Source of the DNA: Arthrobacter pascens
Lineage (GTDB): Bacteria; Actinomycetota; Actinomycetes; Actinomycetales; Micrococcaceae
Assembly: GCF_030816475.1 (NCBI RefSeq)
Contig: NZ_JAUSXF010000001.1
Location: 372,001-436,000 of the forward strand
Direction of reading: 5' to 3'
DNA length: 64,000 nt
The notes below the pieces were generated by a model. It was not told the origin of the DNA and ran no database searches. It worked only from the letters and a program-made list of their open reading frames with translations. Each line of letters opens with the position of its first letter. Position 1 is the first letter of the stretch. Below, piece by piece: positions 1-64,000 of this stretch. The translations under genes and the position numbers were made by a program.

Positions 1-791
1 AAAAAGAAGCGGCGTCCGTCGCGTTCGGCGGTCTTGGAGGCGTAGAAGGCGCGCCCATCGACGCTTTCCAGGTCTGGTACCGTCCATGGACCATCCGGGC
101 TCTTGGCCATGCGGTACCGGGTGGTGAAGGATTCGGAGAACTCTGAATAGACCATGTACCACCAGTCGCCCCAGGAGAAGACGTCCGGGCATTCATGGGT
201 GATGTAGCGGCGTGGGTCCCAGAAGGGGTCTGTGTGCTCCCACGTCATCAGGTCGCTGGAGACGCACTGGGCTATGACACCGCGACGGCGTTCGGGTCCG
301 GTGGAGTGCCGGGCTGCAAGGAGCATCCGCCACTGGCCCGCGGCCTCGTCCCGGAAGACGAAGGGATCCCGCCAGTCGCCGGACTCGAAGCCGTCCGGTG
401 CGCCGAAGGTAAGTTCCGGGTGCTTCACCCAGGACTGCATTCCATCGGTGCTCGTGGCATGCATGACTAGCTGAAGGGGCGCCCCGTCCGATCCGAGGTG
501 ACGCGGATTCTGGCCGGTGTAGAACAGATGGTGGATGCCGGTCTCGTCTACGATGACACTGCCCGTGTAGGCGTTGAAATCCGCGTCTGTTTCGCTTCCG
601 TGCTTTAGGGAAACGCCCTGGTCCTCAAATTGCGTGAGGTCTTTAGTGGTGACGAGGTTCCACGAGGTTCCCGGTTTCGGGTCTGCACGGACCTCGTGAA
701 GGTAAAAGAGCCAGAACTCTCCGTCCTTCTCAAAGGGGATAAGATCTCCAACCCATCCATCGGAGGGCTGGAAGAATACTGAGCTTTTCAT
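1..791 (-). CDS. GH32-like glycoside hydrolase (fructan/sucrose type), 3' part missing
   Basis: The frame opens at an ATG at 791 and runs off the left edge, leaving 263 residues of the N-terminal five-bladed propeller. Family marks are the DWRDPFVF strand (Asp142) and the HECPDVF motif (Glu200), the usual transition-state and acid/base positions of GH32. The first motif is unusual: instead of NDPNG it reads GWVGDLIPF, with Asp16 the likely nucleophile, followed by FWLFYLHE. No signal peptide is visible, so the enzyme is probably intracellular and acts on an imported fructoside. Two LacI-type operators lie just upstream. The C-terminal beta-sandwich cannot be seen, and substrate is unknown; a GH43-like enzyme is the alternative. 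Confidence 0.8.
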   Translation of the reverse strand, partial: MKSSVFFQPSDGWVGDLIPFEKDGEFWLFYLHEVRADPKPGTSWNLVTTKDLTQFEDQGVSLKHGSETDADFNAYTGSVIVDETGIHHLFYTGQNPRHLGSDGAPLQLVMHATSTDGMQSWVKHPELTFGAPDGFESGDWRDPFVFRDEAAGQWRMLLAARHSTGPERRRGVIAQCVSSDLMTWEHTDPFWDPRRYITHECPDVFSWGDWWYMVYSEFSESFTTRYRMAKSPDGPWTVPDLESVDGRAFYASKTAERDGRRFF

Positions 792-810
792 CGGCGCTGA
801 TGTCCATTTC

Positions 811-873
811 TGCTAAAGCGTTTTACCACCTGTAATGTATCGCTTCGCTTAAGTTTGATCAAGCGTTTTAGCA
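811..873. promoter_or_regulatory. Pair of LacI-type operators
   Basis: Two near-palindromes centred on GCGTTTTA occur at about 811-828 (GCTAAAGCGTTTTACC) and 857-873 (GATCAAGCGTTTTAGC). Both match the general LacI-family pattern of A/T arms around a central CG. They lie 20 to 80 bases upstream of the minus-strand GH32 start, the place expected for repression of that gene or of the operon it begins. The cognate repressor is not in the window upstream of this point. Confidence 0.55.
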
Positions 874-992
874 AATTTGGTTTGGCCAGGTGCTGCCTCA
901 AGGCCCGGCAGAGCAAACCTTTCAACTGCAACGGAATCAGGGCTAGCCTGTTCCTAGGCATGGTAGGCCGCTACCGGGTGTAGGTTTCTCGA

Positions 993-2213
993 TTGGCATG
1001 GGCCAAGGGGCAAATAGTGGGGGAATCTTTTCCTGTCGGTTCGGGACCGGTTCAGAGACCAATGGTTGGGCCGCGCCAGGACGAAGAGAATCCCGGCTTT
1101 GATAACCACGCCCCCCACGCCATGACGGTGCTAGTGGTGGACGACGACCCTGGGTCCCTGCTCGTTGCACAGGCCGCCGTTGAGAAGTCAGGCCACCGTT
1201 GCATCGTCGCCTCGGACGGGGACATGGCCTGGGAGCTTTACCAGGAACATCACCCTGAAGTAGTGGTCACTGACCTCATGATGCCCGGGCTCAACGGGTA
1301 TGACCTGTGCCGGGCTATCCGCGCCGCCGAAAACGGTTCCTATGCCTACGTGGTCCTGCTGACCTCACACGGGGCGCGGGAAGACGTCCTCGAAGGCATG
1401 AAGGCCGGAGCCGATGACTACGTGACCAAACCGCTGGACCCGTTCATCCTGCATACCCGGCTGCTGGCAGCCCGGCGGGTGACGACACTTCACGGCGCGC
1501 TGGCCGAAGCCCTCACCGAAACCAGGGGCAGCAACGAGAGGCTGGCCGAGTTCACCGGCCGGGTCAGCCACGACCTGCGCAATCCGTTGACGTCCATCCT
1601 TGGCTACGTTGAGCTCGGCTCCATGGAAGCGGAAACGGACCAGGAATCCGCCGCCGAATACCTCGAAATCGTCGGCCACAGTGCCCGCAGGATGCTGTCC
1701 ATGGTGGAGGAACTACTCACGTTCGCCTCCATCGGCGGTTCCCTGGTCAGGTCCCGGCTGTCGCTGGCGGATCTCGTGAAGGACGTCGCCGACGACCTGA
1801 ACCTGGGTCTGAGGGAGGCCGGTGCGGTGGTGGAGTGTGAGGACCTTGACTTCGACGCCGACGGAAGCCAGATGCGGGTGGCGCTACAGAACCTGATCCA
1901 GAATGCAGTGGCTTACCGGCGGGAAGGGATTCCCCCTGTCATCCGGATCCACGGCGACCGGACGCCTGCCGGCGTCGTTATCCGGGTGGCGGACAACGGC
2001 AAGGGAATTGCTGCCGGTGACCGGCGGCGCGTGGTCGAACCGCTCGTCCGGCTGCACCGGCAGGGGGACCCGCCCGGATCAGGGCTGGGCCTGGCCACGT
2101 GTGCCAGGGTGGCGGCCGCCCACGGCGGGCGGCTGGAGATCTCCCCGGGCCAGAACGGCGGGACGGTTGTCAGCCTGCACCTCGCGGGAGCTGATGCTCC
2201 TGTCGCTCCTTGA
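993..2213 (+). CDS. Response regulator-histidine kinase hybrid (REC-HisKA-HATPase)
   Basis: A receiver domain comes first: acidic pair VVDDD near residue 50, phosphoacceptor Asp94 in VVTDLMMPG, and the conserved TKPLDP lysine at 146. A HisKA helix pair follows with His193 in VSHDLRNPLTSI, then a HATPase domain with N box LQNLIQNAV, G1 box ADNGKGIA and G2 box GSGLGLA. No membrane segment is present, so it is a cytosolic kinase whose output is gated by its own receiver. The first methionine at 993 gives 406 residues, but similarity begins at the ATG at 1122 (MTVLVVDDD); neither site has a good ribosome-binding site, so the first 43 residues are doubtful. Its partners are unknown. Confidence 0.85.
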   Translation: MAWAKGQIVGESFPVGSGPVQRPMVGPRQDEENPGFDNHAPHAMTVLVVDDDPGSLLVAQAAVEKSGHRCIVASDGDMAWELYQEHHPEVVVTDLMMPGLNGYDLCRAIRAAENGSYAYVVLLTSHGAREDVLEGMKAGADDYVTKPLDPFILHTRLLAARRVTTLHGALAEALTETRGSNERLAEFTGRVSHDLRNPLTSILGYVELGSMEAETDQESAAEYLEIVGHSARRMLSMVEELLTFASIGGSLVRSRLSLADLVKDVADDLNLGLREAGAVVECEDLDFDADGSQMRVALQNLIQNAVAYRREGIPPVIRIHGDRTPAGVVIRVADNGKGIAAGDRRRVVEPLVRLHRQGDPPGSGLGLATCARVAAAHGGRLEISPGQNGGTVVSLHLAGADAPVAP

Positions 2214-2280
2214 TTCGGCCGCTCAACTGCAGTGATTCAGAGGTTATTGACCGCTCAATCCGGACCGGCCACCATGAAGT

Positions 2281-2529
2281 ATGAAAGACTCTGGAGCTGA
2301 AACGGGCGGTACTCCTTTCGATGACGACGACGACATCGTGATGGAGGTTGACGGCACAGAGACTGTGGAAAGTATCGCCGACGATATCCGTAGCGACATC
2401 CGGCTGGGGCATATCCAGGACGACGTGAGCCATGTGCTTGAGGAACGCCTCCGCAAGGCAAGCATCAGCCTGCGCCCGGAGCAGATAGACGACCTCGCAG
2501 AGGAAATCGAAAGGGATGTGTCGATCTAG
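2281..2529 (+). CDS. Small acidic hypothetical protein
   Basis: An 82-residue protein rich in Asp and Glu, with a five-Asp run near residue 14 and two predicted amphipathic helices (SIADDIRSDIRLG; LRPEQIDDLAEEIERDV). It starts at an ATG 68 bases after the hybrid kinase and may share its transcript. No domain, signal peptide or membrane segment is recognised. It resembles small conserved proteins of unknown role seen in this bacterial group. Coding is supported by a plausible amino-acid composition and by the lack of a better reading frame. Confidence 0.55.
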   Translation: MKDSGAETGGTPFDDDDDIVMEVDGTETVESIADDIRSDIRLGHIQDDVSHVLEERLRKASISLRPEQIDDLAEEIERDVSI

Positions 2530-2563
2530 ACGCCGGCGGTCCCGCCGCGGTCCGCCCGCCTTC

Positions 2564-3046
2564 CTAGCTGACCAGAACCTGGGTTGATTCCACCTTGAGC
2601 ATGGCGTTTGCCCATTTCACCTGCCGCAGTGTTTCCGGATGGCATTTCCGGGTGACGGCCAGCAGATCGGCGTGCTTGATTCCCTGGGCTGCCTGGCCCA
2701 GCATCTCCCAGTCCACAGACACGCCTGTTGCCTTCATGACAATTTCCCTCAGGTCCCGGAGCAGCAGGAGCCCGGGAGCGCTTTGCCGGCCCATGAGCTC
2801 GCTGGTCTTGTCGCGGACTTTCTTGAGGGGGCCGGCGTCGCCTTTCGGCTCAGGATCGAGGTCCTCGCCGTACTTCTTGCCGATTTCGGCTATTTCCCTC
2901 ACATGCTGCTGGGACCATTCCGCCAGATCCCGGCCGAGATGGTAGATTTCGTGATCCGATTTGTGCCGCTCGGAGATTTGCAGGAGTTCCTGGGCAAGGT
3001 CGTTCTCAGAGCGGTGCAACTCCTGCAGTACCAGACCGATTTTCAT
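2564..3046 (-). CDS. Helical protein translationally coupled to the molybdoenzyme
   Basis: A 160-residue, mostly alpha-helical protein. The N-terminal half (LHRSENDLAQELLQISERHKSD onward) has regularly spaced Glu and His residues that recall ferritin-like or hemerythrin-like bundles, but I cannot assign a family. Its ATG at 3046 overlaps the stop of the upstream oxidoreductase gene by four bases, so translation is very likely coupled and the two proteins probably act together. There is no signal peptide or cysteine motif. A chaperone, electron-transfer partner or independent small protein are all possible. Confidence 0.6.
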   Translation of the reverse strand: MKIGLVLQELHRSENDLAQELLQISERHKSDHEIYHLGRDLAEWSQQHVREIAEIGKKYGEDLDPEPKGDAGPLKKVRDKTSELMGRQSAPGLLLLRDLREIVMKATGVSVDWEMLGQAAQGIKHADLLAVTRKCHPETLRQVKWANAMLKVESTQVLVS

Positions 3047-5520
3047 GGCGTCCCTCCGGACGTTGCAGTGGCCGCAGCGGGATGGACGGCTTCGTCCGCG
3101 GTTGAGCTGTTGGTGCCTTTGGTTTCAAAACCGACCGGCCGGACCGGCGCCGATGCTGTATTGGTGGGGGCGGCGGACGGCCCGGTCGCCGCTTGGATCT
3201 TCCTGATGCTGGCCGCAGCGGTTTTGAAGATGGGCTGTTTGGAAGCGGCATCCCAGTCCGTGATGGTCAGTTCATTGGCCGCCCGCCCGGCATTTTGCGG
3301 TTCGTGGCCGCCGTCGGTGTCCCAGTATCCGTAGTGGAAGGGAAGGAACAACACCCCGTTCCGGATTCCGCTGATCCTGACCTTGGCTTCAACAGCGCCT
3401 CGCGGGGTGGACACTTCCGCCAGGTCGCCTTCAATGATTCCGTAAGCTCCGGCGTCGTCCTCGGAGATTTCGACCCACACTTCCGGGGCCGCCGCCTGCA
3501 GCTGCGGCGCGCGTGCTGTCTTGGTCCTGGTGTGGAAGTGGTACAGGGTCCTTCCCGTGATCAGCTGCAGCGGGTAATCCCGGCTGGGCAGCTCGTGCGG
3601 AGGCACGTACTCCGCCGCCTTGATGATGGCTTTGCCGGACGGGTTCAGCGCCTTGTATTCGGCCGCTTCCAGCGGTGCACCGGTGATGAGGTCCCGCCCG
3701 TAGCTTTCGCAGTACTCGGGGTCGCTCCAGAACTTGCCGTCCTGGTAGATCCGTTCGGTACCGTCAGGGTTTTCCTCGTTGCACGGCCACTGGATGCCCG
3801 ATCCGCCGCGAAGCTTCCCGTAGGTGATTCCGGTGTAGTCACAGGGGCGGCCCCTGCTGCATTCCTTCCACGCTTCGAAGGCGGACTCCGGATCATGCCA
3901 CTTCACCAGCGGGTCCCCGTCTTTGTCCCGCAGGTCCATGCGCCGGGCGTAGTCCAGCAAGATGTCCAGGTCCGGCTTGGCATCCCCCGGCGGTTCAACG
4001 GCTTTGTCCGAGATGTGCACCGTCCGGTCGACGTTGGTGAAGGTCCCGGTTTTCTCACCCCAGGTTGCGGCCGGAAGAACCACATCCGCCAACTGCGCGG
4101 TTTCGGACAGGAAGATGTCCTGCACCACCAGGAACAACCGGTCCTGGGACAGGACGGAACGGACCCGTTGAAGCTCGGGAAGGGACACTGCCGGGTTGGT
4201 CCCGCTGACCCAGAGCATGCGGATCGTTCCCTCCTCGGCGTAGCGCATCATCTGCATGACATGCGTCGGCGGTGACTGGTGCGGAATCTCCATCGGATCA
4301 ACGTTCCACACCTTGGCGAGGTCTTTCACATGCGCGTCGTTGGACCAGTTCCGGAACGCCGCGAAGTCACCGTCCGCTCCGGCCTCCCGCGTATTCTGCG
4401 CTGTTGGCTGGCCGTTCATCTGCAGGATGCCGCAGCCGGGTTTGCCGAGCATTCCCCGGATGATGTTGACGTTGTTGACCTGGACCGCTGCCGCCGTGGC
4501 CTGGTTGGACTGGTAGAAGCCCTGCAGCACGGTGGAGAGCAGCCGCTCGGCCTGGCCGATGATCCTGGCCGCCTCCCGGATCAGGGCCTCGGGCACGTCG
4601 CAGATCTGGGCCACAACATCCGGCGGGAAGTCCTGCACGCGTTTTTCCAGCTCGTCGAACCCCACGGTGTGGGCGCGGATGTATTCGTGATCGACCCAGC
4701 CGTTGCCGATGATCTCATGCAGGAGCCCGTTCATCAGGGCGACGTTCGTTCCCGGGCGCGGCGCCAGGTGCACTGTCGCTGCCCGGGCCACGGGTGTCAG
4801 CCGCGGGTCCACACAGATGATCTTCGGCGGATTTGGGCCCGCCAGGCGGTCAAGGATCCTGGTCCACAGCACCGACTGGGTTTCGGCCATGTTGTGCCCG
4901 TAGAGGGCGATCACGTCGGCATGGTCGATGTCAGTGTAGGAGCCGGGCTGACCGTCGCAGGCAAAGGATTCCTTCAGGGCCTCCGCCGCGGTGGCCGTGC
5001 AGAGGCGGGTGTTGCCGTCAACGTGGCTGGTCCCAAGCCCGCCATGCGCGATAAGCCCCAGGGTGTAGTACTCCTCGGCGAACAGTTGCCCGGTGGTGTA
5101 GAAGCCGATGGCGCTGGGCCCCTGTTCCTGGAGGAGGTCCTTCGTCCGCTGCACAATCAGACCCATGGCCGTGTCCCAGTCGGTCTCGGTCAGTTTCCCG
5201 TCCCTGCGGACCAATGGTTTGGTGAGCCGGTCCGGTGACGAATTCGCCTGCCAGCCGAAAAGATCCTTGGGCCCGAGCCGGCCGTGGTTTACGCGGTCTT
5301 CCGCCCGCCCGCGGACCCCGGCGATCCGGCCGTCCTTCACCGCGATATCCAGAGCGTCACCGTTGGAATGCAGGATCGACGCCGACTGTACCCACCGATC
5401 GACGTCCTGGGTTCGCACACCCTCCCGGAGGTAGGAGTCCACGCGGACCGGCCATTCCTCCCCGGGTCCGTAAGGAGTCCGTGTTCCCCACGGTTCAGCT
5501 ATCCGGTCCTTGTCAGCCAC
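3043..5520 (-). CDS. Molybdopterin oxidoreductase lacking N-terminal Fe-S cysteines
   Basis: An 825-residue member of the DMSO-reductase superfamily, close in layout to assimilatory nitrate reductase and formate dehydrogenase. Cys174 in NTRLCTATAAEAL sits where NapA/NarB-type enzymes ligate molybdenum. The C-terminal molydop-binding domain (YPLQLITGRTLYHFHTRTKT, about 660 on) is complete, followed by an Ala/Thr/Pro-rich tail. Residues 44-86, which normally hold the four cysteines of a [4Fe-4S] cluster, read QSASILHSNG to HGRLGPKDL with no cysteine anywhere before Cys174. Translation starts at GTG 5520 behind GGAGGCGA. Substrate is unknown and electron transfer must differ from the usual enzymes. 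Confidence 0.85.
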   Translation of the reverse strand: MADKDRIAEPWGTRTPYGPGEEWPVRVDSYLREGVRTQDVDRWVQSASILHSNGDALDIAVKDGRIAGVRGRAEDRVNHGRLGPKDLFGWQANSSPDRLTKPLVRRDGKLTETDWDTAMGLIVQRTKDLLQEQGPSAIGFYTTGQLFAEEYYTLGLIAHGGLGTSHVDGNTRLCTATAAEALKESFACDGQPGSYTDIDHADVIALYGHNMAETQSVLWTRILDRLAGPNPPKIICVDPRLTPVARAATVHLAPRPGTNVALMNGLLHEIIGNGWVDHEYIRAHTVGFDELEKRVQDFPPDVVAQICDVPEALIREAARIIGQAERLLSTVLQGFYQSNQATAAAVQVNNVNIIRGMLGKPGCGILQMNGQPTAQNTREAGADGDFAAFRNWSNDAHVKDLAKVWNVDPMEIPHQSPPTHVMQMMRYAEEGTIRMLWVSGTNPAVSLPELQRVRSVLSQDRLFLVVQDIFLSETAQLADVVLPAATWGEKTGTFTNVDRTVHISDKAVEPPGDAKPDLDILLDYARRMDLRDKDGDPLVKWHDPESAFEAWKECSRGRPCDYTGITYGKLRGGSGIQWPCNEENPDGTERIYQDGKFWSDPEYCESYGRDLITGAPLEAAEYKALNPSGKAIIKAAEYVPPHELPSRDYPLQLITGRTLYHFHTRTKTARAPQLQAAAPEVWVEISEDDAGAYGIIEGDLAEVSTPRGAVEAKVRISGIRNGVLFLPFHYGYWDTDGGHEPQNAGRAANELTITDWDAASKQPIFKTAAASIRKIQAATGPSAAPTNTASAPVRPVGFETKGTNSSTADEAVHPAAATATSGGTP

Positions 5521-5635
5521 GTGTCGCCTCCGGTCATGGAGATGATGCCCACCGGCAACCCGGGGTTACCCGTGGGTCCTCAGGCCCAAAGTCTACGGAG
5601 GCCGGGCGACGGCGACAAGATGCGCCGGGCGCGGG

Positions 5636-6208
5636 CTAGGGCAGCCGCGACGGACGCAGCAGAACGGGTACTCCCGCATGTTCGGGGTTGAGCGGTACCG
5701 GGCTGATCAGCACCGCCGGTCCGCGATGCAGGAAGCCGTCAGAAAGGGCCTGGCAACGCACGCCTCCGCGGCCGCGCATGGCCTTGTGCGCACCCGGGGC
5801 GAGCATCTGGTCCATCCACGCGCACGGGTTGGCAGGCCGTCCGGCTTTCAACCGAACCCGGTCACCGCGCGATTCCAGCACGAATTCCTGACCGAGCAGC
5901 GGAGCAAGGTGCGCGCCGCGGAGAACCACGTTCCGCCGTGTCAGCAGCGGGTCAAGAGGTGCAGTCTCCAGCTCGCCGGCGATGGCTTCGAGGGCTTCAA
6001 TCGCGAACAGCGTGACCGCCGCATCCATGTGGGCTGCCTTGCCGAAGAATCTGTCGCCGACAATGCCCTTGCCCGCCACCAGTTCGACGTGCTCCGCATC
6101 GGTTGTCGGGACGTCAGCCGCACCCTCGCGCGCCCGGCCGAAGTACGCGTGTGCCGGCGAGACGAGCAGATGCAGGACCTCCACGTCGTACCTGAAAGTT
6201 GCCGTCAT
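5636..6208 (-). CDS. MOSC domain protein
   Basis: A 190-residue protein with the MOSC fold: HVELVAGKGIVGDRFFG near residue 40, NVVLRG near 93, and the key cysteine in RPANPCAWMDQ near residue 128. MOSC domains bind molybdenum cofactor or carry its terminal sulfur. The gene lies 115 bases upstream of the molybdopterin oxidoreductase on the same strand, so a role in delivering or maturing its cofactor is reasonable. The length fits stand-alone bacterial MOSC proteins. The C-terminal tail after the domain is not recognised. Confidence 0.8.
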   Translation of the reverse strand: MTATFRYDVEVLHLLVSPAHAYFGRAREGAADVPTTDAEHVELVAGKGIVGDRFFGKAAHMDAAVTLFAIEALEAIAGELETAPLDPLLTRRNVVLRGAHLAPLLGQEFVLESRGDRVRLKAGRPANPCAWMDQMLAPGAHKAMRGRGGVRCQALSDGFLHRGPAVLISPVPLNPEHAGVPVLLRPSRLP

Positions 6209-6378
6209 TCCATAAAGCTATCGCCATGACCGGCAATGGCAAGCCCACGACGGCGGGATAAGGGCATCCGGGTAATGTCGCCAGCGCATGCGGCGCACCT
6301 GATCCTCTGGCGCACCCGCCTGAACGGGACGAGAATGGCCTCGTGGCCCCCCTTCGGAGTGACGGTGGCGGCGAGACT

Positions 6379-7653
6379 ATGAACGCCGCCGCCCGGAAGA
6401 TTCAGCGCATCTACCTGACCCTGACGCTGGGCAATACCCTCGCTGCCTCCTTCATCTGGGGGATCAACACTCTCTTCCTGCTCGATGCCGGACTGAGCAA
6501 CCTCGAAGCGTTCGCCGCGAACGCCTTCTTCACGGCAGGCATGGTGCTGTTCGAGGTGCCCACCGGAGTGGTCGCCGACAGCTGGGGGCGCCGGGCTTCC
6601 TTCCTCCTCGGCACCGTGACACTGTCCGTCACCACCTATCTTTACTATCTGCTCTGGCAGTTTTCCGCCCCGTTCTGGATGTGGGCAGTGGTCTCGGTGC
6701 TGCTCGGTCTGGGCTTCACCTTTTTCTCGGGCGCTGTTGAGGCCTGGCTGGTCGACGCTTTACAGTTCTCGGGCTATGAAGGCGGGATGGAGAAGGTGTT
6801 CGGGCGGGGCCAGATGGTGTGGGGGATTGCGATGCTCACCGGCTCCGTGGCTGGCGGTGTCATCGCGCAGGCCACCAACCTCGGAGTTCCCTTCCTGCTC
6901 CGCGTGGGCGTGCTGTTGGCCATGTTCGCCGTCGCCTTCTGGCTCCTGCACGACGTCGGCTTCACGCCTGAACGCTCCACCCATCCCCTCAGGGCGACCC
7001 GTGCCCTCCTTTCCGCGTCGATCGAGAACGGCTTGAAGAACCCGCCGGTGCGTTATGTGATGCTGGCCGCTCCGTTCAGCGCCGGCGTCGAGATTTATGT
7101 GTTCTACGCCCTGCAGCCGTACCTGCTCGAGCTCTTCGGCGATCCGCGCGCGTACTCGATTGCGGGGGTGGCGGCGGCGGTCGTGGCGGGCTCGCAGGTG
7201 GTCGGCGGCTGGCTGGCTCCGTGGGTCCGGGGACTGGTGCGCCGACGCACCACTGTGTTGATCCTGGGGGGCGCCGCGAGCGCGCTGACTTTGGTGGTGA
7301 TCGGGCTGACCCACGTCTTCTGGCTGGCCCTGGTGCTGTTGGTGCTCTGGGCGCTCGTCTCCTCGGCCTACCGCCCCGTACGACAGGCCTATCTGAACGA
7401 CATGATCGAGTCGAAGCAGCGCGCAACCGTGCTGAGCTTCGATTCTCTGATGGGTTCCAGCGGCGGCGTGGTGGTGCAGCCGCTGCTGGGACGGTCGGCC
7501 GATGTCTACGGCTACCCTGCCTCGCTGGCGATCAGCGGCGTGATCGATCTGATCGCGTTGCCTTTCCTGCTGGCCAGCCGGCGGCAGCAGCATCAGGCTG
7601 ATCGGGCCAACGCTTCCACCGGCACCAGCAGCGCAGAGTCCCCGCTGCCCTAA
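6379..7653 (+). CDS. Major facilitator superfamily transporter
   Basis: A 424-residue integral membrane protein with about twelve hydrophobic segments. The loop after the second segment carries the MFS signature as GVVADSWGRRASF (general form GxxxDxxGRR). The second half begins near residue 220. I chose the ATG at 6379; a GTG at 6343 would add twelve polar residues. It stands alone between a MOSC gene and an SDR gene. The substrate cannot be read from the sequence, but the set of 'LLDAGLSNLEAF' and tail features resembles drug/metabolite exporters of actinobacteria. Confidence 0.82.
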   Translation: MNAAARKIQRIYLTLTLGNTLAASFIWGINTLFLLDAGLSNLEAFAANAFFTAGMVLFEVPTGVVADSWGRRASFLLGTVTLSVTTYLYYLLWQFSAPFWMWAVVSVLLGLGFTFFSGAVEAWLVDALQFSGYEGGMEKVFGRGQMVWGIAMLTGSVAGGVIAQATNLGVPFLLRVGVLLAMFAVAFWLLHDVGFTPERSTHPLRATRALLSASIENGLKNPPVRYVMLAAPFSAGVEIYVFYALQPYLLELFGDPRAYSIAGVAAAVVAGSQVVGGWLAPWVRGLVRRRTTVLILGGAASALTLVVIGLTHVFWLALVLLVLWALVSSAYRPVRQAYLNDMIESKQRATVLSFDSLMGSSGGVVVQPLLGRSADVYGYPASLAISGVIDLIALPFLLASRRQQHQADRANASTGTSSAESPLP

Positions 7654-7717
7654 ACGTCAGACCCCCGGGATGCGCCGGACCTCGACGGCGGCAGCCAGGT
7701 AAGGTGCCGGGTCAGGA

Positions 7718-7798
7718 TCAGCCGCAGAAGTAGCGGTAAAGGCTCTTGCGTCCGATCCCGGCCTCGCGGGCAATATCTTCCATGGACGTCTGCTCATA
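7718..7798 (-). pseudogene. Relic of a TetR-family helix-turn-helix
   Basis: Read on the minus strand, this stretch encodes YEQTSMEDIAREAGIGRK then SLYRYF, followed by CG and a stop. That is the classic recognition-helix region of a TetR repressor, normally followed by about 150 more residues. The frame ends at once at 7718-7720, and upstream sequence runs into the start of the plus-strand SDR gene without a TetR N-terminus. Both ends of the gene are therefore gone. It probably marks a deletion that removed a regulator once divergent from the SDR gene. Confidence 0.6.
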
Positions 7799-7839
7799 AA
7801 CTGGATGGCACTACCCGCAGCAACGTCTGGGAGGACATC

Positions 7840-8619
7840 ATGGGCAACGGATCTGCGTGGCAGGAAGCCACAACCCCCGGTCGCTTTGCCGGAAAGACTG
7901 TCATCGTCACGGGCGCAGCTTCGGGCATCGGCCAGGCCACTGCGCTGCGTATCGCCAAGGAGGGCGGCAGGGTCATCGCGGCGGACATCAGCAAGGAACG
8001 CCTGGATGACTTCGTGGCCGAGAACGGCAGCCTGGACCTGGTTCCAGTCTCTGGCGACATCTCCACCGAGGAGACTGTCGCTGCGGTAGTCGCTGCCGCT
8101 GGCGGACGGGTAGACGCGCTGGCGAATGTGGCGGGCATTATGGACAACTTTGCCCCCATTCATGAGGTGGATGACGAGCGGTGGGAGCGCGTGTTCCGGA
8201 TCAACGTCACGGCCCTCATGCGCCTCACGCGCGCCGTGGTGCCGCTGATGCTCGAAGCCGGCACCGGATCCGTGGTCAATGTCGCGTCCGAGGCCGGCCT
8301 GCGGGGTTCGGCCGCGGGCGCTGCATATACCGCGTCTAAGCATGCCGTCATCGGCCTGACCAAGAACTCTGCCGTGATTTACGGGCCCAAGGGCCTGCGC
8401 TTCAACGCGGTTGCCCCCGGACCCACCATGACCGGAATTGTTGCGAACTGGGGCTCCCATATGGCGGCTGAACGCCTTGGCCCGCTGATGCAGGCCAACG
8501 TCCCAACGCCCGCCACCGCCCAGCAGCTCGCCGCCTCCATTACCTTCCTGCTCAGCGACGACGGTACCAACATCAACGGCGCCATCCTTGCCTCCGACGG
8601 CGGCTGGTCGGCCCTTTAG
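7840..8619 (+). CDS. Short-chain dehydrogenase/reductase
   Basis: A 259-residue classical SDR. The NAD(P)-binding TGAASGIG lies at residues 24-31, NVAG at 96-99, catalytic Ser150 in NVASEAG, and Tyr163/Lys167 in YTASK. Asp49 at the end of strand two (VIAADI) suggests NAD over NADP. It is probably a cytosolic alcohol or ketone oxidoreductase; the substrate is unknown. The start ATG is at 7840 after a weak GGAGGACATC leader. The stop abuts the end of the convergent FetB-like gene with no spacer. Confidence 0.88.
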   Translation: MGNGSAWQEATTPGRFAGKTVIVTGAASGIGQATALRIAKEGGRVIAADISKERLDDFVAENGSLDLVPVSGDISTEETVAAVVAAAGGRVDALANVAGIMDNFAPIHEVDDERWERVFRINVTALMRLTRAVVPLMLEAGTGSVVNVASEAGLRGSAAGAAYTASKHAVIGLTKNSAVIYGPKGLRFNAVAPGPTMTGIVANWGSHMAAERLGPLMQANVPTPATAQQLAASITFLLSDDGTNINGAILASDGGWSAL

Positions 8620-9369
8620 TCAGCGCAGCGGGGCAGGGCGGACCCGGACAGGTGCAAGGATTGCGATGATCAGGACCGCGGTAACGGAGCCTGCTGCCAT
8701 GATGGAGGCCAGGACAAGGACCTGGAAGCGCCCTGCCTCCAACGGCGAAATCCCTCCGAAGATGGCTCCGACAAAGGCCCCGGGCAACGTGACCAGCCCA
8801 GTGGTCTTGGTCTGATCCGTAGAGGGGATCAGGGCTGAATATACGGCCCCCCGGGCCAGATCCCGGGTTGATTGCCGCGGCGAAGCCCCGAGGGCGAGCC
8901 ACCCTTCCACCTCGTCCCAGCGTTCGATCACCGATTCTGTAAACCGTCGTCCAGCCAGCGTCGCAATCGTCATGGCGTTCCCGATGATGATGCCGCCCAT
9001 GGCGAGGGCGTACCGCGGGGTGAAGGGGATGGCGCCGGTGCCAAAAACGATGGCCAGCGTGACTGCGATGCCGGCGGCCAGCGATATGCCGACGAGAGCG
9101 AAGTTCTTCCAGCTCCATTTGAGCCGGCGAGTAGCGGTCACTGCCGCAACAATGAACATGATGGACAGCGCGAGCCCGACAAATAGCGGACTGGTGATGA
9201 CCCCGCTGAGAATCAGGCTGATCAGGGCGAGTTGCGCCGCGCCGCGCAGGACAGCCAGTGCCGGGGCCCCGATGTGCTGAGCCCTAAAACCCCGCAGGAC
9301 TGCCACGGTCAGAACGACCAGAAGACCGACGCTGACCAGGGTCGGGATGAGGGCGTCCAGCTCAGTCAT
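8620..9369 (-). CDS. fetB: FetB-like (UPF0014) ABC permease, ATPase partner not adjacent
   Basis: A 249-residue membrane protein with about seven hydrophobic segments. The diagnostic block IPSTDQTKTTGLVTLPG followed by GAIFGGISPLEAGRFQ marks the UPF0014 family, whose Escherichia coli member FetB exports iron with the ATPase FetA. No ABC ATPase gene lies nearby, so the partner must be elsewhere or the protein works differently. It starts at ATG 9369. The iron-export role is knowledge of the family, not shown here. Confidence 0.75.
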   Translation of the reverse strand: MTELDALIPTLVSVGLLVVLTVAVLRGFRAQHIGAPALAVLRGAAQLALISLILSGVITSPLFVGLALSIMFIVAAVTATRRLKWSWKNFALVGISLAAGIAVTLAIVFGTGAIPFTPRYALAMGGIIIGNAMTIATLAGRRFTESVIERWDEVEGWLALGASPRQSTRDLARGAVYSALIPSTDQTKTTGLVTLPGAFVGAIFGGISPLEAGRFQVLVLASIMAAGSVTAVLIIAILAPVRVRPAPLR

Positions 9370-9453
9370 GCTGCCAGCCTAACCGCGGGCCTTCGACGCA
9401 GCATGGAAACCGGCCCGGACCCGGACTGCCCCGGTGTCAGTAATGCGCAGCTT

Positions 9454-10299
9454 TCAGTACAGGAAGATGTCTATCCACTCCCGGTTGTGTGCATGGACCA
9501 GGACAAGGAACAGGACAAAGTCAAAGAGCAGGTGGACGCACACAATGTAGGCGAGGGACTTCGTCACAGTGAACAGCCGCGCCTGGAGAAGGGCGAAGGG
9601 AAAGATGAAGAAGGGCGCCCAGGCATGGAATCCCAGTTCCCATAGGAATGAAGTGAACAGCACGGCCTGCAGCAGGTTGGCCTGCCAGTCGGGAAGGTGC
9701 CTGCGCAGCAGCGTAAACGCGGTGCAGATGAAGAAGAGCTCGTCCCAGATTCCCAGGGCGTTCGTTCCCAGGAAGAGACGGCCGATGCCTTCGGGATCGC
9801 TGACGGCGGGCCAGTTGGCATAGACGCCGGTAGTAATCATGTAGACCGGCAGCACAGCGTATCCGAGCACCGGGACCAGGGGCAGGTACCACTTCTCAGC
9901 TGGGGTCCACCGCTGGCCGGTCCTGACGGGGAATCTGATGGCGTGCTCTTTGGTGATGAATCGTGAGGCGCCATACGGAACCCCTACTGCCAGAATCATG
10001 GCCGTGCCCATGACCAGCATGTGCTGCGTGCTTATATCCGTGGTGATGGGAACAGCGCTCATGGCTGCCAGGCCAAACGCGATCAGGGCCAGGTCGGTGA
10101 AGAGGCGTCGGCTGATGAATCCCGCCAGGGCAAGGGCCGCGGCCAGAAGGATGAACCCGTTCAGGCGGTCCTCCAGCACGAACAGGATGAAGCCCGATGC
10201 GGACATCAGCGTTGCCGGGACCACGGACAGTGATTTGCCCGGTGGCTCCAGTTGTCCGCTTGCCCGGATCCTTGACTCCGCTGTGAATTGCTGGCTCAT
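9454..10299 (-). CDS. CPBP-like intramembrane protein
   Basis: A 281-residue protein with about eight hydrophobic segments. The region DELFFICTAFTLLRR, then FLWELGFHAW and HLLFDF, matches the spacing of the three motifs of CPBP (Abi/Rce1-type) intramembrane proteases, but the first motif has Asp-Glu instead of Glu-Glu. It may be an active protease or a binding-only homologue. Start is ATG 10299 behind a G-rich leader. It is separated by 84 bases from the FetB-like gene on the same strand and could be co-transcribed with it. Confidence 0.55.
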   Translation of the reverse strand: MSQQFTAESRIRASGQLEPPGKSLSVVPATLMSASGFILFVLEDRLNGFILLAAALALAGFISRRLFTDLALIAFGLAAMSAVPITTDISTQHMLVMGTAMILAVGVPYGASRFITKEHAIRFPVRTGQRWTPAEKWYLPLVPVLGYAVLPVYMITTGVYANWPAVSDPEGIGRLFLGTNALGIWDELFFICTAFTLLRRHLPDWQANLLQAVLFTSFLWELGFHAWAPFFIFPFALLQARLFTVTKSLAYIVCVHLLFDFVLFLVLVHAHNREWIDIFLY

Positions 10300-10408
10300 G
10301 GTGGGCCCCCGGGGATCGCACTCGGGTTTGGCGCTTCTGGATGACTGCGATCCAGTTTACTTTCTGTCCGGGAATCGGGAAACGGCCGCCTATCCAAAGC
10401 CGGCCAGG

Positions 10409-10630
10409 TCAGCCTCTGCGGGTCAGCCCGTATTCTTCGGGCGGTGTCTGCATGGGCAGGGTGCGCCAGGTGCCATCGGTCACTTGCGCAGTCAGGTGGT
10501 CACCGACGATCTCTACTTCCCCGTGGGGGATGGCAAAGGGGTCCAGTCCGTTGGCATAGATCCAGTTCAGGGACTGGCCGTGGAGGGCGTTGCCATGGGG
10601 GTAGTCACGAAGGTCTACTTTGGAGGGCAT
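10409..10630 (-). CDS. Small hypothetical protein
   Basis: A 73-residue cytosolic protein (MPSKVDLRDYPHGNALHGQS at its start) ending TPPEEYGLTRRG. The composition looks coding, with aromatic and acidic residues well spread, and the frame stays open further upstream to 10813, so the start is my choice. No domain is recognised. It lies between the CPBP-like gene and the divergent LacI regulator. Confidence 0.5.
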   Translation of the reverse strand: MPSKVDLRDYPHGNALHGQSLNWIYANGLDPFAIPHGEVEIVGDHLTAQVTDGTWRTLPMQTPPEEYGLTRRG

Positions 10631-10782
10631 GGCGGAGAAAACCTTTTCGTCGTTGAGGCCGGAACAATTCGTGAACACCGTCCCCAACCTGGTCTTCCTA
10701 CCACCAAGGGTAGGGCATGGCCCTCGATTTCCCCTGAAATTTCCCGTTAGATGACGGATCTGTTGCCGATTCGCCGGGTCGC

Positions 10783-10821
10783 TTCCCACGTTGTACCGTT
10801 GGGAACTTCCCACGTTGTACC
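10783..10821. promoter_or_regulatory. Tandem operator upstream of LacI gene
   Basis: The 15-mer TTCCCACGTTGTACC occurs twice, at 10783-10797 and 10807-10821, with GTTGGGAAC between them, so that GGGAA and TTCCC arms face each other. Read on the other strand each copy contains TACAACGT, the same core repeated in front of the binding-protein gene at 11971-11996. This is a likely autoregulatory site for the LacI protein that starts 50 bases downstream. Confidence 0.55.
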
Positions 10822-10872
10822 CTGATGGCAGGGCCGTGATTTCCTGCCCGTAAGACGGTGGAGGGAGTGGCG

Positions 10873-11919
10873 GTGTCTGTCACAATCCGGGATGTTGCCC
10901 GTGTTAGCGGTTTTTCCATCAAGACGGTGTCCAACGTGATCAACGGGCATCCGCAGCTCAGGCCGGAGACGCGGCAGCGCGTCCAGGACGCCATCGACCA
11001 GCTGGGCTATCGGCCTAACCTGTCGGCGAGGAACCTGCGATCGGGCCGTTCAGGAGTCATTGGCCTCATCATTCCGGACCTCACCACCGCCTACTTCGCC
11101 GAACTCGCGGACGCAGTCATGCGGAAGGCTGCGGCGAAAGGGCTTGCGGTGCTGATCGAGCCAATCGGCAGCGGGCGGGACAATGAACTTGCAGCCCTGA
11201 GCGGGAAGCATCGGCACATGGTTGACGGCATCATCTACAACGCCCTGACGCTGAACGCCGGCGATGCAGAACTCCTCAGGAGCGTCGACACCCCGCTGGT
11301 GGTCCTCGGTGACACCTCCTTCAACGGCCGGGTGGACCGCATCACCATGGCAAATACTGCCGGTGCCCGCGCCGCAACCGAGCATTTACTGGCCGTAGGC
11401 CGTCGGCGGATCCTTGCCCTCGGCGCCCACGAGGGTGAAATTATCGCCGCTGCCGAACTCCGTCTGGCCGGATACCGTCAGGCCGTCGAAGCCGCCGGTC
11501 TGACGTTCGATCCGGACCTGGTGCACTACGCGGACTCCTGGCATCGGCGGGGCGGGGCGGCTGTCATGGCGAAACTGCTCGACGACGGCCTGAAGTTCGA
11601 CGCCGTCTTCGCCTTCAACGACACGCTCGCTCTGGGTGCCATGCGCGTGCTCCAGGAGGCCGGCGTCCGCATCCCCGAGGACGTGGCGATCGTCGGCTTC
11701 GATGACCTGGATGAAACGCGGTACTCGCTGCCGGCACTCTCGACGGTGAACCCCCGGCGTGACGAGATTGCCGAGGCTGCCGTGGACACCCTCCTTCGCC
11801 GGATTGAAGGCGGCAGTGAATTGGAGGCGCACGAGATCGAGACAGGCTTCTCCTTGGAGATCCGCCAGTCCTCCGGCCCGGTCCTGACAGGGGCTGCAGG
11901 CGCAAATACTGCCGCCTGA
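10873..11919 (+). CDS. LacI-family repressor of the GH1 sugar operon
   Basis: A 348-residue repressor. The N-terminal HTH reads VTIRDVARVSGFSIKTVSNV, with the hinge helix at RPNLSARNLRSGRS; the rest is a periplasmic-binding-protein-like effector domain (GVIGLIIPDL; VAIVGFDDLDETRY). I place the start at GTG 10873, six to nine bases after GGAGGGAG; upstream GTGs at 10858 and 10867 are in frame. It leads a co-directional operon of ABC transporter, GH1, epimerase and aldo/keto reductase genes, so the effector is probably the imported sugar. TACAACGT repeats before this gene and before the next suggest its sites. Confidence 0.88.
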   Translation: MSVTIRDVARVSGFSIKTVSNVINGHPQLRPETRQRVQDAIDQLGYRPNLSARNLRSGRSGVIGLIIPDLTTAYFAELADAVMRKAAAKGLAVLIEPIGSGRDNELAALSGKHRHMVDGIIYNALTLNAGDAELLRSVDTPLVVLGDTSFNGRVDRITMANTAGARAATEHLLAVGRRRILALGAHEGEIIAAAELRLAGYRQAVEAAGLTFDPDLVHYADSWHRRGGAAVMAKLLDDGLKFDAVFAFNDTLALGAMRVLQEAGVRIPEDVAIVGFDDLDETRYSLPALSTVNPRRDEIAEAAVDTLLRRIEGGSELEAHEIETGFSLEIRQSSGPVLTGAAGANTAA

Positions 11920-11970
11920 AAGAAAATAAAGAGTAGGTCTTGACCGAATGGGAAGCTGGCTGCATGCTAG

Positions 11971-11996
11971 ATACAACGTTTACGTACAACGTTTAC
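11971..11996. promoter_or_regulatory. Tandem 13-bp operator before the sugar ABC operon
   Basis: ATACAACGTTTAC (11971-11983) is followed directly by GTACAACGTTTAC (11984-11996). The TACAACGT core is also found twice upstream of the adjacent LacI gene. The site is 67 bases before the binding-protein ATG, a normal place for repression of the operon. It is the best candidate binding site of the LacI protein at 10873-11919. Confidence 0.6.
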
Positions 11997-12062
11997 CTTG
12001 GTTTGAAGATATAGCAGTTTCCAGCAGGGACAGGGGAGTCCCGCATCACTGAAAGGGCCGAC

Positions 12063-13328
12063 ATGAAAAGGTCGCTCACCATTCTCACCGCGGTCGCTGC
12101 CGCATCCCTGGCCCTGACGTCCTGCTCCGGCGGAGGCACGGGAACCAGTGAGAACAGCAAGACCGAACTCACGTTCTGGCATGGCTACACCGAAGCCGAC
12201 GGCAAGGTGCTGAACAAGATCGTGGAGGACTTCAATGCCTCCCAGGCAAACATCACCATCAAGGTGCAGACCAACCCCTGGTCGGTCATCGATGACACTC
12301 TGCTGCCGGCGCTGTCCTCCGGAAAGGGACCGGACCTCGTCGCCATGCCGGCCGAACGCCTCCCCGTCTACGCAGACAAGGGCGCGTTCGCTGAGCTCGA
12401 CGACTTCTACAAGGACCCCAGCAGCAACCTTGACAAGCTCGTACCCGCGGCGGCGGACATGGAGACCGTCAACGGCCACAAGTACGGCGTACCCTCCGGA
12501 TTCGTGCCGCTGGCCATGTTCTATAACAAGGCACTCTTCGCGAAGGCAGGCATCACCGCCCCGCCGACAACGTGGACGGAGTGGATCGCCGCTGCCAAGA
12601 AGCTGACCGTTGACGAAAACAATGACGGTACGCCCGAGCAGTTCGGCCTCGGCCTTCCCGATCACGCAACTGTCGCGAACGGCGTCTGGCCCTCGCTCTT
12701 CTATGGCAACGGCGGTGACGTCGTCAAGGACGGCAAGGCCGTGGTTGACTCGCCGGAGAATGCCGCGACGCTGAAGACCTGGGTGGATGCCGTCCGCAAC
12801 GACAAGATCTCCCCGTCCGGCCTGGACGGAATCGCAGGGGACAAGCTGTTCAGCAGCGGGAAGGCCGCCATGTACCTGGGCGGTCCCTGGATGTCTTCCA
12901 TCGCGAAGGAAAGCAACATCGACTACGGCATCGCGGCTGTCCCTGCCGGGCCGAAAGACCAGGCGGCCTCGGCCATCGGCATTTCCATGGGCATCACCTC
13001 ACAGAAGGACGAGGCCAAGACGTCAGCGGCGAAGAAGTTCTTCTCGTACTTCCTGCAGAAGGAGCAGGCGACCGCCTGGTCGCTCGGTTCCGGATGGCCG
13101 CCGCTGCGTTCTGACATTCCGGCCAGCGACGTCGCCTCCAACCCTGTAGTGGAAGCCCTGACGAAGCAGTCCGAATTCGGGCGCCCGCTGCTGCCCGGCG
13201 TCGTGAACAGCACTGACGTGCTGACCGCCGTGGACAAGCTCACCCAGCGCGCTGTCGCCGGCGAAAACATCAAGGACCTGCTGCGCGAGACGCAGGCCTC
13301 GGTCCAGAAGATCCTCGATACCAAATAG
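12063..13328 (+). CDS. Sugar ABC transporter substrate-binding lipoprotein
   Basis: A 421-residue family 1 (CUT1-type) solute-binding protein. It has a lipoprotein signal peptide ending LALTSC, with Cys21 lipidated. The mature part begins with a Gly/Ser-rich linker, then LTFWHGYTEADGK, typical of oligosaccharide binders. It should sit on the outer face of the membrane and deliver sugar to the two permeases that follow. No ATPase gene is in the operon, so a shared MsiK-like ATPase elsewhere is likely, as is usual in actinobacteria. A perfect hairpin separates it from the permeases. Confidence 0.9.
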   Translation: MKRSLTILTAVAAASLALTSCSGGGTGTSENSKTELTFWHGYTEADGKVLNKIVEDFNASQANITIKVQTNPWSVIDDTLLPALSSGKGPDLVAMPAERLPVYADKGAFAELDDFYKDPSSNLDKLVPAAADMETVNGHKYGVPSGFVPLAMFYNKALFAKAGITAPPTTWTEWIAAAKKLTVDENNDGTPEQFGLGLPDHATVANGVWPSLFYGNGGDVVKDGKAVVDSPENAATLKTWVDAVRNDKISPSGLDGIAGDKLFSSGKAAMYLGGPWMSSIAKESNIDYGIAAVPAGPKDQAASAIGISMGITSQKDEAKTSAAKKFFSYFLQKEQATAWSLGSGWPPLRSDIPASDVASNPVVEALTKQSEFGRPLLPGVVNSTDVLTAVDKLTQRAVAGENIKDLLRETQASVQKILDTK

Positions 13329-13370
13329 CCGGCACTATAGCCGTCACCAAGTAACTGACATCAAGCCTAA

Positions 13371-13397
13371 GGACGCGGCGCCCCCCGCGCCGCGTCC
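13371..13397 (+). terminator. Intercistronic hairpin after the binding-protein gene
   Basis: Perfect 11-bp arms GGACGCGGCGC and GCGCCGCGTCC enclose a CCCCC loop. There is no U-tract, so this is more likely an RNA stabiliser or partial terminator than a full stop. Its place between the binding-protein and permease genes suits higher expression of the binding protein. Confidence 0.65.
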
Positions 13398-13413
13398 CAG
13401 GAAAGAAGCTCCC

Positions 13414-14373
13414 ATGAGCACTACGGTGCATAAGAAGCCGCAGGCACCGCGATACCGCGCCCCGGCACCCATCGGCGGACGGCGCCGCCCCGCCGTCGGA
13501 CAGCGCCGCAAGAACCTTCAGGCCCTGGCCTTCCTGCTCCCGGCGGTGCTGGTCCTCGGCGCCTTCACGGCCTGGCCCATGGTCGCGGCCCTCCGGCTGT
13601 CCTTCACCAACGCCAGCGGCTTCGGCAAGGAAAAGTGGGTGGGTTTTGAGAACTACGCCCGCATCTTCACCGATCCGGTCATCATCAACGCTGTGGTCAA
13701 TACCGCCCTCTACGCGCTGCTGTTCACCCCGACCGCCGTCGCCCTGGCACTGGTCCTGGCACTGCTCCTCAACGATCCGCGGCTGCCCTTCCGGGGATTT
13801 TTTCGGACAGCGCTCTTCCTGCCCTTCATCATCAGCCTGGCGGTCGCCGCCATTGCCTGGACCTACCTGATCGACCCGCAGGTGGGCTTGCTGAACTACT
13901 GGCTCAGCTCGGCAGGGATCCGGATCGGCAACGTTCTGCAGGACCCCGTCCTGGCCATGCCGGCTGTCGCCTTCGTTGCCGTGTGGAAGAGCTTCGGCTT
14001 CTACATGGTGATCTTCCTCGCCGGCCTGCAGGAGATCCCCGGATCCCTGTATGAGGCGGCCCGGGTGGACGGCGCCGGTGCATGGACCAGATTCAGGCAT
14101 GTGACCATGCCCATGCTTTCCAACACGACGGCGTTCGTGCTGATCTTCGCCCTCATCGCCGCGCTCCAGGCCTTTGACCAGATCTACGTGATGACCGGCG
14201 GCGGCCCCTACGGCCACACCGAGACGGTGGTCATGCAGATTTACACATCGGGCTTCCGCAAACTCGACGTCGGGTTCGCCTCGGCGCTGTCCTATGTACT
14301 GCTCGCTGCCACGCTGCTGCTCAGCGTCATCCAGTTCGTCTTCTTCGGAAAACGTGAAAGGGAAGGGGACTGA
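13414..14373 (+). CDS. Sugar ABC transporter permease (MalF-type)
   Basis: A 319-residue permease with six main membrane segments after a basic, Pro-rich N-terminal tail of about 40 residues. The EAA loop that contacts the ATPase reads YEAARVDGAGAWTRFRHVTMP. It follows the binding-protein gene after 85 bases and its stop overlaps the next permease start by one base, so the two permeases are made together as a heterodimer. The family is CUT1 (carbohydrate uptake 1). Confidence 0.9.
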   Translation: MSTTVHKKPQAPRYRAPAPIGGRRRPAVGQRRKNLQALAFLLPAVLVLGAFTAWPMVAALRLSFTNASGFGKEKWVGFENYARIFTDPVIINAVVNTALYALLFTPTAVALALVLALLLNDPRLPFRGFFRTALFLPFIISLAVAAIAWTYLIDPQVGLLNYWLSSAGIRIGNVLQDPVLAMPAVAFVAVWKSFGFYMVIFLAGLQEIPGSLYEAARVDGAGAWTRFRHVTMPMLSNTTAFVLIFALIAALQAFDQIYVMTGGGPYGHTETVVMQIYTSGFRKLDVGFASALSYVLLAATLLLSVIQFVFFGKREREGD

Positions 14374-15272
14374 TGTCTGCCACACTCCGCCCGCGCTTCC
14401 TCCCGCACCTCTTCCCCTCCGGGGGACCGGTTTCCGGCCCTCGCCGCATCGCCCGGGCCAGGCTGAACCGGGCCCTGGTGGTCCTCCTGCTGGCCCTGGC
14501 CTCCGCGGTCATCCTGCTTCCCATCGCGATCATCGTCTTCACCGCCTTCAAACCGGCAGCAGAAGTCAATGCCTTCCCGCCCACGCTGGTCCCGGGCCAG
14601 TGGACGATGGATAACTTCACCCGTATCTTCCAAGAACTGCCGTTCGTCCGACTGATCGTAAACAGCTTCGCCTTTGCCGGCGGCGTTACCCTCTTCGCGT
14701 TGCTGTTCGATTCCCTGGCCGCGTATGCCCTGGCCCGGATCGACTTCACGGGCAGGCGGATGCTGCTCATCGCGATCATTGCCAGCCTGATGATCCCGTT
14801 CCAGGCAACCCTGGTGCCGGTCTACCAGCTGGCCAGCAACCTGGGCTGGGTCAACACCTTTGCCGGACTGATCATCCCCCGCGCTGCGGACGCCTTCGGG
14901 ATCTTCTTCCTCCGCCAGTTCTTCCTGTCCCTTCCCCGGGACCTGGACAATGCGGCACGGATCGACGGCGCCTCCGAATGGCGGGTCTACTGGAACATCG
15001 TCCTGCCCAACGCCACCCCGGCCATCCTGACACTGGGCGTGTTTGTGTTCGTCAACAACTGGAATGACCTGCTCTGGCCGCTCATTTTCACCACAGACAA
15101 GAACATGGGGACGCTCACGTCAGGACTGACTCTCCTGACCGGCCCGGGCGGAATAATCCCCTACGGCGTCATGATGGCGGGGGCCCTCGTGGCCATCCTC
15201 CCCCTGGTCGCCGTCTTTATGTTTGTCCAGCGCCGCTTCATTGAAAGCGTCGCCACCACCGGATTGAAGTGA
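14373..15272 (+). CDS. Sugar ABC transporter permease (MalG-type)
   Basis: A 299-residue permease with six membrane segments. The EAA loop reads LDNAARIDGASEWRVYWNIV then LPNATP, with the first residues typical of MalG partners. The ATG shares a base with the stop of the preceding permease gene, so translation is coupled. It ends seven bases before the GH1 gene, which ties transport to intracellular hydrolysis of the sugar. The start could also be an internal ATG, but this one has GAAAGGGAAGG in front. Confidence 0.9.
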   Translation: MSATLRPRFLPHLFPSGGPVSGPRRIARARLNRALVVLLLALASAVILLPIAIIVFTAFKPAAEVNAFPPTLVPGQWTMDNFTRIFQELPFVRLIVNSFAFAGGVTLFALLFDSLAAYALARIDFTGRRMLLIAIIASLMIPFQATLVPVYQLASNLGWVNTFAGLIIPRAADAFGIFFLRQFFLSLPRDLDNAARIDGASEWRVYWNIVLPNATPAILTLGVFVFVNNWNDLLWPLIFTTDKNMGTLTSGLTLLTGPGGIIPYGVMMAGALVAILPLVAVFMFVQRRFIESVATTGLK

Positions 15273-15279
15273 GGTTTTA

Positions 15280-16554
15280 GTGAAATGGTTTGAAGACGGA
15301 CGCCTGCATTTCGGTCTCGGAGTCGAGGACACCTTCATTCCGCAGGAACGGCAAGGTGAGCGTGCCCTGGATGAATACGAACTCACCCAGCACTACAGGT
15401 TCTGGCACCAGGACCTGGGCCTGGCCAGGGAGGCCGGCGGGGAGTTCCTCCGCTGGGGTATCCCCTGGTACCGCATCAACCCGGAACCGGGCGTGTGGAA
15501 ATGGGACTGGCTGGACAGGGTCATGGACCGTTTTGCCGAGCTTGAGCTCAAACCCCTCGTGGACCTGATGCACTACGGCACGCCCACCTGGCTGGACAAC
15601 CAGTTCCTGAACTCCAGCTACCCCGAAAGGGTTGCCGAATATTCCGGACGGGTTGCGGCCCGGTACGCCGACAGGGTGGTGGACTACACCCCGGTCAACG
15701 AACCCATGATCCACACGCTCTTCTCCGGAAAGTTCGGCCATTGGCCGCCTTACCTCTCCGGCGACGACGGCCTCGTAGCCCTGGTGCGGAACCTGTCCAA
15801 GGGCTTCGTCCTGGCACAGCAGAACATGGCCGCCGTCCTGGGCGACTCCGCCATCTTCACCCATGTGGATGCCGGATTCAGGTTCGTCAGCGACTCCACC
15901 ACCGGCGAACATGAGGACGAAATCCGCCACCTGAAGGCACGGTCATACCTTGTCGAGGACCTCGTGACCGGCAAGGTGGACGCCGACCATGAACTGGCGC
16001 CCTGGCTCAGCCGCCATGGCATGGCCGATGAGGACCTGGACTGGCACCGGGAGAACATCGTGCTTCCCGACGTCATGGGCGTGAACTACTACCCCCTGCA
16101 CTCCACCGAACTGCTGGTCAGCGGCAAACCCGTCCGCGGAGACATCGCCGACCCCCGCGACGTCCGCAACGACTGGACGGAAGGCCTGACCGACGTCCTC
16201 AGCGCCTACGGACAGCGCTACGGCGCGCCGGTGGCCCTGACCGAAACCTGCCTCACCGGCTCATATGCGCGGCGGCTCCAATGGCTGGACGCGTCCGTGG
16301 ACTGCGTGCAGCGGCTCCGCTCGGAGGGGCAGAACATCGTGGGCTACACCTGGTGGCCGGTGACCGACATGTACGAGTGGACCTACCGCTACGGGACCGA
16401 ACCGCTGGAACACTACCGGCTGACCATGGGCCTCTGGGACCTGGTGCCGGATGAGATCGGAACCTTGCACCGGGTCAAGAACCCCGTCGCGGACCGCTTC
16501 CTGCAGCACGCCAGCGCTGCCCTCGCGCTCGCCTCCTCCGAGGGCATCCACTAG
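15280..16554 (+). CDS. GH1-family beta-glycosidase
   Basis: A 424-residue (beta/alpha)8 enzyme. Glu141 in TPVNEPMI is the acid/base and Glu322 in ALTETC the likely nucleophile; GH1 usually has I/V-TENG there, so the active site is variant. WPVTDMYEW near residue 365 matches the aglycone region. The protein has no signal peptide and follows the permeases by seven bases with a GTG start behind GTGAGG, so it acts on imported disaccharide in the cytosol. It is somewhat short for GH1 and diverged, and beta-glucosidase is only one possible activity. Confidence 0.75.
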   Translation: MKWFEDGRLHFGLGVEDTFIPQERQGERALDEYELTQHYRFWHQDLGLAREAGGEFLRWGIPWYRINPEPGVWKWDWLDRVMDRFAELELKPLVDLMHYGTPTWLDNQFLNSSYPERVAEYSGRVAARYADRVVDYTPVNEPMIHTLFSGKFGHWPPYLSGDDGLVALVRNLSKGFVLAQQNMAAVLGDSAIFTHVDAGFRFVSDSTTGEHEDEIRHLKARSYLVEDLVTGKVDADHELAPWLSRHGMADEDLDWHRENIVLPDVMGVNYYPLHSTELLVSGKPVRGDIADPRDVRNDWTEGLTDVLSAYGQRYGAPVALTETCLTGSYARRLQWLDASVDCVQRLRSEGQNIVGYTWWPVTDMYEWTYRYGTEPLEHYRLTMGLWDLVPDEIGTLHRVKNPVADRFLQHASAALALASSEGIH

Positions 16555-16764
16555 GGACGCTCCCGCCCTGCCCGCCGTCGGTGGGCCGGGGCGGTGGGTA
16601 GGACTCCGCGTCCTAGGAAAAGCAGGGACAGGAAAACCTGCTGACAAGGCCACGCAAGGTGCGTAACGTCATCTGGGTACTCCGCACGAAAGCGGTTCCC
16701 GCGCGAGCTCCCCGCGGTCCTGGCCGCGGGATGCCGAGTTCGATGGATGAAGTGAGGCCTAATC

Positions 16765-17637
16765 ATGAGAATTGCTGTGACCGGTGGAAGCGGAAAGCTG
16801 GGACGGCACGTGGTCCGGAGGCTCATCGGGGACGGACACCAGGTGCTCAACCTGGACCGTACGGGGGAGCGGAATCCCGGGCTGGTCATCGTGGACCTGC
16901 GCAATTACGGCCAGGTCCTGGACGTGCTCCTGGGGCTGGATGACAGGCACAGCGGGTTCGACGCCGTCGTGCACCTGGGCGCCATTCCCGCCCCGGGCCT
17001 CCTTCCGGACGCCGCCACTTTTGAGAACAACATGCTCTCCACCTACAACGTATTCCAGGCGGCCCGCCGGGCAGGCATCAAGAAGGTGGTCTACGCCTCC
17101 AGCGAGACGGTGCTGGGCCTGCCGTTCGACGTCGACCCTCCCTACATCCCGGTGGATGAGGAATACCCGGCCCGCCCGGAAAGCACCTATTCCCTGGTCA
17201 AGCACCTGGAAGAGCAGATGGCTGTGGAGCTCACCCGCTGGGACCCGGAGCTGAGCATCACCGGCCTGCGGTTCTCCAATGTCATGGACGCCGAGGATTA
17301 TGAGCGGTTCCCGTCGTTCGACGCCGACGCCAGGCTGCGCAAGTGGAACCTGTGGGGATACATCGACGGCCGGGACGGGGCGCAGGCCGTGGCCAGGGCC
17401 CTGGAGAACGGCAAACCCGGCTTCGAGGCGTTCATCATCGCGAACGCGGACACTGTCATGAGCCGGTCCAGTGCCAGCCTCGCCGCCGAGGTGTTTCCCG
17501 ACGTCAAGGTGGTCAAGGACCTGGGCGAACACGAGACCCTGCTCTCCATCGACAAGGCCAGGCGGCTGCTTGGCTTCGAACCCGAACACAGCTGGCGCAC
17601 CTACCACCCCAGCAAAACCACCCCCACCGAGGACTGA
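16765..17637 (+). CDS. NAD-dependent epimerase/dehydratase (extended SDR)
   Basis: A 290-residue protein with the Rossmann motif TGGSGKLG at residues 6-13, an Asp at the end of strand two (NLDRTG), and the catalytic Tyr142/Lys146 in YSLVK with Ser112-Ser113 before it. It resembles nucleotide-sugar or free-sugar epimerases and dehydrogenases. It lies 210 bases after the GH1 gene and 20 before an aldo/keto reductase, which suggests oxidation or epimerisation of the released sugar. The short gap before it contains a CCCGCGG/CCGCGGG hairpin at about 16717-16737. Confidence 0.8.
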   Translation: MRIAVTGGSGKLGRHVVRRLIGDGHQVLNLDRTGERNPGLVIVDLRNYGQVLDVLLGLDDRHSGFDAVVHLGAIPAPGLLPDAATFENNMLSTYNVFQAARRAGIKKVVYASSETVLGLPFDVDPPYIPVDEEYPARPESTYSLVKHLEEQMAVELTRWDPELSITGLRFSNVMDAEDYERFPSFDADARLRKWNLWGYIDGRDGAQAVARALENGKPGFEAFIIANADTVMSRSSASLAAEVFPDVKVVKDLGEHETLLSIDKARRLLGFEPEHSWRTYHPSKTTPTED

Positions 17638-17657
17638 ACCGAGGACAGAGGAGCAAC

Positions 17658-18689
17658 ATGCAGTACCGCACATTAGGCAACAGCGGCGCCGTGGTATCGA
17701 ACTACGCGCTGGGAACCATGACGTTCGGGGCCGAGGCCACCGAGGAAGCGTCCCATGCCATCCTGGACAGCTATGTGGCTGCCGGCGGCAACTTCATCGA
17801 TACTGCTGACGTCTACAGCGCAGGCCTGTCGGAGGAGATCGTCGGACGCTGGCTGACACAGCGGCCGGAGGCCAAGGACCGGGTAGTCCTGGCCACCAAG
17901 GGACGCTTTCCCATGGGCGGCGCCCCGAACGACGTCGGAACGTCCCGCCGGCACCTGACCCGCGCCCTGGATGATTCCCTCCGGCGGCTGGGAGTGGAGC
18001 AGATTGACCTCTACCAAATGCACGCGTGGGATCCCATCACACCGCTGGAAGAGACGCTCGGGTTCCTGCACGACTCGGTCAGCAACGGGAAGATCGCCTA
18101 CTACGGGTTCTCCAACTTCCTGGGGTGGCAGCTGACCAAGGCGGTCCACGTGGCCAAAGCCCACGGCTGGAGCGCCCCCGTCACCCTCCAGCCGCAGTAC
18201 AGCCTGCTGGTCCGCGAGATCGAATCGGAGATCGTCCCGGCCTCGCTGGATGCAGGCATCGGCCTGCTGCCATGGTCGCCGCTGGGTGGCGGCTGGCTGT
18301 CCGGCAAGTACAAGCGTGACGAGCCGCCCGTCGGCGCCACCCGGCTCGGCGAGAATCCACTGCGCGGCATGGAAGCATGGCAGGCCCGCAATGACGACCC
18401 CCGGACCTGGGACGTCATCGGAACCGTGGAAAAGATAGCCGGTGACCACGGGGTGAGCGACTCCCAGGTTGCCCTGGCCTGGCTCGCGGACCGTCCCGCC
18501 GTGACGTCCGTCATCCTCGGCGCCCGCACCACGGAGCAGCTGGCGGACAACCTTGCTGCCGCGGAGCTGGAACTTACGCCCGAGGAAACGGAGCGTCTGA
18601 CCAGGGCCAGCCAGCCCCGCGTCGGGGTCTACCCCTATGGGCCGATGGCAGCTGAACAGCGGAGCCGGAAGATTGAAGGCGGCCGCTAG
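17658..18689 (+). CDS. Aldo/keto reductase
   Basis: A 343-residue TIM-barrel oxidoreductase with the catalytic tetrad visible: Asp48 and Tyr53 in FIDTADVYS, Lys81 in ATKGR and His122 in YQMHAWDP. The C-terminal SVILGARTTEQLADNL is the NADP-binding segment. The start ATG at 17658 follows GAGGAG by six bases; the frame is open further upstream, but that is inside the epimerase gene. It is the last gene of the operon and ends 40 bases before a strong hairpin. It probably reduces or oxidises the sugar-derived aldehyde or ketone. Confidence 0.88.
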   Translation: MQYRTLGNSGAVVSNYALGTMTFGAEATEEASHAILDSYVAAGGNFIDTADVYSAGLSEEIVGRWLTQRPEAKDRVVLATKGRFPMGGAPNDVGTSRRHLTRALDDSLRRLGVEQIDLYQMHAWDPITPLEETLGFLHDSVSNGKIAYYGFSNFLGWQLTKAVHVAKAHGWSAPVTLQPQYSLLVREIESEIVPASLDAGIGLLPWSPLGGGWLSGKYKRDEPPVGATRLGENPLRGMEAWQARNDDPRTWDVIGTVEKIAGDHGVSDSQVALAWLADRPAVTSVILGARTTEQLADNLAAAELELTPEETERLTRASQPRVGVYPYGPMAAEQRSRKIEGGR

Positions 18690-18729
18690 GAACCGGAAAC
18701 TTATGAAACCGGAACATTAAAAGAGAAGA

Positions 18730-18763
18730 GCGGACGACGGCGGGAGGTCCCGTCGTCGTCCGC
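18730..18763. terminator. Bidirectional hairpin terminator (GACGACGGCGG family)
   Basis: Arms GCGGACGACGGCGGGA and TCCCGTCGTCGTCCGC pair over 16 bp, with one G-U, around a GG loop. It lies between the end of the plus-strand aldo/keto reductase and the end of the minus-strand small gene, so it may serve both. The same arm sequence recurs at several other operon ends in this window. Confidence 0.7.
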
Positions 18764-18772
18764 TCGTTCCGT

Positions 18773-18985
18773 TTAGCGCGTGATTTCCTCGAAGGTGGCG
18801 CCCTGGGGTGCGTTGTGGCTGAGGCTGACGGTAAAGGTGTTGGGCCCGCTGCGGGTTACGGCGACACCGCATTTTGCGGCTTTGGCCCGAGCGGAAAGGT
18901 CCTGCACAACCTTGTCGATGGTGCGGTCAATGGCTGACCGGTCCCAGATTTTCAGCGTCACGGAGTCGGAGGTTTCAAACGTCAT
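18773..18985 (-). CDS. Small protein, family shared with the gene at 30933
   Basis: A 70-residue protein with no signal or membrane segment. The C-terminal half, GVAVTRSGPNTFTVSLSHNA then PQGATFEE, aligns by eye with GILVTRHDYTSYTVAVSRDV then PFGQTYE in the small protein at 30933-31148. The two are therefore likely paralogues of one small family, probably a compact alpha/beta fold. The start is my choice; the frame continues open to 19099. Function is unknown. Confidence 0.55.
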   Translation of the reverse strand: MTFETSDSVTLKIWDRSAIDRTIDKVVQDLSARAKAAKCGVAVTRSGPNTFTVSLSHNAPQGATFEEITR

Positions 18986-19165
18986 TGTCAGTACTTTCAC
19001 TCTTACAGTTGACGGCCCCAAGTCGTCATTGAAGGAGCCGCATCCTCGTCGGTGAGGATTGCTGTTTTCGGTAGCGCGGGAACGAAGTCCCTCATTCATG
19101 GTTCATGCTCGCCAACGACGTTCGCAACTTATTCGGTCAAAGTGTGACCGAATACACCTTCTCCG

Positions 19166-19477
19166 TTACTCCCTGCTGCTGAAATCTTTCGTGTTCAGGC
19201 CACGGAGTTTTTCCGGGGCGAGCGCGTAGAAGGGCGTGAATCCGCCCCGCGTCCCAGGGGAAATGTCGGAGCGGACAACCGACGCCCCCTCCAGTGCCGC
19301 CAAGTGGTACCTGACGCAGTCGCGAGACGAGCCGACGCCACTGCTGATGTCGGCTACTTTGCTCGCGCCATTGCGTGCCAGGTAGTCAACTATTTGTGTT
19401 CTGACGGGTGTGCCTCCGCCTTTTTTCCCGCGCGGGTGCACGGGCAGCGGTGTGTGGAGCTCAAAGTCAGCGGTCAT
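19166..19477 (-). CDS. Winged helix-turn-helix DNA-binding protein
   Basis: A 103-residue protein whose core TQIVDYLARNGASKVADISS continues into a second helix and SSRDCVRYHLAALEGASVVR, the pattern of ArsR-like winged helices that act on divergent promoters. The tail reads YALAPEKLRGL. The ATG at 19477 follows GAAAGG. It lies between the aspA gene and the small gene at 18773, on the same strand as both, and may regulate one of them. No metal-binding cysteines are present apart from one. Confidence 0.55.
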   Translation of the reverse strand: MTADFELHTPLPVHPRGKKGGGTPVRTQIVDYLARNGASKVADISSGVGSSRDCVRYHLAALEGASVVRSDISPGTRGGFTPFYALAPEKLRGLNTKDFSSRE

Positions 19478-19533
19478 TTTCCATGGCCTTTCTTCCGGGG
19501 TGGGTAAGTCGGCTGCTTCTTGAGGTGGAGCTG

Positions 19534-21030
19534 TTACATGGTGGGTTCTATGGGCCCACAACTGCCGGGGTTCCCTGACCGAGCTTGCGAGGTTAGGGGG
19601 CGGTTGGGGAGGTTTGCCAGGCGTTCGGGGCTGAGGAGTTCCTGGAGTTGGGTGTGGGTGAGGAGTCCGTGTTCGAGGACTAGTTCTGCTACGCCTTTGC
19701 CGGTGGCGAGTGCTTCCTGGGCGATGGCGGTGGCGGTGGTGTAGCCGAGGTGGGGGTTGAGGGCGGTGACCAGGCCGATGGATTGTTCCACGGTTTGGCG
19801 GAGGTGTTCGGTGTTGGCGGTGATGCCCTGGAAGCAGCGGGCCGTGAGGGTGCGGCAGGCGGCTTCGAGGTGGGAGATGCTCTTGTGGAGGCTGTGGACG
19901 ATGATGGGTTCGAAGGCGTTGAGTTGGAGTTGCCCGGCTTCGGCGGCCATGGTGATGGTGACGTCGTTGCCGATCACTTCGTAGGCGACCTGGGAGACGA
20001 CTTCGGGGATGACCGGGTTGATTTTGCCGGGCATGATGGAGGAGCCGGATTGGACGGCGGGGAGGTTGATTTCGCCGAACCCGGCGCGCGGGCCGGAGGA
20101 GAGCAGGCGCAGGTCGTTGCAGATTTTGGAGAGTTTCACGGCGACGCGTTTGAGGACGCCGGAGAGGTGGACGAAGGCCCCGACGTCCTGGGTGGCTTCG
20201 ATCAGGTCCGGGGCGGTGACCAGGGGCAGGCCGGTGATGTTGGCGAGGTGCCGGCAGGCTGTTTCGGCGTAGCCTGCGGGGGCGTTCAGGCCGGTGCCGA
20301 TGGCGGTGGCGCCGAGGTTGATTTCGTGGATCAGGACTTCGGCTTCGGCGAGGCGGAGCCGGTCTTCGCCGATGGTGATGGCGTAGGTGCCGAATTCCTG
20401 GCCCAGGGTCATGGGCACGGCGTCCTGGAGCTGGGTGCGGCCCATTTTGACGACGGTGCGGAATTCGAGGGCTTTGGCGGCGCAGGCTTCTTCGAGTTCG
20501 GCCAGGGCGTTCAGGAGTTCGCGGGCGGCGAAGATGGTGCCCAGTTTCACGGCGGTGGGGTAGACGTCGTTGGTGGACTGGGAGAGGTTGACGTGGTCGT
20601 TGGGGTGCAGGCGGGTGTAGTCGCCTTTGGGGTGGCCAAGGATTTGCAGGGCGCGGTTGGCGATGACTTCGTTGGCGTTCATGTTCGAGGAGGTTCCGGC
20701 GCCGCCCTGGATGACGTCGACGACGAACTGCTCAGCGTACCGGCCGGCCATGATGTCCTGGCAGGCCTGTTCGATCGCGTCGGCGCGTTCGGGGTCCAGC
20801 AGCCCGAGTTCGCGGTTGGTGCGGGCCGCGGCGAGCTTGACCGCTGCCAGGCCGCGGACCAGGTGCATGTTGGAGGAGAGTTTCTGGCCGGTGATGGGGA
20901 AGTTTTCCACCGCGCGCAGGGTATGCACGCCCCAGTACGCTTCGGCCGGGACGTCCCGGTCACCGAGCAGGTCATGCTCGGACCGGACCCCGGTCTGGCT
21001 GGGATTTTGGGCGATTTCGGTGGTGGTCAT
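19534..21030 (-). CDS. aspA: Aspartate ammonia-lyase
   Basis: A 498-residue cytosolic enzyme that splits aspartate into fumarate and ammonia. The family signature GSSIMPGKINPV carries the catalytic serine at 330-331; other conserved blocks are GTSSNMNANEVI, STNDVYPTA and GTGLNAPAGY. The start is ATG 21030 after AAGGACC. The fold is shared with fumarase C, but the length and the NANEVIANRA and N-terminal RSEHDLLGDRDVPAEAYWG features favour aspartase. The FadR-type regulator lies 125 bases upstream on the same strand and may control it, linking nitrogen or dicarboxylate supply. Confidence 0.9.
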   Translation of the reverse strand: MTTTEIAQNPSQTGVRSEHDLLGDRDVPAEAYWGVHTLRAVENFPITGQKLSSNMHLVRGLAAVKLAAARTNRELGLLDPERADAIEQACQDIMAGRYAEQFVVDVIQGGAGTSSNMNANEVIANRALQILGHPKGDYTRLHPNDHVNLSQSTNDVYPTAVKLGTIFAARELLNALAELEEACAAKALEFRTVVKMGRTQLQDAVPMTLGQEFGTYAITIGEDRLRLAEAEVLIHEINLGATAIGTGLNAPAGYAETACRHLANITGLPLVTAPDLIEATQDVGAFVHLSGVLKRVAVKLSKICNDLRLLSSGPRAGFGEINLPAVQSGSSIMPGKINPVIPEVVSQVAYEVIGNDVTITMAAEAGQLQLNAFEPIIVHSLHKSISHLEAACRTLTARCFQGITANTEHLRQTVEQSIGLVTALNPHLGYTTATAIAQEALATGKGVAELVLEHGLLTHTQLQELLSPERLANLPNRPLTSQARSGNPGSCGPIEPTM

Positions 21031-21154
21031 GGGGGTCCTTACGAGGCTTCGTTGACGGGTTCGGACAGGAAAAGGGCAGGGGTATGGAGAAAGAGGGTGG
21101 CGGCAACATGCGCGCGCCGACTGTGGCAGATCGGGTGATCTGCCTTTGGGAGGC

Positions 21155-21889
21155 CTAGGCGTTGGCCGTAGTGCCGGCTTTGGAGGTTTCCCCTCCCGGG
21201 ACGATCGTGCCCAGGGCGCACTCCACACCGTGTAAATGCATGGTCATGGCCTGGGCTGCGTCCTCAGCTGAACCGCGCTCAATCGCCTCGAAGATCCGGG
21301 CGTGCTCGTCGCCCGATTCCTTCCGCCGGTCCGCCACCAGGTTGAGGGTATTCGACTGGTTGGCCATGGCCTCGCAGATGTCCGACAGGAAAGATTCAAA
21401 GACGCCATTGCCACTGGACCGGGCGATGGTCATGTGGAACTCGGTGTTCAGCGCCACCCATTGCTGGATGTTGTCCTCCTGGGACATTTCGCGCAGGATT
21501 TCCCGCAGGGCTTCGAGGTCTTCGCTGCTCCGGCGCTCTGCTGCGAGTCCTGCTGCGGGAACTTCCACATGGGGCCGCGCCTCCATGAGGACGCTGGCGG
21601 AATACTTTCCGAGCTTGAGGTCCTGGGCCACCTTGTCTGCTATGACGAAGGTGCCCTTGCCTGTATAGGTGGCGGTCAATCCCAAGGCGGTACATGAGCG
21701 CAGCGCCTCCCGGACCATGGTCCTGCTGACTCCGTACTGCCGGGCAAGCGTAGCCTCTGAGTCGAGACGGGTCCCTACAGGGATTAATCCGCCTTCTATT
21801 GCGCCGCGCAGTGAAGCGAAAACCTGTTCCGCCGCACCCACCCGCACCACTCGGTCTTGTCTAGCTGTCCAGCTGTCCAACAGGTCCAT
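21155..21889 (-). CDS. FadR/GntR-type regulator
   Basis: A 244-residue regulator: winged HTH in the first 80 residues (RLDSEATLARQYGVSRTMVR), then an all-helical FCD effector domain with the metal-binding type spacing of Asp/His seen in FadR subfamily proteins (NTEFHMTIARSSGN; DEHARIFEAI). It has no membrane part. It precedes aspA in the same direction, so dicarboxylate or amino-acid sensing is a reasonable guess. Its promoter lies in the 127-base gap with the divergent gene at 22017, where an iron-box-like sequence occurs. Confidence 0.85.
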   Translation of the reverse strand: MDLLDSWTARQDRVVRVGAAEQVFASLRGAIEGGLIPVGTRLDSEATLARQYGVSRTMVREALRSCTALGLTATYTGKGTFVIADKVAQDLKLGKYSASVLMEARPHVEVPAAGLAAERRSSEDLEALREILREMSQEDNIQQWVALNTEFHMTIARSSGNGVFESFLSDICEAMANQSNTLNLVADRRKESGDEHARIFEAIERGSAEDAAQAMTMHLHGVECALGTIVPGGETSKAGTTANA

Positions 21890-21984
21890 AGGAAGACTAT
21901 GGCATCAGCCACAGGGCCTGTCAAAGGAACTTGCGAAACTGCCACATTGTGTCGGTTGTGCGAGGGGGCGTAACGCCATTTGAG

Positions 21985-22003
21985 TTAGGTTAGGGTTACC
22001 TAC
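21985..22003 (+). promoter_or_regulatory. DtxR/IdeR-type iron box
   Basis: TTAGGTTAGGGTTACCTAC matches 16 of 19 positions of the actinobacterial iron-regulator consensus TTAGGTTAGSCTAACCTAA. It ends 13 bases before the ATG of the AMP-ligase fusion at 22017, inside its promoter or leader. A bound Fe-DtxR/IdeR would block transcription when iron is sufficient. This is a motif match by eye only; the divergent FadR-type gene starts about 100 bases away and is less likely to be the target. Confidence 0.6.
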
Positions 22004-22016
22004 TAAAGTACTGGCG

Positions 22017-24650
22017 ATGACCATACAGCCAGACTTGGCGGGTGTCTCCTTCGCCGCGGGCCTGGCCAGGTTTGGAGACCGGACCGCTGTTCACTTCAAC
22101 GGCCAGTCGATGAGCTACCGTGACCTCGCCGCCCGGGTGGACGAGATTGTCCACTCCCTGGGAGGCGTGCGTCGGCTTGTTGCCCTCGAGGCGGACAACA
22201 CCCTGCCTTCACTTCTGGTCTACCTTGCCGCGCTGGCCGCCGGGCACCCGTTGCTCATCCTGCCCCCGGGAGGCCAGGCAGCCGAAGCGCTTGTCGCTGC
22301 CTACGATCCGGACGTTGTCGCTCGCGTGACGGATGGCGTTCCCGTGTTGGACGTGCGCCGCGAAGGAACGCGCCATGAGTTGCATCCGGGACTGGCATTG
22401 CTGGTGAATACTTCGGGATCCACCGGCTCGCCGAAGCTGGTGCGCCTCTCCGCGGAGGGTGTCCAGGCCAACGCGGCTGCGATTGCCCGGTACCTTCATC
22501 TGCGTCCAGAGGACAAGGCGGCCACGACGCTTCCCCTGTCCTACTGCTACGGGATGTCCGTGGTGAACAGTCACCTGCTGGCAGGCGCGTCACTGGCGCT
22601 GACTGATACGTCCATAGTGGATCCGTGTTTTTGGGAGCTTGTCCGGGCCGAGGGCGTGACGTCGTTCGCGGCGGTTCCTTACACGTTTGAGCTGCTGGAG
22701 CGGGTGGGATTCGCGGAGATGGAGTTGCCGAGCCTGCGCTACATCACGCAGGCGGGCGGCCGCCTCGATCCGGACCGGGTGCGCGGCTATGCAGAATTGG
22801 GACGGCGCCGCGGCTGGGATTTTTTCGTCATGTACGGGCAGACCGAAGCCACGGCCCGGATGGCGTACCTGCCTCCGGACCTGGCAGCGTTGCACCCGCA
22901 GGCCGTCGGAGTGCCGGTCCCGGGCGGCAGCTTCCGCCTGGAGCCCGTCCCTGGCCTGGATGACTGCGAGCTTGTCTACTCCGGGCGCAACGTGATGCTT
23001 GGCTACGCCGAACGGCCCGAGGACCTCGCGCTGGGGCGCACGGTCCAGGAGCTTCGTACAGGTGACCTGGCACGGTGCACTCCGGAGGGACTGTACGAGA
23101 TCGTGGGACGGCGCAGCCGGTTCGTGAAGATCGTCGGGCTCCGGCTGGACCTTGGCCAGGTGGAGCGGCTCCTTACGGGGCTTGGTGTTTCAGCGGCTGC
23201 GGCCGGCACAGACGAGCGGATTGTGGCAGCTGTTGAAGGCGGCCACGACCTGCCCCTGCTCGCCAAGACGCTCGCGCACGATCTCGGCGTTCCCCGGCGA
23301 ACCATCCAGCTTCAGCCGGTGGAGGCCATCCCGCGCCTGGACAACGGAAAGCCGGACTATCCCGCCGTTCTGGCGCTGGCGGCCGATCATCACGACCTTG
23401 ACGGCGCGGGCCTGGAACCCGGAGCGGATGCGGCCGGACCGGTGGATGATGCGCGGCGCATATTCGCCGAAGTGCTCGAACGCGAGGACGTCGCCGACAC
23501 TGACACCTTCGTCTCCCTGGGCGGCGATTCGCTCTCGTATGTGGCCGCCTCCGTCCGGCTTGAGCGGGCCCTCGGAGGTCTTCCCAACGGCTGGCACCTA
23601 ATGCCGGTCTGCGAGCTCCAGCCCCGTTCCGAAGCCGGTGGCCTGTTGTCGGGAGACACTGCCAGGGGCCGGAACGCCGGAAGGGTGCGGAAGTGGCGCC
23701 AGCGCCTGCTGGCACCGATGGAGACAGGGATTGTGCTGCGTGCCGTGGCCATCGTTTTCATCATCTCCACCCACATCGGGTGGTTTTCCTGGGAGGGTAC
23801 GGCCCACGTGCTCATGGCCGTGGCCGGCTTCAACTTCGCCCGATTCCAACTGGGCGGGACCCGCCGGGGGCGGTTGCGCAGACAACTGAAGACCATTGCC
23901 CGGATAGTCGTGCCGAGTGTTGTTGTCATCGGCTTGGCGTTCGCGGTGACCGACACGTACAGCTGGGCCAATGTCTTCCTGCTCAACGCCGTTCTCGGTC
24001 CGGAGGGATGGAGCGACTTCTCACGCTTCTGGTTCGTGGAAGTGCTGGTTCATATTCTGCTCGGCGTCGCTGCCCTGCTGGCGATACCGGCCGCCGACAA
24101 AGCCCAGCGCAGGTGGCCGTGGGCCTTCCCTCTTGCCATCGTCGGCGCGGACCTGCTGGTGCGCTTCCACATCATTGACCTTCCGTTTCCGGGCCAGGGC
24201 CCCGTGCTGTGGCTGTTCGCCCTGGGATGGGCGGCTGCGGCGTCCCGGACCCTGTGGCACAGGGCCGCCGTGACAGCTATTGCCCTGCTGGCCATTCCGG
24301 GATTGTTCGACGACGAATACCGCAACGCGACCATCCTGGCCGGGGTCATCGTCCTCGTCTGGATCTCGAAACTGCCCGTGCCCCGCGGCCTGCACCGGTT
24401 CACGGCCCTGCTGGCCAGTTCTTCCCTGTACGCGTATGTCACGCACTGGCTCGTCTACCCGCTGTTCGACCAGGCGGGCAAGGGCCTTGCCGTCGCAATA
24501 TCCCTGGCCGTCGGCATCGGTTACTGGGCAGTGGCTACCCGCGCCATGAGCGCAATCGAGCGCCGGCTGGGGGCTTGGCGCCGAAACGCCAGAGGACGAC
24601 GGCGGGAGGTCCCGCCGTCGTCCTCCGGGCCCTTAGCGCTGCAGACCTAG
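22017..24650 (+). CDS. Adenylation-carrier-membrane acyltransferase fusion protein
   Basis: An 877-residue, three-part protein. Residues 1-455 form an adenylating domain: A3 motif NTSGSTGSPK (131-140), A5 YGQTE (273-277), TGDLARC and GRRSRFVK motifs, and the A10 lysine Lys445 in DNGKPDY. Residues about 470-545 form a carrier with LGGDSL; Ser505 would carry phosphopantetheine. From about 570 to 845 there are roughly eight to ten membrane segments, the first with LRAVAIVFIISTHIGWF, the Arg and His pattern of acyltransferase-3 proteins. So one chain could activate an acid, hold it as a thioester and pass it to a membrane acceptor, like DltA, DltC and DltB combined. An iron box lies upstream. The last codons overlap a hairpin. 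Confidence 0.85.
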   Translation: MTIQPDLAGVSFAAGLARFGDRTAVHFNGQSMSYRDLAARVDEIVHSLGGVRRLVALEADNTLPSLLVYLAALAAGHPLLILPPGGQAAEALVAAYDPDVVARVTDGVPVLDVRREGTRHELHPGLALLVNTSGSTGSPKLVRLSAEGVQANAAAIARYLHLRPEDKAATTLPLSYCYGMSVVNSHLLAGASLALTDTSIVDPCFWELVRAEGVTSFAAVPYTFELLERVGFAEMELPSLRYITQAGGRLDPDRVRGYAELGRRRGWDFFVMYGQTEATARMAYLPPDLAALHPQAVGVPVPGGSFRLEPVPGLDDCELVYSGRNVMLGYAERPEDLALGRTVQELRTGDLARCTPEGLYEIVGRRSRFVKIVGLRLDLGQVERLLTGLGVSAAAAGTDERIVAAVEGGHDLPLLAKTLAHDLGVPRRTIQLQPVEAIPRLDNGKPDYPAVLALAADHHDLDGAGLEPGADAAGPVDDARRIFAEVLEREDVADTDTFVSLGGDSLSYVAASVRLERALGGLPNGWHLMPVCELQPRSEAGGLLSGDTARGRNAGRVRKWRQRLLAPMETGIVLRAVAIVFIISTHIGWFSWEGTAHVLMAVAGFNFARFQLGGTRRGRLRRQLKTIARIVVPSVVVIGLAFAVTDTYSWANVFLLNAVLGPEGWSDFSRFWFVEVLVHILLGVAALLAIPAADKAQRRWPWAFPLAIVGADLLVRFHIIDLPFPGQGPVLWLFALGWAAAASRTLWHRAAVTAIALLAIPGLFDDEYRNATILAGVIVLVWISKLPVPRGLHRFTALLASSSLYAYVTHWLVYPLFDQAGKGLAVAISLAVGIGYWAVATRAMSAIERRLGAWRRNARGRRREVPPSSSGPLALQT
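24592..24625. terminator. Hairpin terminator inside the 3' end of the AMP-ligase gene
   Basis: Perfect 16-bp arms GAGGACGACGGCGGGA and TCCCGCCGTCGTCCTC surround a GG loop. The sequence lies in the last 60 bases of the plus-strand coding frame, giving a tail RGRRREVPPSSSGP, and just before the end of the convergent alginate-lyase-like gene. It probably terminates transcripts from both sides. It belongs to the recurring GACGACGGCGG hairpin family of the window. Confidence 0.7.
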
Positions 24651-27600
24651 GAGACCCGGTGCAGGAACTCAACTTCTGCAATGTTCACGTGGCCGCTGTG
24701 CTCGTCGAGCACCCGGACCTGACCAAAGTCGGCCCGCTGCGGGAGCGAGAACGTGTACCAGTTGGCGGCCGACATGCCCGTGATGGTCATGAACGTCTGC
24801 CACGTTGCTCCGCCGTCGTTGGAGCCCTGGATAACGGTCCCGTTGCCGCGCGCGATCTGGTCCGAGCGCGGGTAGACACGCACCATGTCGGCGACGATCC
24901 GGGTGCCATCGGTGGGATTGACCGTGACCCAGCCGTTGTTCGTTGTGGTGTCAGTGGCAGTCGCAGTGTTTTGGTCAAACATACGCCAGCCGTTCGCCTG
25001 CGTGGTGCCTGTTCCAGGCCATGCCCAGGTGGAGGCGTTCACCCAGCCCTGTGCGACAGGCGTGCGCTGGATCGCGGTGTTCCAGAGGGCAAGCCGGCTA
25101 CCGTCCGTTGTGGCGGTGAGAGTCGCCCCGGACTTCCCTGAGGCGGTGCGGTAGTCCAGGCTGAACTGCACGTCCCGGCCGTACTCGACGTCGACGGGCA
25201 GCACGGCACTGGCCTTCCAGTGGATCCCGTCGGCGGACGTGGCAGCAGCGGCCGCGCCCTCGACGACGACGTTCAGCGATGCCAGCGGCTCAGTGGCGAC
25301 GGCGTCGAGAGTGACAGTGTCCCCGTTGGTGGCCAGACCCTTGTTCGCGTTGGAGGTTGAGATGGTCAGCGCGGAAATCGCATTGGCCACTTCGAACCTC
25401 TGGCCATGGATCCGGAATTCGCTGAAAGACGAGATGCCGGGGTAGGCCGGGTCTGTCGCCACACCCGGGTGGTCCACTTGGACCTTCAGGTAGCGGAACG
25501 TCTGGCCTTTCACCTCGGCGCGCACGGGGATGGTCTCCATCGCGAAGCCGATGGCCGTCGTGTTGGTGGTTTCCCGTTCAGTGAGCAGGGTCCAGGTCCG
25601 TCCGTCACGGGAGCCATAGACGTTGGCGCCCTGGGAGCGGTTCGCGAAGTTGTACCGGGCCTGAAGGCCGAACGAATCAGCGGAGACCTGGTAGCCCTGG
25701 CTGAAGTCCAGCGTGAACGGTGCCCGCAAGTCTCCGGTCGTCGTGTTGAAGTCTCCGTCCATGAGGTTCCGCGGCTGGATACTGGTCGGGTTCGGCGTGA
25801 CCAGGCCGCGGTAGTCGATCGATCCGTCGTCGGCCACCCGCGGTGTCAGGAGCTTGAGCCCTGCAACCGCAGCCTGGAGGCGCACAAGCTCCGCGAGGTA
25901 GCCGGCGTCGTCGGCCGTCTGCATGGCTGACGTGACTTCCTTCCGGACAGCGTCGAAAGCCGCGAACGACGGCGACTCGTACACCGCGTTCGGATCGAAG
26001 CCTTTCAGTGCGGCGTCCAAGGCTGCCTGCCTGTTGGCGGCCACCACTACGGTGACGGGACGGGTCGCGACGGTGGTGCCGTCGTCGGCCACGACCAGGA
26101 AGGTGACCGTAGCCACCTCTGCTGCGGTCGGCTTCCACGTAAGCTGGGCGGTCGCGGAGTCGAGGCTGGCACCGGCCGGCAGGCCTACGCCCGCATACTT
26201 GAGCACCTCACCGGGAGCGTCGGTGGCTGCGAGTGAGCGTGTCAGGTCCGCCCCGGCGACAGCGATGATCGGGGTGGTCACATCGGCAGGGAACTGCGGT
26301 GGCGTCAACTGGCTCTTGGCCTCAAGGTTGACGTAGTCGAAGTCCGCCCGGACGTTGGCAGTCCCAAGGACGGTGAAATATGCAAGGTTTTCACCGCCCA
26401 GGTCCTTGCCTGCCAGTTTCTCCGCGTCAACGTCGTAGGTGACATAGCGCCACTCGTTGCCCGTGTCGGGCAGCGGGACCTCCAGCCGATTTGCCGGGTC
26501 CTTCCCGATCGCGAGCGTTGCCGGCCCGTTCGTCCGGTACTGTACTCCGACCGGACTGTAGCCGGTACGGCTGGGATACATGAGCGTGCGCACAGCGATG
26601 GTGTTGCCCTTCTTGGACGCGTCGACGCGCACGAAGGTCCGGTCGTCCTCCGTCATGACTTTCGAGTGCGTGTCCATTGCAGAGCTGCGGGTCTCGATCT
26701 GGACCTTCGCGTCAGTAGCCGCGGGCAGGGTCTGGCCCGCGAGCTGTGGTGGGAGAGACAGCCAGAACTCAGGGCTGTAGTCCGGGTTGCTGTTCCAGAA
26801 GTTGTACAGCCCTGTGCCCCAGTAGAACTCGGGGCCGTCGCCTTTGGAGTGCAGTTCGGCCACATGGGGCGCCTCCTTCTCCACGTCCACCCCGAGGTCG
26901 TATTTGTAGACGTTGTACAGCTCGTTGACGGGATCGTACATGCGGCCGCGGTAGGCCTCGGAAATTGATCCGGGCCCGCCTGTGGTGTCGATCCAGGGAG
27001 TCTCGTAGCCCAGCATGTAGCCCGTGAATGCGTCCGCAGCCTTGAGGAGGCGGTCACCGAGGAAATTGTAGGGGGAGACTGCATCCGAAGCCGAGGAGAC
27101 GGTGCCCGCCTTCGGATCCACCTTCGTCCCCTGCACCGTCAGGAAGCGGGCCAGGGCGCCGGTGGTGTCAATCCCGTCCCAGGCGTGGGCCTGGTCGCGG
27201 CCCATCTCCTGGTGCTGGACGAAATCGTAGCCATAGGTGTTGAGGGGATCGTCCTTGGAGATCAGCGGGAATTGAGCAGCGATAGAGCCGTTTTGTTCGG
27301 GACGGGATGTCGTGGCGTTGACGGTGTACCACTCCACTGCCTCGTTGTACCGGTCACGGTTGCTCGTGAAGATGTACCCTGCGATCGCGCCGATCAGCGG
27401 ATAGGTGTGCTGGTTCAGGTAGCGCCAGTTGGTGTGCAGGAACGTTTCGGTCATAGGGACGATGAGGTTGGTGCTCAGCTTAGTGGTGTCCTGGTCGTTC
27501 CAGTGCAGGTCATAGGCGGTATAGCCGTCGGGGACGCTTGTGGCCCGGAAAAGCTCGGCCGCGGCGAGTAGCCGGTAGAGCGGCACGCCCGAGTGGATGT

Positions 27601-28120
27601 GCGCATCCGGGTAATACGCGTACTTGGCCGGGTCCATGTTGCTCCAGGTCCTGATCAGCCGCATGCCGTTTTCCCGGTACACGGGGTCGCCCGTGATGAC
27701 GTAGAGAACTGCCTGCGTGTAGGCGCCGAAGGCGTCCCGGATGAGCTTGCTCTCGACACCCTGGGAGTTGAACGCTGTGGTTCCCGGCAGATCGGGGACA
27801 CTGCTGGCATTGGAGGAGCGGAAGTCCTTCGCGGCGAAGGGCGTCTTTGCCATGGCGTCGTAGTAGCTCTTCCACGGTTCGGTGCCGGCTTTGACCATGT
27901 CCCTGGCGTTGCGAAGGCTCGCCGCGGTCACCCCGATGCCCGGATGGGCAAAGCCGCTCGCATCCACGCTCTCGGTGATGGTCACGTCCTGGCCGGTATC
28001 GGCCACGGCCGGGGTGGCGCTCCCCGGCAGGGCGATGCCCCCTGCCGGGGCCACGAGGGCAACGGCTGCGGCAAGCCCCAGCACGCGGGCCCATCGCCTC
28101 ATCATTGAAGCTTCTTTCAT
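24647..28120 (-). CDS. Secreted alginate-lyase-like polysaccharide enzyme with carbohydrate-binding domains
   Basis: A 1157-residue exported protein. The first 41 residues are a signal peptide ending PAVADT. Residues about 55-400 match an alginate lyase type domain (HPGIGVTAASLRNARDMVK; active-site-like NQHTYP near 240 and EMGRDQAHAWDG near 309). After a beta-rich region at 470-615 come an Ig-like stretch (about 625-710), a discoidin-like domain (about 775-925), a second Ig-like part and a C-terminal F5/8-type carbohydrate-binding domain (about 1020-1157). It starts at ATG 28120 behind AGGAGG. Two palindromic operators lie 185-230 bases upstream. The real substrate may be another uronic-acid polymer. 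Confidence 0.8.
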   Translation of the reverse strand: MKEASMMRRWARVLGLAAAVALVAPAGGIALPGSATPAVADTGQDVTITESVDASGFAHPGIGVTAASLRNARDMVKAGTEPWKSYYDAMAKTPFAAKDFRSSNASSVPDLPGTTAFNSQGVESKLIRDAFGAYTQAVLYVITGDPVYRENGMRLIRTWSNMDPAKYAYYPDAHIHSGVPLYRLLAAAELFRATSVPDGYTAYDLHWNDQDTTKLSTNLIVPMTETFLHTNWRYLNQHTYPLIGAIAGYIFTSNRDRYNEAVEWYTVNATTSRPEQNGSIAAQFPLISKDDPLNTYGYDFVQHQEMGRDQAHAWDGIDTTGALARFLTVQGTKVDPKAGTVSSASDAVSPYNFLGDRLLKAADAFTGYMLGYETPWIDTTGGPGSISEAYRGRMYDPVNELYNVYKYDLGVDVEKEAPHVAELHSKGDGPEFYWGTGLYNFWNSNPDYSPEFWLSLPPQLAGQTLPAATDAKVQIETRSSAMDTHSKVMTEDDRTFVRVDASKKGNTIAVRTLMYPSRTGYSPVGVQYRTNGPATLAIGKDPANRLEVPLPDTGNEWRYVTYDVDAEKLAGKDLGGENLAYFTVLGTANVRADFDYVNLEAKSQLTPPQFPADVTTPIIAVAGADLTRSLAATDAPGEVLKYAGVGLPAGASLDSATAQLTWKPTAAEVATVTFLVVADDGTTVATRPVTVVVAANRQAALDAALKGFDPNAVYESPSFAAFDAVRKEVTSAMQTADDAGYLAELVRLQAAVAGLKLLTPRVADDGSIDYRGLVTPNPTSIQPRNLMDGDFNTTTGDLRAPFTLDFSQGYQVSADSFGLQARYNFANRSQGANVYGSRDGRTWTLLTERETTNTTAIGFAMETIPVRAEVKGQTFRYLKVQVDHPGVATDPAYPGISSFSEFRIHGQRFEVANAISALTISTSNANKGLATNGDTVTLDAVATEPLASLNVVVEGAAAAATSADGIHWKASAVLPVDVEYGRDVQFSLDYRTASGKSGATLTATTDGSRLALWNTAIQRTPVAQGWVNASTWAWPGTGTTQANGWRMFDQNTATATDTTTNNGWVTVNPTDGTRIVADMVRVYPRSDQIARGNGTVIQGSNDGGATWQTFMTITGMSAANWYTFSLPQRADFGQVRVLDEHSGHVNIAEVEFLHRVS

Positions 28121-28305
28121 CGGTCCTCCTGGATCGATTGGTGGTTCATTTTTTCGGGTGCAGTTCTGTTTGGAGCACTAGCTCGGGTAGACCGCCTGCC
28201 CGCGGCCTGATGCGGCCCTCGACGATACGGAGGTGCGCGCCCGGTGCGCCGCAGGGGTAGGCGCGGAGCAACGGATTTTCGGCAAGCCTATCCGCGATCG
28301 GATGC

Positions 28306-28348
28306 TCAGGCAATCGTTATCCTGAGATTCAGGCAATCGTTTTCCTGA
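28306..28348. promoter_or_regulatory. Two 20-bp palindromic operators
   Basis: TCAGGCAATCGTTATCCTGA at 28306-28325 and TCAGGCAATCGTTTTCCTGA at 28329-28348 are near-identical palindromes with TCAGG/CCTGA arms, spaced 23 bp apart. They lie between the alginate-lyase-like gene (start 28120, leftward) and the phosphotransferase gene (rightward). The secreted enzyme is the likely target. Repressors with such sites are LacI or GntR family; the cognate gene is not identified here. Confidence 0.6.
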
Positions 28349-28411
28349 CGCTGAGAGAGGTCACCGAAGTCGTGGGCAACGACATGTGGCCGATCCCGCT
28401 CCCAATGCTTC

Positions 28412-29143
28412 ATGGCAGACCTGAACGCTGGCTATCAGTACAGACCAGACCGAAGGGCGATTCCATGCAAAAATTGCCGAATGCGGCACGGGTATACCAA
28501 CAGGACCAGCCGGATCCCGGGGGCCGTTCTCAAAAGGTACGCCGGCCCTGATTCCTCCTTGCGCCAGGACAATGAACGACAGGCGCTGCGTGCCCTGGCC
28601 GGACGCTATCCAGTGCCGGACATTTTGGACGAGGGGAAGGACTCGCTTCTGCTTGGATTCCTCCCCGGTGAGCACGGACAGGACCTTATCGACGCCGGCC
28701 ATGCGGAGGCTGTATTGCATGCCTGCGGCCTCGCGCTCAAGGCATTGCACGCCATTGACATCTCGTCAGTGTTTCCCCGGAGTACAAGCCGGGAACACGT
28801 TCTTGTCCACGGCGATTTCGGGCCAAACAACATGCTTCTCGACGCAGTGACCTTTGACGTGACAGCAGTTCTGGACTGGGAATTCAGCGCGCCTGGTGAT
28901 GCCGCAGTGGACGTGGCGTGGTGCGAGTGGATCGTTCGGATGCATCACCCCGCCGCTGTACCTTCCCTTTCAGCGTTCCACCATGCATACGGGCCGGTTC
29001 CCCCATGGCCATTACGCCAGGCAACCATGATCCGGCGCTGTTTGTGGCTGCAGGAATTCAGCAAGAGGTTGGACACTGCGGGCGGGGGCGCTGCGTTGTG
29101 GGAGGACAGGCTTTTGAAGACGGCTGGCTGGACGGAACGATAA
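28412..29143 (+). CDS. Aminoglycoside-phosphotransferase-like kinase
   Basis: A 243-residue protein of the APH/choline kinase fold. The Brenner motif reads HVLVHGDFGPNNMLLD and the metal-binding DWEFSAPGDAAVDVAW follows. The N-terminus HGYTNRTSRIPGAVLKRYAG resembles the ATP-binding strand of small phosphotransferases, with Lys in KRY as the candidate ATP ligand. The ATG at 28412 gives 243 residues, but the ATG at 28481 would start right at the conserved part. Small-molecule or antibiotic phosphorylation is possible; no resistance is shown. Confidence 0.75.
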   Translation: MADLNAGYQYRPDRRAIPCKNCRMRHGYTNRTSRIPGAVLKRYAGPDSSLRQDNERQALRALAGRYPVPDILDEGKDSLLLGFLPGEHGQDLIDAGHAEAVLHACGLALKALHAIDISSVFPRSTSREHVLVHGDFGPNNMLLDAVTFDVTAVLDWEFSAPGDAAVDVAWCEWIVRMHHPAAVPSLSAFHHAYGPVPPWPLRQATMIRRCLWLQEFSKRLDTAGGGAALWEDRLLKTAGWTER

Positions 29144-29161
29144 TTCCCTGCCGTAAAGGTT

Positions 29162-29866
29162 TCAGGCAGGCAGCTTGCGGCCCTTGATCAGGAGCCAGAA
29201 GATGCCCGCCGTTTCACCGATGATTCCGAAGAGGCCATAGACCGGCGTGAAGCCGCTGACGAAAGCGACGCCGAGTGCATCAGCGCAATAGCCTGCCCCG
29301 CTGATCGCCAGGAGGATGCCGAAGATCGTGGGCACGAATTTCGAACGCCATTGCAGGTACCCGATCAGGACGATGTGGACGCCGAACAGACCCAGGCTGA
29401 TCAGCCAGATCGAGCTGAACAGCTCGATGGCCTGCAGTGCCTGCTTCGGTACGTCCAGGAGGGTGTAGGCGCTGACCAGTTGGGCTGCAGCAACTGCGAA
29501 GAGCGTTGAATACGCCACGCGGATCCAGGCCGCCACGGCGGAAAGCCGCCGGTTCACCCCTTTGAAAAGCGTGTACCAGGCTCCGGCCACGATAACGTCC
29601 AGAAGGATCACGACGGCGATGCACGCGAGCCCGGCAAGGTAGGGCAGGCCCGAACGGGAAATGGCTTCAGCAGTCTTGGTTGCATCCCCCGGCGTGATGA
29701 GCGGGACGATCCCGCCGTAGTAGCCCACAGGCATCAGGACCACCATGAGCGCAAGCGCCATACCGGACACCAGGCTTGATGTGGCCTTGGACCACTGGCG
29801 GTAGCCGAGGATCGATCCCTGGGTCTTCGGAGTGGAACCGGAAAGGGTTGACTGCGAACTCATCAT
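29162..29866 (-). CDS. DUF4386 membrane protein
   Basis: A 234-residue protein with six hydrophobic segments in the DUF4386 pattern (PVGYYGGIVPLI; VAYSTLFAVAAAQL; GFTPVYGLFGIIGE). Its function is unknown in the family. It starts at ATG 29866, divergent from a TetR regulator with operator-like inverted repeats between them. The regulator most likely controls it. The start at 29866 has GACGATGATG context; the second methionine one codon on is equally likely. Confidence 0.75.
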   Translation of the reverse strand: MMSSQSTLSGSTPKTQGSILGYRQWSKATSSLVSGMALALMVVLMPVGYYGGIVPLITPGDATKTAEAISRSGLPYLAGLACIAVVILLDVIVAGAWYTLFKGVNRRLSAVAAWIRVAYSTLFAVAAAQLVSAYTLLDVPKQALQAIELFSSIWLISLGLFGVHIVLIGYLQWRSKFVPTIFGILLAISGAGYCADALGVAFVSGFTPVYGLFGIIGETAGIFWLLIKGRKLPA

Positions 29867-29870
29867 CGTC

Positions 29871-29917
29871 CTTACGTTGTAAGCTTATGGTGTAAGTAAA
29901 TTACATCTACGGTGTAA
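29871..29917. promoter_or_regulatory. TetR-type operators in divergent promoter
   Basis: CTTAC-GTT-GTAAG (29871-29883) and TGTAA-GTAAA-TTACA (29891-29905) are inverted repeats of one GTAA core, with another GTGTAA at 29912-29917. They lie between the divergent DUF4386 and TetR genes. The TetR protein probably represses both. Confidence 0.6.
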
Positions 29918-29946
29918 GGTTGTCAACGAGCAGCAGGAGGATACGA

Positions 29947-30651
29947 ATGACAGCGAGGAACGCAGCCGGCGGCGAAAGCCGCGTCCGCTTGAGCCGGGAC
30001 CGCGTGCTCCTAACGGCCATCCAGTTGGCGGATGATGGGGGGATTGAGCGGCTGACCATGCGCCGGCTCGGCGAGGAACTGGGCGTCGAGGCAATGTCGC
30101 TTTATAACCATGTGTCCAACAAAGAGGACCTGCTTCACGGCATGATTGACGCAGTATTCGGCGAGATCGAGCTGCCATTGCACAGTGACGACTGGAAAAC
30201 AGCCCTGCGGAAACGGTCAGTCTCAGTCCGGGAGGTGCTGGCCCGGCATCCCTGGGCGAACGGGCTGATGGATTCCGGCACCAATCCCGGGCCTGCGACG
30301 CTGAGGCACCACGACCGGGTGCTGGGAACGCTGCGGAGCGGCGGATTCTCCCTTGCCATGACCGCCCATGCATTCTCTGCACTGGACAGTTACATCTACG
30401 GGTTTGCCAGGCAGGAAAAGGCCCTTCCCTTCGATACCTCCGAGCAGGCTGCTGCGATCGCACAGGTCATGCTGGCCGGCCTGCCTGCCAGTGAATACCC
30501 CTACCTCTTCGAGCTCACAGCCAAGCATGTCCTGCAGCCCGGCTACAGCTACTCCAGTGAATTCACCTTCGGGCTCGATCTTCTCCTGGATGCCCTGGAA
30601 ACCGCACGCGACTCGGATGCCAACAGCGCCCAGGCGGCATCAGGCGGCTAG
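29947..30651 (+). CDS. TetR-family repressor
   Basis: A 234-residue regulator. The HTH spans about residues 15-65 ([20 protein letters not shown]) and the C-terminal part ([20 protein letters not shown]) matches the TetR_C tetracycline-repressor-like dimer domain. The start ATG 29947 is six bases after AGGAGG; an in-frame codon at 29920 is less likely. Inverted repeats of GTAA just upstream fit autoregulation and control of the divergent DUF4386 gene. The ligand is unknown. Confidence 0.85.
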
Positions 30652-30932
30652 CCTGCCAGAATGAGATGCACGGCGTTAACACAGTTTTAACCTCGCCGGT
30701 GCACGTTTTGTATTGCTCCTTGGCTTCCGATCATCCAGACTGACTACAGATCCGCAGGAAGAAATGCTTCCGCCGATCCACCAGCCGCCGACATTCGGCA
30801 GGCCTCCGCCCCATTCACTGAAATGCCGGGCCACCCTCGCGAACCACAGCCTTCCGCCTCTCCGGGCATGCCCGGACAGGCAAGCCTGTGGCCCCGGAAC
30901 GCCCGGCGCATCTCGTCGAGAAAGAGACCATC

Positions 30933-31148
30933 ATGATCAAGCGCCAATCGGATCTCGTCCTGGAAATTACCGCCCACGATCCGGTCACCGTCGAAAACGA
31001 CCTGAATTCAGCCGTGGAGATCGCCCGGGAACACGCCATGAAGGAATGCCATCACGGCATCCTGGTCACCAGGCACGATTACACCAGCTATACCGTTGCC
31101 GTCAGCCGCGACGTCCCGTTTGGGCAGACCTACGAACGGGCGGAATGA
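30933..31148 (+). CDS. Small protein, family shared with the gene at 18773
   Basis: A 71-residue protein, MIKRQSDLVLEITAHDPVTV at the start and VPFGQTYERAE at the end, preceded by GAGAAAGAG. The AREHAMKECHHGILVTRHDY and YTVAVSRDV blocks align by eye with the protein at 18773-18985. It is predicted soluble, with no cysteine pair or signal. It lies in a 280-base gap after the TetR gene, with the remainder of the gap showing nothing recognisable. Function unknown. Confidence 0.55.
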   Translation: MIKRQSDLVLEITAHDPVTVENDLNSAVEIAREHAMKECHHGILVTRHDYTSYTVAVSRDVPFGQTYERAE

Positions 31149-31183
31149 GAGTCCGGTCCCCCCGTGGCGGTTCCAAACACCCG

Positions 31184-31230
31184 TTGACACCCAAAGGCCA
31201 TACGCCTATCCTACAACCAAATGGTTGTAG
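31184..31230 (+). promoter_or_regulatory. Promoter with perfect palindrome at the ArsR start
   Basis: TTGACA (31184-31189) and TATCCT (31207-31212) are spaced by exactly 17 bases. The transcription start should fall near 31219, inside the palindrome CTACAACC-AAAT-GGTTGTAG (31211-31230). The ATG at 31221 sits in the palindrome, so the transcript is nearly leaderless or begins translation at the second ATG at 31236. The palindrome is the likely autoregulatory site of the ArsR protein. Confidence 0.65.
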
Positions 31231-31553
31231 ATCCGATGAGCGATGCCGACCTCGACCGCCTCTTCCAGGCGTTCGCGGATGCCACCCGGCGGGATATTGT
31301 CCGGCGTGTCACGGTGGCTGAGTACTCTGTGTCCGGCCTCGCTGCTCTCTACGCCATGAGTTTCGCCGCGGTGCAAAAGCACGTGGCGGTGTTGGAGCGC
31401 GCTTCGCTGGTCACCAAGGAAAAGCGCGGAAGGGAGCAGATCGTGCGGGGGAACCATGAAGGCCTGCAGAACGCCCGGCGGCTGCTCGACGAATATGAGG
31501 CGATCTGGCGGCAGCGTGTCGTGCGGATCGCAGACATTCTGGCTGAAGGATAG
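31221..31553 (+). CDS. ArsR-family regulator
   Basis: A 110-residue winged-helix repressor (FQAFADATRRDIVRRVTVAE; YAMSFAAVQKHVAVLERASL for the recognition helix). No metal-binding cysteine motif is visible, so it is not a metal sensor of the ArsR/SmtB kind. It is followed after 14 bases by an AHSA1/SRPBCC gene, a well-known pairing in which the regulator controls the partner. The start may be ATG 31221 (leaderless) or ATG 31236. Confidence 0.85.
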   Translation: MVVDPMSDADLDRLFQAFADATRRDIVRRVTVAEYSVSGLAALYAMSFAAVQKHVAVLERASLVTKEKRGREQIVRGNHEGLQNARRLLDEYEAIWRQRVVRIADILAEG

Positions 31554-31567
31554 GAAAGGGCTCCGCA

Positions 31568-32065
31568 ATGACCGTTATCAGTTCCACCAAGAATCTTGAG
31601 GCATTGAGCTTCACCCTGATCGCCGAATTCGACGCCGGCGTGGAGCGCGTCTGGCAGGTCTGGGAAGACCCCCGGCAGCTGGAGCGCTGGTGGGGCCCGC
31701 CCACCTGGCCGGCCACCTTCGAGCAGTTCGACTTCCAGCCTGGCGGCAGAGCCGGCTATTACATGACGGGTCCGGAGGGCGAGAAGGCCGGGGGCTGGTG
31801 GCTCTTCACTTCCATCCAGGCCCCAAGCCAGCTGGAGTTCGACGACGGTTTCGCCGATGACAACGGCGCTCCGGTCGAGGCCATGGGGACCACCCACGCC
31901 GTCGTCACCCTCGAGGACCTTGGCGGCCGCACACGGATGACCATCAACTCCTCGTTCGAGTCGGAGGAGCAGATGGAACAGATGGTCGAAATGGGCATGG
32001 AAGAGGGCATGAAGGAGGCTACAGGGCAGATCGACGCGATCCTCTCGGAGCACGCCCGCGCCTGA
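31568..32065 (+). CDS. AHSA1/SRPBCC domain protein
   Basis: A 165-residue protein of the START-like superfamily: hydrophobic-ligand cavity fold with the ERVWQVWEDPRQLERWWGPP signature near residue 25. It is co-transcribed with the ArsR gene. Such proteins bind small hydrophobic molecules or act as Hsp90 co-chaperone-like factors in eukaryotes; the bacterial role is unknown. The C-terminal helix QMVEMGMEEGMKEATGQID is typical. The ATG is preceded by GGAAAGGG. Confidence 0.85.
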   Translation: MTVISSTKNLEALSFTLIAEFDAGVERVWQVWEDPRQLERWWGPPTWPATFEQFDFQPGGRAGYYMTGPEGEKAGGWWLFTSIQAPSQLEFDDGFADDNGAPVEAMGTTHAVVTLEDLGGRTRMTINSSFESEEQMEQMVEMGMEEGMKEATGQIDAILSEHARA

Positions 32066-32096
32066 TAGCACCACCCTGACCGAACGCAAAACGTGA

Positions 32097-32130
32097 GGGG
32101 ACGACGGCGGAGCCTCCCGCCGTCGTCCCC
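32097..32130 (+). terminator. Hairpin terminator (GACGACGGCGG family)
   Basis: Perfect 14-bp arms GGGGACGACGGCGG and CCGCCGTCGTCCCC flank a six-base loop, and TTCCTGC follows. It ends the ArsR/AHSA1 operon. The arm is shared with other hairpins in the window. Confidence 0.75.
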
Positions 32131-32203
32131 TTCCTGCTGCCCACGGCCAGCGGTACCATCAGCGCAAGCCAAATCAGCAGCAGGAGACGATCCAGGAGTA
32201 CCG

Positions 32204-32548
32204 GTGGCGTCGCGAACAGTATCCAGGCTTCAAGGCAGCTTCAACGCCGTGAGCGGCATCTGGCCGCTGGTCCACATGCGCAGCTTCGAGGCTGTAACCG
32301 GGCCGAAAACAGACAAATGGCTGGTCCGCACCGTATCCGGCCTCCTCGTCACTATCGGCGTGGTCCAGTTCCTCAGCCGCGACGGCATCCAGGACCAGGC
32401 CGTGGCCAAGCGCCTTGGCATAGGAACAGCAGCGACCCTGGCCGCCATCGATGTGGTTTATGCGGCCAAGGGACGGATCAGCAAGATCTACTTACTCGAT
32501 GCCGTCGTCGAAATCCTCTGGATCCGCATGTGGCAGCGGAAGCCGTGA
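32204..32548 (+). CDS. Small membrane-associated hypothetical protein
   Basis: A 114-residue protein starting at GTG 32204, six bases after AGGAG. It has about two or three moderate hydrophobic stretches (TVSGLLVTIGVVQFL; TAATLAAIDVVYAA; AVVEILWIRMW) and no catalytic motif. The frame is open further upstream but that part covers the preceding terminator. It has no clear neighbours on the same strand. Role unknown. Confidence 0.6.
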   Translation: MASRTVSRLQGSFNAVSGIWPLVHMRSFEAVTGPKTDKWLVRTVSGLLVTIGVVQFLSRDGIQDQAVAKRLGIGTAATLAAIDVVYAAKGRISKIYLLDAVVEILWIRMWQRKP

Positions 32549-32574
32549 CCCGCCCTGGCCGCCGTGACCCGCCC

Positions 32575-32808
32575 CTATTCGGGTACCTCGATCTGGAAGC
32601 CGCAGGCACACCTCAGCACACGGGTGGAGAGGTAAACGTCCAGGGCTTCATCCTGGACGTTTTCTGTTGTCCGGGGTGAGTGGCAGCGCCGGACTTCCGC
32701 CCCGCCTTTTTCCATCAACTGTCCGCAGTGCATGTAGTGGCCGGCGAAGACAAGCACGTTGTCCTGGCTGGGTCCCTCGGGAACGAAGGCGTCGGGGCTG
32801 ATGGACAC
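32575..32808 (-). CDS. Small cysteine-containing protein, possible zinc ribbon
   Basis: A 77-residue protein with Cys28 (HCGQL), Cys42 and the C-terminal CACGFQIEVPE, which suggests one zinc-binding knuckle, though the spacing is irregular. It starts at GTG one base after the stop of the gene at 32810, so the two are coupled. No signal or membrane segment is seen. Function unknown. Confidence 0.55.
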   Translation of the reverse strand: MSISPDAFVPEGPSQDNVLVFAGHYMHCGQLMEKGGAEVRRCHSPRTTENVQDEALDVYLSTRVLRCACGFQIEVPE

Positions 32809-32809
32809 G

Positions 32810-33067
32810 TCAGGCCGCCGAGGGGTAGCTGGCCAGGATGTAGTCCGCCGCGGCAGGACCGTTCATCCGGAGCCGGCTGTCGTGGACATCAATGCCGTTC
32901 CGCCTCATGGCGGCCCGGAAGGCGTCGTCTGATTTGGGCTCAAGACGGTGAAGAAGGCACCAGCTGACGTACAGTCCGTAAAGGCAATCAGGCTGCAGCG
33001 GGCAGTCGGTATCCGGGTCCGGAACGGTGGCTTCGTAGAGGAATTGCGCAAAATGCGAGGTGGCCAT
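32810..33067 (-). CDS. Hypothetical protein coupled to the zinc-ribbon-like gene
   Basis: An 85-residue soluble protein beginning MATSHFAQFLYEATVPDPDT, with RRNGIDVHDSRL near the end that recalls the C-terminal domain of viral primases or small DNA-binding proteins, but the similarity is weak. The ATG at 33067 is my choice; the frame is open to 33139. It shares a transcript with the next gene, which starts one base after its stop. Role unknown. Confidence 0.5.
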   Translation of the reverse strand: MATSHFAQFLYEATVPDPDTDCPLQPDCLYGLYVSWCLLHRLEPKSDDAFRAAMRRNGIDVHDSRLRMNGPAAADYILASYPSAA

Positions 33068-33317
33068 GACGGGCTCATTTCCGCGATGTGCAATATGTGC
33101 CGCCGTGTGTCTACAGCAGCGTTTCTTGCGGCCGTGCACTCGGCCGGAAGAGGTCCCGCCCTCATGGGCTGTTACCGGGATTGCTAATGAATTTACGGCT
33201 CGGCGCCGTGTCTGTCCAGAGAAATGGCAAAATTAAGGGCACCCCGGGAAGCGCGCCGGGGACCCTCAAAAAGTTCACGAGGCATGCAGTTCGAGGGCAC
33301 GGAAAGGGGGCTGATTC

Positions 33318-33995
33318 ATGATTCCTGTTCAAGGTCCGGTAGCGTCCAAGGGGCACGTGGTTCTGCTCGGTGACTCCATCTTCGACAACAAGGCGTACGT
33401 CGGCGGCGGTCCTGACGTCATCAGCCAGCTTCGAGGCGAGCTCCCGCCCGGTTGGCAGGCCACGCTTCTCGCCGTGGACGGGGATGTCATCTCCGGAGTC
33501 CTGGCCCAGCTTCGCTCCCTGCCCCAGGATGCGACCCATCTTGTGGTCAGCGCCGGCGGAAACGACGCGCTCGGCTTTGCTTACCTGCTCGCAGCCCCTG
33601 CCGGCTCGGTCGCAGAAACCCTCCAGCTGTTCGGCAGGGCCCAGGCGCGGTTTGCCACCGATTATGAGGCGATGGCGGAAGCGCTCGAAGTCACCGGGCT
33701 GCCCTTTGCTGTATGCACGATCTACGACACTCCCGCTTCAGTGCCGGAGCACAGGCTCATCAAGGCTGCGCTGGCATTCTTCAATGACTGCATCACCCGT
33801 GCAGCCTTCTCCCGTGGGCCTGCCCTGATCGATCTTCGCCTTATCTGCGACGACGACGGCGACTACGCCAACTCCATCGAGCCGTCTGCCCAGGGAGGGT
33901 CAAAGATCGCCCGGGCGACCGCGGCCGTGGTGGGTTTTCGCCAGTCTTCCCGCAGTTCCACTGTCATTGCCGGAGTCTCTGTCGTTCCCCGCTGA
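33318..33995 (+). CDS. SGNH/GDSL-type hydrolase
   Basis: A 225-residue esterase-like protein. Catalytic Ser20 is in LLGDSIFD, the oxyanion Asn in SAGGNDAL near residue 75, and the C-terminal IEPSAQGGSKIA replaces the usual DxxH. The family hydrolyses acyl, acetyl or phospholipid esters. The missing histidine in the third block makes catalysis uncertain. No signal peptide is present. The 250 bases before it show only a GC-rich hairpin at 33242-33261. Confidence 0.75.
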   Translation: MIPVQGPVASKGHVVLLGDSIFDNKAYVGGGPDVISQLRGELPPGWQATLLAVDGDVISGVLAQLRSLPQDATHLVVSAGGNDALGFAYLLAAPAGSVAETLQLFGRAQARFATDYEAMAEALEVTGLPFAVCTIYDTPASVPEHRLIKAALAFFNDCITRAAFSRGPALIDLRLICDDDGDYANSIEPSAQGGSKIARATAAVVGFRQSSRSSTVIAGVSVVPR

Positions 33996-34072
33996 CCGGG
34001 CGTATTCTTGGCATTGATCCGGTTCCTGGGGTGTCGGGGAATCCATATGAAGCCAAGGGGAAGGCGGCATAG

Positions 34073-34270
34073 ATGTGCATCAGTGAGCTGTGGGACAAGC
34101 TCGATGCCACCACGCAAAGATGGCTGACGGAAAACCCAGGATGCCAGATCTTGCCACGCACAGTATCGACGAAGATCAGCATTGCGGCGGGCGACACGAT
34201 CGAGCGTGACCAGCATGGGCAGATAGTGCTGTCCAAGGAGGACCGCGACTTCATCGCGGCTAAGGGCTAG
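34073..34270 (+). CDS. Small hypothetical protein
   Basis: A 65-residue protein, MCISELWDKLDATTQRWLTE at the start, preceded by the strong leader GGGGAAGGCGG. Small proteins with the same opening and the ending SKEDRDFIAAKG are found in this bacterial group, in my recollection. No fold is recognised; it looks soluble and acidic to neutral. It is on its own between the SGNH hydrolase and flavin-reductase genes. Confidence 0.6.
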   Translation: MCISELWDKLDATTQRWLTENPGCQILPRTVSTKISIAAGDTIERDQHGQIVLSKEDRDFIAAKG

Positions 34271-34417
34271 GGCTGTTATCCCGGAGCCGGGTTTCGTTAC
34301 CCCGTGCTTCGGGCTGTGAACCCGCATTGCCTTGCACGTCGGTGCGTTTCACCTGGTGTTGAGAACAGGGATATTCCAGTGGTTTGTTTATTGGACAGGC
34401 CCCGAAAGGAAGAAACC

Positions 34418-34936
34418 ATGTCTGAACACCTGGATCTCACACCGCACAGATTGCGCACTGTCCTTGGCCATTTTGCCTCCGGCCTGACAGTGATTACGGC
34501 CGCAACCGGTCGCGGGCCCGCAGGCTTCACCTGCCAGTCGTTTTCGTCACTCTCGCTGGATCCGGCACTGGTGACCTTCAGCCCGGCCCGGACCTCCAGC
34601 ACGTGGCCGTTGCTGCGCGCCGCCGGCAGTTTCACCGTGAATATCCTGCCGGCGGAGCACCAGCACCTGGCCACCCAGTTCGCCCGGTCTGGAGCTGACA
34701 AGTTCGCGGGCGTGGGCCACTCGCCGTCGCCGCTGGGAAATCCTGTGCTGGATCAGGCGCTGGCCTGGGTGGACTGCGAGCTATACCGGGAGTACGACGG
34801 CGGCGACCACACTATCGTTGTGGCAGCGGTCCGGGCGCTCAGCGCCCGTTCGGACGCCGAGCCGCTGCTTTTCTTTCGGGGCGGCTACTACGCGGGCGTC
34901 CATTCCAGCGCAGGGCTGCTTGAAAGTGTGGCATGA
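34418..34936 (+). CDS. Flavin reductase-like protein
   Basis: A 172-residue protein of the FMN-binding flavin reductase fold. It reads ASGLTVITAATGRGPAGFTC at residues 20-40, SFSSLSLDPALVTFS next, and GGYYAGVH near the end, as in two-component monooxygenase reductases. The start ATG 34418 is preceded by AAAGGAAGAAA. No monooxygenase gene lies alongside; the luciferase-like gene at the right edge is far away. It probably supplies reduced flavin. Confidence 0.85.
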   Translation: MSEHLDLTPHRLRTVLGHFASGLTVITAATGRGPAGFTCQSFSSLSLDPALVTFSPARTSSTWPLLRAAGSFTVNILPAEHQHLATQFARSGADKFAGVGHSPSPLGNPVLDQALAWVDCELYREYDGGDHTIVVAAVRALSARSDAEPLLFFRGGYYAGVHSSAGLLESVA

Positions 34937-35011
34937 GTGTGACGGGCCACTACCCCCTGACCGGGTGACGGCGGCCGGCGGGACATAACGTCCCTCGCTA
35001 CGGCACCGATG

Positions 35012-35050
35012 GGGGATGACGGCGGCGGGATGTCCCGCCGTCGTCGTCTC
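35012..35050. terminator. Imperfect hairpin terminator (GACGACGGCGG family)
   Basis: GATGACGGCGGCGGGA pairs with TCCCGCCGTCGTCGTC around a short TG loop with a few mismatches. It lies after the flavin-reductase gene and before the operator of the alpha-galactosidase gene. Confidence 0.55.
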
Positions 35051-35090
35051 CACATATGAGCCCCTCATCCAATTGCTCGCTAAACTCTCG

Positions 35091-35104
35091 GGATAACGTT
35101 ATCC
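35091..35104. promoter_or_regulatory. LacI-type operator before the alpha-galactosidase gene
   Basis: GGATAACGTTATCC is a perfect 14-bp palindrome with the LacI-type AACGTT core, 66 bases before the alpha-galactosidase ATG. A near-copy, GGAAAACGTTATCC, lies at 52171-52184 upstream of the GH43 operon. The two probably answer to related repressors. Confidence 0.6.
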
Positions 35105-35169
35105 TGTTGGAACTGACCATCGTTTAGCGGGCGGCTTCCGTGCCTCGCCGCATATTCCCGGGAGCCACC

Positions 35170-37353
35170 ATGACCCTTGCGCACATCAGTCCCGAACTTG
35201 AGGACAAGCCGCCGACTCTTGAGGTCGCGGCCGGCGGAGAGGTGCTGTCCTGGGGGAATGACTGCCTGCAGCTGCACTTCCTTCATGGCGAACACATCGC
35301 ACCCAGGCTGCTGGCCATCCAGCATGCGCAACTCCAGCCGCGCGACCTGGAGGAGCTGCGCCGGTCATCGCTGCCGATCGTGGAGATTGCCCTTGCCGGT
35401 GACGGGCGGCACGGTACCGCCGGCAAGCGCCATGTGGACGGCGGAGCTGCCCAGCGGCTCAGGCTCACAGGCGTGCAGGAATCCGAAGCCGAGGGCTTAC
35501 GCCGGCTGGAATTGCGTGCCGCGGATCCCGTCTCAGGCGTCATCGCCACCGTCCACTACGAACTCGGCACCGGTTCGTCCGTACTGCGGTGCTGGACCGA
35601 ACTGCAGGCCGGAAGTTCCGCCGTCGGCGTTGAATACGTCTCCTCCCTCACTCTGTCCGGACTCGGCCACGGCCAGGACTGGGAAGAGCAGCTGGGTCTC
35701 TGGCAGGCTGCCAACCCCTGGTCGGGCGAGTTCCGCTGGGGGCGGGCCACCCTCGCGGAACGGGGTCTTTACAACGTGGGGATGGTCGAATACGGACAGG
35801 TTGGCTCCAAGAATCGGATCGCCTCGACATCAACCGGCGCCTGGTCCACTGCCGAACAACTGCCCATGGGCATCCTTGAGGACCTGGCTACCGGGAGCAT
35901 GCTGGCCTGGCAGCTGGAGCACAACGGTGCCTGGCACTACGAACTCGGCGACCGGTACGATGACCTCTACCTCACGGTCTCCGGCCCCACAGCTGCCGAG
36001 CATCAGTGGTCGGTGACGCTGGAATCCGGCGAAACATTCACCACCGTGCCCGCAGCCGTGGCCGTTGTCCCGAGCGGCGGCTTCGACGCCGTCGCCGCCG
36101 AGCTGACCGCCTACCGCCGCAGCATCCGGCGGCCGCATCCCGACAATGTGGAACTTCACGTCATTTACAACGACTTCCTCAACTGCCTCATGTCGGACCC
36201 CACAACCGAAAAGGAACTGCCGCTGATCGCGGCGGCAGCCGCGCTGGGAGTGGAAGTCTTCTGCATCGACGCCGGGTGGTACGACGACGAGAACGGCGGC
36301 TGGTGGGATTCGGTGGGGGAGTGGGAGCCCTCCATTAACCGCTTCCCCGACGGCGGCCTGGCCGGCCTGATCGGGAAGATCCGTGACGCCGGCATGAAGC
36401 CTGGCCTGTGGCTCGAGCCGGAAGTGGTGGGGGCGCGGAGCCGCCTTGCCGGGCTTCTTCCCGCTGAGGCCTTCTTCAGCCGCGGCGGAGAACGCATCAA
36501 GGAGTGGGGCCGCTACCAGCTGGACCTGCGCCACCCCGCGGCCCGCGCCCACCTGGACGGGGTGGTGGACCGGCTGATGGCCGATTTTGACCTGGCCTAC
36601 CTCAAGCTGGACTACAACATCGATATCGGCGCCGGCACGGACCTGAACGGTGCGGCCGGGGCCGGGCTGCTGGACCACAACCGTGCGTTCCTGGAATGGG
36701 TGACCGACGTGATGGACAGGCATCCCGGCCTGACGGTCGAAGGCTGCGCGGCAGGCGGATCCCGCACCGACGGCGCCTCTGGTGCAGTGTTCCCGGTCCA
36801 GTCGCTAACCGACCAGCAGGACTTCGCCAAGACGCCACCTATCTCGGCGGCGGCGCCGCTTGCCATCACGCCCGAACAGTCCGGCGTCTGGGCCTCCGTG
36901 GAAGGGCCCATGGGCGATGAACAGTTGGCCTTTTCGATGATCAGCGCGCTGCTGTCACGGGTGCACCTTGCCGGCCGGATCGATACACTCGGGCCCGCTC
37001 AGCTGGAAGTGGTCCGTGCGGGAGTGGAAGCCTACAAGCTGTTGCGTGCGGGGATCCCGACGAGCCTGCCCACCTTCCCCCTGGGACTTCCGGGGTGGCG
37101 CGACCAGTGGATTGCGCAGGGCGCCAGGCTGGGTGAACGGATGCTTGCCATTGCCGTGCACCGCAGGGGAGGCGGTACCGAACAGTCGATCGAGCTTCCG
37201 GCCTGGCTCGGCCAGCACCCTGCCGCCACGGTGGCGTACCCGGCATGGGGCGGGACGGACGTCGTGGTGGTTCCCGGAAGCCAGGGTCCGGCGGCCCTTC
37301 ACATCACGCTGGAGGAAGAGAACAGCGCCAGGCTCATCCTCATCCAGGCCTGA
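35170..37353 (+). CDS. Alpha-galactosidase, GH36 family
   Basis: A 727-residue cytosolic enzyme that releases galactose from melibiose or raffinose-type sugars. After an N-terminal beta-sandwich the (beta/alpha)8 domain shows the nucleophile Asp481 in LKLDYN and the acid/base Asp534 in GGSRTDG, preceded by VEGCAAGG, the GH36 signature region. ICDAGWYDD-type text (FCIDAGWYDDENGGW) near residue 370 also fits. The start ATG 35170 replaces an upstream GTG. The downstream ABC transporter and GH32 gene support raffinose-family substrates. Confidence 0.9.
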   Translation: MTLAHISPELEDKPPTLEVAAGGEVLSWGNDCLQLHFLHGEHIAPRLLAIQHAQLQPRDLEELRRSSLPIVEIALAGDGRHGTAGKRHVDGGAAQRLRLTGVQESEAEGLRRLELRAADPVSGVIATVHYELGTGSSVLRCWTELQAGSSAVGVEYVSSLTLSGLGHGQDWEEQLGLWQAANPWSGEFRWGRATLAERGLYNVGMVEYGQVGSKNRIASTSTGAWSTAEQLPMGILEDLATGSMLAWQLEHNGAWHYELGDRYDDLYLTVSGPTAAEHQWSVTLESGETFTTVPAAVAVVPSGGFDAVAAELTAYRRSIRRPHPDNVELHVIYNDFLNCLMSDPTTEKELPLIAAAAALGVEVFCIDAGWYDDENGGWWDSVGEWEPSINRFPDGGLAGLIGKIRDAGMKPGLWLEPEVVGARSRLAGLLPAEAFFSRGGERIKEWGRYQLDLRHPAARAHLDGVVDRLMADFDLAYLKLDYNIDIGAGTDLNGAAGAGLLDHNRAFLEWVTDVMDRHPGLTVEGCAAGGSRTDGASGAVFPVQSLTDQQDFAKTPPISAAAPLAITPEQSGVWASVEGPMGDEQLAFSMISALLSRVHLAGRIDTLGPAQLEVVRAGVEAYKLLRAGIPTSLPTFPLGLPGWRDQWIAQGARLGERMLAIAVHRRGGGTEQSIELPAWLGQHPAATVAYPAWGGTDVVVVPGSQGPAALHITLEEENSARLILIQA

Positions 37354-37385
37354 CGGCCTTTCCGGGGACTAGGATCATTCTTCCC

Positions 37386-37439
37386 TTGACAGTTGCAAAA
37401 CGTTTTGTTTATAGTGATGCGAGCCACATAAAACGTTTT
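37386..37439 (+). promoter_or_regulatory. Promoter overlapped by LacI operators
   Basis: TTGACA (37386-37391) and TATAGT (37410-37415) form a promoter with 18-bp spacing. CAAAACGTTTTG (37396-37407) lies between the two elements and AAAACGTTTT (37430-37439) just after the start, so both would block RNA polymerase. The operators suit autoregulation by the LacI gene that begins 16 bases on. Confidence 0.7.
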
Positions 37440-37455
37440 GCAAAGGATTGGGTCG

Positions 37456-38475
37456 ATGACGACAAGAGCGGGTATCAGGGACGTAGCGAAGGCAGCAGGT
37501 GTTTCTGTCACTACCGTGTCCCACGCCTTGAGCGAAACGCATCGTTCGCGGGTCAGTCCCCGGACTGTCGCTCTTGTTAGGGCCGCGGCTGAAGACCTTG
37601 GCTATGCGCCGAACCGCATGGCCAGCGGGTTGCGGAACCAGCGCTCCCAGATCCTCGGACTGGTCAGCGATGAGATCACCACGACCCCCTTCGCCGGCGC
37701 CATGCTCCAAGGAGCCCAGGATGCAGCGTCAGAGCACGGCTACCTGCTGATGGTGGTTAACTCCGGACTGGACAATGAGCTGGAGCGCCAGGAAATCCGG
37801 GCACTTCAGCAACACCAGGTGGACGGCGTGATCTACGCCCGCATGTACCACCACCTGGTATCGATCCCCGAGGAGCTGCGGGGCGCCCCCACCGTCCTGC
37901 TCGACGCGATTTCAGAGGACAGAAGCTATTCCTCCGTGGCGCCTGATGAGTACGGTGCCGGCGAGTCTGCCGCAGAGGTCCTCATCGAGGCCGGACACCG
38001 CCGCATCGGCATGATCAACGACCAGGACGACATTCCGGCAGCCCACGGGCGCCGGGCCGGCTTCCTGGCCGCCCTTGAGCGCCATGGCCTGTCCGCGCCG
38101 CCCCATCATTACCTGACAGTTCCACCGAGCACGGCGGGGGGCAGGAAGGGAGCGTTGGAAATGCTCTCTCTTCCGGACCGCCCCACGGCGCTGTTCTGCT
38201 TCAACGACCAGATGGCCATGGGCGCTTATCAAGCAGCCTCAGCCGTAGGCCTTCGCATCCCGGAAGACCTCTCACTGGTGGGCATGGACAACCTTGAACT
38301 CATTGCAGATGCACTGTTGCCCGGTCTCACCACTGTCGCACTGCCCCACTACGAGATGGGTTCCTGGGCCGTTACCCGGCTACTGGATGAGATCGAAAAG
38401 CCCGGCCTGCAGCCCAGGCAGGAAAAACTCCTTTGCCCCGTTATCTCAAGGGGCTCAGTGGGGCCGCCGTCTTAG
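37456..38475 (+). CDS. LacI-family repressor of the raffinose-type locus
   Basis: A 339-residue repressor. HTH: TRAGIRDVAKAAGVSVTTVS; hinge helix APNRMASGLRNQRS; then the effector domain. ATG 37456 follows AAAGGA by eight bases. It sits between the alpha-galactosidase and the ABC transporter genes, so it is the likely regulator of both; a raffinose breakdown product would be the natural inducer. Its own promoter carries two AAAACGTTTT operators. Confidence 0.88.
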   Translation: MTTRAGIRDVAKAAGVSVTTVSHALSETHRSRVSPRTVALVRAAAEDLGYAPNRMASGLRNQRSQILGLVSDEITTTPFAGAMLQGAQDAASEHGYLLMVVNSGLDNELERQEIRALQQHQVDGVIYARMYHHLVSIPEELRGAPTVLLDAISEDRSYSSVAPDEYGAGESAAEVLIEAGHRRIGMINDQDDIPAAHGRRAGFLAALERHGLSAPPHHYLTVPPSTAGGRKGALEMLSLPDRPTALFCFNDQMAMGAYQAASAVGLRIPEDLSLVGMDNLELIADALLPGLTTVALPHYEMGSWAVTRLLDEIEKPGLQPRQEKLLCPVISRGSVGPPS

Positions 38476-38544
38476 CCGAGTTGTTGGCGTACAAGACAGC
38501 GCAGAAACACAGCACCATCGTTCCAGCCCTCCGGATTCATGAAA

Positions 38545-38575
38545 GGGGCGCAGCCGTTGCACCCGGCCGCGCCCC
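38545..38575 (+). terminator. GC-rich hairpin between LacI and binding-protein genes
   Basis: GGGGCGC (38545-38551) pairs with GCGCCCC (38569-38575), with an inner GCC/GGC pair. It lies in the gap after the LacI gene and may terminate or attenuate transcription into the ABC operon. Confidence 0.5.
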
Positions 38576-38625
38576 AAAGGACCCGGCGCAATTCCCCATG
38601 CACAAACTCGCAGAAAGATTTGACC

Positions 38626-39924
38626 ATGATGAACAAACAATTCACCCGGATCCTTGCCACCAGCATAGCCGCGGCCGCACTCGTCGGCGGCCTGGGGGCG
38701 TGTAGCAAGGGCGGCGCTTCGGCCTCGGCCGGTGACTCAAAGGAGATCACGCTGTGGACCCACGCCGCCGGAAACCCGCAGGAACTGGCGGCGACCCAGG
38801 CGCTCGTCGACTCGTACAACAAGAGCAGCGGCGCGAAGGCCCAGATCAAGATCCAGGCGTTCCCCCAGGACACTTATAACGACTCCGTGGTCTCGGCCGC
38901 CGCCGCGGGCAAGCTTCCCTGCATCGTGGACATTGACGGGCCCAACGTTCCCAACTGGGCGTGGGCCAAGTACCTGACGCCGCTGAAGCTGTCCGCGGAC
39001 CTTTCCAAGAGCCTCCCCAGCACTGTGGCCAAGTTCGAGGGCGAGACCTACGCGGTTGGGTACTTCGATGTCGCTTTGTCCATGCTTGCCCGCAAATCTG
39101 ATCTCGCTGCCGCAGGCGTCCGCGTCGCCACCATCGAGAAGCCGTGGACCAAGGACGAGTTCCAGGACGCGCTGACCAAGCTCAAGGCCCTGGGCAAATG
39201 GGATTACCCGCTGGACATGGGTACTGCCGGAACGGGCGAGTGGCTGCCCTATGGGTACTCGCCGTTCCTGCAGTCCTTCGGCGGGGACCTGATCAACCGT
39301 GACGGATTCAAATCCGCTGAAGGTGCCCTGAACGGTGACAAGGCTGTCCAATGGGCGAAGTGGTTCCGCGGGCTTGCGGACCAGGGCTTCATGGCCGCGA
39401 AGAGCGGCAAGGACTCCACACAGGACTTCCTCAATAACAAGAGCGCCATCGTCTACACCGGTTCCTGGGCCGGGGATAAGGCCAGGGCCACCCTGGGTGA
39501 TGACCTGGCGGTCATGCCTTCGGTGGATCTTGGCAACGGACCCAAGATCGGCGGAGCTTCCTGGCAGTGGGGAGTCGCCAGTGGCTGCACCAATACGGAT
39601 GCCGCCATGGACTACCTGTCCTATTCCCTGAAGCCGGAAAACGTGGCCGCCGTCGCCAAGGCGGCGGGAGCCATCCCAGCCACCAACGAGGCTGCGGCGC
39701 TGATTCCCGCGTTCGCCGAGGGCGGTGCCAACCGGATCTTCATGGACTTCTCCCGCAAGTACGCAGTGATGCGTCCTGAAACCCCGGCCTATCCCTTCAT
39801 CGCCACCGAATACGGCAAGGCTGTCCAGGACATCCTGGCTGGCGCCGATCCCAAGCCGGCCCTGGACAAGGCCGTGAAGGCCATTGACGCCAACATCAAG
39901 TCCAACGGCGGCTACCAAAAGTAG
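38626..39924 (+). CDS. Sugar ABC transporter substrate-binding lipoprotein (raffinose-type locus)
   Basis: A 432-residue CUT1-type binding protein. The signal peptide ends LGGLGAC, so Cys26 is the lipid anchor, then a Gly/Ser linker and ITLWTHAAGNPQELAATQ. The start is ATG 38626 after AGAAAGATTT; the next codon is also ATG. It should capture an oligosaccharide outside the membrane for the two permeases that follow. A perfect hairpin separates it from the permease genes, as in the other ABC operon. Confidence 0.9.
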   Translation: MMNKQFTRILATSIAAAALVGGLGACSKGGASASAGDSKEITLWTHAAGNPQELAATQALVDSYNKSSGAKAQIKIQAFPQDTYNDSVVSAAAAGKLPCIVDIDGPNVPNWAWAKYLTPLKLSADLSKSLPSTVAKFEGETYAVGYFDVALSMLARKSDLAAAGVRVATIEKPWTKDEFQDALTKLKALGKWDYPLDMGTAGTGEWLPYGYSPFLQSFGGDLINRDGFKSAEGALNGDKAVQWAKWFRGLADQGFMAAKSGKDSTQDFLNNKSAIVYTGSWAGDKARATLGDDLAVMPSVDLGNGPKIGGASWQWGVASGCTNTDAAMDYLSYSLKPENVAAVAKAAGAIPATNEAAALIPAFAEGGANRIFMDFSRKYAVMRPETPAYPFIATEYGKAVQDILAGADPKPALDKAVKAIDANIKSNGGYQK

Positions 39925-39935
39925 CCAGCCGCGGC

Positions 39936-39977
39936 GGTACGACGACGGCGGCCTGCAACTGCCGCCGTCGTCGTACC
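39936..39977 (+). terminator. Intercistronic hairpin after the binding-protein gene
   Basis: Perfect 17-bp arms GGTACGACGACGGCGGC and GCCGCCGTCGTCGTACC enclose an eight-base loop, with no U-run after it. It lies 12 bases past the stop codon of the binding-protein gene. The likely role is to stabilise that part of the message and lower read-through into the permeases. Confidence 0.75.
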
Positions 39978-40023
39978 TCCAACGTCCCAGCTCATCCGAC
40001 GCTGTAGTTCAACGGAGACTCCC

Positions 40024-40983
40024 ATGACAACCACTCAGCTTCCCTCACCCGGCCGGCGCGTGGCGGACCCCGCCAAGGCGGTACCGCCGGGCAGGCCGCA
40101 CCGGCGGCCACGATACCTGCGCGAGCAGCTCAGCGGGTGGGGAATGATCGCCCCGGCCGCGATCCTCCTGCTCGCCTTCGTGTTCCTGCCCGCTATCCTG
40201 GGCTTCGGCCTGGCGTTCACCAACGCCCGCCTCGTTTCCCCCCGGCCCGTAGAGTTTGTCGGCACTGACAACTTCGTCCGGCTCTTCACGGATCCCACGT
40301 TCTGGCGGGCACTGCTGAACGTCAGCTATTTCGCCGTGGTGGTGGTGCCGGTCCAGTCGGCCCTCGCCCTGGCGATGGCCGTCCTCATCAACAAGAAGTT
40401 CCGCGGTGTGAACTTCTTCCGCACCCTCTACTTCCTCCCCGTGGTGACGTCCATGGTGGTGGTGTCCCTGCTGTGGATGTTTATGTACCGCAAGGATGGG
40501 CTGATCAACGAGTTCCTGTCGACGGCCAGCTTCGGCCTCATCCACGGTCCGGACTGGCTCAACGACACAGCCACGGCCATGCCCGCCATCATCATCCTGT
40601 CCATCTGGCAGGCCGCCGGCTTCCACATGATCATCTGGCTCGCCGGACTGCAGAGCATCTCCGGTGAACTGTACGAGGCGGCCCAGCTTGACGGCGCCAG
40701 CCGCTGGCACCAGTTCCGCTACGTCACGTGGCCGGGCCTGAAACATACCCGCACCCTGATCCTGGTGACCATCACCATCCAGGCGCTCGGGCTCTTCGAC
40801 CAGGTCAGCGTGATGACCCAGGGCGGGCCCCTCGATTCCACCACCACCATCATTTACGAGGCGGTGCGCTCAGGCTTCAAGCAGCAGGAAACCTCCTACG
40901 CCTCAGCCATCTCGCTCGTATTCTTCGTCCTTGTGCTGCTGATTTCAGCAGTACAGCGCTACCTGACCCGAGAGAAGGACTGA
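40024..40983 (+). CDS. Sugar ABC transporter permease (MalF-type)
   Basis: A 319-residue permease with six main membrane segments after a polar N-terminus of about 40 residues. EAA loop: YEAAQLDGASRWHQFRYVTW. The stop is followed at once by the GTG of the next permease. With that subunit it forms the transmembrane part of the CUT1 importer of this locus; the ATPase is probably encoded elsewhere. Confidence 0.9.
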   Translation: MTTTQLPSPGRRVADPAKAVPPGRPHRRPRYLREQLSGWGMIAPAAILLLAFVFLPAILGFGLAFTNARLVSPRPVEFVGTDNFVRLFTDPTFWRALLNVSYFAVVVVPVQSALALAMAVLINKKFRGVNFFRTLYFLPVVTSMVVVSLLWMFMYRKDGLINEFLSTASFGLIHGPDWLNDTATAMPAIIILSIWQAAGFHMIIWLAGLQSISGELYEAAQLDGASRWHQFRYVTWPGLKHTRTLILVTITIQALGLFDQVSVMTQGGPLDSTTTIIYEAVRSGFKQQETSYASAISLVFFVLVLLISAVQRYLTREKD

Positions 40984-40984
40984 C

Positions 40985-41863
40985 GTGAAGAACTCCATTC
41001 GTCTCAGCAGTGCCGGCGCCATGGCAGTCCGCATCCTGTTCGCTGCCGTCGCAGCCTTCCCCATCGTGTTCATGCTGGTGTCCTCCCTCAAGCCGGACCA
41101 GCAGATCTTCGGCGACATGTCCTCCGTGGCAGCATTCCTGCCGATCGGAAACATCTCGTTCGACAACTATGGGGCGGTGTTCGACCGGGTCCCGGCCGCC
41201 CGCTTCCTGATCAACTCCATCGGCATCTCAGCGATAACCGTTGTGCTCGGCATCTTCATCAACAGCCTCTGCGCGTTTGCCCTGTCCCGCATGGAGGTTC
41301 GCGGCAAGCGCGTCGTCTTCACGGCGATCCTTGCCACCCTGATCGTGCCCTTCCAGACACTAGCCCTTCCCCTGGTGTGGTGGGTGAACCAGCTGCCGTA
41401 CTTTGAGCTCAACGGATTCAGCCTCGAGATCTCGAAGGGCTGGCTGGATACGTATCAGGTGCAGATCATTCCGTTCATTGCCAATGCCTTCTCCATTTAC
41501 CTGTACCACCAGTATTTCGAATCGATTCCGAAGGAACTGGATGAGGCCGCGCGCATTGATGGGGCCGGCTGGTTCAAGATCTACCGCCAGGTGGTGATGC
41601 CTTTGGCCGGGCCCGCTACCGCCACCGTTGCCATCCTGACCTTCCTGCCCGCCTGGAACTCCTACCTCTGGCCGCTCATGGTGGTCCAGTCCGAGGAGCT
41701 CCGCCCGGTCATGATCGGTATCCAGTACTTCTTCCAGCTGAACGTCTCGTGGGGCGAAGTCATGGCCTACGCCTCGCTCATCACCGTCCCCGTGGTGGTC
41801 CTGTTCATCGCGTTCCAGCGTTCCTTCATCAACAGCATCGCCTCCAGCGGCGTCAAGGGCTGA
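40985..41863 (+). CDS. Sugar ABC transporter permease (MalG-type)
   Basis: A 292-residue permease with six membrane segments and the EAA loop LDEAARIDGAGWFKIYRQVV then MPLAGP. The GTG start at 40985 is one base after the previous stop, so translation is coupled. It ends seven bases before the GH32 gene, linking import to hydrolysis. Confidence 0.9.
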   Translation: MKNSIRLSSAGAMAVRILFAAVAAFPIVFMLVSSLKPDQQIFGDMSSVAAFLPIGNISFDNYGAVFDRVPAARFLINSIGISAITVVLGIFINSLCAFALSRMEVRGKRVVFTAILATLIVPFQTLALPLVWWVNQLPYFELNGFSLEISKGWLDTYQVQIIPFIANAFSIYLYHQYFESIPKELDEAARIDGAGWFKIYRQVVMPLAGPATATVAILTFLPAWNSYLWPLMVVQSEELRPVMIGIQYFFQLNVSWGEVMAYASLITVPVVVLFIAFQRSFINSIASSGVKG

Positions 41864-41870
41864 TCGATTC

Positions 41871-43403
41871 ATGAAAACAACCACCGGGCTCGACTCCCGG
41901 TACCGGCCCAAATGGCACTATTCAGCCCGGCGCAACTGGCTCAATGACCCCAACGGGCTGGTCTACTACAAGGGCCTGTACCACCTCTTCTACCAATACA
42001 ACCCGCACGGCGATTACTGGGGAAACATGTCCTGGGGCCACGCCACCTCCACCGACCTGCTGAGCTGGGAAGAGCAGCCTGTAGCCATCGCCTGCGACGA
42101 CCAGGAGGCCATCTTTTCCGGCTCCGTTGTAGCGGACGTGAACAACACCAGCGGCTTTGGCACCGCCCACAGCCCGCCCCTCGTGGCCATCTACACCAGC
42201 GCCTACTCATCAGACTCGCTCCTGGCCGGCCTGCAGGCCCAGTCCCTCGCCTACAGCACGGACGACGGCGCCACGTGGACCAAGCACAACGGAAACCCGG
42301 TCCTCAACCGGGGCTCCGCGGACTTTCGGGATCCGAAAGTCTTCTGGTTTGAAGGCGATGCGGGCAGCTACTGGGTCATGGCCGCCGTCGAAGCAACCAG
42401 ACGTGAAGTTGTCCTCTATAAGTCAGCAGACCTGCTGACCTGGGAGTACCTCAGCACTTTCGGTCCGGCGAACGCCACCGACGGTATCTGGGAATGCCCG
42501 GACCTGTTTGAGCTGCCGGTGGACGGCGACCTTTCAGATACCCGCTGGGTGATGGTGGTGAACCTCAGTCCCGGCGGCATCGCCGGCGGTTCCGGCGGCC
42601 AGTATTTCATCGGAACGTTCGACGGCGTGACGTTCCGTTCCGAAACGACCGTCACCGAAGGCCTGCAGGTCGATGGCAGCCGGATGGCCGACTATGGCTG
42701 GCTCGACTGGGGCCGGGACTACTACGCGGCCGTTTCATTCGGCAATGTTCCTGACGGACGGCGGCTGATGATGGGCTGGATGAACAACTGGCAGTACGCC
42801 GCCGAAACCCCTACTGACGGCTGGCGCAGTGCAATGTCACTCGTCCGCGAAGTCAGGCTGGTTGCCAAAGAGGGCCGCCCCCAGCTGATCCAGGAGGCCA
42901 TTGACCCGTTCGACGACGGGACGGAGGCCCTGGTTCTGGGCGGGCAGCCGCTGGCCCCGGGACTTACCTTGCTTCCCGACACCTGCTTCGGTGAGGTGCT
43001 GAGGATCGACGTCGAGTTTGAGCCCGGGACCGCGGGAAGGGCCGGGATCGCGCTGCGGGCCGACCCGCTGCAGGAGGCCGGGTCGGAGGACTTTTCCAAA
43101 ATCGCGGAGGGCACAGTCATTGCCTACGACCCCGCCGCTGGAGAGCTGATCCTGGACCGCACCGGTTCCGGGGACGTCGGATTCCACGAGGCATTTCCCT
43201 CTGTCGAAAGAGTTGCAGTGCCCTTGGAAGATGGTCGGCTTCGGCTTCGGATCTTCCTGGACCGCTGTTCCGTAGAGGTCTTCGCCCAGGACGGCCTTGC
43301 GACGATTACCGATCAGATCTTCCCGACGGGCTCCAACACCGCCGTCGCCCTCCTGGCGGAAGGCGAAGGAGCCGCCCTGGTGAGCCTCGCCGTCGTGCGC
43401 TGA
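41871..43403 (+). CDS. GH32 sucrose/fructan hydrolase
   Basis: A 510-residue enzyme. The nucleophile Asp26 is in WLNDPNG, the stabilising Asp154 in FRDPKVFW, and the acid/base Glu208 in WECPDLF; a C-terminal beta-sandwich closes it. There is no signal peptide, so it acts on imported fructosides such as sucrose, raffinose or fructo-oligosaccharides. With the upstream alpha-galactosidase and transporter it completes breakdown of raffinose-type sugars to galactose, glucose and fructose. The start ATG 41871 follows the permease stop closely. Confidence 0.9.
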   Translation: MKTTTGLDSRYRPKWHYSARRNWLNDPNGLVYYKGLYHLFYQYNPHGDYWGNMSWGHATSTDLLSWEEQPVAIACDDQEAIFSGSVVADVNNTSGFGTAHSPPLVAIYTSAYSSDSLLAGLQAQSLAYSTDDGATWTKHNGNPVLNRGSADFRDPKVFWFEGDAGSYWVMAAVEATRREVVLYKSADLLTWEYLSTFGPANATDGIWECPDLFELPVDGDLSDTRWVMVVNLSPGGIAGGSGGQYFIGTFDGVTFRSETTVTEGLQVDGSRMADYGWLDWGRDYYAAVSFGNVPDGRRLMMGWMNNWQYAAETPTDGWRSAMSLVREVRLVAKEGRPQLIQEAIDPFDDGTEALVLGGQPLAPGLTLLPDTCFGEVLRIDVEFEPGTAGRAGIALRADPLQEAGSEDFSKIAEGTVIAYDPAAGELILDRTGSGDVGFHEAFPSVERVAVPLEDGRLRLRIFLDRCSVEVFAQDGLATITDQIFPTGSNTAVALLAEGEGAALVSLAVVR

Positions 43404-43429
43404 CGGGAGGCACCGCCGACGACGGCCCG

Positions 43430-45463
43430 CTAGGCCGGCGTGACGGTCGCTGCCCCGTGCCGGTCGACGTCCACAGTGAACGATCTGCCGCCTGCCTGCA
43501 GCCCTTCGAAAGTGCAGGCACCGAAAGGTACCGGGACAGTTGCCGTCACGTCCGGAAGCTGCCCGGGACCTTGCGGGGTCAGTCCCAGTGTTGCGAGCAT
43601 CACGGGAATCGCGGAAGCTGCCGCCCAAGCCTGCGGGCGGCACGACGCTGGATAGGGCTGGGGTCCGCCCTGGGCTGAGCTGTGACCGGAAAACAGCTCG
43701 GGCAACCGGTAGTCGAAGATTTCCGCTGCGTCCGTCAGTCCGGCAGCCAAAAGTGCTGCTTCCTCGGCGTAGCCTGCCTTTGTCAGGCCTTCCAGGGTCA
43801 ATGCCGTGTCATGGGCCCAGACGGAACCTGAGTGGTAGCGCAGGGGCCAATATCCGCCGTTGCCGGTGTCCAGGGTCCTGACACCGTACCCGGAAAACAG
43901 TGTGGGGTGCATGATCCTGCGGGCCACGAGTTCACTTTCCTCCTCATTGAGGATGCCGGTGCCCAGCAGGTGGCCCATATTGCTCGCGACTCCGTCCACT
44001 GCGCGCTTGTCCACGTCCAGGGCTATGGCCGGGTAGGCGCCGAGGTCGTCCCGGCACCAGAACGCGGTGCGGAATTTTCCGGCCAAATCCGCTGCGTAGG
44101 TTCGCCATTCCTCCGCGCCGTTGCGTCCGAACGCTTCGAGCAGATCCGCTGCGTTGATAGCCGCCTGGTAGGCATAGCCCTGCACTTCTGCCAGTGCGAT
44201 AGGGCCTGTGGCCAGCGAGCCGTCGTTCCAGCGGATGGAGTCGGCGCTGTCTTTCCATCCCTGATTGGCCAGCCCGTATCCTGTCTCGTCAATGTACTCA
44301 AGGAACCCGTCGCCGTCGGGGTCCGCCCAATCGCGCAGCCACACCAATGCCTCTTCCAGATTGGGCATCAGGTCCTTGACTTCCTCCTTCGGCATGCCCC
44401 ATTTCCAGGCGTCGTGGAGGAGGGAAATCCAGAGCAGGGTGGCGTCCACTGTTCCGTAATACACAGGCGGAAGGCGTAGTTCACCGTTGCTGGCGTCCGA
44501 GGGCATCCGCAGCTCGCCGCGGCGGACTTCGTGGAGGATCTTCCCCGGTTGTTCGGCAGTTGCGGGGTAGCTCTTTGTCCCCTGGCGGGCTGCGAGGGTC
44601 CGCAGCGTCCCGGCCGCCAGCGACGGGTCCACGGGAAGAAGCATCCGGGCGGCGATCAGGGAGTCCCGGCCGAAGAGGGTGAAGAACCACGGAGCCCCGG
44701 CGGCCAGGAAAACATCCTGGGGTGAGCCGACGGCGGACATCCGAAGTCCCTCGAGGTCCCCGAGTGCCCGTTCTGCCAGGGCCGTCAGGCGGCGGTCGTC
44801 GGCCCGGACGCGAAACGGTGCGCGAGCGGCCCGGGCGCCGGCGATGAAGGGGGCAAGGCTGTCCTCCGCCTGCACCTCCCAACCCACGCGGGCCGTACCG
44901 CGGGCAGGGATGACCACTTCCCACCTGAGGCGAAGCCGGCTGTCGTCCTGTTCCACCAAGGCGCCGGGCGCGCTGACCAGGGAGGTCACGCCTTCCTCGG
45001 CTGCCTGCCAAACGGCCCCACGGACTACCGGGCGGACAGGGTGGGCCCGGCCGCCGGCTTTGACCGATTCCAACGGTGAAAAGTCGGAGCCTAGGTCCAT
45101 CTGGATCAGCGCAGTGACGTCCTTGCTCAGGTCGGACCGGAGGATGATTACCTCGCTGACCCGATCGGTGAGGGCCCTGCGTCGACGGGTCAGGCTGACC
45201 AGCGGATCAGGGTTCTCACTTCCGAGGGTGCGGACAAGGGCCTGGAAGGAAACGACAGAACCCTGTACCTGGCTTGAGCCAACAGGTTCGGGCTCCTGGC
45301 CGTTGACAGTGAGGACAGCCTCGTCGATGACCCTTGTATCCGCGCAGTAGATCCCCTGGACTCCGCCGCTGCGCCGCAACTGCCCGTCATGGCCTGACCA
45401 GACCTGCATGGGTGCGGCCAGGAGCACATTCAGGTCATGGAGGAAGGGCTGCCGGTTGTTCAT
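43430..45463 (-). CDS. Glycogen debranching-type (amylo-alpha-1,6-glucosidase-like) enzyme
   Basis: A 677-residue cytosolic protein. An N-terminal beta domain (GGVQGIYCADTRVID near residue 33) precedes an (alpha/alpha)6-barrel with WFFTLFGRDSLIAARMLL, SYPATAEQPGKILHEVRRGE and GSVWAHDTALTLEGL, the pattern of bacterial debranching enzymes and related GH15-like/GH100-like proteins. The ATG at 45463 follows AAGGAG; the frame is open further but without support. It diverges from a LacI gene, with TTTGA/TCAAA operators in the 370-base gap. True substrate may be an alpha-glucan or another oligosaccharide. Confidence 0.8.
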   Translation of the reverse strand: MNNRQPFLHDLNVLLAAPMQVWSGHDGQLRRSGGVQGIYCADTRVIDEAVLTVNGQEPEPVGSSQVQGSVVSFQALVRTLGSENPDPLVSLTRRRRALTDRVSEVIILRSDLSKDVTALIQMDLGSDFSPLESVKAGGRAHPVRPVVRGAVWQAAEEGVTSLVSAPGALVEQDDSRLRLRWEVVIPARGTARVGWEVQAEDSLAPFIAGARAARAPFRVRADDRRLTALAERALGDLEGLRMSAVGSPQDVFLAAGAPWFFTLFGRDSLIAARMLLPVDPSLAAGTLRTLAARQGTKSYPATAEQPGKILHEVRRGELRMPSDASNGELRLPPVYYGTVDATLLWISLLHDAWKWGMPKEEVKDLMPNLEEALVWLRDWADPDGDGFLEYIDETGYGLANQGWKDSADSIRWNDGSLATGPIALAEVQGYAYQAAINAADLLEAFGRNGAEEWRTYAADLAGKFRTAFWCRDDLGAYPAIALDVDKRAVDGVASNMGHLLGTGILNEEESELVARRIMHPTLFSGYGVRTLDTGNGGYWPLRYHSGSVWAHDTALTLEGLTKAGYAEEAALLAAGLTDAAEIFDYRLPELFSGHSSAQGGPQPYPASCRPQAWAAASAIPVMLATLGLTPQGPGQLPDVTATVPVPFGACTFEGLQAGGRSFTVDVDRHGAATVTPA

Positions 45464-45622
45464 TGATACTCCTTGGCCGCAAGCGCGGAAATTTGCTTTG
45501 GGCACTGCACGTGGGCGGTTGAAAAATTGCTGGGCAAAGCGAAGGGGGATTCCTCGCTGACCAATCTCTGCGGCTGCGGACCTACCGGTCACCAAGTTCG
45601 AATACATACCGTCGCAGCCGGC

Positions 45623-45778
45623 ATTTGATCGTTCAAATCTTTGCAGTAATCGTTGATGGGTTCAAGCTCTCCTTGTCATTGCAGGAGCGTTTGGTGGAAC
45701 CCCAAGCCCGCGGCATCCCGTCACTGAGAGAGCGCCGCGGTGTCATACACTGAGGAAAAATCCGCGTTGATCGTTCAA
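45623..45778. promoter_or_regulatory. Two LacI-type operators in a divergent promoter region
   Basis: ATTTGATCGTTCAAAT (45623-45638, perfect TTTGA/TCAAA arms) and TTGATCGTTCAA (45767-45778) share the core TTGATCGTTCAA. They lie in the gap between the debranching-type gene (leftward) and the LacI gene (rightward). They are the likely sites of that LacI protein and would control both directions. Nothing else coding is seen in this 370-base gap. Confidence 0.7.
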
Positions 45779-45831
45779 ATGATCGGGCCGGACAAACAGT
45801 TGATGGATCAGCTAGGAAGAGGGGAGGATCG

Positions 45832-46923
45832 ATGGGTTCCCGGCCCACTCTGGCAAGTCTTGCGCAGCAGCTCGGCGTGTCACGGCAGACTATTTCGAAC
45901 GCCATCAACTCGCCCGAGCGTGTCAGTCCACCCACGCTCGAACGGGTCACGGAGCTGATTGCCGCATCGGGCTACCGTCCGAATACGGCCGCCAGGCAGT
46001 TGCGTACGCGCCGTTCCCGGAACCTTGGGTACCGGCTCTTTCCGTCAGCGGACGGCATTAACGGAGCCATCATGGACAGGTTCCTTCACGCCCTCACCGG
46101 GAGCCTGCAACAGCACGGTTATCGGGTTACCGTCTTTGCCGTCCCTGACGACGACGCCGAAATCCAGGCATACGGGGAGCTGCTGGAGACTTCCGATCTT
46201 GACGGGTTCATCCTTGCGGACACACGCCAGGATGATCCGCGGACGCGCTGGCTCATGGACCGGGGAGTCCCGTTTGTCACGTTCGGGCGGCCCTGGACCG
46301 CCGACAATGAGTCCTGTCCCCACGCCTGGGTGGATGTGGACGGCCAGGCGGGGACTGCGGAAGCCACAAGCTATCTGTTGGGCAAGGGCCACCGCCGCAT
46401 CGGCTTCCTTGGCTGGCCGGAAGGACCGGATCTGCCGCGAGAACGCCCGGCAGGTTATGAACTAGGACGCGACCGCCGGGAAGGCTGGAAGAAGGCGCTT
46501 TCTCCCCATCTGGACCCGGGAGAACTGGATTCGCTCTTCGTGGGAGTCCCTGACAGCATCCGCGAAGGCGCAGCAGGGGCGCTGGCCCTGCTTGCCAACG
46601 GCGCCACGGCCATAGTCTGTGCCAGCGATTCCTTGGCACTCGGGGCATCGGAACAGCTTCGCGCCGCATTTCCGGAGAAGGTCCCTGCGGTTATCGGCTT
46701 CGACGACACCCCTGTCGCTGCCGCGCTGGGGATGAGCAGCATCTCCCAGCCTGTGGAAGATGCGGCAGGCAGGGTAGTGGACATCATGCGTTCCATCCTG
46801 GACGGCACCCGAATCCTGGACAGTACAAAGGACCAGACGGGGAGGGCCCAGCACATACTTCTTCCCTCGCGGCTCGTGCTGCGGGACGGGGCAGGACCGC
46901 TGGCCACCCCTTCAGCACCATAG
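45832..46923 (+). CDS. LacI-family repressor of the debranching-type gene
   Basis: A 363-residue regulator: HTH RPTLASLAQQLGVSRQTISN, hinge NTAARQLRTRRSRN, and an effector domain ending PVAAALGMSSISQPVEDAAG. The ATG follows GGGGAGGATC, a strong site. It diverges from the debranching-type enzyme with two TTGATCGTTCAA operators between, so control of that gene and itself is likely. Confidence 0.88.
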   Translation: MGSRPTLASLAQQLGVSRQTISNAINSPERVSPPTLERVTELIAASGYRPNTAARQLRTRRSRNLGYRLFPSADGINGAIMDRFLHALTGSLQQHGYRVTVFAVPDDDAEIQAYGELLETSDLDGFILADTRQDDPRTRWLMDRGVPFVTFGRPWTADNESCPHAWVDVDGQAGTAEATSYLLGKGHRRIGFLGWPEGPDLPRERPAGYELGRDRREGWKKALSPHLDPGELDSLFVGVPDSIREGAAGALALLANGATAIVCASDSLALGASEQLRAAFPEKVPAVIGFDDTPVAAALGMSSISQPVEDAAGRVVDIMRSILDGTRILDSTKDQTGRAQHILLPSRLVLRDGAGPLATPSAP

Positions 46924-47101
46924 GCACCACCCCGCCTCGAAGCGAGGACCGCACCTCTCCTTGCCGGGGATAACAAGTACGTTAGGAAACGTGCATCGTA
47001 CTGGCTGAGGACTATGCTGAAAGAGGCAGGTGGTTCTCTGCGCGACTGTTTCTCCAGGCGTCCCGAGGCTCGTTGGCCGGACACTGACGGAGGAGCAAAT
47101 C

Positions 47102-47821
47102 ATGGAGCAAAATCTTCCCCTTGATGAACTCTCGACTGTTCTTGGCAGGATCCAAGGCCTGCTGCTGACGGAAGAGAAAGTAGACAGGGCGGTGCACCTC
47201 CTGGCCCGCGCCATCAAGGATTCGATTCCGGGAACCATCGGCGCCGGCGTGTCACTTCTTGATTCCCGGGGCCGGCGGACAAGCGCCGGCTTCACCGACG
47301 CCATCGTCGAGCGGGCTGATGCTCTCCAGTATGAGCTGGGGCAGGGCCCGTGCCTGACTGCATGGGCGGCCGAGGAAACCGTGGTGGTGGACGATGTGCT
47401 GACCGATCCACGCTGGCCGGAATGGAGCGCGGCAGTGTCGTCCTTGCCCATCCGTTCGGTCATCAGCACGCCGCTTATCACCGGGAAGGAGAGCCTCGGC
47501 GCGCTGAAGGTCTATGCCGCTCTGCCCTCTGCCTACGAACCAGGCGCGGGCCGGCGGCTGGAGCTATTTGCCGGGCCCGCGGCCACATTGCTGTCCCACA
47601 TCCAAAGCAGCGAGGTGCCACGCCGTATCAGCGAGAGCCTTCAATCCGCCCTGTACAGCCGGGACGTGGTCAACAGGGCCTGCGGGGTTTTGATGGAACG
47701 GCAGAGCCTCAACCACGACGACGCCTTGCAGGAGCTGATCCGCGAGGCCCGGGACACAGGCAGGCCGCTGCGGCAGGTCAGCGCTGACGTGATAGCCGGG
47801 ACGCCGGCCGACCGGAACTGA
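47102..47821 (+). CDS. GAF-ANTAR regulator
   Basis: A 239-residue cytosolic protein. A GAF sensor domain spans about residues 20-165 (GAGVSLLDSRGRRTSAGFTD; GQGPCLTAW), followed by an ANTAR RNA-binding domain at the C-terminus (SRDVVNRACGVLMERQSLNH; DALQELIREARDTGR). ANTAR proteins prevent termination at paired hairpins in target leaders. ATG 47102 is preceded by GGAGGAG. The small gene at 47834 follows after 12 bases. The GAF ligand is unknown. Confidence 0.88.
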   Translation: MEQNLPLDELSTVLGRIQGLLLTEEKVDRAVHLLARAIKDSIPGTIGAGVSLLDSRGRRTSAGFTDAIVERADALQYELGQGPCLTAWAAEETVVVDDVLTDPRWPEWSAAVSSLPIRSVISTPLITGKESLGALKVYAALPSAYEPGAGRRLELFAGPAATLLSHIQSSEVPRRISESLQSALYSRDVVNRACGVLMERQSLNHDDALQELIREARDTGRPLRQVSADVIAGTPADRN

Positions 47822-47833
47822 AGGCGTAGCGCG

Positions 47834-48256
47834 ATGGGCTTTGACCCCCACGAACCCGAACAGCGGCGACGACTCCGGGCGGCGCTGAAAGCCTCTGACG
47901 TCAGCATCGGAGAGCTGTGGCTGAACTATTTCAGCATCGGCGGCGCGGTGGGCGAATACGAGGTCGAGGCATATCTGCAGGGTCTACTGTCGCTTCCCGA
48001 GACTCAACGGGACTTGCTGGCCATGGCGGCCAACGAACTCATCGACAGGGTTCCGCGGATCCACGCACCCTACTCCGATGACTTGACCACCTCCGATGAC
48101 CTGACGACGGAAGCCGAGCATGGTCCTGACATGGACGACCAGCAATCGGCCAACCAGGAAAGCGCCAGTCAGGAAAGGGCCGGCCAGGAGAACGCCGACC
48201 AGGGTCGTAGCCAGTCAGCCAGCGACAACATACCGGGCGAGGAAGAACCCGGCTGA
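47834..48256 (+). CDS. Hypothetical protein with repeat-like polar tail
   Basis: A 140-residue protein. Residues 1-80 are helical (LKASDVSIGELWLNYFSIGG; LLSLPETQRDLLAMAANELI), and the last 50 are low-complexity, with repeated QESA, QERAGQENADQ and SQSAS units that look disordered. It is 12 bases after the GAF-ANTAR gene and should be in the same transcript. No known domain; the conserved WLNYFSIGG part may bind a partner. Confidence 0.6.
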   Translation: MGFDPHEPEQRRRLRAALKASDVSIGELWLNYFSIGGAVGEYEVEAYLQGLLSLPETQRDLLAMAANELIDRVPRIHAPYSDDLTTSDDLTTEAEHGPDMDDQQSANQESASQERAGQENADQGRSQSASDNIPGEEEPG

Positions 48257-48294
48257 GACCCCTCCGGCAGGGAACGTCCGGGAGGTGCGGGCGG

Positions 48295-49326
48295 TCAGCC
48301 GACGGCGGCGGTGGACTCCCGGAGGATGAGTTCGGGTTTGACGGTGGATGAGCCGGGCGGGGTTCCCGTTTCGACGGTCGCCGCCAGCAGGGTGAAGGCC
48401 CTGGCGCCCAGATCCTGGAAATCCTGCCGCACGGTGGTCAGGGCAGGGCGCCACAAGGCTACGTGCGGCTGGTCATCGAAGCCCACTACGGAGACGTCCT
48501 CAGGGACACGCCGGCCGCTGTCCAGAAGGGCGCGGATCACGCCGATGGCAACGTCATCGTTTCCACAAAACACGGCCGTCACGTCCTCATTGGCGGCGAG
48601 TTCCTGTCCTACCCGGTAACCACTGGCCGGTTCCCAGGTAGCATGCAGCACGGGCGGGATGGTGGCGCCTGCGGCAGTCAGGGCGGCCCGCCAGCCGTCG
48701 GTGCGGCCTGAATGCTTGCCCATCGTGGGGACGGAGACGTGGTGGACCGTTTTGTGCCCAAGCGACAGCAAGTGGTTCGTGGCGTCCTTGCCTGCTCCGC
48801 GCTCGTCCAGCAGGGCACCTGTCTTGCCCGTGCGCCTGGTCCCCCCACCGGCCACCACCAGCGGGATGGAAGAGGGAAAGGCCTTGACGGCGGCCAGCCC
48901 GGGGCGGTCGAACTCCAGGATGATCACGCCGGCCACGGGCTGGGACAGGACAAGGTCGATGGCGGCGTTGACGGCTTCGTCGTCGTCGGACTCAACGACC
49001 GCGATGATGACTGACATGCCTGACTGCCGCGCGGCCTTTTCGATGCCTTCGATCGTCTTGGCGTAGCCGTAGTTGGATGTACCGCCTGTCAGGACCGCCA
49101 CCATCGAGCGCTTGCCGGACCGGGTGGCCCGCGCTGCGCCGTTGGGCCGATAGCCGAGTTCCGCGACGGCTTTCATCACGCGGTCGCGCAGTTCCGGTGC
49201 CACGAATTTGCTGCTGGTCAGGACACGCGAGACGGTCGGCACGGACACGCCCGCGGCCTTCGCGACGTCGCTAAGCACAGGCACTTTCTGCCTCAGGGGA
49301 GGGGCCGGTTCCTTGGTCACCTTCAC
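48295..49326 (-). CDS. LacI-family repressor of the GH43 locus
   Basis: A 343-residue regulator: HTH PVLSDVAKAAGVSVPTVSRV, hinge PNGAARATRSGKRS, effector domain with GFDDQPHVALWRP near the end. The GTG start at 49326 has no obvious leader. It is 71 bases downstream of the GH43 gene on the same strand, so it may be in that operon and also respond to its sugar. A LacI-like site at 49374-49386 and a clear one upstream of the operon at 52171 are candidates for its targets. Confidence 0.85.
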   Translation of the reverse strand: MKVTKEPAPPLRQKVPVLSDVAKAAGVSVPTVSRVLTSSKFVAPELRDRVMKAVAELGYRPNGAARATRSGKRSMVAVLTGGTSNYGYAKTIEGIEKAARQSGMSVIIAVVESDDDEAVNAAIDLVLSQPVAGVIILEFDRPGLAAVKAFPSSIPLVVAGGGTRRTGKTGALLDERGAGKDATNHLLSLGHKTVHHVSVPTMGKHSGRTDGWRAALTAAGATIPPVLHATWEPASGYRVGQELAANEDVTAVFCGNDDVAIGVIRALLDSGRRVPEDVSVVGFDDQPHVALWRPALTTVRQDFQDLGARAFTLLAATVETGTPPGSSTVKPELILRESTAAVG

Positions 49327-49373
49327 AGCGTAATCCCAAATACTGCCGAAGCCGGACCGGCGTGCTGCCTACG

Positions 49374-49386
49374 GGTAATCGTTTTC
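49374..49386. promoter_or_regulatory. Weak LacI-type operator
   Basis: GGTAATCGTTTTC lies between the LacI start and the end of the GH43 gene. It fits the general LacI pattern of A/T arms around CG but is not a full palindrome. It may be an autoregulatory half site. Confidence 0.35.
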
Positions 49387-49397
49387 ATCTGAGCTGC

Positions 49398-51083
49398 CTA
49401 GTCTGTCCGGTAGTGGAAATCCGTGAAATCCGCGGTGAAGCTCCGGTCTCGCAGGTCCTGTGCGGCAACACCGACGAAGGCGCCGGTGAACCTCAGGCTC
49501 CCACCGTGGTCATCGGACAGCTGGAGGGCGTCCAGTTCCGGTCCGATGAAGCGGGGCGGCTCGCTGCCCTGGCTCCAGGAGAAGCGGAGGCGGGCCCCAT
49601 CCAGGGACCCCTCCAGCCGGACCGGAAGCCCGGGGTCCAGCACCACGGCCCCGTGTGACTGCAGCCCCGTCAGCGGATCCTTTTCGAAGACCTCAAGGAT
49701 CTGCTCCACCGGGGCGTCGCCGGGAATGAGCTCCCCGCCCACTTCACGAACAGTGGTTCTGAGGTAAAAGTAGCTTGCGGTGTTGTAGTAGAAGATGAGT
49801 CCCGCGCTTTGCGTGAAGTTTGCGGGCCGCGCCTCAACGGTGACAGCTGCCGTGACGGCGGGACCGGTCAGCCGCCTCGCTATCAGGGACTGCTCAAACA
49901 GGGAATCCGTGCTGTGCCGGCCACGGAGCCTTAGCCAGCCGGGACGGTCAGAGAGACTGGCCCAGTTCGCATCGGCCGGGTGGCGGAGCGTGCTCCAGGG
50001 CCAGCCGACAGTCAGCCGGCCGTCGCCGGCCGGGTGACCCGGGGTGAAGCCGCCGAAGCCGCCGGCATCATCGGCTCGCACGGCACGCGGGCGAGTAGCG
50101 GCTGCCGGAACCCGGGCATCGGCGGTGGCGGAAGCATCGCCGTCGGACGCCGCAGCCTTGACCGTAAGGGCAGGGGACCACCCTCCCTGCTCGAGCCGGA
50201 GCCAGCCGTCGTCTGTCAGCCGGAGACGCTGAATACACGTCTCACGGCCAAGCACCGAATACTGCCTGCCGTTCTTTTCACTCCAGCGGCTGGCCAGGTG
50301 CGCCAGGAACATTTGACCGTGGGCGTCTACGGCGATCTCACCATGGCCTGCCTTTTGCAGCTCATGGGAGGCGTCATCGCGGGTGGTGAGCACGGGGCCG
50401 TGAGGGTCGGGTTCATACGGACCGAACAGATCATCCGCCCGCATCATGGCGATTCCGTGGTTCTGCCCGGTGCCGCCTTCGGCCAGCATCAGGAAGAACT
50501 TGCCTGCGAAGGTGTAGAGGTTCGGCCCCTCAATGAGCACGGACCGGCGGTGGATGATCTGTGGTTCCCCGACGGTGGCGGTGCCGGCCGGGTTCAGCTC
50601 CTGGAGGTTAATGCCGGCGAAGCCGCCGCGGCCTGTCGGCCGGTGGTCCCACTCCATGTTGAGCAGCCAGTGGCGGCCCTCGTGATGGAATATCGAAGGA
50701 TCGAATCCTGTGGTGGTAACACGGGCTGGCGCGGACCACGGCCCGGCCACGTCTGCGGAGCGCGTGATGTAAGTGTCCATGTCCTTGTGTGGCCCGCCGA
50801 ACCCCCGGACCACTGTGAAGACCAGCCAGAAGCTCCCGTCGCTCCAGCTCAGCGACGGCGCCCAGATAGCCCCGGAATCCTGCAGCCCGCGCAGATCGAG
50901 CAGGGCGTCAGGCCCCGAAAACGAACCTGCAAATTCCCAGTCCACAAGATTCCGTGACCGGTGGATGGGGATCGTGGGGTACCACTCGAACGAGCTGTTG
51001 GCGAGGTAGAACCATTCGCCCACGCGAATCAGGGACGGGTCCGGGGAGAAGCCCGGGAGGACCGGGTTGGTGAGCAGGGTCAT
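49398..51083 (-). CDS. GH43 beta-xylosidase/arabinofuranosidase
   Basis: A 561-residue five-bladed propeller enzyme with a C-terminal beta-sandwich. The catalytic base Asp15 is in FSPDPS, the pKa-modulating Asp128 in GFDPSIF, and the acid Glu185 in IEGPNLY. No signal peptide is present, so it hydrolyses imported xylo- or arabino-oligosaccharides. The start ATG overlaps the last codons of the 2-hydroxyacid dehydrogenase gene by four bases. The two form an operon with the LacI gene beyond. Confidence 0.85.
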   Translation of the reverse strand: MTLLTNPVLPGFSPDPSLIRVGEWFYLANSSFEWYPTIPIHRSRNLVDWEFAGSFSGPDALLDLRGLQDSGAIWAPSLSWSDGSFWLVFTVVRGFGGPHKDMDTYITRSADVAGPWSAPARVTTTGFDPSIFHHEGRHWLLNMEWDHRPTGRGGFAGINLQELNPAGTATVGEPQIIHRRSVLIEGPNLYTFAGKFFLMLAEGGTGQNHGIAMMRADDLFGPYEPDPHGPVLTTRDDASHELQKAGHGEIAVDAHGQMFLAHLASRWSEKNGRQYSVLGRETCIQRLRLTDDGWLRLEQGGWSPALTVKAAASDGDASATADARVPAAATRPRAVRADDAGGFGGFTPGHPAGDGRLTVGWPWSTLRHPADANWASLSDRPGWLRLRGRHSTDSLFEQSLIARRLTGPAVTAAVTVEARPANFTQSAGLIFYYNTASYFYLRTTVREVGGELIPGDAPVEQILEVFEKDPLTGLQSHGAVVLDPGLPVRLEGSLDGARLRFSWSQGSEPPRFIGPELDALQLSDDHGGSLRFTGAFVGVAAQDLRDRSFTADFTDFHYRTD

Positions 51084-52141
51084 GGGATGGTCTCCAGGTG
51101 GGGCTGTATGGCGGGCATCGACCCCAGCGGTTCAGGATGTTCGAAGGGCTTGCCGGCGATGTATCGCTCCAGCTCGGACACCACATGGTCACCCATGCGC
51201 AGCAGTTCCGTTCCCATCGAGCCGGCGATGTGCGGGGTCAGGATGACATTCGGGAGATCATAGAAGACGTGCCCGGCGGGCAGCACATCCGGCATCGCGA
51301 CGTCCAGAATGGCGTTGATGCGGCCGGAAACAAGCTCGGCTTCAAGTGCTGGCTGATCCAGGATTTCTCCCCTGGCTGTGTTCATCACGGTCGCTCCGGT
51401 CCGAAGCAGCCCCAACTCACGGGCGCCGATCATCCCGGTGGTTTCAGGAGTCACCGGCACATGGAGGGAAACCACATCGCTGCGGGACATCAGGGCATCG
51501 AGGGGAACCAGCTTCGTACCCAGGGAAAGGGCGGCATTTTCGTCCAGGTAGGGGTCATAGATGAGGACCTCGAGGTGGAATGGCTGCAGAAACCGCGCGA
51601 CGTTCCGGCCGATGCGGGAGGCACCCACGAGCCCCACGGTCTTTCGGTAGTTGCCCGCGGCCGGATATTCGGCTTCGCGGTCCACAAAGCCGCGCCGCGT
51701 CCGGTAAAGATTCGCAGCCTCGAATGCCTGCTTGTTGGCAAGGAGAATCATGGCCAGGGTGTACTCCGCCACCGGGATGCCATTGGCTTCGCCGGCATTG
51801 GAAGCCGTGATGGTCCGTCCCCGGGGGATGGGCGGCATCTTGTCCGCGACGACCCCGCCTGCGTGGATGACAGCCTTGAGGTTCACCGCGCGTGCCAGGA
51901 TCTCGGGCGTGAGGGCGGGGCAGCCCCAGCCGGTGACCAGTACTTCGACGCCGGGCAGCAGCTCCTGGGCTTCGGCGGAGGAAAAGTCTTCGAAAACCGG
52001 TCCCCTGAGATCGGCAAGATGCCTCAGGTGCCCCTGCGCTTCCGGCGACAGCAGCTGGCCGAACAGATCTGGTGGAGACATGACAGCCATCGCGGCAGGG
52101 CGGTGCTCCGGGGGAACTGGGGTGTGGAGGGTCATTCTCAC
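51080..52141 (-). CDS. D-isomer-specific 2-hydroxyacid dehydrogenase
   Basis: A 353-residue NAD-binding oxidoreductase. The Rossmann motif is GLVGASRIG, and the catalytic Arg, Glu and His occur in NTARGEILDQPALE and TPHIAGSMG; VVSLHVPVTPETTGMI is the family spacer. It is most like phosphoglycerate dehydrogenase or hydroxypyruvate reductases. The stop overlaps the start of the GH43 gene, so a role in the same sugar pathway is likely. GTG 52141 or the ATG two codons on may be the start. An AACGTT operator lies 30 bases upstream. Confidence 0.85.
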   Translation of the reverse strand: MRMTLHTPVPPEHRPAAMAVMSPPDLFGQLLSPEAQGHLRHLADLRGPVFEDFSSAEAQELLPGVEVLVTGWGCPALTPEILARAVNLKAVIHAGGVVADKMPPIPRGRTITASNAGEANGIPVAEYTLAMILLANKQAFEAANLYRTRRGFVDREAEYPAAGNYRKTVGLVGASRIGRNVARFLQPFHLEVLIYDPYLDENAALSLGTKLVPLDALMSRSDVVSLHVPVTPETTGMIGARELGLLRTGATVMNTARGEILDQPALEAELVSGRINAILDVAMPDVLPAGHVFYDLPNVILTPHIAGSMGTELLRMGDHVVSELERYIAGKPFEHPEPLGSMPAIQPHLETIP

Positions 52142-52170
52142 TGTTTCGTTCGATGATGACTAGCTAGCTA

Positions 52171-52184
52171 GGAAAACGTTATCC
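52171..52184. promoter_or_regulatory. LacI-type operator of the GH43 operon
   Basis: GGAAAACGTTATCC lies 30 bases upstream of the dehydrogenase start. It differs at one base from the perfect palindrome at 35091-35104 near the alpha-galactosidase. Location and AACGTT core suit repression by the LacI protein encoded at 48295-49326. Confidence 0.6.
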
Positions 52185-52290
52185 CCATCATGCGTTATGT
52201 GCCGCTTACAGTCAACAGACGGCGCAGCAAGTGACGTGAATCCGGGTTCACGACCCTCCGGAGAATCACGGTGCCCGATAGCATGGCCGG

Positions 52291-52803
52291 GTGGCGGACA
52301 TCATTCACTTAAACCCGGAGGAAGGGCAGGCCAGGCAGGCACTAGGCAGGCTTCTGATTGCCTACCACCGGCAAACGGAAATGGAGAAGGCCTCCCATGG
52401 AGTCGGGGCACGTCCGGCAGGCGGCTCCTTGCCAGCCAGGTACCAGCGGGAGATCGATTCGCCCTTCAAAGCATTCGCAGGTTCCCGGTTCATGGTGGCG
52501 AAGCAGGGCGGTGAAACGGTGGGAATGGTCGTCCTGAGCCCGGGCGGACCGGGGATCAAGGAAGTGAAGCGGCTGTGGGTAGAGCCCTCCGCCCGGGGTG
52601 CAGGGGTGGGCGCCGCGCTGCTCCAGGAGGCCCTGCACGCCGCCAGGCTGTCCGGTACTGAAGGCGTGCGCCTCACGGTCTGGGAATGGCGCCACGTGGC
52701 AGTGCGCTCGTATCTGCGGTTTGGGTTCCAGATGGTTCCGTCCTGGGAGGACCGGGCAGGACTTCATTGCCTGGAACTGCGGCTGGCGGAAGACCCGGAC
52801 TGA
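52291..52803 (+). CDS. GNAT-family N-acetyltransferase
   Basis: A 170-residue protein with the acetyl-CoA loop VEPSARGAGVGAALLQEAL near residue 95 and the family fold around it (YLRFGFQMVPSW at the C-terminal end). It begins at GTG 52291 close to a CCGGGTGG stretch. Substrate is unknown. It has no link to neighbours in sequence, and it is 70 bases before the DUF1992 gene. Confidence 0.85.
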   Translation: MADIIHLNPEEGQARQALGRLLIAYHRQTEMEKASHGVGARPAGGSLPARYQREIDSPFKAFAGSRFMVAKQGGETVGMVVLSPGGPGIKEVKRLWVEPSARGAGVGAALLQEALHAARLSGTEGVRLTVWEWRHVAVRSYLRFGFQMVPSWEDRAGLHCLELRLAEDPD

Positions 52804-52873
52804 CCGTTGAAAGTCGCTGCTGGCGGCTGAATACTGGAAATCAGGGGTTACTGGGCGAAGGTGGTGGCGGCCA

Positions 52874-53467
52874 ATGAGCGGCGGGGCGGGTAATGTCAGG
52901 CGGCGCCTGGAGCGCGCCGCGGAATTACGTACCTACCGTGGCGCAGGAATCAGTCCGCAGGAAGAGGCCGAGCTTGAGGCCGCGGAGGAACAGGAGCGGC
53001 AGAAGCGGAAAAAAGTCGATGATGCTGCCAGGGTGGAATACCTGATCCGGGACGCCATGGCGCAGGGGAAGTTCGACAACCTCAAGTATGCGGGCAAGCC
53101 GGTTCCGGGGCTGGGGGAAGCCTACGACCCCGATTGGTGGGTCAAAGGCCTGATCCAGCGGGAGAACATCAGCGGGCTGGGGCCAAAGGCCATCCTGCTC
53201 CGCACCGAGGACGCCGAACTGGACGCAACACTGGACGCGCAGTTCACGGAGAAGCAGGTCCGCGACATCCTGAATGACTTCAATGCCCGAGTGATTGAGG
53301 CCCGTCGCCAACTCCAGGGCGGCCCTCCGGTGATCACCAAGACCCGCGACGTCGAGGCCGAAGTGGCGCGCTGGCACGAGCGCCGCACGGCAAGGGAAGT
53401 TGAGGCTCCGCAGGAACCGGAGCCCCGGCGCTCGTGGTGGCAGCGGATCTGGAAGGGCACCGGCTAG
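52874..53467 (+). CDS. DUF1992 domain protein (DnaJ subfamily C member 28-like)
   Basis: A 197-residue soluble protein. The conserved DUF1992 core is IRDAMAQGKFDNLKYAGKPV near residue 60, followed by LIQRENISGLGPKAILLRTE. It has a charged coiled-coil-like N-terminal part (EEAELEAAEEQERQKRKKVD) and a basic tail. Family function is unknown; a role in protein quality control has been suggested from the eukaryotic member. It is next to a GNAT gene. Confidence 0.8.
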   Translation: MSGGAGNVRRRLERAAELRTYRGAGISPQEEAELEAAEEQERQKRKKVDDAARVEYLIRDAMAQGKFDNLKYAGKPVPGLGEAYDPDWWVKGLIQRENISGLGPKAILLRTEDAELDATLDAQFTEKQVRDILNDFNARVIEARRQLQGGPPVITKTRDVEAEVARWHERRTAREVEAPQEPEPRRSWWQRIWKGTG

Positions 53468-53696
53468 GAACGACGACGACGGCCGCCGGCTTCCGCCGTC
53501 GGGCTCCTGCCTTGCGCGGTCCTTCGGGCCTACGGAGCCGTCACCACATACAGCTCGCAGCAGGAGTGGTGGTACTCCGAGGTCTGCCCCCGCTGCGTGT
53601 ACCCCGTGCTGTACGCGCCATGGACCGGAAGTGACCGGATGATGATGGTGCAGCAGAATGGAGGCCGAGCCCGCCCCGACGAAAGGACACCCCGCT

Positions 53697-55073
53697 ATGG
53701 CTGAACCGACTTGGGTCAGGCACGCCGTGTGGTGGCACATCTATCCGCTGGGGTTCGCCGGTGCCCCGAAGCAAGCCCTCCCGGCCGGCGCCGCCCCGGA
53801 GCACGGGCTGCAGAAACTGATCCCGTGGCTGGACTACGCGCTGGAACTGGGGGCCTCAGGGATCGCCCTCGGTCCTGTCTTCGCCTCAGAGACGCACGGC
53901 TATGACACCACCGACTATTTCAGCATCGACCCGCGCCTGGGCGGCGACGCCGACTTCGACGACTTCATCCGTGAAGCCCACGCCAGGGGCCTCCGGGTAC
54001 TCCTGGACGGGGTGTTCAACCACGCCGGGCGCTCGTTCCAGCCGTTCAAGGACGCCCTGGCGCACGGCCCGTCCAGCCCCACCGCTCAATGGTTCAAATT
54101 CAGCTGGCCCGAACACGGGACTGTAACGGGGTCAGAACCTGCCGAGCCGGATTATGCGGACTTCGAGGGGCACCACCACCTGGTGGCGCTGAACCACGAT
54201 GAGCCCCGGGTAGCCCGCTTCGTTGCCGATGTCATGAAGCACTGGCTGGGACGCGGGGCAGACGGCTGGCGCCTGGATGCCGCCTACGCAGTGCCGTCCG
54301 GCTTCTGGGCGTCAGTCCTGGCTGCCGTGCGCCCGGACTATCCGGAGGCCTATTTTGTGGGGGAGTACATTCACGGCGATTACCCGGCCGAGGTCACTGC
54401 CGGCACGCTTGATTCCGCTACCCAGTACGAACTGTGGAAGGCCGCCTGGAGCTCCCTCAATGACGCGAACTTTTACGAACTGGCCTCCGCGTTGGAGCGC
54501 CACAACTCATTCCTGGACGCCTTCGTCCCACTCACCTTTGTGGGCAACCACGACGTCACCCGCATTGCGAGCCAGCTCAAGGATCCGCAGCTCCTGCCGC
54601 ATGCCCTGGTGGTCCTGTTCACTGTGGGCGGCACCCCTTCCGTCTATTACGGTGACGAGCAGGCGTACCGCGGGGTCAAGGAGGACCGGGAAGGCGGCGA
54701 CGACGACGTCCGCCCTGCTTTTCCGGAGTCACCGAGGGACCTGTCACCGCTTGGACAGGACGTTTACCGGCTGCATCAGCAGCTCATCGGCGTCCGGCGG
54801 CGGCACGGCTGGCTGCATTCCGCCCGGACGAGGGTGCTCTCGCTGACAAATGAGCACCTGGTCTACGAGGCAAGCCCCCACGACCCGGCCGTGGAAAACG
54901 AGTCAGGAGAAGGCCGGGGCATCGTGGTGGCCCTCAACCAGGCGGACCGGGCCGCAGAACTTGAGGTGCCGGCGCCGGCCTCTGTCCTGCTGGCCGGGAA
55001 CGGCACCGTGGACGGCAACGGCCGTATTTCCCTGCCGCCACGTGGCTGGGCGCTGCTGTCGGCCGGAAGCTGA
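53697..55073 (+). CDS. GH13 alpha-amylase-family enzyme
   Basis: A 458-residue enzyme with the four GH13 motifs: DGVFNH, GWRLDAAY with nucleophile Asp194, VGEYIHG with acid/base Glu223, and FVGNHD with Asp286. No signal peptide is visible, so it acts on intracellular alpha-glucans or small substrates such as sucrose or trehalose derivatives; the exact activity is not readable. The start ATG 53697 follows GAAAGGA. The 230-base gap before it holds an open but unconvincing frame. Confidence 0.85.
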   Translation: MAEPTWVRHAVWWHIYPLGFAGAPKQALPAGAAPEHGLQKLIPWLDYALELGASGIALGPVFASETHGYDTTDYFSIDPRLGGDADFDDFIREAHARGLRVLLDGVFNHAGRSFQPFKDALAHGPSSPTAQWFKFSWPEHGTVTGSEPAEPDYADFEGHHHLVALNHDEPRVARFVADVMKHWLGRGADGWRLDAAYAVPSGFWASVLAAVRPDYPEAYFVGEYIHGDYPAEVTAGTLDSATQYELWKAAWSSLNDANFYELASALERHNSFLDAFVPLTFVGNHDVTRIASQLKDPQLLPHALVVLFTVGGTPSVYYGDEQAYRGVKEDREGGDDDVRPAFPESPRDLSPLGQDVYRLHQQLIGVRRRHGWLHSARTRVLSLTNEHLVYEASPHDPAVENESGEGRGIVVALNQADRAAELEVPAPASVLLAGNGTVDGNGRISLPPRGWALLSAGS

Positions 55074-55080
55074 CAGCCGC

Positions 55081-57255
55081 TCAGCGCTTGGGACTTGGCG
55101 AGGGACTCGGGCTGCCCATGGACGGCGGCGGAGCCGGGAACGGGTTCGCCGGGTAGAGCTTTGCCACTTTCACCATGTAGTTGGCCCACTGCGGACCCGC
55201 GACCATGTACCCGTCAAGACGCTTGTAGAACACGCCGTTGACCGTGACGTTCTGGCCAACGCGCTTCTGGCCTTCCAGTGCATCCCCGAAGAATGATGCG
55301 GTGGCCAGACCCGACGTATAGCCCACTACCCACGTGGAGCCGTTGTTGTTAGAGGTGCCTGTCTTGGCAGCAACAGGAACCTGAGTGTGAACTTTAGGAT
55401 TGATGTAGACGCCGGACCCCACCTTAAGAACGTCCTGGAGGACCGAATTTACGCCCCGGGCCACATCGGGCTTCACAGCGTCGCGGCATTCCACGGCCTG
55501 GGCGGGCAGCTTTCCGCCATTCACGTCGGTGATGTCGGCCAGCGCAATCGGCACGCAGTAGCGGCCGTCATTGGCGAAGGTGGCAAACGCATTAGCCAGA
55601 TGGACCGGTGCAACGCCGATGGCGCCGAGGATGTTGCCCAGCTGGTGCATGTTGATCTGGGCGCCGTCCAGCCCGCTATGCAGGCCCACGGCATCCACCA
55701 TTTTCTGGATGCCGCAGAAGTCCAGCTGCGCCGCCTCGGCAAATGTGGCCGTGTTGATGGAGTTGTACAGCCCGTAATTCGCGGGCATCTTGCGGTAGTA
55801 GCCCTCGTCAGCATTCTGCAGGTCATCGGCCGCGCCCAGTGTCGGATTGTTTTGCGCCGTGCTGTAAGCCCCCAGGACCTTTCCGCAGCTGGACTTCCAC
55901 GGGAAACCGAGCGGGTAGACGCGCTTGGAGGCATCCACCTCTTCGGTCAATTTGTGGCCCTCGTTGAGCCATTCAGCGAACGTGAACGGTTTCATGGTGG
56001 ACCCCGGCTGGAAACCGCCTGCACCGTTGAGGTCATTGCCCTGGGCATCCTTGGCATCGACGTTGAAGTTCAGCTGGGTATCGAACTTTCCGTCCTGGGC
56101 CAGGAACACCGTGTTCTGTGCCATGGCCAGGATCTTTCCGGTGCCCGGCTGAATGGTCACCAGGGAGGCGCCCCAGTGGTCGGGATTCGCCCCGGCCGTG
56201 CCGTCCACCTGCTCCTGTGCTGCCGCCTGCAGCCTGCTGTCAAGGGTGGTGGTGATGGTCAGGCCGCCACGGTACAGCGTCCGCTCCCGATCGGCCTGGG
56301 TGGCCCCGAAAGCGGGGTTGTTCAGGATCAGATGGGAGATGTAGTCGCAGAAGTAAGGCGCCATGACGGCGTTGGCGCAGCCCTGCCGTCCCGGGCTGAG
56401 CTTGAGTTCAATGGGCGCGGCCACGGCGGCATCGTGGTCGGCCTGGCTGATCTTATGCAAGGCGAGCATGGCATCCAGTACCTGGTCGCGGCGGGCCTTG
56501 GACTGCTCCGGGTTCACTGCAGGGTTGTAGAAGCTGGGGCTGTTCACCAGCCCGGCCAGCAGCGCGGACTGCGGCAGGGTGAGGTCCTTGGCGGTACTGC
56601 TGAAGAAATACCGGGCCGCCGCTTCAATGCCATACGCTTCGTGGCTGAAAAATACGATGTTGAGGTACCCCTCAAGGATCTGGTCCTTGGTGAACTTCTT
56701 TTCCAGCGAAACGGCAAGCTTCATCTCCCTCAGCTTGTCTGCGATATTCTTTTGCCCGCTGAGGATCACCTGGTCGCCCTTGTCCGCGGACAGCAGCGTC
56801 TCGTTGAGTACGTTCGTAACGTACTGCTGGGTGATGGTTGATGCCCCTTGCTGGCCGCCCTTGGTCAGGTTGGAGATGGCGGCCCTCAGGATGCCCTGCG
56901 GATCCACGCCCCCGTGCTCATAGAACCTGGTGTCCTCGATGGCCACGATGGCGTCTTTGACGAAGGGGGATATCTGGTCCAAGGGAACCTTGACCCGGTT
57001 TTCCTCATAGAAGGTGGCGATTTGCTGCCCGTCTGCCGTCAGGACCTTGGTGGATTGCGACGGCGGACGGACGACCAGTTCCGAGGGAAGGCTGTCGAAG
57101 TAGCTCTTGGAGCGGCTGATCCCGAAGCCGGCCGCTCCGACCGCAGGAACCACCAGGCTGGCCACCAGAACACCGCATAATGCGCTCGCAGCGAAGAACC
57201 CGATGACCCTTCCCAGGGTGCTGGCCAGACGGTGCCTGCGCTTCTTTTTCGCCAT
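55081..57255 (-). CDS. Bifunctional penicillin-binding protein (class A)
   Basis: A 724-residue peptidoglycan synthase. One membrane segment lies near residues 20-42. The glycosyltransferase domain shows catalytic Glu107 in AIEDTRFYEHGGV and STITQQYVTN. The transpeptidase domain has Ser419 in GSTMK and KTGT at 631-634. The tail is Pro/Ser-rich. It is a usual housekeeping enzyme that polymerises and cross-links cell wall at the outer membrane face. It faces the PadR gene across a shared 210-base region. Confidence 0.92.
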   Translation of the reverse strand: MAKKKRRHRLASTLGRVIGFFAASALCGVLVASLVVPAVGAAGFGISRSKSYFDSLPSELVVRPPSQSTKVLTADGQQIATFYEENRVKVPLDQISPFVKDAIVAIEDTRFYEHGGVDPQGILRAAISNLTKGGQQGASTITQQYVTNVLNETLLSADKGDQVILSGQKNIADKLREMKLAVSLEKKFTKDQILEGYLNIVFFSHEAYGIEAAARYFFSSTAKDLTLPQSALLAGLVNSPSFYNPAVNPEQSKARRDQVLDAMLALHKISQADHDAAVAAPIELKLSPGRQGCANAVMAPYFCDYISHLILNNPAFGATQADRERTLYRGGLTITTTLDSRLQAAAQEQVDGTAGANPDHWGASLVTIQPGTGKILAMAQNTVFLAQDGKFDTQLNFNVDAKDAQGNDLNGAGGFQPGSTMKPFTFAEWLNEGHKLTEEVDASKRVYPLGFPWKSSCGKVLGAYSTAQNNPTLGAADDLQNADEGYYRKMPANYGLYNSINTATFAEAAQLDFCGIQKMVDAVGLHSGLDGAQINMHQLGNILGAIGVAPVHLANAFATFANDGRYCVPIALADITDVNGGKLPAQAVECRDAVKPDVARGVNSVLQDVLKVGSGVYINPKVHTQVPVAAKTGTSNNNGSTWVVGYTSGLATASFFGDALEGQKRVGQNVTVNGVFYKRLDGYMVAGPQWANYMVKVAKLYPANPFPAPPPSMGSPSPSPSPKR

Positions 57256-57375
57256 GTTTCAGCCCTCAAGCTAGCGACGTGTCATTAGGATACGCCGCGC
57301 GGCCTTGCTTCATCCAGAGCTTTGGCGGGTGGGCAAGGCCGGACTTATTCCGAGCCGAATGCCGTGCTGGGCCTC

Positions 57376-57432
57376 TTGACCCACCGATAGGTAGCGATAT
57401 ATCGTTAAGTATCGGTGAAGGGTTCACCGATA
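57376..57432. promoter_or_regulatory. PadR-type operator region
   Basis: A possible promoter is TTGACC (57376-57381) with TATATC (57398-57403). CGATATATCG (57395-57404) and the perfect inverted repeat TATCGGTGAA-GGG-TTCACCGATA (57410-57432) lie on and after it. They are probable PadR sites for the gene that starts 35 bases on. Confidence 0.6.
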
Positions 57433-57466
57433 CCAGGGAAAACTGATTTGAGAGGACGATGCCGCT

Positions 57467-58087
57467 ATGAAAGGCATTCACGACGACAATAAATTTGCCG
57501 GGCCGGAATTCGGCAGGGGACGCTTCGAGCGCGGCAGGGGACGTAGGGGACCCCACGGGCACCGCGGGGGCGGGTTTGGTCCCGGCTTCGGGCCAGGTTT
57601 TGGACCCGGCGGGTTCGGTCCGGGCTTCGGACCCGGTTTTGGTCCCGGCTTCCGCCGTGCGAACCGGGGGGATGTCCGCTCCGCGATTCTTTCGCTCCTG
57701 GCCGAGGCGCCATCAAACGGCTACGGGTTGATCAAGAAGATAGCCGAGAAGACATCAGGGGCATGGCGACCCAGCCCGGGATCGATCTACCCCACGCTCC
57801 AGCAGCTGGTGGACGAAGACCTCATCGCACCCCTCAGCGAAGGCCGGCGGACCGATTTCACCCTCACCGATGCCGGCAAAGCCTACGTGAGCGAACATGC
57901 GGAGGAACTGAACAATGCCTGGAGCACCGACCCTGAAGGATCAGGACCGGCCTTCCACCAGAGTGTCGCGAAGCTGATGGGTGTCATCCACCAGTTCCGC
58001 GCTGCAGCAACGGATGAGCAACGCCGGGCTGCCGGGGAAAAAATCGACGAGCTGCGCCGCGCGCTATACCACATCCTCGCCGACTGA
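57467..58087 (+). CDS. PadR-family regulator with Gly-Phe-Pro-rich N-terminus
   Basis: A 206-residue regulator. Residues about 68-150 form the winged helix (DVRSAILSLLAEAPSNGYGL; GSIYPTLQQLVDEDLIAPLS) and the rest is a helical dimer part. The N-terminal 65 residues are a low-complexity tail with repeated GFGPGFGPG units after a basic GRGRFERGRGRRG stretch. The inverted repeats upstream fit autoregulation. PadR proteins usually respond to small ligands; none is indicated here. Confidence 0.82.
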   Translation: MKGIHDDNKFAGPEFGRGRFERGRGRRGPHGHRGGGFGPGFGPGFGPGGFGPGFGPGFGPGFRRANRGDVRSAILSLLAEAPSNGYGLIKKIAEKTSGAWRPSPGSIYPTLQQLVDEDLIAPLSEGRRTDFTLTDAGKAYVSEHAEELNNAWSTDPEGSGPAFHQSVAKLMGVIHQFRAAATDEQRRAAGEKIDELRRALYHILAD

Positions 58088-58157
58088 AACCCCGGCTGAA
58101 ACCGCCGACTAACCCGCTGGCGGGGACGATGCCGGCATGTTCACGGAGGCGGAGCTG

Positions 58158-58394
58158 CTACTGCCGGTAGCCCTCCACTTCGCTGACAGGCCGCTCCGCG
58201 GCATCGTTCGGGTTCTCGCCGGACTCCATCTTGGCGCGGCGCTGGCGGAGCAGGTCCCAACACTGGTCCAGGCTCTCTTCTACCGCCCTCAGTCGTGCCC
58301 GATCCGGCGCGTGACCGGCGCCTGAGGCCTCACGGAGATCGTGTTCCTCGGCCACCAGTGCTTGGATGCGCCCCAGAATATCCTGATCGTTCAT
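58158..58394 (-). CDS. DUF2630 protein
   Basis: A 78-residue acidic helical protein. MNDQDILGRIQALVAEEHDL and LRAVEESLDQCWDLLRQRRA are the conserved features of DUF2630. The family is of unknown function and common in actinobacteria. It lies next to the antiporter gene on the same strand. No signal or membrane segment. Confidence 0.85.
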   Translation of the reverse strand: MNDQDILGRIQALVAEEHDLREASGAGHAPDRARLRAVEESLDQCWDLLRQRRAKMESGENPNDAAERPVSEVEGYRQ

Positions 58395-58460
58395 GGTTTC
58401 CCCTTTGCTCCGGAACTGGTCCCCTCAGGGTAGTAACTGCGGTTGGAAGTGACTAGAGGT

Positions 58461-60335
58461 TCAGCCCAGCAACTGGTCTTCGTAGCACCAGCGCCACTCC
58501 TCGCCCGGTTCTGCGCTGCGCATGGCCGGGTGGCCGGTGGAATGGAAATGCCGCGTGGCGTGGGTGGCCGGCGAGGAGTCGCAGCAGCCCACGTTTCCGC
58601 ACGCCAGGCACATTCTGAGGTGGACCGTCGTCGTGCCTTCCCGGAGGCAATCGGCGCAGAAGGCGCCGGCCGGTACTGTCGCTTCCGGGGCCTCGTCAAG
58701 GTGTACACAGCCCCCTGAGCGGGCGGCCAGGCCCTCACCTCCGCCGGCGTCATCGAGTTCCAGATCCTCCAAGGAAGCGTCAAGGATGGACTCCTCGATG
58801 TCCAGCCGTTCCAGCACCTCACTAAGGACCTCGTGGGCGTATCGGCCGCCCCGGCGCAGCTCCAGCACCTTGGACCGCTCCGCTTCCAGCATGGCCAGCC
58901 GAAGCTGGGCGTACCGCTGGCTGGGGGTGGCCGCCTCGGACGAAGGCCGGCCCAGCCGTTCCCACGCCGCCAGCCCGCGCTCCTGTGTCCGGCGTTTCAG
59001 CATCGTCATGACCTCCGGGGGATCATGCTCGGTCCTTAGCTCCTGCAGCCGCTCCAGGCCCGCATCAGTGGCAAGCTGGACGAGGGAGGCCTGGTTCAGG
59101 GCGTCCTCCCGCTTGTCCGGTCCAGGCACACCCAGCAGCCGCACCAGGGCGGGCAGCGTGAAGCCTTGGAGGGTCAGCGTTCCGCCCACCACCACCAGGG
59201 CTGCAAGGATCAGCACCGGTCGGTGTTCCAGGTCTTCAGGCAGGACCAGCGCCGCGGCCAGGGTCACCACGCCGCGCATCCCCGCCCACGAAATAATGGC
59301 CGGATACGTCCACGGCGGCGACGGGTCCTTCCTGCGGACCGCGGGAATCAGCCGGGGCAGGTAAGTCGCGGGAAACACCCAGACCGGCCGGAGCAGCAGT
59401 ACCGCCAGCAGAATCACGGCACATCCTGCCCAGATGCGGCCGGCTCCGAGGGAATCGCCCTGCACGCCGTCGATGATGGTCCGCACCTGCAGACCGATCA
59501 GCAGGAACACCGAATTCTCCAGCAGGAACTGCACGGTGTCCCAGTTGCTTCGCTGGCTCAGGCGTGCTGCGCCGTTAGGCATGGAGGGGGCCTTGGTGCC
59601 CATGATCAGGCCGGTGACGACGACGGCGAGTACCCCGGATGCGTGGATGGCTTCCGCCGGCAGATACGCCACCAGCGGGGCGATGAGCGAGGTGGAGGTG
59701 TTAATGGCGACGTTGCGGATCCGCCTCCGAAGCTGGGTCAATACGTAGGCCGCCGCCAGTCCCACCACCAGCCCGCCCCCGGCGGCCAGGGCGAATCCAG
59801 CGCCGATTTCAACGGCAGAGACGGTCCCGGAAAGCGCTGCAATGGCCGCCCGCAGGAGGACCAGGGCGGTCGCATCATTGACAAGCGACTCACCCTCGAG
59901 GATGCTCACGATCCGGCGCGGCATGCCGACTTTCCGGGCAATGGCCGTTGCCGCCACGGCATCCGGCGGCGCCAGGACCGCGCCCAGGGCAATGGCGGCC
60001 GCCAGCGGAATTTCCGGGAACAGCCACCAGACCACGAATCCAACGGCGATGGTCCCGAAGACCACGTAGCCCACGGACAGCAAGGAGATCGCCCTCCGGT
60101 TGGAGCCAAAATCGAACAGCGAAGTCCTGAGCGCGGCGGCGTACAGCAGGGGCGGAAGCAGGCCCACCAGGACAACTTCCGGGTTCAGTTCGACGCGGGG
60201 GACAAAGGGCAGGAAGGATCCTGCCACCCCGATCAGCACCAGCAGCAGGGGAACCGAGACATTGAGTTTGTGGCCCAGGGCGCTGCAGGCGCAGACCACG
60301 GACACCAATACGAGTACGCCGAGAGCGACATCCAT
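58461..60335 (-). CDS. Na+/H+ antiporter fused to a UBP-type zinc finger
   Basis: A 624-residue protein. The first 400 residues hold about twelve membrane segments of the CPA1 sodium/proton exchanger type (APPDAVAATAIARKVGMPRR near residue 120). Then comes a cytosolic helical part (about 405-540). The last 80 residues, CVHLDEAPEATVPAGAFCAD onward with CLACGNVGCCDSSPATHATR and TGHPAMRSAEPGEEWRWCYED, are a UBP-type zinc finger with the full set of Cys and His. This finger binds ubiquitin ends in eukaryotes; its bacterial role is unknown. Confidence 0.88.
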   Translation of the reverse strand: MDVALGVLVLVSVVCACSALGHKLNVSVPLLLVLIGVAGSFLPFVPRVELNPEVVLVGLLPPLLYAAALRTSLFDFGSNRRAISLLSVGYVVFGTIAVGFVVWWLFPEIPLAAAIALGAVLAPPDAVAATAIARKVGMPRRIVSILEGESLVNDATALVLLRAAIAALSGTVSAVEIGAGFALAAGGGLVVGLAAAYVLTQLRRRIRNVAINTSTSLIAPLVAYLPAEAIHASGVLAVVVTGLIMGTKAPSMPNGAARLSQRSNWDTVQFLLENSVFLLIGLQVRTIIDGVQGDSLGAGRIWAGCAVILLAVLLLRPVWVFPATYLPRLIPAVRRKDPSPPWTYPAIISWAGMRGVVTLAAALVLPEDLEHRPVLILAALVVVGGTLTLQGFTLPALVRLLGVPGPDKREDALNQASLVQLATDAGLERLQELRTEHDPPEVMTMLKRRTQERGLAAWERLGRPSSEAATPSQRYAQLRLAMLEAERSKVLELRRGGRYAHEVLSEVLERLDIEESILDASLEDLELDDAGGGEGLAARSGGCVHLDEAPEATVPAGAFCADCLREGTTTVHLRMCLACGNVGCCDSSPATHATRHFHSTGHPAMRSAEPGEEWRWCYEDQLLG

Positions 60336-60402
60336 CCGGCTATTCTCTCAGCATGGAGTGCGGCGCAGGGTCTCCTGACGGCCACCGGCCACCTGTACCA
60401 TC

Positions 60403-60807
60403 ATGACCATGCCCACTGTGCTCGATATGGCAGGTCCCATCCTGGAAATGATGACCTGGCTGTGCCTGCCCGCCGGCCTGATGCTGCTGGCCTATACAGG
60501 AATCCTGCGGCGCTTTGTCCACCCGTGGTCGGTGGCGGAGGGGGTGGTGTACGCCGATCCGAGCGGCACCGGCTTCCGCTGGTTCGATGACAAGTACCGG
60601 GTCCACCACGCTCCGATGTCACCCTTTGACATTAAGGACCTGGCAGTTGGGGACACCCTGCCCATCTATTACCATCCCAAGCGTCCGACGCAATGGCAGA
60701 CCGCAGCGCCGGAGCCTCCCGGCAGGACCGCCGTCGTGCTTGGCCGCCTGCTCACCGGGATCGGAACAGCGGCACTCATCGGGGGGTCTGTGCTTCCGAT
60801 GTTCTAG
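60403..60807 (+). CDS. Membrane protein, DUF3592-like
   Basis: A 134-residue protein with a membrane segment near each end (ILEMMTWLCLPAGLMLLAYT and the last 25 residues) around a soluble beta-rich part (GFRWFDDKYRVHHAPMSPFD; VGDTLPIYYHPKRPTQW). The VGDxLPVYYxPxxP pattern is that of DUF3592-like proteins. It faces the antiporter gene across a short gap. Function unknown. Confidence 0.65.
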   Translation: MTMPTVLDMAGPILEMMTWLCLPAGLMLLAYTGILRRFVHPWSVAEGVVYADPSGTGFRWFDDKYRVHHAPMSPFDIKDLAVGDTLPIYYHPKRPTQWQTAAPEPPGRTAVVLGRLLTGIGTAALIGGSVLPMF

Positions 60808-60816
60808 CGCCGTGGA

Positions 60817-60859
60817 GTGTCCAGGGTTCAGTGTCCAGGGCTCAGTGTCCAGGTCCTCA
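60817..60859. repeat. Three 14-bp tandem repeats
   Basis: GTGTCCAGGGTTCA, GTGTCCAGGGCTCA and GTGTCCAGGTCCTCA follow one another with small changes. They lie between the stop of the plus-strand gene at 60403-60807 and the stop of the minus-strand DUF202 gene at 60863. A variable-number repeat is likely; no protein binding is evident. Confidence 0.6.
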
Positions 60860-60862
60860 CTC

Positions 60863-61216
60863 CTAGCCTGCCAGCACCACACCGATGCCCAGCGCCCCGA
60901 GGATGATTCCGGCGAAAGCCGTCCAAAGCACCGCGGACGTATCGGCGTCGACGTTTTCCCTCGTGATCCCCTGCGTGCTGGCCCGGTAACGCCGGCGCTG
61001 GGTGAGGTAGATGGCTCCGGCCGCAGTAGTCGAAACGGCAAACAGCATCAGGATGGGCAGACCGTGATGTGGCAACCAGCGCAGGAAGAGGGCGCTGACG
61101 GTCACGAGCGTCATCATGGTACGCCCCCAGGCCAGGGTGGTCCGCTCGGGCTGGAGCCCCGGGTCACCGTGGGGGCCGACGCGCTGGCCGTCCACCGGCT
61201 CAGCGCCAGAGGACAA
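60863..61216 (-). CDS. DUF202 membrane protein
   Basis: A 117-residue protein with three hydrophobic segments. DPGLQPERTTLAWGRTMMTL near residue 18 is the DUF202 signature. Its start lies 17 bases inside the end of the next DUF202 gene upstream (61200-61604), so the two are co-translated and may form a complex. The family has no assigned function. Confidence 0.8.
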   Translation of the reverse strand: MSSGAEPVDGQRVGPHGDPGLQPERTTLAWGRTMMTLVTVSALFLRWLPHHGLPILMLFAVSTTAAGAIYLTQRRRYRASTQGITRENVDADTSAVLWTAFAGIILGALGIGVVLAG

Positions 61217-61604
61217 AGATCAGTACGACGGCGGCGGCCAGGGCTCCGGCGCCGGCCAGCAGCGGCACCATGAGCGGCAACGGCAGCGGCGTGTTGTTCC
61301 TCATGCTCCGCTCTACGCGGATCCAGCGTGAGGCAGCGCCCGCGCTCAGCAGCATGCCGAGCAGAAGGAGCAGCACTGCCAGGCCCTTGCGGACCGGCTC
61401 CAGGAACAGGTCGGCGGTAAACGCCTCAATGGCGATGCCGCCAGCCAGGAGGGCCAGCGACGTGCGGATCCAGGCCAGAAACGTGCGCTCGTTCGCAAGA
61501 GTGAAGCGGGGATCGGGTTCGGTCCCGCCAGCCAGGAGCAACGCGGCGAGTTTCCCGCGCGGCGGCGGCACGCGGCCGCTTGGCGGAGGCTGGTTGCTGG
61601 ACAC
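61200..61604 (-). CDS. DUF202 (YidH-like) membrane protein
   Basis: A 134-residue protein with three membrane segments. DPRFTLANERTFLAWIRTSL near residue 31 is the YidH/DUF202 signature. It has a Pro-rich N-terminal stretch (PPPSGRVPPPRGK). It overlaps the second DUF202 gene by 17 bases, so both subunits are likely made together. Confidence 0.85.
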   Translation of the reverse strand: MSSNQPPPSGRVPPPRGKLAALLLAGGTEPDPRFTLANERTFLAWIRTSLALLAGGIAIEAFTADLFLEPVRKGLAVLLLLLGMLLSAGAASRWIRVERSMRNNTPLPLPLMVPLLAGAGALAAAVVLIFVLWR

Positions 61605-61681
61605 GGTGCCAGTCTAGCGCCGTGACGTGCGGAGGCCGTGCGGGCCGCGGGGCTTCCGCCTGCACCGGTGCGGCAGGATGT

Positions 61682-62881
61682 TCAAACCACTGGACGGGCC
61701 AACTTGGAGACAAGATGGCGGCCAATCGGCAGCGCCGCCGTGGCTGCAGGTGAGGGCGCGTTCAGCACATGAATCATCCGGGCCGTCTCCGCAAGGAGGA
61801 AATCGTGGATGAGGGTGCCGTCGCGGCGGACCGCCTGCGCCCGGATGCCGGCCTCGCAGGGAAGCAGGTCCTCCTTGGTCAGGCCGGGTGCGTACTTCCG
61901 GCACTCCTGCAGGTAGCTGCCCTTGAACAGGGAGTTCCTGACCTCCCTTGCCGCTGTGCCCAGGTTGGCGCGGGCCACGTGCCACAGCCCGGGAAACCGC
62001 ACATACCGTGCCACGTCCCTGACATTGACGGAGAACTTGGGGTAGCCCTCGCGGGAAAGGCCCAGCACGGCATTGGGCCCGACGGTGACGGTACCATCAA
62101 TCGTGGGGGTGAGGTGGACGCCCAGGAAAGGGAGGGCAGGATCCGGAACAGGATAGATGAGGTGTCTGACGTAGCCTGACTTCTCGGCCGGGAGCTGGAA
62201 GTACTCGCCCCGGAACGGGACAATCTGCACATCGATGTCGAGGCCCGCCAGTTCAGCCAACCGGTCCGACTGCAGACCGGCGCACACCACAAGCCTGCCG
62301 CAGCCATACCGCTCGGCGGCCGTCCCGACGTCGACCCTGTCGGAGGATTCCTTGATGGACGTGACCCTGGCACCAGTGACCACCTGCCCGCCGGACTCCG
62401 TAACCAGCCCGGCCAGCTTGAGGGCCAGCGCGGGGTAGTCCACAATGCCGGTGCTCGGGATAAAGAGGGCTCCCACCCCCGCAACGTTGGGTTCACGGTG
62501 CCGCAGCTCCGCCCCGTCGATGCGCTCGCAGTCCAGCCCGTGGACCGCCGCCCGCTTCTCCAGCTCGTCCAGGCGCCGCGATTCCAGCTCGGTCGTGGCC
62601 ACCAGCAACTTCCCGGGTTCCTCAAAGCGGAGGCCGTGCTCACGGCAGAAGTCCTTGGTCTCCTGTGCTCCGGCCTTGCTGAAGCGGGCTTTCAGGCTGC
62701 CCGGGGCATAGTAGATTCCCGAATGGATGACTCCGCTGTTGTGCCCGGTCTGATGCGAAGCCAGCGTATCCGCCGCCTCCAGCAGGACCAGCGAGGCGCC
62801 CGGCCGGGACCGCAGCAGCTGATAGGCGGTGGCCAGTCCGACGATTCCCCCGCCCACCACGCAGTAGTCAAAGTGCTTCAC
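61682..62881 (-). CDS. lhgO: L-2-hydroxyglutarate oxidase
   Basis: A 399-residue FAD-dependent oxidoreductase. The dinucleotide-binding motif VVGGGIVGLATAYQLLRSRP is at the N-terminus, HQTGHNSGVIHSGIYYAPGS is the family block, and PFRGEYFQLP and FLGVHLTPTIDGTVTVGPNA follow. It oxidises L-2-hydroxyglutarate to 2-oxoglutarate and passes electrons to the membrane quinone pool. The GTG start at 62881 is preceded by AAAGGCGG. No partner gene lies next to it. Confidence 0.85.
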   Translation of the reverse strand: MKHFDYCVVGGGIVGLATAYQLLRSRPGASLVLLEAADTLASHQTGHNSGVIHSGIYYAPGSLKARFSKAGAQETKDFCREHGLRFEEPGKLLVATTELESRRLDELEKRAAVHGLDCERIDGAELRHREPNVAGVGALFIPSTGIVDYPALALKLAGLVTESGGQVVTGARVTSIKESSDRVDVGTAAERYGCGRLVVCAGLQSDRLAELAGLDIDVQIVPFRGEYFQLPAEKSGYVRHLIYPVPDPALPFLGVHLTPTIDGTVTVGPNAVLGLSREGYPKFSVNVRDVARYVRFPGLWHVARANLGTAAREVRNSLFKGSYLQECRKYAPGLTKEDLLPCEAGIRAQAVRRDGTLIHDFLLAETARMIHVLNAPSPAATAALPIGRHLVSKLARPVV

Positions 62882-62974
62882 AGGTAGACCGCCTTTCTGC
62901 GACAGGTCAGAATCATCTCAGAGCCATCATCGCAGGACGGGAATGCCGGAGCCCGAACCGGGGTTGGGGTTGAC

Positions 62975-64000
62975 ATGAAACGCATAGGATTCCTGTCTTT
63001 CGGCCACTGGGGTCCCGGCCAGGGGTCCCGCACCAGGACAGCAGGCGAGGCCCTGATCCAGGGCATCGAACTGGCGGTCGCAGCCGAGGAAGTGGGAATC
63101 GACGGCGCTTTCTTCCGCGTGCACCACTTTGCACGCCAGCAGGCCTCGCCGTTTCCGCTTCTGGCCGCCATTGCCGCCCGCACCAGCCGCATCGAGATGG
63201 GCACCGCAGTCATCGACATGCGTTATGAGAACCCCCTGTACATGGCAGAGGAGGCCGCGGCCACCGACCTGATCAGCGGCGGACGGCTGCAGCTGGGCAT
63301 CAGCAGGGGATCACCCGAGCCGGCACGCAACGGGGCCGCTGCCTTCGGGTTCCGCCCGGAGCCCGGGGAGACGGACGCGGACATGGCACGCCGGCACACC
63401 GAGCAGTTCCGGCATGCGATCAGCGGCGCAGGGGTGGTGGAAGCGGATCCACGATATGCCGGCGGCGCCGTCGGGCTGCTGCCCGTACAGCCACAGTCCC
63501 CCGGACTGGCGGAACGCATCTGGTGGGGAGCCGGAAGCCGAAAGACCGCGGTGTGGGCTGCGGGGCTGGGCATGAACCTCATGAGCTCCACGCTGCTGAC
63601 GGAGGATACCGGCGTGCCTTTCGACCAGCTCCAGGCTGAGCAGATCCAGCTCTTCCGGGACGCGTGGGCCGCGGCAGGGCACAGCCACCAGCCCAGGATC
63701 TCGGTCAGCAGGAGCATCCTGCCGATTGTGGACGAGGAAGACAACCGATACTTTGCCGGCGCCGCCTTGCGGGACAGCCGCGACCAGGTGGGAATTATCG
63801 ACGGGCTGACTGCTCGTTTCGGAAAGAGCTACGCAGGCCCTCCTGACCTCCTGGCGGAGCAGCTTGCGGCAGACGCTGCCGTGCAGGCAGCCGATACCTT
63901 GCTTGTCACCGTGCCCAATCAGCTTGGCGTGGACTTCAACGCCAAGATGCTGGGAAACATCGCCCGCCAAATCGCGCCCGCCATCGGTTGGACTCCATCC
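62975..64000 (+). CDS. Luciferase-like monooxygenase, cut by the right edge
   Basis: 342 visible residues of a TIM-barrel flavin monooxygenase. MKRIGFLSFGHWGPGQGSRT at the start, AAIAARTSRIEMGTAVIDMR, and GGRLQLGISRGSPEPARN are the conserved parts of the bacterial luciferase-like group. The gene starts at ATG 62975 and reads past the end of the window, so the C-terminus is missing. It is divergent from lhgO. It likely oxidises a small organic compound with reduced FMN or F420. Confidence 0.85.
   Translation, partial: MKRIGFLSFGHWGPGQGSRTRTAGEALIQGIELAVAAEEVGIDGAFFRVHHFARQQASPFPLLAAIAARTSRIEMGTAVIDMRYENPLYMAEEAAATDLISGGRLQLGISRGSPEPARNGAAAFGFRPEPGETDADMARRHTEQFRHAISGAGVVEADPRYAGGAVGLLPVQPQSPGLAERIWWGAGSRKTAVWAAGLGMNLMSSTLLTEDTGVPFDQLQAEQIQLFRDAWAAAGHSHQPRISVSRSILPIVDEEDNRYFAGAALRDSRDQVGIIDGLTARFGKSYAGPPDLLAEQLAADAAVQAADTLLVTVPNQLGVDFNAKMLGNIARQIAPAIGWTPS

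Follow-up and report, generated by a model that had tools for sequence, protein, structure and literature searches.

The window analysed here, the whole stretch of 64,000 nucleotides from Arthrobacter pascens, carries on its forward strand a gene whose single 877-residue product combines an adenylation domain, a carrier domain and a membrane acyltransferase domain. A candidate iron box lies just ahead of the gene and a hairpin lies over its last codons. The features, in window coordinates, are the following.

21980..21985, plus strand: −35-like hexamer TTGAGT (from the sequence; TTGAGT also stands before the box in loci L174–L180)
21985..22003, plus strand: DtxR/IdeR-type iron box TTAGGTTAGGGTTACCTAC, agreeing with the consensus at 16 of 19 positions, inside the 18-bp promoter spacer
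22004..22009, plus strand: −10-like hexamer TAAAGT (from the sequence)
22017..24650, plus strand: gene for the 877-aa adenylation/carrier/AT3 membrane acyltransferase (open reading frame with ATG, Pfam)
22017..23396, plus strand: adenylation domain, residues 1–460 (Pfam, aligned rows)
23439..23606, plus strand: phosphopantetheine carrier domain, about residues 475–530, with Ser505 (Pfam, aligned rows)
23661..24611, plus strand: AT3/transmembrane acyltransferase domain, residues 549–865, with R575-x10-H586 and R616xxR619 (Pfam, alignment, structure comparison)
24592..24625, either strand: perfect 15-bp hairpin over the last codons, likely a bidirectional terminator shared with the convergent gene (from the sequence)

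The first-pass annotation had described adenylation, carrier and multi-pass acyltransferase-3 parts in one 877-residue chain, and all three domains were found by Pfam: AMP-binding at 133.4 bits and, both over their cut-offs in the profile search, PP-binding at 27.8 bits (cut-off 20.8, residues 480–520) and Acyl_transf_3 (PF01757) at 34.4 bits (cut-off 31, residues 573–827). Among seven scanned relatives, three score above the PF01757 cut-off, three below it, and one has no listed match. The translation contains NTSGSTGSPK, YGQTE, Lys445, and Ser505 within GGDSL. A tblastn scan of named genomes (E≤1e-3) yielded at least 585 encoded relatives, possibly including some with the adenylation domain only, and the best 80 were used as named loci; 64 of these 80 were aligned with the window protein (alignment A2). 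K445 and R281 of the adenylation domain and S505 of the carrier domain are invariant in all 65 rows, the window among them, as are R575, H586 and R619 of the membrane part, with R616 present in 60 of 65. The R-X10-H and RXXR patterns are motifs of AT3 domains, according to the available part of PMC9833829. The DltB-type MBOAT domain is absent, since Pfam at E≤1 gives AMP-binding, PP-binding and Acyl_transf_3 only. In one of two structure comparisons, the top match of the membrane part was HGSNAT, at 12% identity; the other, a Foldseek search of the PDB, gave no match at E≤0.001. The earlier likeness to DltA, DltC and DltB, or to a loading module of a nonribosomal peptide synthetase (NRPS), is supported for activation, carriage and membrane transfer in a single chain, but the membrane part is AT3 rather than MBOAT, and by hand mapping the loading of D-alanine or an ordinary amino acid is unlikely.

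The convergent gene downstream (24647–28120, minus strand, 1157 aa) overlaps the acyltransferase stop codon with its end. Since the last codons are read through the hairpin and the stop overlaps this gene, the protein may have gained its C-terminal tail recently. The palindrome around ACGGCGGGAGGTCCCGNCGT occurs at 24592–24625 and again at about 18732–18762. With at most one mismatch it was found at eight distinct places of the genome, seven at 292–397 kb of contig C1 and one at 1958 kb, and its reversed control had no genome match. These palindromes resemble a small repeat, or bidirectional terminators that form a family confined to one region.

The ATG lies 13 nt past the end of the iron box, and therefore the transcript is likely leaderless. 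The box was scored against the consensus TTAGGTTAG(G/C)CTAACCTAA, taken from PMC1382209; part of the same paper describes three C. glutamicum genes with verified DtxR sites within deduced promoters. The 16/19 match noticed at first pass was counted again at 21985–22003, and the second-best score in the 64-kb window is 12. The best scores in five Markov-made windows are 12–13, and base composition predicts about 0.17 sites of at least 16/19 per 4.68 Mb. The first-pass annotation had proposed a genome scan for further iron boxes. In a pattern search allowing up to two mismatches, the box of the gene is the only one-mismatch site and two further sites match on both strands, both at iron genes: one at the start of a SIP/FAD (siderophore-interacting) reductase gene, the other ahead of an SfuA-type ferric ABC importer operon (C1:3714 kb). 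The single-strand hits are probably noise, because the reversed pattern matches more often (16 and 21 matches versus 8 and 5 for the pattern). Two DtxR-family regulator genes are present in the source genome.

Three mismatches to the consensus, a genome-wide box pattern no richer than its reversed control, and support in the host species that comes from sequence and not from expression would all suit a chance match in front of a gene with no role in iron metabolism. The box is conserved across genera, however. At 14 of 19 or better, it was found upstream of the gene in loci of the genus (26 of 30), of the class level (25 of 28) and of the family level (18 of 26), as well as in 61 of 79 named loci (best 80 of at least 585; L252 is too short), compared with 18 of 2824 control windows taken from those same named loci. 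Among the 18 named loci of this set (best 80 of at least 585) that lack such a box, eight have the gene following fbpA in the same orientation, and in six of these eight a box of at least 14 precedes fbpA; the remaining ten are degenerate or have no explanation. The FbpA genes themselves, in the named loci (best 80 of at least 585), have a box of at least 14 upstream in 36 of 41 cases, divergent pairs sharing one, as counted on both strands of about 480 bases and without control windows.

Relatives outside Actinomycetes, 32–39% identical and covering 75–94% of the query in the rows inspected, are found on replicons of Rhizobium, Sinorhizobium, Shinella, Phyllobacterium and Leisingera. There, TGA-N9-TCA, the form of the RirA box given in parts of PMC6386902 and PMC8822346, lies inside a TTGAC promoter in five of nine upstream regions, which are not independent as several come from close kin; anywhere in the sequence, it occurs in 115 of 1800 control windows. 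One of the other four regions has the motif at −121 only and three have none; in one of these three, which has a guessed start codon, the halves are N8 apart. The S. meliloti homologue is probably SMc00592, assigned by position only (ndk is SMc00595; gene order in L131). In Table 2 of PMC2848241, apart from its significance marks, this hypothetical transmembrane protein has log2 values of −0.44, 1.47, 1.30 and −0.23, a pattern resembling the one given there for the hmu, fhuF/fhuP and exb genes. In these published data the probable homologue rises alongside iron genes. The conserved box, the RirA-type boxes of the alphaproteobacterial relatives (five of nine upstream regions), this expression pattern and the linkage to ferric importers described below make a chance match extremely improbable, and the iron control proposed in the first-pass annotation gains support from comparison of sequences.

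The gene is present in 55 of 101 sampled genomes of the genus (56 matches, less G031, at 34% and over the adenylation part only), including four, G030, G036, G092 and G097, where it is in pieces only. G009, G013, G040 and G096 contain two copies, or a full copy and pieces, at separate places. Multiple copies and fragments are as expected of a dispensable mobile gene. Within the genus, no neighbour family recurs in more than three of 21 loci (20 sampled plus the window), although a few pairs of loci are syntenic. Plasmid-borne copies also exist, one of them on a plasmid typed as conjugative. The gene is thus mostly a solo gene moving with its own box, at changing positions within the genus. At the class level, matches at E≤1e-40 were found in 71 of 394 genomes and 28 of 137 sampled genera, counts that include five relatives matching over the adenylation domain only (G179, G194, G230, G260, G414).

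The strongest clue to function is not visible from the window alone: it is a link to ferric ABC transporters of the FbpA/SfuA type. The gene stands next to a set of three iron ABC transporter genes on annotated plasmids of Rhodococcus opacus, R. fascians, R. gordoniae and Mycolicibacterium chubuense. Clustering put an FbpA family no more than four genes away in 29 of the 43 class and plasmid loci in which the gene itself had been called, out of 47 supplied. By tblastn, 40 of the 80 named loci (best 80 of at least 585) encode the FbpA substrate-binding protein (SBP) at most 3 kb from the gene, with 26 divergent arrangements, 10 upstream on the same strand, two downstream on the same strand and two downstream on the opposite strand; elsewhere the counts are 25 of 40 class, two of 20 genus and none of three alphaproteobacterial loci. 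When all called genes (from a simple codon-score caller) were clustered without prior choice and the families ranked by genera in the named loci (best 80 of at least 585), the SBP led with 41 loci, followed by the permease with 27 and the ATPase with 20, and the fourth family was found in six loci only. Many linked loci are from Streptomyces and reflect common descent; on a FastTree tree the linkage requires eight changes, at least six of them on starred branches, with L234 and L239 left out, eight short-flank solo rows unlabelled and a long-branch warning for L126, L129 and L229.

The FbpA proteins at linked loci belong to two subclasses, the SfuA type and a divergent type 30–32% identical to it. 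The divergent protein is the sole FbpA found in G025, G057 and G094, where it is encoded inside the cluster of the gene itself, whereas G068 and G080 have the gene some 2.8 kb beyond the end of the SfuA-type gene. In the source genome the gene stands alone: the 64-kb window has no Fbp gene, and the SfuA-type operon, whose SBP matches YfuA/SfuA at about 1e-139, is located elsewhere with its own box. Across the genus, FbpA is found in 55 of 55 carriers of the gene versus 41 of 46 non-carriers (Fisher p 0.017, uncorrected for kinship; the five FbpA-less non-carriers include one 68% complete genome). As a separate observation, the gene in L135, L137, L139 and L140 lies near ferric importer genes and also near an SBP that clusters with the annotated zinc SBP of L130, which may be plain synteny within one genus.

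Tight linkage to an SBP gene would also be expected if the transporter itself were modified, for example by acylation of the FbpA lipoprotein or of another importer membrane protein. Against this, FbpA relatives are kept in 41 of the 46 non-carriers in the genus, and the AT3 acceptors named in the available part of PMC9833829 are carbohydrates, so we regard such modification as very improbable.

The earlier suggestion that a siderophore is acylated did not fare well. Iron control of the gene, together with a SIP-family reductase under another box, could point to a conventional siderophore that is encoded at another place in the genome and acylated by the enzyme. The source genome (G000, 99.9% complete), however, contains neither a condensation domain nor an IucA/IucC synthetase at E≤0.001, and for this reason a conventional siderophore target is unlikely. 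Matches to the N-hydroxylase family in this genome are partial, and the profile also matches 12 of 14 control genomes. Nor do the recurrent neighbours listed for the named loci (best 80 of at least 585) include a siderophore-synthesis family. A siderophore substrate suggested by co-occurrence with IucA/IucC in the genus was rejected, since carriage shows no association (35/55 versus 26/46, p=0.54). Taken with these results, acylation of a conventional siderophore seems improbable. Two PPTase-family genes are present in the source genome, one of them within an open frame of 225 residues.

As to the acid, hand mapping onto the GrsA scheme places Cys177 at what we take to be the equivalent of Asp235, the position of the alpha-amino acid Asp, and Arg281 presumably at pocket position 331. 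Lacking this Asp by hand mapping, the adenylation domain is probably an activator of a carboxylic acid other than an alpha-amino acid, and from its sequence a loading module for D-alanine or an ordinary amino acid is unlikely; Arg281 may bind a second carboxylate. The domain scores 124.6 bits with TIGR01733 (cut-off 317.4). In its list of structural matches, aryl, fatty, malonyl, succinylbenzoate and amino acid enzymes are mixed within about 2 Z units, and for this reason no acid can be named. An attempt to deduce the substrate from neighbouring genes was likewise rejected: of 16 families ranked by genera, Fbp alone recurs broadly. YGQTEATAR or a close variant is present in five stand-alone relatives of the adenylation domain. 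Three of the five, in L253, L254 and L255, adjoin genes that, as read from translations, encode a small ACP, reductase/MaoC-like and LuxE-like proteins and glycosyltransferases. These neighbours hint at small acids for glycans and specify none, and the three loci are possible unexplored clusters for acyl-decorated surface glycans.

The same neighbourhoods bear on a different role, in which a glycan, lipid or wall polymer would be acylated under iron starvation for surface charge or permeability, the FbpABC linkage reflecting shared regulation only. Such envelope remodelling would fit the ACPs and glycosyltransferases beside stand-alone adenylation domains with a similar YGQTEA motif, the predominance of solo copies in the sampled genus loci, and the diverse carbohydrates acylated by AT3 proteins, as reported in part of PMC9833829. 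Shared regulation alone is insufficient, however, to account for a physical linkage that recurs in varied arrangements and involves both FbpA subclasses, and we consider this role rather unlikely.

We lean, with modest confidence, towards a self-loading transmembrane acyltransferase of iron starvation, whose product would be an Fe(III) ligand or ligand site outside the cytoplasm that serves uptake by FbpABC. When iron is plentiful, a DtxR-family repressor would be expected to close the promoter, because the box fills the spacer between −35 and −10; the comparison of upstream regions is consistent with this step. Under starvation, the adenylation domain would adenylate a small non-alpha-amino carboxylic acid, the acyl group would be loaded on the phosphopantetheine of the enzyme's own carrier domain at Ser505, and the AT3 domain (R575/H586) would carry it through the membrane to an acceptor on the outer face, as the domain composition suggests. 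As the transfer would proceed from a fused carrier, neither acyl-CoA nor a free carrier protein would be needed. Gene linkage supports the idea that the enzyme would serve the FbpA/SfuA-type importer. Its product may be an acyl conjugate that is released, or a site that stays attached to membrane or wall; in either case FbpA would take iron from it. The gene seems to act on its own in many hosts, from Streptomyces to rhizobia, and both acid and acceptor are therefore expected to be common metabolites or universal parts of the envelope; candidates are a lipid, peptidoglycan units or a soluble metabolite.

What FbpA-type proteins bind is bare ferric iron, and it is not obvious how ferric iron is presented to them in Gram-positive soil bacteria without transferrin receptors or siderophores. 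An iron-controlled, importer-linked enzyme present in many genera renders this question testable. More tentatively, as a possibility to which we give rather less than even weight, the gene could be a portable one-gene system of iron acquisition, which makes an Fe(III) ligand from common metabolites for FbpA-type importers in place of a siderophore pathway and its receptor, and is wired to DtxR-type regulators in Actinomycetes and RirA-type regulators in rhizobia.

The first-pass annotation knew of no iron-controlled system of this form, and none was found in the open-licence literature: by title or beginning of abstract, no description of the fusion, its iron control and the FbpABC tie was encountered. 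The words "acyltransferase" and "AMP-binding" are absent from the main text, as available, of the C. glutamicum DtxR papers PMC1382209 and PMC12327846. The parts themselves are of known kinds.

Among known systems, NRPS and NRPS-independent siderophore synthetases share iron control and the adenylation and carrier domains, whereas condensation and IucA/IucC genes are absent from the genome here. Aas-type acyl-ACP synthetase/phospholipid acyltransferases (PRK06814, PRK08633, PRK08043) likewise fuse an adenylating enzyme to an acyltransferase, and the adenylation domain matches all three far under their cut-offs; these proteins have a PlsC-type acyltransferase and are not known to have an AT3 domain or an iron box. 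The FbpABC, SfuABC and HitABC importers are the recurrent partner genes here, and we know of no linked acyltransferase in the known systems of this kind. In Dlt D-alanylation of teichoic acids, which is not an iron system, four proteins (DltA, DltC, DltB and DltD, with an MBOAT transferase) handle D-alanine; the order from adenylation through carrier loading and a membrane acyltransferase to acylation outside the cell is alike, whereas here there is one chain with an AT3 domain and, by hand mapping, without the alpha-amino acid Asp. HGSNAT, 12% identical to the AT3 part, is a human transmembrane N-acetyltransferase with acetyl-CoA as donor and heparan sulfate as acceptor. AT3 (PF01757) proteins such as OafB and OatA share the R-X10-H and RXXR motifs and a multi-helix membrane domain. 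In the available part of PMC9833829, AT3 acyltransferases are said to occur alone or in fusion with SGNH or further domains, and acetyl-CoA is proposed as their donor. Unlike in OafB and OatA, the fused adenylation and carrier domains should supply the acyl group here; if so, an AT3 domain would be fed by a fused carrier, a donor route other than acyl-CoA.
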